Shown here: one piece after another, positions 1-35,542 of the stretch
Numbering within the stretch: position 1 is the first letter of the stretch
Layout of the letters: every line of letters starts with the position of its first letter
Assembly (NCBI GenBank): GCA_022824585.1
Contig: JAJDZN010000060.1
Coordinates: 1-35,542, forward strand
Direction: 5' to 3'
DNA: 35,542 bases
Origin: Bryobacterales bacterium
Lineage (GTDB): Bacteria > Acidobacteriota > Terriglobia > Bryobacterales > UBA6623
Position numbers and translations under genes: made by a program
The notes under the pieces: generated by a model
The model's input: the letters and a program-made list of their open reading frames with translations, nothing else
Told to the model about the DNA's origin: nothing
Database searches by the model: none

Positions 1-547
1 CTAGCTCGTCGCGGCCCGTCACGGTCAGATGCTTCATCTGCTGGCGGATGGCGCGCATGTGGCGCACCGCCTCGACCACGTTGCCCGAGCCCGCTTCGCC
101 CTTGGTGCGGATCATGGCCGCGCCCTCGGAAATGCGGCGCAGCGCTTCGCCTAGGTTGCGCGCTCCGCAGACGAACGGGGCCTTGAAGCCGTGCTTGTCA
201 ATGTGGTGCTCTTCGTCGGCAGGCGTGAGGACTTCGCTCTCGTCGATGTAGTCGACCTTGAGCGCCTGCAGCACCATGGCCTCGGCAAAGTGCCCGATCC
301 GCGCCTTGGCCATCACGGGAATCGAGACGGCCTCCATGATCTCGCGCATCTTTTCGATGTTCGCCATGCGCGCCACGCCGCCTTCCTTGCGGATGTCGGC
401 CGGCACGCGCTCCAGCGCCATCACGGCCACGGCGCCCGCTTCCTGGGCGATGCGGGCTTGGCTCGCATCGGTGACGTCCATGATCACACCGCCCTTGAGC
501 TGCTCTGCCAAGCCGACCTTGAGCCGAAATTCGTCCGTGAGGAACAT
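1..547 (-). CDS. pdxS: Pyridoxal 5'-phosphate synthase lyase subunit PdxS (partial, runs off left edge)
   Basis: This is the synthase subunit of the DXP-independent vitamin B6 pathway. It makes PLP from ribose 5-phosphate, glyceraldehyde 3-phosphate and ammonia supplied by PdxT. The minus-strand reading frame is open to the left edge and gives about 182 N-terminal residues of a family that is normally about 290-300 long. Recognisable blocks are KGGVIMDV near residue 20, the [17 protein letters not shown] strand, VMAKARIGH with the first Schiff-base Lys near 81, [14 protein letters not shown], and [10 protein letters not shown] with the second Lys near 149. I chose the ATG at 547 because it gives the same N-terminal length as Bacillus PdxS and has a GGGAG upstream. 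An in-frame ATG at 577 would add 10 residues but lacks a visible ribosome site. It diverges from the ThDP enzyme at 728. pdxT, if present, lies outside the window. Confidence 0.95.
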
Positions 548-727
548 GCTGCCGCCTGTCTCCCGCGTGTCGCGCATCGAACGCGGGTACTGATCTAATC
601 CTAACGATGCTTGCCCCAAGCTTCAAGCGGACAGGCTGCGAAGGCGTCGGCGCTGCGGCGCGGACACAGCGGTGTCCGCCCGACCACGGCTCAGAAAACA
701 TGCCGCGAAGTAGTATGCTGCTAGGTC

Positions 728-2398
728 ATGCCCACCGGATCGGAGCTATTCGTCCGCAGTCTGCGCAGCCAAGGCGTGGAGAACATCTTCACGCTCGTGG
801 GGGACCACCTCAACGACGTGCTCAAGACTGCCGCGCGCGACGGGATGTCGGTATATGACACGCGCCACGAGTCCGCGGCCGTGCACATGGCCGACGGCTG
901 GAGCCGCCTCACGCGCACGCCCGGCGTCTCGATGGTGACCGGCGGTCCCGGGCACACGAACTCCATCACTGGCATTGCCACCGCCAACGCCACCGCCGTG
1001 CCCATGCTCTCCGTCAGCGGAATGAGTGATTCCGGCGCGCGAGACCGGTACGCGTTCCAGGACATGGACCAGCTCAAGCTGGTGCAGGGCATTGCCAAGT
1101 ACGCCGCTGTGCCGGCCCGCTCCGGCCAGATACCCTTTCACGTCCAGCGCGCGTTTCTGGAGATGCTGCATGGCCGCCCTGGCGTGGCCCACCTGAGCGT
1201 TCCGGTCGATCTGTTCACCGAGGGGAACGAAACGCACGCTCCCATACCTGGCGAGCGCATCGAGATCCTGCGCAGCGGGCCCTCCAGTGCGGACCTCGCC
1301 CGCGCGATGGACCTGCTCGCCGCCTGCGAGCGCCCCGCCGTCGTGGCCGGCTCGGGGGCTTACTGGTCCGGGGCCGAGGAGGAACTCCGAGCGTTCGTTG
1401 AAGCGGTCAACGCGCCTCTGTTCACCACCACCTTGGCCCGCGGCATGGTCTCGGACGAACACCCTCTGTGCTTCGGCTACGCCGATTCCACCATCAATCC
1501 GGGCGTCACCAACGCCCTGCGCAAGGCTGACTTGGTCTTTGTCGTAGGCAAGCGCATGGACTACGGCCTCCGCATGGGCGGCTCGCAGTTGTTCGGGGAG
1601 GGAGCCAAGACTGTCCAGATCGATCTCTGCGACACCGAGCTGGGGCTGAACCGGAGGTTGGAAGTCGGCATTCTGGCCGATGCCAAGACCACGCTGGCTG
1701 CCTTCAACGAGGCGCTGGCGGAGCGAGCCGCGCCGGATCGCTCCGACTGGCTGGCCGAAGTGGGGCGTGGCTGCAACGAGTACGCGGCCAAGGTCGCGGC
1801 CGAGATGGCCGAGCCGCGCGCGCCCATGCACTCGCTTCACGCCTATGAGGTCTTGCGGGAGAAACTGCCGTCCGATGCGACGATCTGCTGGGACGGGGGG
1901 GATTTTGTCCATTGGGGCCGCTATATGCTTTCTGCCCGCCAGCCGGGCCGCTGGATGCGGCTCGGTTCCTTGGCCGGCCTGGGCGTCGGCCTTCCGATCG
2001 GTCTCAGCGCCCAGATCTTGCGGCCCAATTCGAAATCCGTGGTGATCACCGGCGATGGCTCTTTAGGGTTCTACATCGGCGAGCTCGATACGGCCGTGCG
2101 CTTTGGATTGCCGCTCGTCGTTATCGTCGGGAACGATGCCGGCTGGGGGGTCGAGCGCGAACTGCAGGAGGGCTTCTACCCCGGCTCGCCCACGGTCGCC
2201 TGCGAGCTGCGGAACACCCGCTACGACTTGGTGATGAAGGGATTCGGCGGCGACGGTGCCCACGTGACGTCGCGGGATCAGCTGGCGGATGCGTTCGACC
2301 GCGCGTTCCGCAGCGAAAAGCCGTTCTTGGTCAATGTCGAGATCGCGGGTCTGGGCTCGCCCTACACCCGCAATCAGCTCGCCCTGCGGGCCGGCTAG
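728..2398 (+). CDS. Thiamine-diphosphate-dependent enzyme of the acetolactate synthase/decarboxylase superfamily
   Basis: This 556-residue protein has the usual three-domain ThDP layout. The N-terminal Pyr domain carries the activating Glu in RHESAAVHMADG (about residue 48) and the GGPGHTNSITGI loop. The middle domain lies around 190-330. The C-terminal PP domain carries the ThDP/Mg motif that starts ITGDGSLGF (GDG near 441) and ends in an Asn (IVGND, near 469). The family includes acetolactate synthase, oxalyl-CoA decarboxylase, 2-hydroxyacyl-CoA lyase and benzoylformate decarboxylase. The sequence does not match any of these closely enough for me to name a substrate. No small regulatory ALS subunit or ilvC is adjacent, so a branched-chain amino acid role is not supported. 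The stop lies 7 bp before the pentaheme cytochrome gene, so the two are probably co-transcribed. Confidence 0.85.
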   Translation: MPTGSELFVRSLRSQGVENIFTLVGDHLNDVLKTAARDGMSVYDTRHESAAVHMADGWSRLTRTPGVSMVTGGPGHTNSITGIATANATAVPMLSVSGMSDSGARDRYAFQDMDQLKLVQGIAKYAAVPARSGQIPFHVQRAFLEMLHGRPGVAHLSVPVDLFTEGNETHAPIPGERIEILRSGPSSADLARAMDLLAACERPAVVAGSGAYWSGAEEELRAFVEAVNAPLFTTTLARGMVSDEHPLCFGYADSTINPGVTNALRKADLVFVVGKRMDYGLRMGGSQLFGEGAKTVQIDLCDTELGLNRRLEVGILADAKTTLAAFNEALAERAAPDRSDWLAEVGRGCNEYAAKVAAEMAEPRAPMHSLHAYEVLREKLPSDATICWDGGDFVHWGRYMLSARQPGRWMRLGSLAGLGVGLPIGLSAQILRPNSKSVVITGDGSLGFYIGELDTAVRFGLPLVVIVGNDAGWGVERELQEGFYPGSPTVACELRNTRYDLVMKGFGGDGAHVTSRDQLADAFDRAFRSEKPFLVNVEIAGLGSPYTRNQLALRAG

Positions 2399-2405
2399 CC
2401 CCGGC

Positions 2406-2939
2406 ATGCGCTTGGAGCGAAGAGCGCCGGGCCTGGCGGTCGCGCTGGCCGCGCTGGCGCCGTGGCCCGGCCCAGGCCAGGCGCCGCCCTACGAGTCCCC
2501 TCCGGAGGACTTGCCCAGGGAGGTCGGGCCCCAGCCGATTCCCTTCGACCATCGGCTGCACATGCAGAACCGGATGGCGTGTGCCGATTGCCATCCAGGC
2601 TCGAGGGCGGCTCCCCGAGCCGGCTTGCCGGATCGCGATCAATGCATGCAGTGCCACCAAGCGATCGCCGCCGACAAGCCCGCCGTGCAACAGCTCGCCG
2701 CCCTGCCAGCGGGTAGCAAGATCCAGTGGCGGCGGGCCTATCAGGTGCCGGATTTCGTCTTTTTCAGCCATGCCGAACACGCCAAGGGAAGTCTGGCTTG
2801 CGCCGATTGCCACGGGCCGGTGCAGGAGAGGCGAGTGCTGATGCAGGAAGTGTCGACCAACATGGTGGCCTGCATGAACTGCCACGCGCTGCGCCAGGTT
2901 TCTAACGAATGCTTCTTGTGTCACGACTTAGGCCAGTAG
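2406..2939 (+). CDS. Exported pentaheme cytochrome c (class III / c7-like)
   Basis: This 177-residue protein has five CxxCH heme-attachment motifs, at about residues 59-63, 80-84, 132-136, 156-160 and 169-173. Extra histidines in PFDHRLH (49, 52) and FSHAEH (122, 125) precede the first and third motifs and are likely distal ligands. The repeated FxHxxH...CADCH pattern is typical of class III/c7 multiheme cytochromes. The basic, Ala/Leu-rich N-terminus (residues 1-25) fits a Sec signal peptide, as cytochrome c maturation outside the membrane requires. I used the ATG at 2406, 7 bp after the ThDP gene, rather than an upstream in-frame start lying inside that gene. Likely role: periplasmic electron transfer. 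The partner is unknown and no quinol dehydrogenase is nearby. Confidence 0.88.
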   Translation: MRLERRAPGLAVALAALAPWPGPGQAPPYESPPEDLPREVGPQPIPFDHRLHMQNRMACADCHPGSRAAPRAGLPDRDQCMQCHQAIAADKPAVQQLAALPAGSKIQWRRAYQVPDFVFFSHAEHAKGSLACADCHGPVQERRVLMQEVSTNMVACMNCHALRQVSNECFLCHDLGQ

Positions 2940-3050
2940 CTCCGGTCCGCCCGCCCGATCTCTCTGCTGCAATGATGGGGTAAGCAGCCTCCCTGCGCGG
3001 CGTCGCCCTGCGCGCGGCCCGGCCGGGACTTTCCGAGCCGCGCCCTGCGC

Positions 3051-3656
3051 ATGGATCCAGACAAGCCGAGCCCTGCTGACGGCACCCCGCCTCTGGCGAC
3101 AACTCTGGGCGGCGCTGTCACGGACATCTTCCGGCATCCGGTGGATCGGCTGATCCGCCACTGGAACTGGAAGGCCGCCCTGATCAGCGCGTGCCTGCGC
3201 ACGACGATCTTCTTCACGGTGAACCTGACCGCCAGCTGGAACAGCGCGGTGTCCGCCGCCGTGACCGAGCTGTTCTACCGAGCCCCGATGGTTGGCACCT
3301 TGGCGGCTATGTCGCAGACCTTCCGCCGGGTCCAGCCCGCTTGGGTGGCCAGCGTCGTCGTGATGGCAGTGCTGCCAGCCATGGGCCATGGCATCGAATT
3401 CACGGTCCACTGGTTCCGCGGGACGGAGAAGCTGTCCGCGAGCGTGGCCGTGTCCGTGGCGTTCTCCATCGCCACGACCGGGCTGAATTACTTGCTGCAC
3501 CGGCGCGACGTTCTGGTGGTGGGCCACGGGGCGAGACCGTTTCTTGTCGACATTTTCCAAGTGGCGCCGCACCTGTTCGACATATTGCTGAAGAAGCCGA
3601 TGCGCGTCCTCCGAGGGGCGGCGTTCGGAGCAGACTCCTCTCGCACGAAACCCTGA
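3051..3656 (+). CDS. Hypothetical membrane protein, about three transmembrane segments
   Basis: I do not recognise this 201-residue protein. Hydrophobic segments are visible at about 41-62 (after a WNWK anchor), 97-117 and 127-149. The N-terminus (residues 1-25) is polar and the C-terminal 50 residues are basic. There is no signal peptide and no catalytic motif. It lies 111 bp after the cytochrome gene and has no clear ribosome site before the ATG, so the start is uncertain. The reading frame is fully open with the codon bias of its neighbours, which supports a real gene. The next gene (sugar isomerase) is 129 bp downstream. Confidence 0.6.
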   Translation: MDPDKPSPADGTPPLATTLGGAVTDIFRHPVDRLIRHWNWKAALISACLRTTIFFTVNLTASWNSAVSAAVTELFYRAPMVGTLAAMSQTFRRVQPAWVASVVVMAVLPAMGHGIEFTVHWFRGTEKLSASVAVSVAFSIATTGLNYLLHRRDVLVVGHGARPFLVDIFQVAPHLFDILLKKPMRVLRGAAFGADSSRTKP

Positions 3657-3785
3657 CAAGCTGGCGCTCGAGCTAGTGGGTCAATTTGAGTGAGAAGGGC
3701 CCCGCTCGGGTAGGTCCGTAGAGCGCCAACATCGTCGCGCGCTTGAGCTTGACTTGCCTGGCCGCTGGGCGTTCTACTGGGTGGA

Positions 3786-5018
3786 ATGCCTCCGACTCCC
3801 AAAGCCGAACAGCGCTCATTGACCGACCGCCTCATGCAACTCGCAGGCGGAAGCTACACCCCCGAACAGCGCCGCAAGTACTACATCAGCGGACCGCAAT
3901 GGGCCGGCGCGTACGAGGGCCAGGCCCTCTTCCACGCTCCTACCCGGGAGCCAGTGAGCTTTGAAGAGGTGATTCGCCACCTTGGCGAGATCGGCATTCC
4001 TTGCTGGACGACCCACGATACGGACGTCATTGACACCAACGACCTGTTCACGGACCGCCAAGCGGAGACGGTTGCCGGCATCAACAAGGCCCTCGACGAG
4101 CACGGCGTGCGGTGCTCGATGGTCACCTGCGAGACCTTCTTCCATCCGGTCTTCGCCGCCAGCGCGGCAGCCGAGGCACCAGAGGTGCGGAGCTATGCGG
4201 CGCGACGGCTCGAGAACACCGTCGAGATCGGCCACGAACTGGGGGCCAGCTTCGCTGTTTACTGGCCGGGCACGCTCGGCTATATGGTCCAGGGCGCGAT
4301 CGACGAAACCCAGACCTTGCGCTGGTTTGCGGACGGGCTGAATGCCGCCTGCGCCCGCGACCTGCAGGTGGCCGCCGACAAGGGCCGTCCGGCCCTCAAG
4401 CATTGCTTGGAGGCGAAGCCCTTCGAGCCGCAGGCACAGATCATCCTGCCCAGCAGCGACGCCATGCTGGCATTCATATCCAGCGGCCTGCTGGACCATC
4501 CCGAGATGGTCGGCCTGAACCCGGAATACCTGCACGAGTTGATGTGGGGCGGCGCGACGCGGGCGGTACTGGCGCGCGCCCTGCTGTGCAAGAAGCTGTT
4601 CCACTTCGACATCAACGACGGATACCCGCTCAAGCATGACGTGGATCTGGGCATCGGCGTGGTCAATCCGCTGGATTGGCTGAACGTGCTGGTGCTGCTG
4701 CGGTCGCACGGCTACGAAGGCCCGTTCAACCTCGACTTCAAGCCCCCAAGGACCACCTCGAACTACGGCGTCTGGAAGGTCAGTTTCCCGGGCGCCGTGG
4801 ACCGCTTCATCACCCTGTGGAACATCGCGGGGGAGGTCTTGGAAGACCCAGTCATGCGCGAAGCCACCGAGGCGCTCAAGGCTGGCGGGGGAGCCACCGG
4901 CGGCGTCGACGATGTCGTGGAAGCCAACCGCGAATTGCTCACGCTGCACGAGCTGATGGCGCACCGGCTTTTCCAGCTGCTGGTCGGACAGCACCGCGGG
5001 CGGGTGTTCGGCGGGTAG
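3786..5018 (+). CDS. xylA: Xylose isomerase-type sugar isomerase (TIM barrel)
   Basis: This would interconvert an aldose and a ketose (D-xylose/D-xylulose in the best-known members) in the cytoplasm with two divalent metals. In the 410-residue product I can place the whole active site by comparison with Streptomyces XylA: the catalytic pair in TTHDTD (H77, D80), EAKPFEP (E209, K211), NPEYLHE (E247, H250), HFDIND (D275), KHDVDLG (D285, D287) and LDFKP (D317). The spacing of the last metal ligands (10, 2 and 30 residues) is identical to the Streptomyces enzyme. NPEY and FEP differ slightly from the canonical NPEVGHEQ and NEP, so the preferred sugar may differ from xylose. No xylulokinase or transporter gene is adjacent. 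The ATG at 3786 has a GGGTGG a few bases upstream. Confidence 0.88.
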   Translation: MPPTPKAEQRSLTDRLMQLAGGSYTPEQRRKYYISGPQWAGAYEGQALFHAPTREPVSFEEVIRHLGEIGIPCWTTHDTDVIDTNDLFTDRQAETVAGINKALDEHGVRCSMVTCETFFHPVFAASAAAEAPEVRSYAARRLENTVEIGHELGASFAVYWPGTLGYMVQGAIDETQTLRWFADGLNAACARDLQVAADKGRPALKHCLEAKPFEPQAQIILPSSDAMLAFISSGLLDHPEMVGLNPEYLHELMWGGATRAVLARALLCKKLFHFDINDGYPLKHDVDLGIGVVNPLDWLNVLVLLRSHGYEGPFNLDFKPPRTTSNYGVWKVSFPGAVDRFITLWNIAGEVLEDPVMREATEALKAGGGATGGVDDVVEANRELLTLHELMAHRLFQLLVGQHRGRVFGG

Positions 5019-5136
5019 CTGAGTCTGTGCCAAGCACAGGTCCGGTCGGCTTGGGTCTTGTTGGGGTCGCCGCGAAGGATGGCGCACTGTAGACCTGTGG
5101 CTGTACCTAGACGCCGATCGGAACAGCGGAGCGACG

Positions 5137-5301
5137 ATGACAATGAAGCGCATCGACGCCGACGCCGGGAAGATCCCATGGGCGACGGCGCAGTTTACGG
5201 ACGAACCAAACCATGTTGACGAAATCGAAGACGTACTACAACATTCGCTTTTCAGCCGACACGTTGCACGGCGCGATCGAGGTCTTCCGGGGTCAGGCTG
5301 A
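5137..5301 (+). CDS. Possible 54-residue leader ORF overlapping the TIR gene out of frame
   Basis: An ATG at 5137 is preceded by GGAG at a good spacing of 5 bases and opens a 54-codon frame ending TGA at 5301. It overlaps the first 89 bases of the TIR-like gene in another frame. The first 36 residues (MTMKRIDADAGK..., then acidic) have a natural composition, while the rest is Arg-rich and looks like a shadow of the gene below. It could be a leader peptide coupled to the TIR gene, a remnant, or chance. I do not recognise a family. Confidence 0.2.
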   Translation: MTMKRIDADAGKIPWATAQFTDEPNHVDEIEDVLQHSLFSRHVARRDRGLPGSG

Positions 5302-6016
5302 TCACGGCAACGATGAGTCCGACTCTCAGCCTTCCATGCGTGTCAAAATTGACGATTCAGAATGGGAGTATGACTCGGAGGATGAGTTTTTTGCGGACTA
5401 TCGAAGATCTTCAAGCACAGGATATTTTCGCCTGCACGGCAGCGACAGCAAACGCATATTCACGTTCCACATGGTCACCGACACAACCACCGTGGTCACA
5501 GTAGCTGCTCCGGATCGCGGAAGCATTGAATCCGTTTTTGAGATCTTCGAGAGGGATGTGGATTCGTGTCGATTGTCTACACCACAAGCACCCCTTCCAC
5601 TGGTCTTCATTGGGCACGGAAGGGATCCCCAGTGGCGGGATCTGAAGGATCACCTTCACGACAAGCATGGTTACCGTGTTGAGGCATATGAGATTGGCGC
5701 AAGAACCGGTCATGCGATTCGGGACATTTTGGAAGACATGCTCTCAAAGACATCCTTTGCCATTCTCGTGCTGACGGGAGAAGACAAAATGCCCGAAGGG
5801 AGCTTCCGAGCTAGGCAGAACGTGGTCCACGAGGCAGGATTGTTTCAAGGACGCCTTGGATTCAATCGGGCAATCATCCTATTGGAAGCAGGCACGGAGG
5901 AGTTCTCTAATGTCCAAGGCATTGAGCAGATTCGATTCGGGAAAGGAAATATCAAAGAAACATTCGGTGATGTTCTTGCGACACTACGCCGTGAGTTCAC
6001 GGAAGACACAACATAA
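5213..6016 (+). CDS. Orphan TIR-like (PF10137-type) nucleotide-binding/NADase protein with unknown N-terminal domain
   Basis: This 267-residue protein has two parts. Residues about 1-125 form an unrecognised alpha/beta-looking domain rich in acidic and aromatic residues. Residues about 128-262 match the TIR-like domain found in CBASS/Pycsar effectors such as Cap12. The first strand with its loop reads LVFIGHGRD (130-138), followed by the YEIGARTGHAIRDIL helix, AILVLTGED, and the signature RARQNVVHEAGLFQGRLG with the presumed catalytic Glu at 207. In characterised relatives this domain cleaves NAD+ when activated. No cyclase, STING or other CBASS gene is adjacent, so it stands alone here. Base composition is clearly more AT-rich than the flanking genes, and remnants of mobile DNA lie further downstream, suggesting transfer. 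The ATG at 5213 lacks a clear ribosome site. It could also act in stress signalling rather than phage defence. Confidence 0.75.
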   Translation: MLTKSKTYYNIRFSADTLHGAIEVFRGQADHGNDESDSQPSMRVKIDDSEWEYDSEDEFFADYRRSSSTGYFRLHGSDSKRIFTFHMVTDTTTVVTVAAPDRGSIESVFEIFERDVDSCRLSTPQAPLPLVFIGHGRDPQWRDLKDHLHDKHGYRVEAYEIGARTGHAIRDILEDMLSKTSFAILVLTGEDKMPEGSFRARQNVVHEAGLFQGRLGFNRAIILLEAGTEEFSNVQGIEQIRFGKGNIKETFGDVLATLRREFTEDTT

Positions 6017-6059
6017 CAGCAGGGACTGGGGCGCTGAGTACATCTAGAGGGCGCTGGAG

Positions 6060-6212
6060 TTCGTGGTCCAGCAATACGGAACTTCAGCGAGCGCATAGCG
6101 GCGCAAGTACCAGTGGTTTTGGCGGAACCACCTCAGCATCCTGCGCGATGGCTCGACCTTTCCGGAGTTCAAGCGGCAGCCGTTCGACGATACCCCTAGG
6201 AGTAACCGGTAG
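6060..6212 (+). pseudogene. Coding-like remnant between the TIR gene and PSD1 gene
   Basis: One frame here reads LEFVVQQYGTSASA, a TAG stop, then RRKYQWFWRNHLSILRDG followed by STFPEFKRQPFDDTPRSNR and a stop. The aromatic-rich, protein-like composition looks like the C-terminus of a gene interrupted by a nonsense codon. I do not recognise the family. No good start codon or ribosome site is visible. It may be the far edge of the transferred segment that brought the TIR gene. Confidence 0.25.
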
Positions 6213-6224
6213 AATCTAGATCGG

Positions 6225-8834
6225 GTGTCCGGCTGGCGAATCAGGCTTGCTCTGGCCGTTTGGTGTTGCGCGTCCGTCCTAGAGGCGACCGAGCCCGCCG
6301 AAGCCGTGTTCCGGGACACGGTCCAACCGATCTTCAAGCAGCATTGCCTCGGTTGTCACGGTGAAGGTGAACTCTTCGGCCAGCTCGACCTGCGGATCCG
6401 TGACGGACTGGTGGGGGGCGGGTCGCGAGGGCCGGCCATCGTTCCGGGAGATGCAGGCGCAAGCCTGCTGTACCGCGTGCTCGATCATTCGGGCGAACTC
6501 AGGATGCCGCCCACAGGAAGGCTCCCCGATGAAGCGGTCGCGGCAATCGGCGAGTGGATCAACGGCGGGGCCCCCTTCGCCGAAAGCTCGACTGGCGCGG
6601 ACCTCGATTGGGACGAGTTCGAGGCAGAGGACTTGTGGGCGTTTCGCCCGGTCAGCAAGATCGACGCGCCTAGCGATGTAGATTCGTTTCTCCGCATCAA
6701 GCTGGCCGAAGCTGGACTGACTCCGGCGCCGCGCGCGGACCGTCGGACGCTGATCCGTCGCGCGACGATCGACCTGACCGGCCTGCCGCCCGCTCCCGAG
6801 CAGGTCGAGGCGTTCGTCACGGATCCCGCTGGCGACAAGGCTGCGTTCGGGAAAGTCGTGAATCGCCTCTTGGCTTCGCCGCGCTACGGCGAGCGTTGGG
6901 GTCGCCACTGGCTTGACGTGACGCGCTACGCAGACACGGCAGGCTTCTCGAACGACTACGAGCGGCCCAATGCCTGGCGTTATCGCGACTACGTCATCCG
7001 CTCGTTCAACAATGACAAGCCCTACGACCGCTTCGTGCTCGAGCAGGTTGCTGGCGATGAGTTGTTCCCCGGTGACCCGGAGGCCGTCTTGGCGACGGGC
7101 TTCCTGAGGATGGGCCCGTGGGAGCACACCGGCATGTCGGTAACGGCCGTTACGCGGCAACAGTGGCTCGACGACGTGACGCATTCGACGGCGACGGCCT
7201 TCATGGGGCTCACGCTGGGATGCGCCAAGTGCCACGACCACAAGTTCGACCCCATCCCGACGAGTGACTACTACCGCGTGCAGGCGGCGTTCGCGACCAC
7301 CGCATTCGCGAAGCGTCCTCTGCCGTTCTTGCCGGAGGAGGACTTGAGCGGTTTCGCTGCCGGCAGGAAGCGCATGGAAGGGCTGATCGCGCAGCTCGAG
7401 GAGAAGCGCGACCGCTTTGCCGGGATCAGCCGGCGCCACCTGATGCAGAAGTTCCGCGTCAGCCGATTCGAAGACGTGCCGGAAGTGAGTCGCAAGCTGG
7501 ACGCCGGGCTGACTGACGAGCAGATGTGGGCGCGGCGGATCGTCAACAAGCACCTGAGCCACCACGCTGAGTCGATCAAGCGATACGAGCCGCTGGCGTA
7601 TTCCGTCACGAGCGGGCTTGTCGAGGGCTGGAACGACGTCGGACCGGGGGGCGCAGGTAGCTACATGAAGAAGCCCGACTACGAGAACGTCGAGATGCAC
7701 GTGCTCATGGGTGGCAGCCTCGAATCCCCGGGAGAGCGTGTCACCCCCGGAGTGCTGAGCGCGATCGAGCGGTACAGCGGATTGCGAGCTCCGAAGCTCC
7801 CCGAAACGACCTCCGGACGCCGTTCGGCACTGGCAAAGTGGATCGCCGATTCACGCAATCCGCTCACCGCGCGAGTGATGGCGAACCGGATCTGGCAGCA
7901 CCACTTCGGTCGAGGCTTGGCCGGGAACGCCAACAACTTCGGGAAGATGGGCTCGAGGCCGACGCACCCGGCGTTGCTCGACTGGCTGGCGAGCCGCTTT
8001 GTCGAGGAGGGTTGGAGCATCAAGGCCCTCCACCGGCTCATCATGGCCTCGGACGCCTACCAACGTGCCAGTGATGTCCCCGAAGGGGCGGCCGGCCGCG
8101 ATCCGGGAAACAGCCTGCTCTCGCATTTCACGCCCCGTCGCGTCGAGGCCGAAGTCCTGCGCGACAGCCTGCTGGCGGTCGCGGGCGAGCTGAGCCACTC
8201 GATGGGCGGACCGGGCACAAACCCCCAGATCAGTCGCGACGCCGCCGAGCAGCCCAGATTCACGCAGGGAGGACTGAGGCCGCCCTACTACGAAGAAGGC
8301 CGCAGAAAGGACCGAAACCGGCGCTCGGTCTACAGCTTCCAGCAGCGCAGCCTGATCGATCCGATGATCGAGGTTCTCAACGGGGCGTCGGTCGACTTAT
8401 CCTGTGAGCGGCGGGACGCGACGACGGTCCCCACGCAGGCGTTTGCCTTGTTCAACGGGGAGTTGAGCTATGACTTGGCGCTGGCTTTCGCGAAGCGGCT
8501 CCAAAACGAGACGGACCGGGTTGTCGATCGGGCGTTCGAGCTTGCCTACGGCCGCTCGCCGAGCGAAGAGGAGCGCGCGCTCGCCGAGCGACACGTCAAG
8601 GAGATGACCGCCTACCATCACGAGCACGCGCCTGCGCCGCGCAGGCAGCGCGAGGCGTTGGTACGGGCGCTGCCGAGCCAGCTATCGGGGGCGACGTTTC
8701 ACTTCACCGAAGACCTGCCTCCGTGGGAGTACGAGGAGAACCTGCACGCGAGCCAGGTGGGACCCGAGACGCGGGCGCTGGCGGATTTGGCGCTGGTGCT
8801 GTTCAACTCGAACGAGTTTGCCTATGTCTACTGA
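6225..8834 (+). CDS. PSD1-family protein: cytochrome c-like (PSCyt1), DUF1549 and DUF1553 domains (pair 1)
   Basis: This 869-residue exported protein has a family architecture abundant in Planctomycetes, Verrucomicrobia and Solibacter. A short hydrophobic N-terminus (to about residue 20) is followed by a PSCyt1 heme module with CLGCH at 41-45 and a distal Met candidate in RMPPTG. DUF1549 (about 145-350) contains the RYGERWGRHWLDVTRYADT block and a second CxxCH in GCAKCHDHKFDP. DUF1553 (about 545-800) contains NPLTARVMANRIWQHHFGRG and TPRRVEAEVLRD. The biochemical function is not established; roles in polysaccharide degradation or extracytoplasmic electron transfer have been proposed. The start is a GTG at 6225 with a weak ribosome site. 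The stop overlaps the DUF1501 gene start by 11 bp, indicating translational coupling. Confidence 0.88.
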   Translation: MSGWRIRLALAVWCCASVLEATEPAEAVFRDTVQPIFKQHCLGCHGEGELFGQLDLRIRDGLVGGGSRGPAIVPGDAGASLLYRVLDHSGELRMPPTGRLPDEAVAAIGEWINGGAPFAESSTGADLDWDEFEAEDLWAFRPVSKIDAPSDVDSFLRIKLAEAGLTPAPRADRRTLIRRATIDLTGLPPAPEQVEAFVTDPAGDKAAFGKVVNRLLASPRYGERWGRHWLDVTRYADTAGFSNDYERPNAWRYRDYVIRSFNNDKPYDRFVLEQVAGDELFPGDPEAVLATGFLRMGPWEHTGMSVTAVTRQQWLDDVTHSTATAFMGLTLGCAKCHDHKFDPIPTSDYYRVQAAFATTAFAKRPLPFLPEEDLSGFAAGRKRMEGLIAQLEEKRDRFAGISRRHLMQKFRVSRFEDVPEVSRKLDAGLTDEQMWARRIVNKHLSHHAESIKRYEPLAYSVTSGLVEGWNDVGPGGAGSYMKKPDYENVEMHVLMGGSLESPGERVTPGVLSAIERYSGLRAPKLPETTSGRRSALAKWIADSRNPLTARVMANRIWQHHFGRGLAGNANNFGKMGSRPTHPALLDWLASRFVEEGWSIKALHRLIMASDAYQRASDVPEGAAGRDPGNSLLSHFTPRRVEAEVLRDSLLAVAGELSHSMGGPGTNPQISRDAAEQPRFTQGGLRPPYYEEGRRKDRNRRSVYSFQQRSLIDPMIEVLNGASVDLSCERRDATTVPTQAFALFNGELSYDLALAFAKRLQNETDRVVDRAFELAYGRSPSEEERALAERHVKEMTAYHHEHAPAPRRQREALVRALPSQLSGATFHFTEDLPPWEYEENLHASQVGPETRALADLALVLFNSNEFAYVY

Positions 8835-10230
8835 GTCAACACTCCATCGGACACGGCGCGAGGTCCTGTATCGCTCCGGGCTGGGGCTCGGCTCGATCGC
8901 GTTGTCGGCCTTGCTGGGCAAAGCAGGACCGCTTTCCCCACGAAAGCCCCACCACAGGGCCAAAGCCAAGAGCTGCATCTTCCTGCTGATGGAGGGCGGC
9001 CCTTCCCACATCGACACGTTCGATCCGAAACCGAAGCTGAACGCGCTGCACATGACGGAGTTCGCCAAGGAACGGACGAAGTTTGCCGCGGCGATGAATA
9101 CGGGCAAGCGCCATTACGTCAAGAGTCCGTTCGAGTTCCAGCGCGTAGGCGAGCTCGGCATCGACGTCAACACGCGCTTCCCGCATTTCGCGAACGTCGT
9201 TGACGACATCTGCTTCTATCGCGGCCTGCAGGCCGAAAGCGTCAACCATCCCACGGCGCTTTATCACCTCAACACGGGGAACCGCTTCGGCGGAGATCCA
9301 GCAGTAGGTTCGTGGGTGTCCTACGGGCTGGGGACCGAGAACGAGAACCTGCCGGCTTTCGTGGTCTTGCCCGACGTTGCCTACCCGCAGGGCGGTGCCG
9401 CGAACTGGTCCAACGGCTTTCTGCCTGCGCACTACCAAGGAACGGCGCTACGGGCAGAGGGGGCTCCGGTGTTGGATATGAATCCCCCGGCTGGCGTCAC
9501 TGCCGAGCAGCAGCGCAAGAACCTCGACCTGCTGGGCAGTTTGAACGCAATTCACAAACAGCGCCACCCGGACCACGACGAGCTGGACGCGCGCATCCAG
9601 AGCTACGAACTGGCGTTTCGGATGCAGACCGAGATGCCCGGCGTCGTCGACCTCTCCAAGGAGCCCGTTTCGACGCTCGAGCTCTATGGCGTGGGCGACC
9701 CCAACCCCGAGGTCGACGCGATCGCGAAGCGCTGCCTGCTGGCGCGACGAATGGTTGAGGCTGGCGTCCGTTTCGTGCAGGTGATCGTTGGCGGTTGGGA
9801 TTCCCACGACTACATCGAGAACGCCCATGGAACCCGCATCACGGCAATAGACAAGCCGATGGCCGGCCTGATGAAAGATCTCAAACGCACGGGCCTGCTT
9901 GAAGAGACCCTGGTGGTTTGGGCGGGGGAATTCGGTCGCTCGCCCGACAACGGCCTGCGAGGGGGAGGCAAGGCTTGGGGCCGCGATCACAACGCCAAGG
10001 CTATGCCGCTGTGGCTCGCGGGCGGCGACGCGCCTCGCGGACGGATTGTCGGCGCCACCGACGAGGTGGGCGACTCGGCCGTTGAGGTAGTCCACCCGAT
10101 CAAGGATTTCCACGTTACATTGCTGCACCTGCTGGGACTCGATGACGCGAGGCTGACGCACTTCGCTCTAGGCCGCGACAAGCAACTGAGCCAAACCGGA
10201 GGCGAGCTAGTCCGCGAGTTGGTCGCGTAA
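8824..10230 (+). CDS. DUF1501 protein, Tat-exported, alkaline-phosphatase/sulfatase-like fold (pair 1)
   Basis: This 468-residue protein is the standard partner of PSD1 proteins. The N-terminus TRREVLYRSGLGLGSIALSALL (about 9-30) is a twin-arginine signal. The conserved FLLMEGGPSHIDTFDPKP block (about 50) and, near the C-terminus, EETLVVWAGEFGRSP followed by GRDHN and WLAGGDAPRG are DUF1501 hallmarks. They resemble metal-binding segments of the alkaline phosphatase superfamily. I used the ATG at 8824, inside the end of the PSD1 gene, rather than a TTG at 8818. Enzymatic activity is unknown. The gene is followed by a decayed integrase. Confidence 0.88.
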   Translation: MSTESTLHRTRREVLYRSGLGLGSIALSALLGKAGPLSPRKPHHRAKAKSCIFLLMEGGPSHIDTFDPKPKLNALHMTEFAKERTKFAAAMNTGKRHYVKSPFEFQRVGELGIDVNTRFPHFANVVDDICFYRGLQAESVNHPTALYHLNTGNRFGGDPAVGSWVSYGLGTENENLPAFVVLPDVAYPQGGAANWSNGFLPAHYQGTALRAEGAPVLDMNPPAGVTAEQQRKNLDLLGSLNAIHKQRHPDHDELDARIQSYELAFRMQTEMPGVVDLSKEPVSTLELYGVGDPNPEVDAIAKRCLLARRMVEAGVRFVQVIVGGWDSHDYIENAHGTRITAIDKPMAGLMKDLKRTGLLEETLVVWAGEFGRSPDNGLRGGGKAWGRDHNAKAMPLWLAGGDAPRGRIVGATDEVGDSAVEVVHPIKDFHVTLLHLLGLDDARLTHFALGRDKQLSQTGGELVRELVA

Positions 10231-10274
10231 CCCTCCACTGGAACGGCTCCGGTCGGCGAGGCAATCCAAACTCA

Positions 10275-10905
10275 GGCAGGGACCTGTGGCATCTGCCAGA
10301 CAATCCTGCTGGCGCTGTAATTGGTGGTGCGCTGCCAAAGACGAACAGCGTAAAGCAGCACCGAAGGGCCCTGCCGCGTTCTGAAGTAGCGGCCGCGATT
10401 GCCACAATGCAGGGAACAGACGCCCTACCGTGCCACTGTGCTTGCATTCGAGTTTCTGGTACTCATGGCACGCTCAGGCGAGGTCCGTCTCGCTAGATGG
10501 CGAGAGATTGACATGAAGACCGCCGCTTGGACGATTCCGGCCGAGCGGATGAAGATGAAGCGAGAGCACCGCGTGCCGTTATCGGCCCGGGCGCTGGCCG
10601 TCCTGGGAGAGGCCCATACGCTCCGGGACGGCGCGGGTCTGGTCTTCCCGGCAGTGAGAGGCCGGCCACTTACCGATTCGACGATCAGCAAGCTCGTTCG
10701 CGAGAAAGGTATCAAGACCGTTCCGCACGGATTCCGGTCAAGCTTTAGGATCTGGTGCGCCGAGTGCTCGGATGTGCCGCGAGAGGTCTGCGAGCTGGCT
10801 CGCGCGCACGTCAACTTAGATCGCGTTGACGCAGTTCATGTGCGAACCGATCTCTTCGAGAGGCGTAGGAGACTCATGGAGCAGTGGTCTGAGCACCGCG
10901 CGCGG
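10275..10905 (+). pseudogene. Decayed P4-type tyrosine recombinase (integrase), C-terminal half
   Basis: Two frames together spell the catalytic half of a P4-like integrase. Frame one, from about 10275, reads LPDNPAGAVIGGALPKTN, then SVKQHRRALPRSEVAAAIAT. After a frameshift near 10425-10440, frame two continues AFEFLVLMARSGEVRLARW, TIPAERMKMKREHRVPL, TVPHGFRSSFRIW and RTDLFERRRRLMEQW. The first catalytic Arg (SGEVR), the HxxR (HGFR) and the later His (RAHV) are present. The position where relatives have the nucleophilic Tyr (as in AAYRRTDLF) reads AVHVRTDLF, i.e. His. The N-terminal arm-binding and core-binding regions are missing, and one residue is deleted in LVLxARSGE. It is non-functional and marks an old integrative element. 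Confidence 0.85.
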
Positions 10906-11080
10906 CAGACGTCGCGTGTGACGGTTGGCAGATCCTCCCGCAACGTCCGGAAGCTGTGCAGCGCCGTGCGGTCCGCGGCAGGATCGGCCCGCTCACTTCA
11001 GTGTGATCACCACGACACGGAGCTTCGCCACGCTCTGCGGCGCGCTACACTGGCGACCAGTCGAACGGGGTTGTCTCAGA

Positions 11081-13951
11081 ATGTGTCGGGTATGCTGCGC
11101 GGGTTGCTCGCTCTTGCGCCCGCGCCGCGCTTGTGCGCTGGTTGTAACCGCTCTGCTCGTCGTCGCAGTGGTTCACGCGGACCCATTCTCGGTTCGTGTG
11201 ACATTTGGCTATGGCGACGCCCCTCCCGACCGCTGGGTGGGCTCGATCGGTGCTGACGCCGCCAGAATCGACGTACTCGGCGGCTGGCTCTTCGCCGGCC
11301 AGGACCGTATCGAGCTGGATTCGTTCGAGCTTGTCACCAAGCATCCCACACGGCCGGAACCCATTCGAAAAGGGCTGATTGTGCGTGGCTCGGCGGATCC
11401 GGGCGCGCGTCTCGAGGTCTCGACCGATCACGGCGATTTTTCGTTCCGCCTGGACGAGCTCCCGGCTGGGGGCGAGCTTGTGTTCCTTGACGGCTTGGTT
11501 CGTGTTTCCGGGCTGGTCACTGCCGAGAAGCTCACAGACGACTCCCGCTTCGACGACTATCCGTCGGTAGCCGTCGCCGCGAACGGCGATTCTTGGCTGG
11601 TCTGGCAGTCCTACAGCGGCGGGCGAGACGAGATTCGCCTGCGCAAGTTCGACGGGTCCTGGCGCACCTTCAGTCCCGTCCCGGGAGTGACAGGCGACGT
11701 TTGGCGCCCGCAGGTCGCGGTTCCCGCAGACGGGCGCCCGTGGGTCGTATGGTCTCAGCAGAGGGACGGCAACTTCGACTTGTACGCCCGCGAGATGGAC
11801 GAAGCGAGGAGCCGCTGGGGTGACCTGGTCCGGTTGAGCTCGCAACCGAACCCGGACATCGAGCACCACGTCGTCGGGGACTCGCGCGGCTGGCTGTGGG
11901 TGGTGTGGCAAGGGTTCCGCGACGGCGATTCGGACATTTTCTTGCGATTCCATGACGGCTCAAGCTGGTCACGAGAGATTCAGGTCAGCGAGCACCCGGC
12001 GAACGATTGGGAGCCCCGGATTGCGGTCGACCGGCAGGGATTGGCCGCCGTGGTGTGGGATAGCTACCGCAATGGCAACTACGATGTTTTCCTCAGACGG
12101 TTCGCCGGCGGGGAGCTCGGTCCGCTCGTGGCCGTCGCGGCCACAGAGAAGTTCGAGGCCCACGCCTCCGTCGCGGTCGATCTGGACGGACGAGTCTGGG
12201 TGGCTTGGGACGAGGGCGCGGCGAACTGGGGGAAGGATTCCGGGCCAACGACCGATCCGCGCTGGATCGGGCGAGGACGGGAACTGTGGTCCACATGGAT
12301 CAACCAGCCCTCGTCTCCGGGGGCGCGCCTGTATGAGTCTCGCAAGATCAACCTGGCCGTTTTCGATGGCGCCCGCCGGATGGTGCCGCGGTCCGATCTT
12401 GCCGACGCGCTTGCTGCCGCCGGAATCCCTGATCATGACTTCCCTCAACTGCATGTCGATCCGGCGAGTGGCCGGATTGCGCTCCTGTTCCATCGCTGGA
12501 ATCATGTCCGCTGGACGGATAGCCTCGGCTTCCGACCGACGTATTGGGAACACGCTGTCGTCTTTCTTGAAGGGGACCGCTGGTCCGGAGTCCGCACGCT
12601 GCCCGAGAGCTGGGGTCGGATCTCGGCGCGAGCTGACGGTGCATTCGGCCCGGACGGGAGTCTGAGGGTCGTCTGGCCGACAGACGGCCGACTCGAGCAG
12701 CGTCCCGTTCGAACTGTGCGGGCGAACATTCTGGCGGCGCGTCTGGATCCTGCGGCTGGTCCGGTTTCGCTGGAACTTGTGCTCAGCGATCCGATCGATC
12801 CCGCCCCAGTTCCGCCGGTTCACCCCCGCGAGAGCGAGGAAGTCGCCGCGGTCCGCGCGTACCGAACTTCCGTTCGTGGCACGGAGCACCGGATCGTGCG
12901 CGGCGACCTCCATCGCCACAGCGAGTTTTCATGGGACTCGAGCGGGGGAATGGTGGACGGGGCCGTGTTTGACTTCTATCGCTACATGCTCGATGCCGCG
13001 TCGATGGATTTCGGAGCCGTGACCGATCACAACTCCGGCGGCGACAGCGAGTATTGGTGGTGGCTCATTGAGAAGACCTGCGATCTCTTCAATGTCCGGG
13101 CGGCATTCACGACGCTCTACGGATACGAGCGCAGTGTCGCCTACCCGAACGGGCATCGCAACATCTTTCACACCCGACGCGGCGTGCCGGTCGTGTCCTT
13201 CCATACCACGGCTGGCTTCGATCGTCCCCGTCCGACGGTCGCGGCCGGCCGCGGCGCGGTGCTTGAGAACGATACGAGACTGCTCTACGAATCGTTGCGA
13301 CGTTCGGGCGGGATCTCGGTGCCCCACACGACCGGATCCAGCATGGGAACGGACTGGAGAGACAACGACCCCGAAGTAGAGCCGGTGGTTGAGATCTTCC
13401 AGGGCGACCGCGTCTCGTACGAACACCCGGGGGCGCCGCGCGCACCCCGGTCCGCCGCCGACAACCCGATCGGGGGCTATCGGGAGGACGGATTCCTCTG
13501 GAACGCCTATCGCAAGGGACACCGGCTGGGAACAATTGCCAGCTCCGATCACTGGTCCACGCATATCTCATACGCCATGGTCTACACCGAGGCTCCGACT
13601 CGAGCCGCTATTTTCGATGCGATCAAACAGCGTCGGACCTATGGCGCCACCGACAACATCATCTTGGATTACCGGCTGGGCGAGCACTTCATGGGGGAGG
13701 CGTTCTCGACCGAATCCATCCCGCCTCTGCAGATCCATGTGCAGGGAACCGGCACCATCGCGCGAGTCGAGGTGATCCGCAACGAACGGGCAGTCTACGC
13801 GACTCGTCCCAACCAGCAAGACGTCAGCGTCGTCTACACAGACAACGATCCGCCTCTGGGCCGGGCGTACTACTACGTCCGCGTCGTTCAGGACAACGGG
13901 GAGATCGCTTGGGGCAGCCCGATATGGGTTGAGCGGCTGCAGGCGCCCTAG
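11081..13951 (+). CDS. Secreted DUF3604 protein: beta-propeller-like N-terminal region plus PHP-type metallohydrolase domain
   Basis: From the ATG at 11081 the product is 956 residues. I chose it because ACALVVTALLVVAVVHA, ending near residue 35, then forms a proper signal peptide; the frame is open further upstream. Residues about 130-560 contain repeated short strands of the type PSVAVAANGDSWLVWQSY, PQVAVPADGRPWVVWSQ and PRIAVDRQGLAAVVWDSY, which look like propeller blades. Residues about 600-920 are the DUF3604/PHP-like part: RGDLHRHSEFSWD (H611, H613), GAVTDHNSGGD (D649, H650), GYERS, ISVPHTTGSS and IASSDHW are metal-ligand motifs. Substrate is unknown; PHP folds are usually phosphoesterases or amidohydrolase-like enzymes. 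The N-terminal frame overlaps the integrase remnant's downstream region, so the start carries some uncertainty. Confidence 0.8.
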   Translation: MCRVCCAGCSLLRPRRACALVVTALLVVAVVHADPFSVRVTFGYGDAPPDRWVGSIGADAARIDVLGGWLFAGQDRIELDSFELVTKHPTRPEPIRKGLIVRGSADPGARLEVSTDHGDFSFRLDELPAGGELVFLDGLVRVSGLVTAEKLTDDSRFDDYPSVAVAANGDSWLVWQSYSGGRDEIRLRKFDGSWRTFSPVPGVTGDVWRPQVAVPADGRPWVVWSQQRDGNFDLYAREMDEARSRWGDLVRLSSQPNPDIEHHVVGDSRGWLWVVWQGFRDGDSDIFLRFHDGSSWSREIQVSEHPANDWEPRIAVDRQGLAAVVWDSYRNGNYDVFLRRFAGGELGPLVAVAATEKFEAHASVAVDLDGRVWVAWDEGAANWGKDSGPTTDPRWIGRGRELWSTWINQPSSPGARLYESRKINLAVFDGARRMVPRSDLADALAAAGIPDHDFPQLHVDPASGRIALLFHRWNHVRWTDSLGFRPTYWEHAVVFLEGDRWSGVRTLPESWGRISARADGAFGPDGSLRVVWPTDGRLEQRPVRTVRANILAARLDPAAGPVSLELVLSDPIDPAPVPPVHPRESEEVAAVRAYRTSVRGTEHRIVRGDLHRHSEFSWDSSGGMVDGAVFDFYRYMLDAASMDFGAVTDHNSGGDSEYWWWLIEKTCDLFNVRAAFTTLYGYERSVAYPNGHRNIFHTRRGVPVVSFHTTAGFDRPRPTVAAGRGAVLENDTRLLYESLRRSGGISVPHTTGSSMGTDWRDNDPEVEPVVEIFQGDRVSYEHPGAPRAPRSAADNPIGGYREDGFLWNAYRKGHRLGTIASSDHWSTHISYAMVYTEAPTRAAIFDAIKQRRTYGATDNIILDYRLGEHFMGEAFSTESIPPLQIHVQGTGTIARVEVIRNERAVYATRPNQQDVSVVYTDNDPPLGRAYYYVRVVQDNGEIAWGSPIWVERLQAP

Positions 13952-14067
13952 GGAGTCCGCTATCCCGCCGAGATTGCGCGACGCCGGGGTTTCGAAACGA
14001 TTCCCAGCCAGCAGCGAGACATGGTGGTGGGGCCTGTGCCAGTGTCCCGTACCTCAAATGATGGCAA

Positions 14068-14483
14068 TTAACTCTCGCTCTGCTGCAAGGCTTGCCTCGC
14101 CCGTTGGATCTTGGCGAGAATCTCCGCTCCGCTGGCCTTCCAGCGGTATGGCTTCGCAGCCCGGTTACGCTCCTCCAAGTACGCCACGATCGAGTCCTTG
14201 AGCTCCTTGACGCTGGCGAAACTGCCTTCTCGCACGCAGTCCTGGGTCAGGTCGGCGAAGAAGCGCTCCACCCGGTTCATCCAGGAGCTGGAGGTCGGCG
14301 TGAAGTGCATGTGGAAGCGCTTGTGCTTGTGGAGCCAAGCCTTGACGTTGGCATGCTTGTGCGTGGCGTAGTTGTCCCCAAGCACATGGACCTGCAAACC
14401 CCGCGGCACCTCGCGCTGCAGCTGCTTCAGGAAGCGCAGCCATTCCGCGTGGGTGTGCTTGTGCTCGGTGCGGTAGATCAGCT
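14068..14483 (-). pseudogene. IS630-family transposase, C-terminal fragment
   Basis: On the minus strand the frame from about 14483 reads LIYRTEHKHTHAEWLRFL, then LQVHVLGDNYATHKHANV and FTPTSSSWMNRVERFFADLT. This is the second half of an IS630/Tc1-mariner DDE transposase. The middle Asp (LGDNYATH) and the final acidic residue (SSWMNRVERFF) are visible. The N-terminal helix-turn-helix and first catalytic Asp are absent. An in-frame TAG sits at the 5' border, exactly where the HicB-like gene ends. The fragment therefore looks like an insertion remnant that now abuts the antitoxin gene. The rest of the IS is not in the window. Confidence 0.85.
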
Positions 14484-14703
14484 AGCTTGACGGCAATCGT
14501 CGAGTAGCGGACATGGTGGCTATGAGCTCCGCTTGCATCTCCGGTTCGCCATCTTCGAGCAACATCGAGATGACTTCCCTGAGGTTCTGGCCGAGGGCGG
14601 CCAGATCTTCACCTTGGCTGTGCGCACCCGGGAATCCGGGAAAATATCCGACGTAGTACCCCGTGTCGGCACACCGCTCGATGACTGCCCCATAGCTGTG
14701 CAC
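14482..14703 (-). CDS. HicB-family antitoxin-like protein, orphan
   Basis: This 73-residue protein, with a GTG start at 14703, reads YGAVIERCADTGYYVGYFPG, then FPGAHSQGEDLAALGQNLRE. That is the partial RNase H-like fold of HicB antitoxins, which bind and neutralise the HicA mRNA interferase. No hicA is visible on either side: upstream is tRNA-Arg 46 bp away, and downstream the frame ends exactly at the IS630 fragment. The IS may have replaced the C-terminal DNA-binding part and any downstream partner. A GAGGAG lies 12 bases before the GTG. Solitary HicB-like proteins also exist as independent regulators, so loss of HicA is an inference. Confidence 0.7.
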   Translation of the reverse strand: MHSYGAVIERCADTGYYVGYFPGFPGAHSQGEDLAALGQNLREVISMLLEDGEPEMQAELIATMSATRRLPSS

Positions 14704-14748
14704 GAACGGGAATCGCTCCTCTTGCCGGTGGGTATGGCTTTAATAAAG

Positions 14749-14825
14749 TGGCGCGCTCGGGAGGATTCGAACCCCCGGCCTTCTGGTCCGTAGCCAGACG
14801 CTCTATCCAGCTGAGCTACGAGCGC
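14749..14825 (-). tRNA. tRNA-Arg (anticodon ACG)
   Basis: The minus strand folds into a complete cloverleaf. The 7-bp acceptor stem is GCGCTCG/CGAGCGC, the D arm is GCTC...GAGC, the anticodon stem is TCTGG/CCAGA around the loop CTACGGA (anticodon ACG), and the T arm is GGGGG-TTCGAAT-CCTCC. A discriminator G is followed by an encoded CCA, giving 77 nt. A34 would be edited to inosine by TadA to read CGN codons. The gene is flanked by toxin-antitoxin and IS debris, as expected of an integration hotspot. Confidence 0.97.
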
Positions 14826-14994
14826 GTACTTGGATTTTCTTTATAGCACATAGGGTGTTTGAACAGGATCCGTTCCGATTCCGGAATGGCAGCACTGCGC
14901 ATGGTCTGCCGCGCCTCATCGCCGGAGTGGCAGGACGCTATCGGTGCCGAGTGCGATCCTAATCAATGACCAACCAGTCGGTCGAGTCGGCATT

Positions 14995-15261
14995 ATGAGC
15001 GCGAAGGTCACCGCCCGCGAAGCAAGGACCCGATTCGGCATGCTTCTCCAGCGCGTGGTGAACGGGGAGGAGATTGTCGTTACTAGGCACGGCCAGCCAG
15101 TCGCACGCATCATTCCTGCAGGGGGTCGTGACCTGAGGGATGTGCGCCAAGCGGTAGACTCACTTCGAGCCCTCCGAAGCGCGATCGCCGAGCGTTGGGG
15201 TTCCGGGCATGTGCTTGATGACGGAGAGGTGAAGTCCATGATCGAGGAAGGGCGCCGGTAG
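14995..15261 (+). CDS. Phd/YefM-family antitoxin
   Basis: This 88-residue protein is of the Phd/YefM (type II toxin-antitoxin) family. The N-terminal DNA-binding fold reads MSAKVTAREARTRFGMLLQR, then VVNGEEIVVTRHGQPVARII. The C-terminal third (DDGEVKSMIEEGRR) is the segment that normally binds the toxin. I chose the ATG at 14995, where the conserved domain begins, over an upstream in-frame GTG. Antitoxins of this class are typically followed immediately by a VapC/PIN or Doc toxin. Here the downstream frame reads like a decayed VapC. It may persist as a solitary regulator or protect against a homologous toxin elsewhere. Confidence 0.85.
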   Translation: MSAKVTAREARTRFGMLLQRVVNGEEIVVTRHGQPVARIIPAGGRDLRDVRQAVDSLRALRSAIAERWGSGHVLDDGEVKSMIEEGRR

Positions 15262-15441
15262 CCTCGGGGGTTCGTTCTCAACGCATTGATAGCATTCGCT
15301 TGGATCTACCCCGGTCAGGAAGCTCCCGCAGCGGAGACTCTGCTTGAGCTTCTCAAGTCGGGCCGACTGTCGAGCGCGGCGCCCACATGCGAGTGGCGCT
15401 GGCCGGATAGCGGCGGGAACATCGCAGGCATGCATGGCTGA
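15262..15441 (+). pseudogene. Decayed VapC/PIN-domain toxin remnant
   Basis: Directly after the antitoxin stop, in the same frame, the DNA reads FVLNALIAFAWIYPGQEAPA, then AETLLELLKSGRLSSAAPT and an unrelated tail before TGA at 15441. Intact PIN toxins begin with a segment like FVLDASVALAW followed by an acidic patch and ALLxxLxxG, so the match covers the first 40 or so residues. The first catalytic Asp (FVLD) is replaced by Asn, no start codon remains, and the remaining two-thirds of the domain is gone. This fits inactivation of the toxin with retention of the antitoxin. The identification rests on a short pattern and is moderate. Confidence 0.5.
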
Positions 15442-15686
15442 GGGCCGCCAGGGAAGGAGGGGTTCGAAGACCAGTCGCCGGGGATGATCTCCTGCCTCAA
15501 GAACAGCCACGATGATTCAACCCGTGAACGGTGTGGCGAGGTGCATCGACAACTCGCGACAAGCGCTGCCGGGACTCGGATCTCGTCACCAGCGTGCACT
15601 CTCGCCAAACTGCAGATTGGTTGGGAGCGCCGAGACCGCCAACCGGTTTTGCACGGCGTCCGTGGTTGCGCGACACTATTTGGGTT
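15442..15686. other. Intergenic, no gene recognised
   Basis: These 245 bp lie between the toxin remnant and the thiolase gene. Open frames exist on both strands but none has a convincing start or a recognisable sequence. They are probably eroded DNA from the same element, plus the thiolase promoter region. Confidence 0.5.
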
Positions 15687-16874
15687 ATGCGTGAAGCAGT
15701 CATTGTCGACTCCCTCAGAACCCCTCTTGCCAAGTCGTTCCGCGGCTCCCTGAACCTGACGCGCCCGGACGACCAAGTCGCCCATTGCATCCGAGCCCTG
15801 CTGGAGAAATACCCGCAGATCGATCCGCACGAGATCGGCGACGTCATTCTGGGCTGCGGCCAGCCCCACGGCGCGTCCGGCCACAATATCGCCCGCATCT
15901 CGGCCCTGTTGGCTGGCCTGCCCAGCTCAGTGGGCGGCACCACCGTCAACCGCTTCTGTTCCTCCGGCCTGCAGTCGATCGCCATGGCCGCACACCAGAT
16001 CATGGCCGAGGCCGAGGCCGTGATGTTGGCTGGCGGAGTCGAGTCCATCACGATGATGGTGCCTGACAAGTCGCCCCATCCGACGCTCAAGGAAACCACG
16101 CCCGGCGTCTACATGGTCATGGGCGTCACGGCCGAGGTCGTGGCGAGGCGCTACGGCGTGAGCCGCGAGGCCCAAGACGAATACGCCCTGCAGAGCCAGC
16201 AGCGCACCGCGGCCGCTCAGCGGGACGGTTTCATCAATGAGGAATTGGCTCCGATGCCGGTCACCCGAGGGATCGTCGACAAGAAGACCAAGCAGGTCGT
16301 CGACAAGCAGGATCACGTGCTCAGCGGCGACGAGTGCAACCGGCCCGACACGACCATCGATGGCCTGGCCGGCCTTCCGCCGTATTTCGACCCACACTCG
16401 GGCCAGGGTTCGGTGACCGCCGGCAACTCTTCGCAGCTTTCGGACGGGGCATCGGTGACGCTGGTGATGTCCAAGGAGCGCGCCGACCAGCTCGGCATCA
16501 ACTACAAGCTGATCTTCCGCGGCTTCACGACGTCGGGCTGCGAGCCCGATGAAATGGGCATCGGACCGGTCTTCGCCGTGCCGAAGCTGCTCAAGAACCA
16601 AGGCAAGGGCATCGACGACATCGACGTGTGGGAACTCAACGAGGCCTTCGCCGTGCAGGTGGTCTACTGCCGTGACCGGCTGGGCATTCCGAACGAGCGG
16701 CTCAACGTCAACGGCGGCTCCATAGCGGTGGGGCATCCCTTCGGGATGACCGGCTCGCGCTTGGTGGGCACGATCGCGAACGAGATGAAGCGGCGCAAGG
16801 CACCGCTAGGTGTCGTGACGATGTGCGTCGGCGGCGGGCAGGGCGCGGCCGGGCTCTTCGAAGGAGCTTGGTAG
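15687..16874 (+). CDS. Acetyl-CoA acetyltransferase / thiolase
   Basis: The 395-residue product has the normal thiolase length and all catalytic motifs. The nucleophilic Cys is in VNRFCSSGLQS (C91), the His in VGHPFGMTGSR (H350), and the second Cys in MCVGGGQGAAG (C380). Thiolases either condense two acetyl-CoA or cleave 3-ketoacyl-CoA in beta-oxidation. The sequence alone does not decide, and no beta-oxidation partner is adjacent. I chose the ATG at 15687, where the conserved MREAVIVDSLRTPLAKSFRG begins; the frame is open 52 codons further upstream, but that part is not thiolase-like. The gene converges on the peroxiredoxin gene, with a strong hairpin right after its stop. Confidence 0.93.
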   Translation: MREAVIVDSLRTPLAKSFRGSLNLTRPDDQVAHCIRALLEKYPQIDPHEIGDVILGCGQPHGASGHNIARISALLAGLPSSVGGTTVNRFCSSGLQSIAMAAHQIMAEAEAVMLAGGVESITMMVPDKSPHPTLKETTPGVYMVMGVTAEVVARRYGVSREAQDEYALQSQQRTAAAQRDGFINEELAPMPVTRGIVDKKTKQVVDKQDHVLSGDECNRPDTTIDGLAGLPPYFDPHSGQGSVTAGNSSQLSDGASVTLVMSKERADQLGINYKLIFRGFTTSGCEPDEMGIGPVFAVPKLLKNQGKGIDDIDVWELNEAFAVQVVYCRDRLGIPNERLNVNGGSIAVGHPFGMTGSRLVGTIANEMKRRKAPLGVVTMCVGGGQGAAGLFEGAW

Positions 16875-16936
16875 GCGCACGGCAAGTAGTTCGGCTGCGG
16901 CGCATCATGCGTGCGCCGCAGCCGGCTGCCGTGCGC
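16875..16936. terminator. Large two-tier hairpin, probable bidirectional terminator
   Basis: Immediately after the thiolase stop, a 10-bp outer stem (GCGCACGGCA at 16875-16884 with TGCCGTGCGC at 16927-16936) encloses a perfect 13-bp inner stem (CGGCTGCGGCGCA at 16892-16904 with TGCGCCGCAGCCG at 16912-16924) around a 7-base loop. It sits between two converging genes, 17 bp from the peroxiredoxin stop. There is no T-run, so it is not a textbook intrinsic terminator. A role in terminating both transcripts or stabilising both 3' ends is inferred from position. Confidence 0.7.
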
Positions 16937-16952
16937 GGCCTGTCGCCAGCGG

Positions 16953-17465
16953 TTAGAGCTTGGAGCAGGCTGCGGCCGCGCCTGCCGGATCGATAGCCGC
17001 GCCGCCAGATTCGACGTGGGCGATCTTACCTTCCTTGTTGATGACAAAGGTCGTCCGGTTGGACATGTTCCGCTCGTTCAGAACGCCGAACTTCTTCGAC
17101 ACGGCACCGCCCTCGTCGCTCAGAATCGCAAACTCCAAGCTTAGCGATTCGGCGAATTTCTTGTTGGTGTCGAGCGGGTCGGTGCTGACGCCGAAGACGA
17201 CCGCACCGGAGTCGGTGAAGGTTTGGATATCAGCCTGATACCCATTCATCTCGCGCGTTCAACCACCGGTGAACGCTTTGGGGAAGAACGCCAGCACGAC
17301 GTTCTTCTTGCCCTTGAAAGAGGACAGTGTCGCATTAGAACCGTCCGTTCCAGGCAGGGTGAAGTCCGGCGCTGCGTCGCCGACGGCCAGAGCCGCGACC
17401 GCCCGCCCGGAGACGGCCACGGCTGCTCCGCTGAGGAGAACCGCGCGTCTTGAGAGTACGCTCAT
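16953..17465 (-). CDS. Selenocysteine-containing, Tat-exported peroxiredoxin (in-frame TGA = Sec69)
   Basis: A single minus-strand frame of 171 codons is interrupted only by TGA at 17261-17259. Before it lies a twin-arginine signal ([20 protein letters not shown]) and the AhpC/TSA start [16 protein letters not shown], ending [11 protein letters not shown]. After it comes [14 protein letters not shown], then [25 protein letters not shown] and [13 protein letters not shown] with the conserved Arg. The TGA falls exactly on the peroxidatic cysteine of the PxxxTxxC motif (P62, T66, U69). A hairpin of bacterial SECIS type follows 15 nt later. A possible resolving Cys is at 167. The ATG at 17465 has AAGGAAGG 7 bases upstream. 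Predicted role: reduction of peroxides outside the cytoplasm. Alternatives are a nonsense mutation or sequencing error, but the exact position plus hairpin argue strongly for selenocysteine. The genome must then encode SelA, SelB, SelC and SelD elsewhere. Confidence 0.88.
17225..17243 (-). promoter_or_regulatory. Predicted bacterial SECIS element of the selenoperoxiredoxin
   Basis: The mRNA sequence GGGTATCAGGCTGATATCC forms an 8-bp stem (one G-U pair) with the apical loop GGC. The stem starts 15 nt after the UGA and the first loop G is 24 nt after it. Known bacterial SECIS elements lie inside the coding region just downstream of UGA, with a small loop carrying a G in its first two positions, about 16-37 nt from the Sec codon. 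SelB with Sec-tRNA would bind here. Confidence 0.8.
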
Positions 17466-17472
17466 TGTGTTG

Positions 17473-17480
17473 CCTTCCTT
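17473..17480 (-). promoter_or_regulatory. Ribosome binding site of the selenoperoxiredoxin gene
   Basis: AAGGAAGG on the minus strand lies 7 bases before the ATG at 17465. It fixes the start so that the twin-arginine signal peptide is included. Confidence 0.75.
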
Positions 17481-17535
17481 GTATGAGTCCGCGGCCAGCC
17501 GCGTACGCTGAAGATTCTACCAAATGGCAAACTGA

Positions 17536-17578
17536 GCTGCTTGGCAGAATCGGTTCGGCTGCTTGGCAGAATCGGTTC
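17536..17578. repeat. 22-bp direct tandem duplication
   Basis: A unit beginning GCTGCTTGGCAGAATCGG occurs twice in immediate succession (17536-17557 and 17558-17578), identical over 21 bases with a period of 22. It lies between the divergent selenoperoxiredoxin and ffh genes, where a promoter or operator would be expected. Each copy contains TTGGCA. Confidence 0.85.
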
Positions 17579-17830
17579 CGGCTTAAGGGCTTGGCGGGCG
17601 TGGGCCGGATCCTGCCGCTGAGCGCCTGCCCGTCACGAAAATCGGATGTGGGGCCAGCGAGCGATGCCCGCCGCCATTGACCGCCGCCGCGGTCTCGGCT
17701 TACAATGGTCCTAGTGATCGCCTAGGGGGGCGTCGGTTCGTTTCGTGGTTTCCCCCTGCTCCCTCCTTATCCGAGCGGCTGCGCACGGGATGAATTGTTA
17801 CCCGCGTAGTCTCCGTTTGGCCTGAGTCCG

Positions 17831-19255
<1,425 letters not shown>

Positions 19256-19286
19256 TAGCGCCCGGCCGGCGCTTCGGAGGAAACAC

Positions 19287-19964
19287 ATGGTTGCAATACG
19301 CCTGTCTAGGACAGGAGCCAAGAAAAAGCCCAGCTACCGCGTGGTGGTGATGGACAAGCGTCGCGCCCGCGACAGCCGGAACATCGAGATCGTCGGGCAT
19401 TACAACCCGCGTCCCGACCCGATCGAGCTGGTACTCCAGCGCGACCGCATCGACTACTGGCTTAGCGTCGGTGCCCAAGCTTCGTCGACCGTGCAGCGCC
19501 TCGTCAGGTACTTCGACGAGAAGGTCGTACCGCTCGCGCCGGCCGAGGACGAGATCGCGCCCGAGCCCGCCGAAGCCGTGCCAGCGGAAGCACCAGCACC
19601 CGAAGCCGAAGCCGACATGCCGGCCCAGCCCGGAGCTCCGGTGGAAGCGGATGCCGCGGACGAGTCCGATGAAGCGTTGGACGAGGAAATCGAAGCGGCG
19701 CTTGCGGAGGAGGAGTCGGCGGGCCAGCCCGCCTCCAGCCCCGAGCCGGTGGAAGAGCCGGAACCTGCCGAGGACGTGAGCGCGGAGGCCGCTCCCGCCG
19801 CCGAGGCCGCTCCCGCGGAGGCCGAGACAGAAGAGGTGGTGACGGACGACACGGAGACAGCGGAGGCCGAGCCGGAAGAGGTGGGAGCGCAGGAGGCGGA
19901 GCCCGCCAGTGCTGCCGAGCCCGCCGAGGACGCGAAGTCCGACGAGGAATCGGCATCTGACTAG
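19287..19964 (+). CDS. rpsP: 30S ribosomal protein S16 with a long acidic C-terminal extension
   Basis: Residues 1-82 are an ordinary S16 (MVAIRLSRTGAKKKPSYRVV, then RDSRNIEIVGHYNPRPDP and YWLSVGAQASSTVQRL). S16 binds 16S rRNA early in 30S assembly. The family is usually 80-120 residues, whereas this product is 225. The extra stretch of about 140 residues is low-complexity, made almost entirely of Glu, Ala, Pro, Asp and Ser with no Lys or Arg until near the end, and is probably disordered. The frame stays open with consistent codon use through to the TAG at 19964, so the extension looks genuine rather than a read-through error. A GGAGG lies just upstream of the ATG, after a 6-bp GC-rich hairpin at 19257-19273. 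Confidence 0.95.
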   Translation: MVAIRLSRTGAKKKPSYRVVVMDKRRARDSRNIEIVGHYNPRPDPIELVLQRDRIDYWLSVGAQASSTVQRLVRYFDEKVVPLAPAEDEIAPEPAEAVPAEAPAPEAEADMPAQPGAPVEADAADESDEALDEEIEAALAEEESAGQPASSPEPVEEPEPAEDVSAEAAPAAEAAPAEAETEEVVTDDTETAEAEPEEVGAQEAEPASAAEPAEDAKSDEESASD

Positions 19965-20018
19965 CAGCAGGATTGCGGGGAGCGCGGTTCGCCGGCGAGC
20001 CGCACGGAGGGACGAGCC

Positions 20019-20276
20019 ATGACAAAGGAGACGGAATCCGTTGTTGAATTGGTCGAAGTGATCGCCAAGTCGCTCGTCGACAGTCCGGACGAGGTCGAAG
20101 TGGATGCGGTCGACGGAACGCAGAGCTGCGTTATCGAACTGTCGGTCGATCCGTCCGATCTGGGCAAGGTCATCGGCAAGAAGGGGCGCACGGCGAAGTC
20201 CGTTCGGACGCTCCTGGGCGCGGTGAGCATGAAGTACAACCATCGCTACACCTTGGAGATCCTCGAAGACGACTGA
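20019..20276 (+). CDS. khpA: KH-domain RNA-binding protein KhpA (YlqC-type)
   Basis: This 85-residue single KH-domain protein has the GxxG loop in LGKVIGKKGRTAKSVRTLL (about 50-68), which contacts single-stranded RNA. Its N-terminal half begins SVVELVEVIAKSLVDSPDEV. It is the usual companion between rpsP and rimM in many phyla. In Gram-positives it pairs with KhpB in RNA binding and cell-division control; the role here is by family only. GGAGGG lies 8 bases before the ATG, and rimM starts 29 bp after the stop. Confidence 0.93.
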   Translation: MTKETESVVELVEVIAKSLVDSPDEVEVDAVDGTQSCVIELSVDPSDLGKVIGKKGRTAKSVRTLLGAVSMKYNHRYTLEILEDD

Positions 20277-20305
20277 GGCCGGACAGCGCTGGGATCGATT
20301 CATGT

Positions 20306-20842
20306 ATGAAGGAGGAAGACGACTATCTGGCGGTGGCGAGAATCGCCCGGCCGCGCGGAAACAAGGGTGAGGTTGCAGCCGAGAATCTGGTCGGTGGCCT
20401 GGACTGCTTTCCAGAGGGCCGCGAGCTGGATGTGGTCTTGGCGGATCGCACGCAGCAGGTCTTGCGAGTCGAACGCGCTTGGGAGCACAACGGGAGGCTG
20501 ATCCTCAAGTTCGAAGGCATCGATACGATCAGCGATGCAGAGAGGCTGCGGCTCGCAGAAGTGCGTATGGCCAAAGCCGATCTGCCTGCGCTGCCCGAGG
20601 GTGACTACTACTTCGACGACTTGGTGGGGTGCAGTCTGGTGGACGAAGCCACGGGCCGCGTGCTGGGTTCGGTCGCGGACGTCTACGAGCCGCCCGGCGG
20701 CAGCTTGCTTTTTTCGGTCATCGACGAGGATCGCAAGGAGATGCTCGTGCCCTTCGTGGCCGAGATCTGCCGGGACGTTGACATCGCGGCGAAACGCATC
20801 GTGGCGCGGCTGCCTGAGGGGATGGACGAGTTGAAGGCTTGA
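20306..20842 (+). CDS. rimM: Ribosome maturation factor RimM
   Basis: This 178-residue 16S rRNA processing factor binds S19 in maturing 30S subunits. The N-terminal RimM domain reads LAVARIARPRGNKGEVAAEN (usual form GRIxxxHGxxGEV). The C-terminal PRC-barrel segment contains YYFDDLVGCSLVDEATGRVL, then LFSVIDEDRKEMLVPFV and the end block IVARLPEGMDEL. Length is normal. In the motif, ARPRGNKGE replaces the commoner GKPHGIRGE but keeps the pattern. The stop (TGA at 20840-20842) is one base before the trmD GTG, so the two genes are translationally coupled. Confidence 0.93.
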   Translation: MKEEDDYLAVARIARPRGNKGEVAAENLVGGLDCFPEGRELDVVLADRTQQVLRVERAWEHNGRLILKFEGIDTISDAERLRLAEVRMAKADLPALPEGDYYFDDLVGCSLVDEATGRVLGSVADVYEPPGGSLLFSVIDEDRKEMLVPFVAEICRDVDIAAKRIVARLPEGMDELKA

Positions 20843-20843
20843 A

Positions 20844-21629
20844 GTGCGGTTTCACATTGTCACCATATTTCCGGACTTCTTCCGGGGCCCCTTCTCGTGC
20901 GGCGTGGTAGGCCGCGCCAAGGATGCCGGGCTGGTGGAGATCCAACTCTACGATCTCCGGGAATGGACATCGGATGTGCACCGCACCGTGGACGACAGGC
21001 CGTTCGGGGGAGATGAAGGCATGGTCATGAAAATCGAACCGATCGATGCCGCGCTGGCTGACATCTCGTCGCAGTGCCCGGGCGGTGCCGCGTGGAAGGT
21101 CCTGCTCTCGGCGCAGGGAACGATCTTCGACCAGTCGGCCGCGCAGCGGCTGGCTGGCATCGACGACGTGGTGCTTGTGTGCGGCCGCTACGAGGGCGTG
21201 GACGAGCGCGTGGCTGAGCATCTGGTCGACGAGGAGCTGTCCGTCGGCAGCTACGTGCTCAGCGGCGGAGAGTGGGGTGCAGGCGTGATTGTTGACTCGG
21301 TGGCGCGGCTACGTCCCGGAGTCGTCGGCAACGCGGATTCGACCCGCCGGGAATCGTTCGGCCCGCTGGAAAGCGGAGGCGTCGGGATGCTTGACTGTCC
21401 GCAGTACACGCGTCCGGCCAGCTATTCGTCGCCCAGGTCGGCGGGACAGTCTTGGGACGTGCCGGAGGTACTGCTCAGCGGCCACCACGGCGAAGTAGCC
21501 CGGTGGCGCCGGGAGGCGGCGATAACGAAGACACGGGCCAATCGTCCCGACTTGTTACGCTCGCTAGAGGTGGCAGACGGAGAAACGCAGGATCCGGGCG
21601 CGCTGGATCGTAAGGACAAGTCTCGCTGA
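20844..21629 (+). CDS. trmD: tRNA (guanine-N1-)-methyltransferase TrmD
   Basis: This SPOUT methyltransferase makes m1G37 in tRNAs with G36 and is needed to prevent +1 frameshifting. The 261-residue product starts at a GTG (MRFHIVTIFPDFFRGPF), one base after the rimM stop. It contains RTVDDRPFGGDEGMVMK, the deep trefoil-knot SAM site LVCGRYEGVDERV and SVGSYVLSGGEWGA, and the C-terminal VPEVLLSGHHGEVARWRRE. The loop reads SVGSYVLSGGEW rather than the usual SIGDYVLSGGEL: the normally conserved Asp of GDYVLSGGE is Ser here. The C-terminal 20 residues are a polar extra tail. Confidence 0.95.
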   Translation: MRFHIVTIFPDFFRGPFSCGVVGRAKDAGLVEIQLYDLREWTSDVHRTVDDRPFGGDEGMVMKIEPIDAALADISSQCPGGAAWKVLLSAQGTIFDQSAAQRLAGIDDVVLVCGRYEGVDERVAEHLVDEELSVGSYVLSGGEWGAGVIVDSVARLRPGVVGNADSTRRESFGPLESGGVGMLDCPQYTRPASYSSPRSAGQSWDVPEVLLSGHHGEVARWRREAAITKTRANRPDLLRSLEVADGETQDPGALDRKDKSR

Positions 21630-21665
21630 GGCGGAGAGCCACTACGCGAGACCGGAGAATGGAAC

Positions 21666-22019
21666 ATGCAGAACGCGATCATCGAGAAAATCGAAAAGGC
21701 TCACCGCAAGGAGTCGCTTCCGGCGCTGGAGCCGGGTGACCAGATCAAGGTTCACGTCAAGATCAAGGAAGGCGAGAAGGAGCGGATCCAGATTTTCGAG
21801 GGAATCCTGCTGGCTCGCAACAACCCCGGGATCCGCGAGACCATCACCGTGCGGAAGGTGAGTTTCGGCCAGGGCGTCGAGCGCATCTTCCCGTTGCACG
21901 CACCCGTCGTCGAGAAGATCGAGATCGTCAAGCGGCACAGAGTGCGCCGGGCGAAGCTCTATTACTTGCGCAAGCTCAAAGGCAAGGCGGCGCGCCTCAA
22001 GGAACGCTCGAGACGGTAG
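21666..22019 (+). CDS. rplS: 50S ribosomal protein L19
   Basis: The 117-residue product matches L19 throughout: PGDQIKVHVKIKEGEKERIQ, IFEGILLARNNPGIRETITV, RKVSFGQGVERIFPLHAPVV and the basic end VRRAKLYYLRKLKGKAARLK. L19 sits at the 30S-50S interface. It closes the conserved ffh-rpsP-khpA-rimM-trmD-rplS series. The RNase HII gene that often follows is absent, and the next 400 bp hold no gene. Confidence 0.97.
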   Translation: MQNAIIEKIEKAHRKESLPALEPGDQIKVHVKIKEGEKERIQIFEGILLARNNPGIRETITVRKVSFGQGVERIFPLHAPVVEKIEIVKRHRVRRAKLYYLRKLKGKAARLKERSRR

Positions 22020-22431
22020 CGCTCACGTTTGGCGGCCCAAGGGCTTGGGAGGATGTCAAGTTCCTCAACAATCTCCACCTGAGGGGGGAATCAAGCCTCC
22101 TATGATGGCCGCGGCGCGAATCGCACTGGGTCGAACGGCCGGCCGACTGCCCGCAGGCTCGCTCGGAGCGAATCCGCCGCGCGAACGACCCCCAGTGGGA
22201 ATGCCGCGAGATTGCTCCGCCGTAGCTGATCGACGGGGCGGAGTAGCAAGGTTGAGGGCAGAACGGCTGCTTGGGCATGCCCCGGGCTAAGGTGAGAGCA
22301 CAATCCGCTGCGTCGGAACTCGGCGATTCGCGGGCGCGAGCCACCGGACTGCCCTCCATGCACGTAGGGCCGATAGCCGCCCTAGGCGCTGAGCCATCTG
22401 CTTCGCGTACTGGCTCACTGGGCTGAGCGCA
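22020..22431. other. Intergenic region with inverted repeats, no gene recognised
   Basis: No open frame here has a recognisable product. Partial inverted repeats are visible: CACTGGG.TCG near 22128 against CGACCCCCAGTG near 22190, TCGCTCGGAGCGA near 22165, and TGAGCCA/TGGCTCA near 22390-22417. These could be transcript-end structures for the rplS cluster or an unannotated structured RNA. I did not find RNase P, tmRNA or SRP RNA core motifs. Confidence 0.4.
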
Positions 22432-22890
22432 TCACTTCAGCAATACGAGTGAGATCGCCGCCCCGTCTTGGCCGACGACGAACATGAAGTCTTTGAACTG
22501 GGGCTTCTGAAGTTTCTTGAACGGCCCGCTGAACGCGAAGGGCTCTTCGGGAATCCGCATGAAGTTCCTGTCGAATTCGTTATTGGAGTTGAGATCGTGG
22601 TAGGCGAAAGCGGCGTATTCGCCGGGTTCAACTTCGATCTCCGTCACCAGCGGACCGTCGTCCTTGCGTTCGGAGAGGTCGACGGACTTTGCCCCGGCGA
22701 ACTTGGCAGGGTCAGGGGCCATCCAGTTGGCGTCATCGTAGATCACGACATGCATCCTGCCTCTGTTCTCCTCGAGGTTTTCAACGGTGACGGTGAGACT
22801 CGCGGCGAATGCGGTGGTGCCAAGGACGGAAAGGCACACGGCGGCGAGTCTGGGGAATCTCCGGCCCAGGTGAGATGTACGCTGCTTCAT
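22432..22890 (-). CDS. Secreted DUF2141 protein
   Basis: From the ATG at 22890 (with AAGGA upstream) the product is 152 residues. It starts with a signal peptide (RRFPRLAAVCLSVLGTTAFA, cleaved near residue 30), followed by a DUF2141 domain. Typical segments are SLTVTVENLEENRGRMHVVI, EVEPGEYAAFAYHDLNSNNE (Asp/Asn-rich loop after HD), and FMRIPEEPFAFSGPFKK. The family forms a small beta-sandwich found in the periplasm or outer membrane of many bacteria; its function is unknown. The frame is open upstream to 23100, but that part lacks protein-like character, so the signal-peptide start is preferred. Confidence 0.82.
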   Translation of the reverse strand: MKQRTSHLGRRFPRLAAVCLSVLGTTAFAASLTVTVENLEENRGRMHVVIYDDANWMAPDPAKFAGAKSVDLSERKDDGPLVTEIEVEPGEYAAFAYHDLNSNNEFDRNFMRIPEEPFAFSGPFKKLQKPQFKDFMFVVGQDGAAISLVLLK

Positions 22891-23281
22891 CAAGCTTGCT
22901 TTCCTTATGTTGGCGGCCAGTGTATCACGCGGGGATGTTCGAACCAGCCAAAGGGGCGAGCGGTCCGGGCGATCGAGATCAGCGTTTGGCGGCGTTGGAT
23001 GGTCGTGAGGACAGCGACGACAGCGGCTCTGAGTGAGATCAGAGCTGCCCGGCAGGCGTCCTGCATGGCTCTCTGGGGGCGAGTTGGCACGAATCTGCAC
23101 AACCTCGCCCTGACGAGGAGAAACGCGATCGCGGAGAAAGCGGCGGGAGCGTTCAGGCTGCCAACGCCACCAGCGCCCGGAACGTCAGCCTGCGTTGGCA
23201 ACGTCCGCCATGATCAGGCCCGAAATTGGCGCGGAATAGATTAGGTCAGTTCCGCAACGCGTGCCGGTGCGGCAGCCTGTG
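22891..23281. other. Intergenic, no gene recognised
   Basis: These 391 bp separate the DUF2141 and SDR genes, which are both on the minus strand. Open frames on either strand are Arg/Ala-rich and unrecognisable. The DUF2141 promoter should lie just upstream of 22890. Confidence 0.5.
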
Positions 23282-24025
23282 CTATAGGCTGCGCAGGTGA
23301 AAGCCGCCGTCCACGTCGATGACTTGGCCGGCGGAGTAGTCGAGATTGCCGTCCGCGACGGCGCGCACAGCTAGCGCGACGTCTTCCGGCCGACCCAGCC
23401 GACCCTGCGGCAGCAGGCCCTCCTCCGCCAGCCGTTTGTACTTTTCGAGCACCGGCGCGACCATGTCGGTCTCAATGATGCCCGGCCGCACCTCGAACAC
23501 GCCAATGCCTTCCGGGGCCAACCTGCTGGCATAGAGCTGCGCAGCCATGCTGAGCCCTGCCTTCGACACGCAGTACTCGCCACGGTTTGTCGACGCAGTG
23601 TAGGACGAGATCGACGTCACGAAAACGATCCGTCCGGAACCGCGCTCCCGCATGAGCCTGGCCGCGTCCCGGGTCAGGAAGTACGGTCCTTGCAAGTTCG
23701 TGCCCAGCACTTCTTCAAAGCTCTCTTCGCTTGCTTCCAACAGATCGTTGCGCACGCGGGGCGCGATGCCGGCGTTGTTGACCAGCAAATCCAGGCGGCC
23801 GTACTCGCTCCGGACGAATTCCATCAGCGCCGCTCGGTCGGCTCGCGATGCGACGTCCATCTGGAAGATCTCGGCGCCACAGCTGTCGCGCAGGCTCTCG
23901 GCTGCCGCAAGATTGCCCCGGTAGGTGCCGATGACCCTGTGGGTGCGGGCGAGCTCGCTGGCAACCGCCCGCCCGATGCCCCGGCTCGCGCCGGTGACCA
24001 ACGCAACGCTGCCGGGCACTACCAA
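23282..24025 (-). CDS. Short-chain dehydrogenase/reductase, FabG-like
   Basis: This 247-residue classical SDR has a Rossmann fold. The NAD(P) motif is TGASRGIGRAVA (about 11-22), followed by NNAGIAP near 87. The catalytic Ser is in FVTSISSYTAST, with Tyr and Lys in GEYCVSKAGLS. The C-terminal RPGIIETDMV and SAGQVIDVDGG are typical. Members reduce 3-ketoacyl-ACP or oxidise sugars and alcohols; the substrate is not clear. GTYRGN after the second strand suggests NADP preference. The TTG at 24025 has AAGGA 5 bases upstream; a GTG two codons later (24019) is an alternative. It is 40 bp downstream of the DUF1501 gene on the same strand. Confidence 0.88.
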   Translation of the reverse strand: MVVPGSVALVTGASRGIGRAVASELARTHRVIGTYRGNLAAAESLRDSCGAEIFQMDVASRADRAALMEFVRSEYGRLDLLVNNAGIAPRVRNDLLEASEESFEEVLGTNLQGPYFLTRDAARLMRERGSGRIVFVTSISSYTASTNRGEYCVSKAGLSMAAQLYASRLAPEGIGVFEVRPGIIETDMVAPVLEKYKRLAEEGLLPQGRLGRPEDVALAVRAVADGNLDYSAGQVIDVDGGFHLRSL

Positions 24026-24065
24026 CTAATTCCTTTCGCGTAAGGTGCGCGGACGATTCGGGACA

Positions 24066-25499
24066 TCAGGCAAGCAACGGCTTGACGACTTCGCCATGCA
24101 CGTCGGTGAGGCGGAAATGCCGCCCTTGAAACTTGAAGGTCAGCTTCTTGTGGTCCACTCCCATCAGGTGCAGCATCGTGGCGTGCAGGTCGTGCACGCT
24201 GACCGGGTTTTCGGCCACGTTGTACGAGAAGTCGTCGGTCGAGCCGTAGCTGACCCCTCCCCGGATTCCGCCGCCCGCAAGCCAGATCGAGAAACATCTC
24301 GGGTGGTGGTCCCGGCCGTAAACCTCTGCGGAGAGCTCGCCCTGGCAGTACACGGTCCGGCCGAATTCGCCGCCCCAGACGACCAGCGTCTCGTCGAGCA
24401 GGCCACGCTGCTCGAGATCCTTCACCAAGGCAGCGGAAGCTTGGTCCGTTTGGACGCACTTCTCCTCCAAGCGCCTAGGCAGTGCGTTGTGGTGGTCCCA
24501 GCCGCGGTGGAACAGCTGCACGCAGCGCACCCCGCGCTCGACCAGCCGGCGGGCCAGCAGGCAGTTGCTGGCATACGTGCCCGGCTTGCGAGAGTCCTCC
24601 CCGTACATCTGCATCACGCTCTCCGGCTCGCCCGACAGATCCGTCAATTCCGGAACCGAGGCCTGCATGCGGTAGGCCATTTCGTACTGCGCGATGCGGT
24701 TCTCAATCTCCGGATCGCCGAGCTTCTCGAAGCGAACTCGGTTCAGCGCGCCCAGGTCGTCCAGATAGGAGCGCCGGTCTTCGCGGGAAAATCCGTCCGG
24801 GTCATTGAGGTACAGGACCGGCTCCCGACCGGCGCGGAACTTCACGGCTTGGTAGCGGGTGGGCAGGAAGCCGCTGCCCCACAGGCGCGAATACAGGGGC
24901 TGGCCGCCGCTGCCCTGCGAGACCATCACCACGTACGCCGGAAGGCTGCTGGTCTCGCTCCCGAGACCGTAGGAGAGCCAAGATCCCAGACTGGGCCTGC
25001 CGGCCAGTTGGTGGCCTGTCTGCAGGTATGTGATCGCCGGGTCATGGTTGATCTGCTCGGTGGTCATCGAGCGGATCACCGCGATCTTGTCGGCGATCGA
25101 GGAGATGTGAGGCAGCAACTCGCTGAACCGGTGGCCCGAAGCGCCGTGGCGGGCGAACCGGAACTTGGACGCCGCCACCGGAAAGCTCGTCTGCGCCGCC
25201 GTCATCCCGGTCAGCCGCTGCCCGCCGCGAACCGAGTCGGGCAACTCGGAGCCTTGCAAGCGAGCCAGCCGCGGCTTGGGGTCGAACAGATCCATCTGCG
25301 AGGGGCCGCCGGATTGGAACAGGTAGATCACCCGCTTGGCTCGCGGCGCAAAGTGCGGCAGCCCGGCCAGGCCCTCGTGGGCGGGAGCGGCATTGAGGTC
25401 GGTCGCCAGCAGGTGGGACAGGGCCGCTACGCCCAAGCCGCCGGCGGAGGTCGAGAAGAGCTGGCGGCGCGTCAGGGCTAGATTCGCATCGAATGGCAT
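24066..25499 (-). CDS. DUF1501 protein, Tat-exported (pair 2)
   Basis: The 477-residue product has a twin-arginine signal (ALTRRQLFSTSAGGLGVAAL, about 8-27) and the DUF1501 hallmarks. These are YLFQSGGPSQMDLFDPKP near 60, the NHDPAITYLQTGHQLAGRPS block, LDETLVVWGGEFGRTVY, GRDHHPRCFSIWLAGGGIRGG and VHDLHATMLHLMGVDH. The fold resembles alkaline phosphatase/sulfatase. It starts 3 bp after the PSD1 stop and is clearly co-translated with it. In the first pair the order is the same, so the two pairs look like paralogous operons. Its sequence is quite diverged from the pair-1 DUF1501, so a recent duplication is unlikely. Confidence 0.9.
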   Translation of the reverse strand: MPFDANLALTRRQLFSTSAGGLGVAALSHLLATDLNAAPAHEGLAGLPHFAPRAKRVIYLFQSGGPSQMDLFDPKPRLARLQGSELPDSVRGGQRLTGMTAAQTSFPVAASKFRFARHGASGHRFSELLPHISSIADKIAVIRSMTTEQINHDPAITYLQTGHQLAGRPSLGSWLSYGLGSETSSLPAYVVMVSQGSGGQPLYSRLWGSGFLPTRYQAVKFRAGREPVLYLNDPDGFSREDRRSYLDDLGALNRVRFEKLGDPEIENRIAQYEMAYRMQASVPELTDLSGEPESVMQMYGEDSRKPGTYASNCLLARRLVERGVRCVQLFHRGWDHHNALPRRLEEKCVQTDQASAALVKDLEQRGLLDETLVVWGGEFGRTVYCQGELSAEVYGRDHHPRCFSIWLAGGGIRGGVSYGSTDDFSYNVAENPVSVHDLHATMLHLMGVDHKKLTFKFQGRHFRLTDVHGEVVKPLLA

Positions 25500-25502
25500 G
25501 GT

Positions 25503-28500
25503 CTACTCCCTCGTAATCGTCTCGTCCAGGTTTAGCAGCATGCTGGCCACGGCGGTGAAGGCCGCCAGTTCCGGAGGGTCGATCAACTCGTCGCGCCGGT
25601 GCTCCCCGCTTGCCAGGTAGCGCTGGGCGTCTTCCGGGCGCGTCTGGTAGCGATCGCGGTAGCGATTGAGGCTGGAACGGAGGATCTCGGCCTCTTCCTC
25701 GCCGGGCTGCCGGGCAGTTGCGAGCACGAAGCCGTAGGCCAGCCGCTCGCTGTCGCGGGAACCGCCTTCATTGAGCATGCGCTCGGCGAAGAGACGGGCT
25801 GCCTCGTTGTAAGTGGGGTCGTTCATCAGGTTGAGAGCCTGGATTGGCGTGTTGGTGCGCTCCTGCCGCACCACGCAGGTCTCGCGCGCAGCGGCGTCGA
25901 AGGCGAGCATGGCCGGGGGTCCCAAAGTTCTCTTCCAGAAGGTGTACAGGCTCCGGCGGTAGAGCTTGTCCCCGTGGTCATTGGAATATGCGCCCCAGTT
26001 GGAAAGCTCCTTCCACAGCCCGCTGGGCTGGTAAGGCTTCACCGACGGGCCGCCCGGATCGCCCGACAGGAGATCGGCGATTGCCAGCGCTTGGTCGCGG
26101 ATCGACTCGGCCGGCAGCCGCAGGCGCGGTGCCCGCGCCAGCAGCAGGTTGTCTGGATCCCGCTCCAACAGTTCCGGCAGGACGTCCGACGACTGCCGGT
26201 AGGTGGCAGTGCTGACGATGGTCCGGATCAGGTTCTTGACATCCCAGCCGCTGTCGACGAAGTCGGCCGCCAGCCAATCCAGCAGTTCAGGGTGCGTCGG
26301 CGCCGCGCCCTGCGAGCCGAAGTCCTCGACAGTCGATACGATTCCCCGCCCGAACAGCATCTGCCAGAAACGGTTGGCGGTGACTCGGGCGGTCAGCGGG
26401 TTCTGCCGGCTGGTCAGCCACCTCGCCAAGCCGAGCCGGTTGTTGGGCAGGCCGTGCGGCATCGGCGGCAAGGCCGCCGGCAGGCCAGGCTCGACGCGCT
26501 CGCGGGGGGCGTCGAAGGCTCCGCGGAACAGGATGTGCGTGGGCCGGGCGTCTTCGCGCTCGTCCATGACCATCACTGTGGGAAGCGTGGCGATGAATGC
26601 CTCGCGTTCCAGGCGCAAATCCCTCAGATCCTTCCACGCCGCCGAGATTTCGTCGGGTGCGGCGCGTTCCAGATAGGCCCAGCGCAGCTTGAGACGCTGG
26701 GCCGGTGCGCGCTGATCGGTCGCAATGGCCGCGATTTCTGCGGGCGTTTCGCGGACGGCGAGGACTGCCGCCTCCGATCCGTCTAGGGCCCGCGAGTACA
26801 CGCGGACATCGTCGACATGACCTGCGAATCGGTCCTGCTCGCCGGGACCGTGGCCGACGCGCAAGGTGGCATTCACCCGCGTTGAGTTGAGCGATTCGTC
26901 CACTAGCACTGTCAAACCGGCGGGTCGGCCGTTGATGTAGAGCCGCATGCCATCGGTATTGCGGGTGCCGTCGTATACGCCCGCGACGTGGGTCCATTGA
27001 GCCAGCGGGGCGGTCTCGACGGATTCGACCCTCATGCGGTCGGAAATGCTGCCGGTGTCGATACGCAACTGGAGCTTGCCGTCGACCAAGAACAGGCCGT
27101 AGCCCTTCGGGCCGCTCGTGAGGTACCGGCTGACCACTCCTCCGGTGTTGCGATCCGGGCGGATCCAGGCTGCGAGCGTGAACGGGTCGTAGAAGTCGTA
27201 GTCCGCGACGTCGCCCAGGTCGAAATAGCGCCGCCCGTCTAACCGCGCCGCGCCCCCGAACGGACCGTGCGGCCCCGCCGGGGCCGAGTCAAACGTGCGC
27301 CGCGCCGCCAGTCGCTCCGAGTAGGCCCATGCGTCCGCGCCGTCCAGATCGGCTGTTGCCAAGGAGGGCTCCACTTCGTCGGCGTGGCGTTCGAGCTGGG
27401 ACTCGAGCTGCCTGATCCGGCTGTCCATCGCTTCGAGCTGCTCCCGTTGGTCGCGCGTCGGCGCATGCACGATCGGCGGGGTGTTGCCGTATTTGTAATA
27501 GCGTCCGCGGTCGGAGACGTTGTTGAAGTAGGCGTAGAACTGGTAGAACTCCCTCTGCGAGATCGGGTCGTACTTGTGGTCGTGGCAGCGTGCGCAGCCC
27601 ACCGTCAGCCCCAGCCAGACCGTGGCGGTAGTCTCGAGTCTGTCCACGGCGTATTCGACCTGATACTCGTCCGGGTCGGTGCCGTTCTCGGCGTTGCCCC
27701 GATGGTTGCGGTTGAAGCCCGTGGCGATGCGCTGCGACAGGGTCGCGTCGGGCAGCAGGTCGCCCGCTAGTTGCTCGACCGTGAATCGGTCGAAGGGCAT
27801 GTTGTCGTTGAAGGCGTCGATCACCCAATCGCGCCAGCGCCACATATCGCGCGGCCGGTCGTTCTGGTAGCCGTTGGTGTCTGCGTAGCGGGCGGCTTCC
27901 AGCCAGCGGAACGCCATGCGCTCGCCGAAGCGAGGCGAGGCCAGCAAGCGTTCCACCGCCGCTTCGTAGGCCTTTGGCGAATCGTCCGCCAAGTATTCCC
28001 GCACTTCCTCGGCGGTTGGCGGCAGGCCGGTCAGATCGAGCGTCACCCGCCGCAACAGCTTGGACCGGTCCGCCTCCGGCGAAGGCCGCAGGCCCGCTTC
28101 CTGTAGCCGGGCCAGCACGAAGCCGTCGATCGGGCTTCGGCCCCACTCGGCCTCAGCAGGGGCGTTGGCTGCTGGCTTGACCAAGGGTCCGAAGGCCCAA
28201 TGGCCTGACCACTTGGCGCCCTCTTGGATCCACTGCCTCAAGAGGGCGGTCTGTTGCTCGCTGAGCGGTGCGTGGCCCAGGGCTTGAGGCGGCATCCGCC
28301 GGCTGGGATCGGGCGCTTCGAGCCGGGCGATCAGCTCGCTCTGGTCCGGCTTGCCTGGCACGATGGCGAACTTTCCGCTCGGCAGAGCGGAAAACGCGCC
28401 CGCCTCGGTGTCTAACCGCAGCGGGGACATGCGCGTGGCGGCATCGGGGCCGTGACAGGCATAGCAGCGGTCAGACAGAATCGGGCGGACATCCCTGCGA

Positions 28501-28583
28501 AAATCCACCCCATTAGCGGCCGCGGGGAGTATCGCGCCCGCGATCGCAAATGCGACTCCGACGGGTATGCGGTGTCGAGACAC
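25503..28583 (-). CDS. PSD1-family protein with PSCyt1, DUF1549, LamG-like and DUF1553 domains (pair 2)
   Basis: This 1026-residue exported protein carries, in order: a signal peptide (to about 24), a PSCyt1 heme module with CYACH at 40-44, and a RMPP distal ligand segment near 95. DUF1549 (about 150-380) contains RFGERMAFRWLEAARYADTN and GCARCHDHKYDP. A coiled-coil-like stretch (TRDQREQLEAMDSRIRQLES) follows. A LamG/concanavalin-like domain (about 440-600) contains FTLAAWIRPDRNTGGVVSRY, LAQWTHVAGVYDGTRN and RFAGHVDDVRVYSRAL. DUF1553 (about 730-985) contains NPLTARVTANRFWQMLFGRG and NTPIQALNLMNDPTY. The LamG insert implies binding of a carbohydrate or polymer. Function beyond this is not established. 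Confidence 0.9.
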   Translation of the reverse strand: MSRHRIPVGVAFAIAGAILPAAANGVDFRRDVRPILSDRCYACHGPDAATRMSPLRLDTEAGAFSALPSGKFAIVPGKPDQSELIARLEAPDPSRRMPPQALGHAPLSEQQTALLRQWIQEGAKWSGHWAFGPLVKPAANAPAEAEWGRSPIDGFVLARLQEAGLRPSPEADRSKLLRRVTLDLTGLPPTAEEVREYLADDSPKAYEAAVERLLASPRFGERMAFRWLEAARYADTNGYQNDRPRDMWRWRDWVIDAFNDNMPFDRFTVEQLAGDLLPDATLSQRIATGFNRNHRGNAENGTDPDEYQVEYAVDRLETTATVWLGLTVGCARCHDHKYDPISQREFYQFYAYFNNVSDRGRYYKYGNTPPIVHAPTRDQREQLEAMDSRIRQLESQLERHADEVEPSLATADLDGADAWAYSERLAARRTFDSAPAGPHGPFGGAARLDGRRYFDLGDVADYDFYDPFTLAAWIRPDRNTGGVVSRYLTSGPKGYGLFLVDGKLQLRIDTGSISDRMRVESVETAPLAQWTHVAGVYDGTRNTDGMRLYINGRPAGLTVLVDESLNSTRVNATLRVGHGPGEQDRFAGHVDDVRVYSRALDGSEAAVLAVRETPAEIAAIATDQRAPAQRLKLRWAYLERAAPDEISAAWKDLRDLRLEREAFIATLPTVMVMDEREDARPTHILFRGAFDAPRERVEPGLPAALPPMPHGLPNNRLGLARWLTSRQNPLTARVTANRFWQMLFGRGIVSTVEDFGSQGAAPTHPELLDWLAADFVDSGWDVKNLIRTIVSTATYRQSSDVLPELLERDPDNLLLARAPRLRLPAESIRDQALAIADLLSGDPGGPSVKPYQPSGLWKELSNWGAYSNDHGDKLYRRSLYTFWKRTLGPPAMLAFDAAARETCVVRQERTNTPIQALNLMNDPTYNEAARLFAERMLNEGGSRDSERLAYGFVLATARQPGEEEAEILRSSLNRYRDRYQTRPEDAQRYLASGEHRRDELIDPPELAAFTAVASMLLNLDETITRE

Positions 28584-28625
28584 GGCACCACAATTGTACC
28601 GACCGACGGACCGCAGCGGTCCACG

Positions 28626-29495
28626 CTATTGCGGGAAGAAGGGCATGAGCGCCCGGATCTGGTCCTCGCTCGGCTGCATGCCGTACTCGGTAATCTCGAA
28701 GGCCTCCGCATTGCGGATGGCGCCCGCGTCGGCCCCGTAGCGCGCCCTAGCGGCTTCGCGCCACTCGTCGCGAATGCCGAAACTCCGCTGGGACTTCAGC
28801 CATGCCAAGCGAGCAGCTGGATCGCCGGGCACTTCGTCCAGCACGCCTGCGTGCCACGGAAGCCACTCGTAGAACTGCGACACGTGAGCGTCTAGGGCTG
28901 AGTATTTCTCCTCCAGCACGTCGTCGATCGAAACGACGATGTCGGGGCGGAACGGCTGTGGCCGCGAGAATCGGTCCGAGAAGTACAGGAACAGCGGATT
29001 CTTCTTGATTGCGGGGGTGTCGCTAGCGATATTCGGCACCGTGACCATGTACGAAGCGTCTTGGACCAGGATTCCCGTGTAGCGATGGTCCGGGTGGTAG
29101 TCGTTGGGGCGCGGCGCGATCACGATGTCGGCGTCCCATTCGCGGATCTGGCGGATGATCTGCAGGCGGACGTCCAGGCTGGGTACCAACTCCCCGTCGT
29201 GGTTGTCCAGCACGATGTACTCGATGCCTAGACGGCGGCCCGACTCCTGGGCCTCGGCCCGCCTCCGGGCGGCCAGCATGCCGCCGCCCTCGGCTTGGTG
29301 GCCGGCATCGCCGTTGGTGACGGACACGAAGCGCACCTTGTGGCCAAGTGCGGCGTACTTGGCCGCAATGCCGCCGGCCTTGATGTCGCAGTCGTCTGGG
29401 TGGGCGCCGATGGCGATCACGCGGATCGCTTCGGCGATAGCTGGGGTGGCGGTGAGCGTCATGGAGAGTAGGAGGGTCAGGCCGGCGGCGCGCAT
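28626..29495 (-). CDS. Exported PIG-L (LmbE-like) deacetylase
   Basis: From the ATG at 29495 the product is 289 residues with a signal peptide (LTLLLSMTLTATPAIA, to about 21). The zinc site typical of PIG-L N-acetylglucosaminyl deacetylases is present: AIGAHPDDCDIKAGG (H32, D34, D35) and PNDYHPDHRYTG. The intervening TNGDAGHQAEGGGMLAARRR and EYIVLDNHDGELVPSLDV match the family. Known members remove acetyl groups from GlcNAc-type substrates. The frame extends 50 codons upstream into the permease gene, but the signal peptide fixes the start. It lies 16 bp after the APC permease and 42 bp before the PSD1 gene, so the four minus-strand genes from 30858 to 24066 probably form one operon. Confidence 0.88.
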   Translation of the reverse strand: MRAAGLTLLLSMTLTATPAIAEAIRVIAIGAHPDDCDIKAGGIAAKYAALGHKVRFVSVTNGDAGHQAEGGGMLAARRRAEAQESGRRLGIEYIVLDNHDGELVPSLDVRLQIIRQIREWDADIVIAPRPNDYHPDHRYTGILVQDASYMVTVPNIASDTPAIKKNPLFLYFSDRFSRPQPFRPDIVVSIDDVLEEKYSALDAHVSQFYEWLPWHAGVLDEVPGDPAARLAWLKSQRSFGIRDEWREAARARYGADAGAIRNAEAFEITEYGMQPSEDQIRALMPFFPQ

Positions 29496-29511
29496 AGGGT
29501 TGTCTCGATGT

Positions 29512-30858
29512 TTACTGTTGCGCGGAACTGCTACCGAAGGGCCACTCGCGCTGGTGCCTCGCCATCGCCAGGTAGACGATCGCACCGAGCAGGAGCGTGC
29601 CGGTCCCGAACAGAACGAACGTGGTGCCGAGCGACAGGAATACATAAATATAGCCCACGATCGACAGGATCGCTGGCACGGGATAGCCCCACATGCTGAA
29701 CGGCCGCGCGATGTCGGGCCGCCGCGAGCGAATCAGGAAGAGAGCGAAGGTGTGCCCGAGGAACTGGATGAGGATGCGGGCGGCCATCAGGGCCTTGATG
29801 ACGTTGTCGAGGCTGAAGAAGCTGGCACAGACCGCGCCCGCGCCGATCAGCAACAGCGAACGGTGCGGGAATTCCTTGGTCGGGTGCAGTACGGCGAGCT
29901 GCCGGAAGAACACGCCGTCGCGGGCGGCAGCATAGGGCACTCGGGAATACCCCAGCAACAGCGCGAAGATCGACCCAAAGGCGGTGACCACGATCATGCC
30001 CGCCAACACTTGCGCGGCCCATGGCCCGTATACGCGCTCCACGAACAGGGCGCCGAGGAACTGAGACTCCATGGCCTCGCGCCACGGCACGACGCCGATG
30101 AAGCTGAATGAGATGGCGATATCGATGGCCGCTACGGCCAGGATCGAGTAGAGCACCGCCCGCGGGATGGTCCGTCCCGGATCGCGGATCTCTCCGCCGA
30201 GGTAGCAGACCTGGTAGTAGCCGAGAAACAGGTAGAGCACCTCGGCCGAGCCCTCGCCGAGGCTGGCAAGGAATCCGAGGTCGAAGCGAAACGCGTTCTC
30301 GGGCAGGTCGAACGCCAGAGCGGGGTCGAAGTGCAGGATTCCCGTGACGATGACCCAGCCCGTGGTCAGCAGCATCACCGACCACAGGCCGAACATCAGC
30401 TTGGCGATGTCATCGATGCGGCGGTACAGCGCGACGACCAGCAGGGCGCAGATGCCTGCTGCCAGCAGCTTGCCGTCGAGCTCGGACAGGTCGGGCAGGA
30501 ACACTCGCAGGTATTGGACAAGGCCGATGTTGCCGCTGGCGATCTCGAGCGGCCCGGCGAAAAGGATCTGCCAGACGAAGAGGAAGGCCAGCATCCGGCC
30601 CCACGTGCGCGGGCCGAAGCCCTCCCGCAGGAACACGTAGGTGCCGCCGGCGGCGGGTCTGGCCGCGCCGAGCTCAGCCACGACCATGCCGTCAGCCAGC
30701 GCGATGACGGTCCCGACCACCCAAGCGAGATACGCCTGCGGGCCTGCCAGGGTCTTCAGGATCAAGGCGATCGCGATGAACGGCCCGATCCCGACCATGT
30801 TGGACATGTTGATCGTGGTCGCATTCAACAATCCCAGCCTGCGGTGCATTTGTGCCAT
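29512..30858 (-). CDS. APC-superfamily amino acid permease
   Basis: This 448-residue integral membrane protein has about 12 hydrophobic segments. It opens with LGLLNATTINMSNMVGIGPF, the TM1 Gly-rich substrate-binding break of APC transporters. ELGAARPAAGGTYVFLREGF follows in TM2-3, and YLGGEIRDPGRTIPRAVLYS is the TM6-7 loop signature. It is expected to carry an amino acid or amine by proton symport or exchange; the substrate cannot be read from the sequence. It is the first gene of the minus-strand series with PIG-L, PSD1 and DUF1501, which suggests uptake of a breakdown product. Confidence 0.9.
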   Translation of the reverse strand: MAQMHRRLGLLNATTINMSNMVGIGPFIAIALILKTLAGPQAYLAWVVGTVIALADGMVVAELGAARPAAGGTYVFLREGFGPRTWGRMLAFLFVWQILFAGPLEIASGNIGLVQYLRVFLPDLSELDGKLLAAGICALLVVALYRRIDDIAKLMFGLWSVMLLTTGWVIVTGILHFDPALAFDLPENAFRFDLGFLASLGEGSAEVLYLFLGYYQVCYLGGEIRDPGRTIPRAVLYSILAVAAIDIAISFSFIGVVPWREAMESQFLGALFVERVYGPWAAQVLAGMIVVTAFGSIFALLLGYSRVPYAAARDGVFFRQLAVLHPTKEFPHRSLLLIGAGAVCASFFSLDNVIKALMAARILIQFLGHTFALFLIRSRRPDIARPFSMWGYPVPAILSIVGYIYVFLSLGTTFVLFGTGTLLLGAIVYLAMARHQREWPFGSSSAQQ

Positions 30859-31039
30859 GTCGGAAACGGCTCTTGGCGCCTAGGGCAGGGTAACACTTCG
30901 CCCGAGATGGGTCGGGTCTCGATTGCTCGACTCGGTTGGATAGGCCGACGGCACCCTCTTCGTAGTGCAGTTGCTACCCTGAGAGAGATCGGCGCCACCG
31001 CATTCATCGGTGCGGACGAGCGTGCCCTGTCGGGATGAT

Positions 31040-31115
31040 GGGGTGGTAGCTCAGTTGGTAGAGCAACGGCCTTTTAAGCCGTGGGTCCCGGGTTCGAGTC
31101 CCGGCCGCCTCACCA
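31040..31115 (+). tRNA. tRNA-Lys (anticodon TTT)
   Basis: A complete cloverleaf is present. The acceptor stem is GGGGTGG/CCGCCTC (with G-U pairs), the D arm is GCTC...GAGC, the anticodon stem is ACGGC/GCCGT around CTTTTAA (anticodon TTT), and the T arm is CCGGG-TTCGAGT-CCCGG. A discriminator A and encoded CCA follow, giving 76 nt. An IS remnant begins 36 bp downstream. Confidence 0.97.
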
Positions 31116-31150
31116 CACCTATCTCGGGTCGCTCAAATGCTAGCGCTTGG

Positions 31151-31571
31151 TCACAATTGACACAGGCGCAGGTCAGGGTATGGCTGGTGTGCTCTGGCTG
31201 CCTGCGTCACGCGAACCACCGTCTGCAGCTGCACATAAGCCCGCCACAAGACCTCGTTGCTCGGCAGGGGACGCCGAATCGAGGGTTGCCAGCCCGCGCT
31301 GCGGGCCAGCAGGACCTCCCAGCTCCGGATGTCCGGCGGGAATGGCCGGTTGCGCTCGGTCGCCTGCAGCACCCGCTCGCCTCCCACGACGATGCCGATC
31401 ACCTAGCGCTTGTCCTCTGGTCGGTACTTCCGCCGCGAGCGTTTCCGGCGCGCCCCGGACGTAGCGGTCCGAGCTGAACACCCGCCACGCCGTGACGGCC
31501 TCGAACGCCAAGCGCTTCACCGTCTCCGGCTTCAAGATGCGGCGCCCAATCCGCCCGCTCTCTTGCTCCAC
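31151..31571 (-). pseudogene. Broken transposase fragment (IS4/Tn5-like C-terminal region)
   Basis: Two minus-strand frames carry protein-like pieces: ETVKRLAFEAVTAWRVFSSD (before about 31450), and IVVGGERVLQATERNRPFPP followed by IRRPLPSNEVLWRAYVQLQT (31151-31402). These resemble the C-terminal part of IS4-family transposases (a WR[IV]F helix and a final LWRxxxxL segment). A TAG stop lies just before the second piece and a frame change is needed to join them, so the gene is dead. The catalytic core is absent. The family call is tentative. Confidence 0.5.
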
Positions 31572-31640
31572 CGAGCCCTTGCCCAGTGTCAGCTGTGTCC
31601 CAGAGCTAGAACAGATCGTAATGTCTCGGTGTCAATTGTG
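31152..31640 (-). mobile_element. IS remnant with 12-bp perfect terminal inverted repeats
   Basis: CACAATTGACAC at 31152-31163 and its exact complement GTGTCAATTGTG at 31629-31640 bound 489 bp that contain fragments of a transposase on the minus strand. This looks like an internally deleted insertion sequence. I see no clear target-site duplication. Position 36 bp downstream of tRNA-Lys suggests repeated insertion at this locus. Confidence 0.65.
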
Positions 31641-31686
31641 TACAATCGCCAGCCTTCAATGGGAAGGGCGTCGCAGCTAGCGTAGA

Positions 31687-31833
31687 ATGGGCCAGAGAGC
31701 GAGCCTACAGCTGGCATTCGACCAGATGGCCGCCGAGAAGATTCAGCGGATCGTCGAGACCAGCCTTGGCCTATACAAGCGGACTACCGGTGACGACGCC
31801 TTCCGCGAGGCGATCAAGGACTTCCTGCTTTGA
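31687..31833 (+). pseudogene. Small coding-like remnant (48 codons)
   Basis: An ATG at 31687 opens a 48-codon frame reading LQLAFDQMAAEKIQRIVETS, LGLYKRTTGDDAFREAIKDF and LL before TGA. Composition is protein-like and helical. It resembles the C-terminal end of a larger protein (a type I restriction HsdR tail is one possibility), but I cannot confirm that. There is no ribosome site. The rest of 31641-31962 holds nothing else I can recognise besides the promoter region of the next gene. Confidence 0.25.
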
Positions 31834-31962
31834 CGACTTTGTCTGGAGGTGTTCCCTGGGCGAGCAATCGCTCGACGCCAAGGAATCGAGAGTTCCAGAC
31901 CTCAAATTAGGTCCTATCTCGAATCTGATCGAGAGCCGGTAGACGGGCAGGAGGGTAATTGA

Positions 31963-32949
31963 ATGGGCAAGTTGGAACATTGCGTAGTCCTGACTGGCAT
32001 CGCCGTCCTAGTGGGCGTTTCGGTCGGATGCAGCTTTACGCCTCGTGCCACAGAGGGCGTCATGATGATGGACGTGCCTGCACCGGCGACCGAAGGCCCC
32101 CTTACACCCGACGAGGTCAAGCTCGGTACCGCCGAGCGCGTGAAGGCTGCCACTGTAGCGCTTGCAAGCGATCAGCACGTGTTCCGTTTCGATGGCGAGT
32201 TGTCCCGCACATTCTCCGCGTGCGAGGGTACGATCTGTGCCGTGAGCGCGACTCCAGATGGACTCGACGGCGCTCTGGCGCGAGCCCGGAGCGATCCTCG
32301 GTTTGACTTCGGAACTAGGCATTTCGGCGCGCGCTTGGAAGATTCACTGGACCTCAAGCCCCATGATGAACCCGGCAGGGTCTCCCTCGTGGAGGGTTTC
32401 GGCCTCCGAGCCGGCGAAAGGGCCTTCAGTGCGAAGTTCTACGGCGGCTGGCTCGACGACGGTGCTTTCTTCGTCAACCGGGCCACGTTGACGGTCAGAG
32501 ATGCCCGTGGTCAGCCGATCGGTCTCGGCACCGTATTCGATGCCAGTGCTGTCGGAGTGGCGAACGCTACGGCGCCAGCGACGGTGGAGGGAATGTCGGG
32601 CCGTTGGACAGGGATGATGATCGGGGTGGATGTGAGCGACGAGGTGACCCGCGGGCAGTTCCTCCAGGGCAATGCGATTCTGAACATTGACAACTTCGCC
32701 AATCCGGTTGTAGACATAGAGTTCAGCAATTTCCGAGACTTGGAGACAGGTGCCCTGCTGGCGACAAGGAGCATTGCAGCTTGGGAAGACATTCCCGTCA
32801 CCGGTGGCGAATTCGGCGCAAAGCCGGTTGGCAGCAGCGACTACATCCAAGGCCGCTTTGTGGGAGACAACCATGCGGGCGCCTTGGGTGTCTTCGAGCG
32901 CGCGGACGTGGTTGGCTCATTCGGCGCGAGTCGGCAGCCCGTCCAGTAG
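31963..32949 (+). CDS. Surface lipoprotein with transferrin-binding-protein-like beta-barrel
   Basis: This 328-residue lipoprotein has the lipobox VSVGC with lipidated Cys at about residue 23. The C-terminal third shows the fingerprint of TbpB/factor-H-binding-protein barrels: alternating strands (ILNIDNFANPVVDIEFSNF), a GGEFGAKPVGSSDYIQGRFV segment, then GDNHAGALGVFERADVVGSF and a Gly-Ala end. In TbpB relatives this FxGxxAxExGGxFxxxxVxGxFGAxR ending caps an 8-stranded barrel displayed on the cell surface. The N-terminal 200 residues (SLVEGFGLRAGERAFSAKFY, GGWLDDGAFFVNRA) may be the ligand-binding handle. GGAGG lies 9 bases upstream of the ATG. No TonB receptor or Slam gene is adjacent. The ligand is unknown, and iron-transferrin itself is improbable in a free-living host. 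Confidence 0.65.
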   Translation: MGKLEHCVVLTGIAVLVGVSVGCSFTPRATEGVMMMDVPAPATEGPLTPDEVKLGTAERVKAATVALASDQHVFRFDGELSRTFSACEGTICAVSATPDGLDGALARARSDPRFDFGTRHFGARLEDSLDLKPHDEPGRVSLVEGFGLRAGERAFSAKFYGGWLDDGAFFVNRATLTVRDARGQPIGLGTVFDASAVGVANATAPATVEGMSGRWTGMMIGVDVSDEVTRGQFLQGNAILNIDNFANPVVDIEFSNFRDLETGALLATRSIAAWEDIPVTGGEFGAKPVGSSDYIQGRFVGDNHAGALGVFERADVVGSFGASRQPVQ

Positions 32950-33343
32950 CCTCCGCATCGACCAGGCTCCCGACGCCCGCTCGGAAGGCTTCGCCGCCGG
33001 CATCCGGGTCGTAGATCGGAACGGCGAACGCCGAAGCCGCATGCCTAACCAACTCTCCCAGTAGGGCAACGTCGCTCCGAACGGGTTGTCGATGGCCTGC
33101 GGTGTGGTTTGCTTCAGGTCCATATGACCCGGATCGTAATGCATGCAATTGCCGAGTCAGTTGGGACGTGCCACTCTGGGGGATCCGAAGAACTGTACCA
33201 TCATGAGAGCGATCTGAACAAGTTGTGCAACCCGGGTGCCGAGTCCGACTCGATTGACGATTCGCTGGTCATGCACACTGATCGTGCACGCCGGCTCTTG
33301 CTGCGGATCCAACGACCAATGCTCGGCGTGAGAGGGCCAAACC
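32950..33343. other. Intergenic, no gene recognised
   Basis: These 394 bp lie between the lipoprotein and sulfatase genes. Minus-strand frames near 32960-33144 have some protein-like pieces (for example AASAFAVPIYDPDAGGEAF) split between frames, possibly an old remnant. Nothing can be named. Confidence 0.4.
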
Positions 33344-34828
33344 ATGACCAGTGAACGGGGTTGGACCGCCATGCTACGTCTCGCCGTTGTCGCCGCGGCG
33401 GCAGCCGGCCTGCTTGGCGCCGAGAAGCCAAACTTCGTCTTCGTCCTGGCGGACGATTTGGGCTGGCGGGACCTGGGCAGTTATGGGAGCACCTACTACG
33501 AGACCCCGCACCTCGACCGCCTTGCCGCCGGGGGCGTGCGCTTTACCGACGCCTACGCGGCCGGCAACTCCTGCTCGCCGACGCGCGCAAGCATCCTTAC
33601 CGGCAGGTACCCTGCGTCGACCCATCTGACTGACTGGATCCCCGGCAGGACGCCGCCGGGCGCGAAGCTCGCGATTCCGAAGTGGACCAATTACCTGCGA
33701 CACGAGGAGACAACGCTTGCTGAGGCGCTTTCCGAGGCCGGGTATGTCACTGCCGCGATCGGCAAGTGGCACTTGGGGCAGAAAGGCTGGTGGGCGGAAG
33801 ATCACGGCTTTCAGGTCAGCGTAGGCGGCAGTCATGCGGGTTCGCACTCGAACATGTTTCCGCCGTACTGGCCGGCCGCCAAGATCGACCGGCTCGGCTG
33901 GCGCCCCTTCCCCGACGAACGGCCGGGCGAGTATCTCACGGATCGCATCACGCGCGAAGCCGAAGACTTCCTCGACCGCCACGGGGATCAGCCTTTCTTT
34001 CTCTACCTCTCCCACTATGCGGTCCACACGCGGATCGAGGGCAAGCCAGAGCTTGTGGAGAAATACCGCAAGAAGCGGCCGGCCGGTTCGCAGAAGAATC
34101 CGGAATACGCGGCCATGGTTGAAGGGCTGGACCAGAGCGTCGGTGCCGTTGTCGCGAAACTCGAACGGATGGGGGTAGCGGAGCGAACTGTCTTCATCTT
34201 CTTCTCCGACAACGGCGGCCTGTCCAAGGATGGGCGCATCACGTCGAACCTGCCGTTGCGGGGCGAGAAGAGCACGGCTTGGGAAGGTGGCGTGCGCGTC
34301 CCCTTGATCGTCAGATGGCCCGGGCAGCCCGAAGGCCTGGTCGTCGAAGAGCCCGTGATCAGCGTGGATCTCTACCCGACAATTCTCGACATGGCCGGGG
34401 TCGACGCGGCGGCGGAAGTTGACGGCAAGAGCCTGACACCGCTGCTCAAGGGGGACAAGGAGTTTCGTCGTGGACCGATCTTCTGGCACTACCCGCACTA
34501 CAACGCGCACACGCCGATCATCACGTGCACTCCCTACGGTGCCGTCCGGGAGGGGCCGTTCAAGCTGGTCGAGTTCTACGAGGACGGGCACGCCGAGCTC
34601 TACGACCTGCGCGAGGACATCGGTGAGACGAACGACCTAGCCGAGGCGATGCCGGACAAGACCAGCGAGCTTCTGGCGAAACTCCGTTCCTGGCGTGACT
34701 CGGTCCAAGCCCAGATGCCGGCCAAGAATCCGGAGGCCGACGCGGCGAGATACCGGGAGTACAAGGACAAGCGGCTGTGGAAGCCGGTCGACTTGTTCGA
34801 GCAGCAGACGGCATTTCCCGAGCCGTAG
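33344..34828 (+). CDS. Exported sulfatase (formylglycine-dependent, family S1)
   Basis: This 494-residue arylsulfatase-type enzyme has a signal peptide (LAVVAAAAAGLLG, ending near 25; a second ATG at 33371 would give a shorter version). The metal site FVLADDLGWRDLGSYG lies near 33-48. The sulfatase signature NSCSPTRASILTGRYP follows, with C77 to be converted to formylglycine (CxPxR). IGKWHLG (Lys and His of the active site), FFSDNGGLSKDG and RGEKSTAWEGGVRVPLIVRW complete the site. It should remove sulfate esters from polysaccharides or other exported substrates. Maturation needs a formylglycine-generating enzyme, which is not in the window. Length and motif order are normal for the family. 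The closest functional group is probably choline/N-acetylgalactosamine-type or polysaccharide sulfatases, but the substrate is not readable. Confidence 0.93.
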   Translation: MTSERGWTAMLRLAVVAAAAAGLLGAEKPNFVFVLADDLGWRDLGSYGSTYYETPHLDRLAAGGVRFTDAYAAGNSCSPTRASILTGRYPASTHLTDWIPGRTPPGAKLAIPKWTNYLRHEETTLAEALSEAGYVTAAIGKWHLGQKGWWAEDHGFQVSVGGSHAGSHSNMFPPYWPAAKIDRLGWRPFPDERPGEYLTDRITREAEDFLDRHGDQPFFLYLSHYAVHTRIEGKPELVEKYRKKRPAGSQKNPEYAAMVEGLDQSVGAVVAKLERMGVAERTVFIFFSDNGGLSKDGRITSNLPLRGEKSTAWEGGVRVPLIVRWPGQPEGLVVEEPVISVDLYPTILDMAGVDAAAEVDGKSLTPLLKGDKEFRRGPIFWHYPHYNAHTPIITCTPYGAVREGPFKLVEFYEDGHAELYDLREDIGETNDLAEAMPDKTSELLAKLRSWRDSVQAQMPAKNPEADAARYREYKDKRLWKPVDLFEQQTAFPEP

Positions 34829-35110
34829 CGCGCTTGCGTGGATCTGGAGTCTGGCTCTCCCGTCTGCGACCAGTTGGCGAACCGCGCCCTCAACCGCCGC
34901 AGCAACGCTTGGTCACAGCTTGCCGCGAAGTTGGAGGCTAACGGCCCTGTGCGCCTCGGCCTCGAACATGGCGACAGCCTAACTCCGGCCGAGTCGGCTT
35001 TCAAGCGTACCCAGCGAGGCCACCACGCACGGAGCTGAAACAGACCTTGAGGTGCAATACGTGCCCAGCCCCAAGCTCGTGCTGGCGCTGCGAAAACGCG
35101 GTAAGTCGGG
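34829..35110. other. Intergenic between convergent sulfatase and Cache-domain genes
   Basis: These 282 bp contain no recognisable gene. A plus-strand frame (34838-35038) is open but lacks a ribosome site and a family pattern. Confidence 0.45.
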
Positions 35111-35542
35111 CTAGGGATTGTAGCCGGAACCGACGATCAGCGGAACTCCCTGCGCCCGCACGAGCTTGAAGAATCCCACCTTGGGCTCGACTTCGCCCGT
35201 CGCGGGATTGTTGAAGTTGTAGTACCAGAACGACTCCCCGAAGAGCGCGGCGGCTTCGATCACGTCCCTGCCGTCGAACAGCAGCTCCGGGATCCGCCCC
35301 GAAACCGCGAAGGCGCTCCTGCTGCCGCTGAATTCGTGCATGCCCGTTTCTGCGTTGATGCCGGCTACGTAGATTGGGCCCTGCTTCCAACGCCGATCGC
35401 CGGACAGCACCGGGCCGGCGAAATACCCCGAAGACTCCACTTCCAGCGCCGCGCAGCGCACGAACTCCTGCAGCCGCTGGTCGCCCGGGTTGGCCGCCAG
35501 GTCCGCCGCGTTGACCTCGCTCGGGTCGCAGTTGCCCGGAAA
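35111..35542 (-). CDS. Cache-domain protein, C-terminal part (runs off right edge)
   Basis: The minus-strand frame is open from the right edge to TAG at 35111 (about 143 residues). A GTG at 35461 is in frame, but the sequence upstream of it (NCDPSEVNAADLAANPGDQR) continues naturally, so the gene starts outside the window. The visible part resembles a small (single) Cache domain: ESSGYFAGPVLSGDRRWKQG, IYVAGINAETGMHEFSGSRS, then FWYYNFNNPATGEVEPKVGF and the closing LIVGSGYNP. Cache domains bind small extracellular ligands in chemoreceptors and kinases, or occur in free secreted proteins. Here the domain ends the protein, so a secreted or periplasmic binding protein is more likely than a receptor with a cytoplasmic signalling domain. 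Confidence 0.7.
   Translation of the reverse strand, partial: FPGNCDPSEVNAADLAANPGDQRLQEFVRCAALEVESSGYFAGPVLSGDRRWKQGPIYVAGINAETGMHEFSGSRSAFAVSGRIPELLFDGRDVIEAAALFGESFWYYNFNNPATGEVEPKVGFFKLVRAQGVPLIVGSGYNP

What the first reader, a model, noticed from the sequence alone, without database searches (positions are those of the whole stretch)
16953..17465. Selenoprotein peroxiredoxin hidden as two broken ORFs
Seen: one frame, one interruption, and that interruption is TGA exactly at the peroxidatic Cys of PxxxTxxC (PKAFTGG-U-TREM). An 8-bp hairpin with apical loop GGC begins 15 nt after the TGA. The gene has a good ribosome site and intact sequence on both sides. Known: Sec at the peroxidatic position occurs in bacterial peroxiredoxins, and bacterial SECIS hairpins sit in this spacing window. 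Inferred: this is a functional selenoenzyme, combined here with a twin-arginine signal peptide, which would place a Sec peroxidase outside the cytoplasm. Automatic annotation would miss it.
Basis: partly seen in the sequence, partly recalled or inferred. Interest (0 to 1): 0.85.

Follow-up and report, generated by a model that had tools for sequence, protein, structure and literature searches.

The report
Exported selenium-using peroxide-destroying enzyme gene
A bacterial gene that looks broken in two by a 'stop' codon almost certainly encodes a whole, probably exported antioxidant enzyme with selenium at its active site; the enzyme family is known, but the export signal and the place of its probable second redox residue look like an undescribed variant.

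Summary
One minus-strand frame (17465 to 16953) has a single interruption, TGA at 17259-17261, at the peroxidatic position of PxxxTxxC; an 8-bp hairpin with loop GGC starts 15 nt later. The assembly holds selA, selB, selD and tRNA-Sec (UCA). The codon is TGA in 43 of 61 genomes searched (own and 60 relatives). The hairpin covaries in 47 TGA genes and is not kept in 6 Cys genes. dN is below dS on both sides of the TGA. The TGA form goes with tRNA-Sec. Sec-containing peroxiredoxin (TxxU) is a published selenoprotein family, so the core is not new. New here: an export-type leader, twin-arginine type in the window, and a Cys about 100 residues after the Sec/Cys. Of 82 Acidobacteriota sequences read, 72 have that Cys and none at +4/+5; the other 10 have Cys at +4 and none at the C-terminus. 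I propose an extracytoplasmic AhpE/BCP-like peroxidase that forms a Sec69-Cys167 bond. Sec use is close to certain, export likely, the role of Cys167 inferred.

The parts
16953..17465 (-). Sec-peroxiredoxin gene, 170 residues with Sec at 69, TAA stop at 16953-16955
17259..17261 (-). in-frame TGA (Sec69) at the peroxidatic position of PxxxTxxC
   Evidence: TGA at this codon in 43 of 61 genomes, own included
17225..17243 (-). bacterial SECIS-like hairpin: 8-bp stem (17236-17243 with 17225-17232), loop GGC 17233-17235
17394..17465 (-). predicted signal peptide, residues 1-24, twin-arginine type; cleavage site (AVA|A) read by eye
   Evidence: no signal-peptide predictor was available
17473..17480 (-). 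ribosome-binding site AAGGAAGG
16965..16967 (-). codon of Cys167, the conserved C-terminal Cys (98 residues after Sec69), proposed resolving residue

Best explanation
The gene encodes an exported selenocysteine peroxiredoxin. Ribosomes read the UGA as Sec with SelB, tRNA-Sec and the hairpin just downstream (comparative evidence, no experiment). The precursor carries a twin-arginine-type signal and would leave the cytoplasm folded (inferred, about 0.75). Outside, Sec69 in the PxxxTxxU pocket reduces peroxides (inferred from the family). The selenenic acid is probably resolved by Cys167 in the C-terminal helix, giving a selenenylsulfide that an extracytoplasmic thiol donor re-reduces (inferred, about 0.6; donor unknown). 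The confidence given below is for the Sec peroxiredoxin itself.
Against: The Fisher test treats related genomes as independent. Two TGA genomes lack a tRNA-Sec match (G018, 81% complete; G020, 64%). The window's hairpin alone has ordinary energy, and RNAalifold keeps only 4 pairs. Within the 7 hairpin codons dN exceeds dS in 4 of 6 comparisons, on 2-3 differences each. Four of 19 more distant TGA relatives with the C-terminal Cys pair poorly in this register (0-3 of 7, L152-L155). The P of PxxxT is kept in 53 of 72 sequences. RR is in 18 of 53 leaders overall; 9 of 23 rows of the window's branch lack it (L108-L111, L143-L147). The sel genes lie on other contigs of an assembly with 6.4% contamination. 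In one search two Actinomycetota proteins with +5 Cys fall inside the C-terminal-Cys branch, on a long branch. No Sec69-Cys167 distance was measured.
Confidence: 0.85

Rival explanations
1. Pseudogene or sequencing error: a Cys codon that became TGA, or a miscalled base.
For: One stop in an otherwise intact gene is what a young pseudogene looks like; the assembly is fragmented (341 contigs).
Against: TGA at the same codon in 43 of 61 genomes, purifying selection after the TGA, covarying hairpin.
Confidence: 0.02
2. UGA is read as another residue (suppressor tRNA, or tRNA-Sec carrying Cys or Ser), so the enzyme is a Cys or Ser protein.
For: Anticodon and hairpin do not by themselves prove the amino acid; a second tRNA with UCA anticodon lies on contig C189.
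Against: selA and selD are over cut-off with uninterrupted ORFs; some relatives have an ordinary Cys codon and no kept hairpin, a change hard to explain if UGA already gave Cys.
Confidence: 0.05
3. Sec enzyme as proposed, but 1-Sec: Cys167 is structural or has another job, and a small thiol or redoxin resolves Sec69 directly, as in AhpE.
For: AhpE, titled a 1-Cys peroxiredoxin, is among the best fold matches and second to an archaeal peroxiredoxin (2ywn) by sequence; its reduction by mycothiol or mycoredoxin is reported (PMC8945050, passages).
Against: Cys167 is the only other Cys of the window protein; 72 of 82 Acidobacteriota sequences keep it and the 10 without it have a Cys at +4 instead.
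Confidence: 0.35
4. The protein stays in the cytoplasm or on the membrane; the N-terminus is an uncleaved leader or anchor.
For: Cleavage site judged by eye only; the same-genus paralogues L108-L111 have no RR and an atypical N-terminus.
Against: SRR, hydrophobic stretch and AxA in the window protein; hydrophobic leaders, by eye, in many distant relatives; low model confidence for residues 1-22 fits a leader.
Confidence: 0.15

Closest known systems
Bacterial Sec-containing peroxiredoxin (TxxU; COG1225/PF00578), e.g. Eubacterium acidaminophilum PrxU
   Same: Sec at the peroxidatic position of PxxxTxxU, AhpC-TSA domain; listed as a selenoprotein family (passages of PMC1794560, PMC1088965, PMC13188914, PMC9312934)
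   Different: 54.6 bits against the 270-bit cut-off of the PrxU model; here an export-type leader and a C-terminal Cys. Searching those papers for signal peptide or periplasm gave nothing about Sec-Prx.
AhpE (M. tuberculosis Rv2238c)
   Different: AhpE is called 1-Cys; here Sec, a leader, a conserved C-terminal Cys, and Gly instead of Val/Ile just before the active residue
PrxQ/BCP
   Same: Sequence and fold relatives, e.g. 3drn (Foldseek rank 1), 5epf, 3hjp
   Different: 8 of 11 Cys relatives from other phyla that were read have Cys at +5; the window family has none at +4/+5
Prx5 type with a resolving Cys near the C-terminus, about 104 residues on in human PRDX5 (recalled)
   Same: Similar spacing to the 98 here, so it may work like it
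   Different: Not among the rows listed by the fold searches, which does not exclude it

Membership tests
Sec-containing peroxiredoxin (TxxU) | AhpC-TSA/Redoxin domain | tested here: met
   PF00578 129 bits against cut-off 26
Sec-containing peroxiredoxin (TxxU) | UGA at the peroxidatic codon of PxxxTxxU | tested here: met
Sec-containing peroxiredoxin (TxxU) | SECIS-like hairpin with G in the apical loop shortly after UGA | tested here: met
   alignment column 27 (loop) is G in 47 of 47; the loop-G rule is recalled
Sec-containing peroxiredoxin (TxxU) | selA, selB, selC, selD in the host | tested here: met
Sec-containing peroxiredoxin (TxxU) | selenium shown in the protein | not testable with these tools
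   needs 75Se labelling or mass spectrometry
NCBIfam peroxi_PrxU (NF040737) | score over the curated cut-off | tested here: not met
   54.6 bits against 270
AhpE | PxAF(T/S)xx(C) motif | tested here: met
   PKAFTGGU; signature from PMC5302317
AhpE | Val or Ile immediately before the peroxidatic residue | tested here: not met
   Gly in 72 of 72; feature from PMC5302317
AhpE | 1-Cys, no further conserved Cys | tested here: not met
   C-terminal Cys in 53 of 53 near relatives, window included, and 19 of 29 phylum-wide
PrxQ/BCP (+5 type) | resolving Cys five residues after the peroxidatic residue | tested here: not met
   absent in the window and in 82 of 82 Acidobacteriota rows; the CR position varies among PrxQ (PMC5302317)
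Tat substrate | [S/T]RRx-hydrophobic leader with AxA, tatC in genome | tested here: met
   motif rules recalled, read by eye
Tat substrate | export depends on Tat | not testable with these tools
   needs a reporter fusion

The most novel reading that the evidence does not exclude
Acidobacteriota hold a phylum-wide family of exported Sec peroxidases in which the resolving Cys of an AhpE/BCP-like fold sits in one of two places: the C-terminal helix (window family) or four residues after Sec (sister family). The window enzyme closes a Sec69-Cys167 selenenylsulfide outside the cytoplasm.
Probability: 0.5. Interest if true: 0.6.

Novelty: new variant of a known kind. Interest (0 to 1): 0.45.

Why it matters
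It adds a well-supported, conserved selenoprotein to a phylum for which PMC1794560 counted 4 selenoproteins (passage). It suggests that these bacteria use selenium against peroxides outside the cytoplasm. Natural Sec/Cys pairs, one of them with loss of tRNA-Sec (G027/G028), offer matched cases for asking why Sec is kept.

Tried and rejected
Pseudogene and miscall: rejected. Hairpin by energy alone: uninformative. RNAalifold on the TGA set kept 4 pairs; I then counted a named 7-pair stem, taken from the window and near relatives, which favours it against the slid versions. Phage tblastn: 20 records, all below 60% identity, no link. Promoter and terminator scan: nothing on this gene's strand. 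Literature searches; no exported Sec-Prx seen in the listings; two searches returned no paper. The library is open access only. I saw passages of 7 papers (PMC1794560, PMC1088965, PMC13188914, PMC9312934, PMC12013277, PMC5302317, PMC8945050), no whole text; the rest as listings. PMC12013277 notes 3 known selenoproteins in an Acidobacteriota genome, not named in the passage. Prx5 was not in the listed fold rows; not excluded. A Sec69-Cys167 distance could not be taken: no model file in the box.

Rows dropped: of 57 loci read I left 4 out from then on: L131 (same gene as L074), L132 and L133 (G036) and L134 (G032); all four have TGC at the aligned codon; L132-L134 are of other peroxiredoxin groups, L134 with a +5 Cys. 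They are not among the 82 counted. A2 holds 42 of the 53 kept; 11 left out, mostly near-copies, L066 for an unsure start. Weaker and unlisted matches were not read. Of 51 genomes besides the own with a match, one locus each of 29 was read. Of the 27 loci, all were translated and 12 went into; L009 and L010 look like the contigs of L055 and L053 (equal contig lengths) and were not counted again. My notebook entry 1 calls contig C189 AT-rich; one search shows 62.2% G+C for the stretch, so that remark is withdrawn.

Full report
What is there. On the minus strand, 17465 to 16953, one frame encodes 170 residues with a single interruption, TGA at 17259-17261. It falls on the peroxidatic residue of PxxxTxxC (PKAFTGG-U-TREM). 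Pfam's AhpC-TSA and Redoxin models match across it. AAGGAAGG precedes the ATG. The gene stands alone between a convergent thiolase (15531-16874) and a divergent run of SRP54 (ffh), ribosomal S16, a KH protein, RimM, TrmD and L19.

The host can insert Sec. The assembly (6.18 Mb, 341 contigs, 91.8% complete, 6.4% contamination) holds tRNA-Sec over the Rfam cut-off with anticodon UCA, selB (372.8 bits), selA (517.9) and selD (299.0), each over its curated cut-off, in uninterrupted ORFs. The 10 same-genus genomes all have the four, so a contaminant origin is unlikely. The nearest named records are MAGs called Terriglobia and Bryobacterales, both Acidobacteriota.

The TGA is conserved. In 61 genomes (own and 60 relatives) the codon is TGA in 43. 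With tRNA-Sec: 41 both, 2 TGA only, 8 tRNA only, 10 neither (Fisher p 2.3e-5; relatedness not corrected). The two TGA-only genomes are 81% and 64% complete; both have selA and selD over the cut-off, one has selB over the cut-off, the other two partial matches under it. In genus g15, G027 has TGA and tRNA-Sec, while G028 has TGC and no tRNA-Sec match at 1e-10. On a tree of 94 proteins the Sec label needs 6 changes against 19.2 in shuffles. The Cys forms with the C-terminal Cys sit in three places among Sec rows, so Sec-to-Cys switches look likely, though the tree is unrooted.

Selection and hairpin. Against six relatives dN is below dS on both sides of the TGA; the 7 hairpin codons alone are too few to read and show dN above dS in 4 of 6. 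The hairpin, 7 core pairs counted, is 90.2% paired over 45 distinct TGA rows, with two-sided changes at 5 of 7 pairs (1 of 500 shuffles) and covariation 0.239 (0 of 500). In 6 Cys relatives it is 38.1% paired with no excess. Per gene, TGA rows keep 5 to 7 of 7 pairs (47 of 47), Cys rows 1 to 4 (6 of 6). Among 19 more distant TGA relatives 15 keep 6 or 7 pairs and four keep 0 to 3 in this register. Energy alone says nothing.

Export. The window protein starts with SRR, a hydrophobic stretch and AxA. RR lies within the first 12 residues in L048-L061, 14 of 14, but the window's tree branch has 23 rows and the other 9 (L108-L111, L143-L147) lack it; overall 18 of 53 have it. Many others begin with a hydrophobic leader, read by eye. 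tatC is present. No predictor was available.

The second redox residue. Besides residue 69 the window protein has one Cys, Cys167. All 53 near relatives (window included) have a Cys at +98 to +101 and none at +4 or +5. Of 29 phylum-wide sequences 19 have it at +97 to +105, all with TGA and none with +4/+5; the other 10 have Cys at +4 and none at the C-terminus (6 TGA, 4 Cys). So 72 of 82 have the one and 10 of 82 the other. The +4 rows form one branch (100/99); the C-terminal rows lie in one branch of 74 (100/94) that also takes in two Actinomycetota proteins with +5 on a long branch. Of 12 proteins outside this set, 9 have +5 and three have none of these. This either-or pattern is why I propose Cys167 as the resolving residue. 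It was not tested structurally: the model (pLDDT 86.9) puts residue 69 in helix 67-78 and residue 167 in helix 161-169, but no coordinates could be read. The P of PxxxT is kept in 53 of the 72.

Shown: TGA position, conservation, hairpin covariation, sel genes, selection. Inferred: Sec in the protein (very likely), export, peroxidase activity, role of Cys167. Unknown: the electron donor.

Noticed in passing
L002:1321-1419 (contig C189 of the window's assembly): A second tRNA-Sec-like gene with UCA anticodon, G+C of its stretch 62.2%. The 10 same-genus genomes show one copy each; of the 61 genomes only G053 also shows two. Contaminant contig or true extra: not settled.
   Followed up: partly
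L157, L159, L160, L161, L163, L165: A sister group of Acidobacteriota peroxiredoxins with TGA at the active codon, WFP[KR]AFT[GA]GUTxxC, Cys at +4 and no C-terminal Cys, also with leader-like N-termini by eye.
   Followed up: partly
L108, L109, L110, L111: Same-genus paralogues with TGA at the same codon and the C-terminal Cys but no twin-arginine leader; none listed for the window's assembly.
   Followed up: partly
L067, L070, L137-L142, L148-L151 and others: Relatives with another residue (mostly Val) in place of the P of PxxxTxxU: 19 of 72, an active-site change kept together with Sec.
   Followed up: no
L045:1390-3648: selD of this assembly is the C-terminal part of a 752-aa ORF; the N-terminal part looks like an FAD/NADH oxidoreductase by eye (such fusions recalled as known).
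   Followed up: no
10925-13951: A 1008-aa ORF without any Pfam match at 1e-5.
   Followed up: no
17677-17706: Sigma-70-like site ahead of ffh on the plus strand (TTGACC-18-TACAAT), 1 found against 0.1 expected.
   Followed up: no
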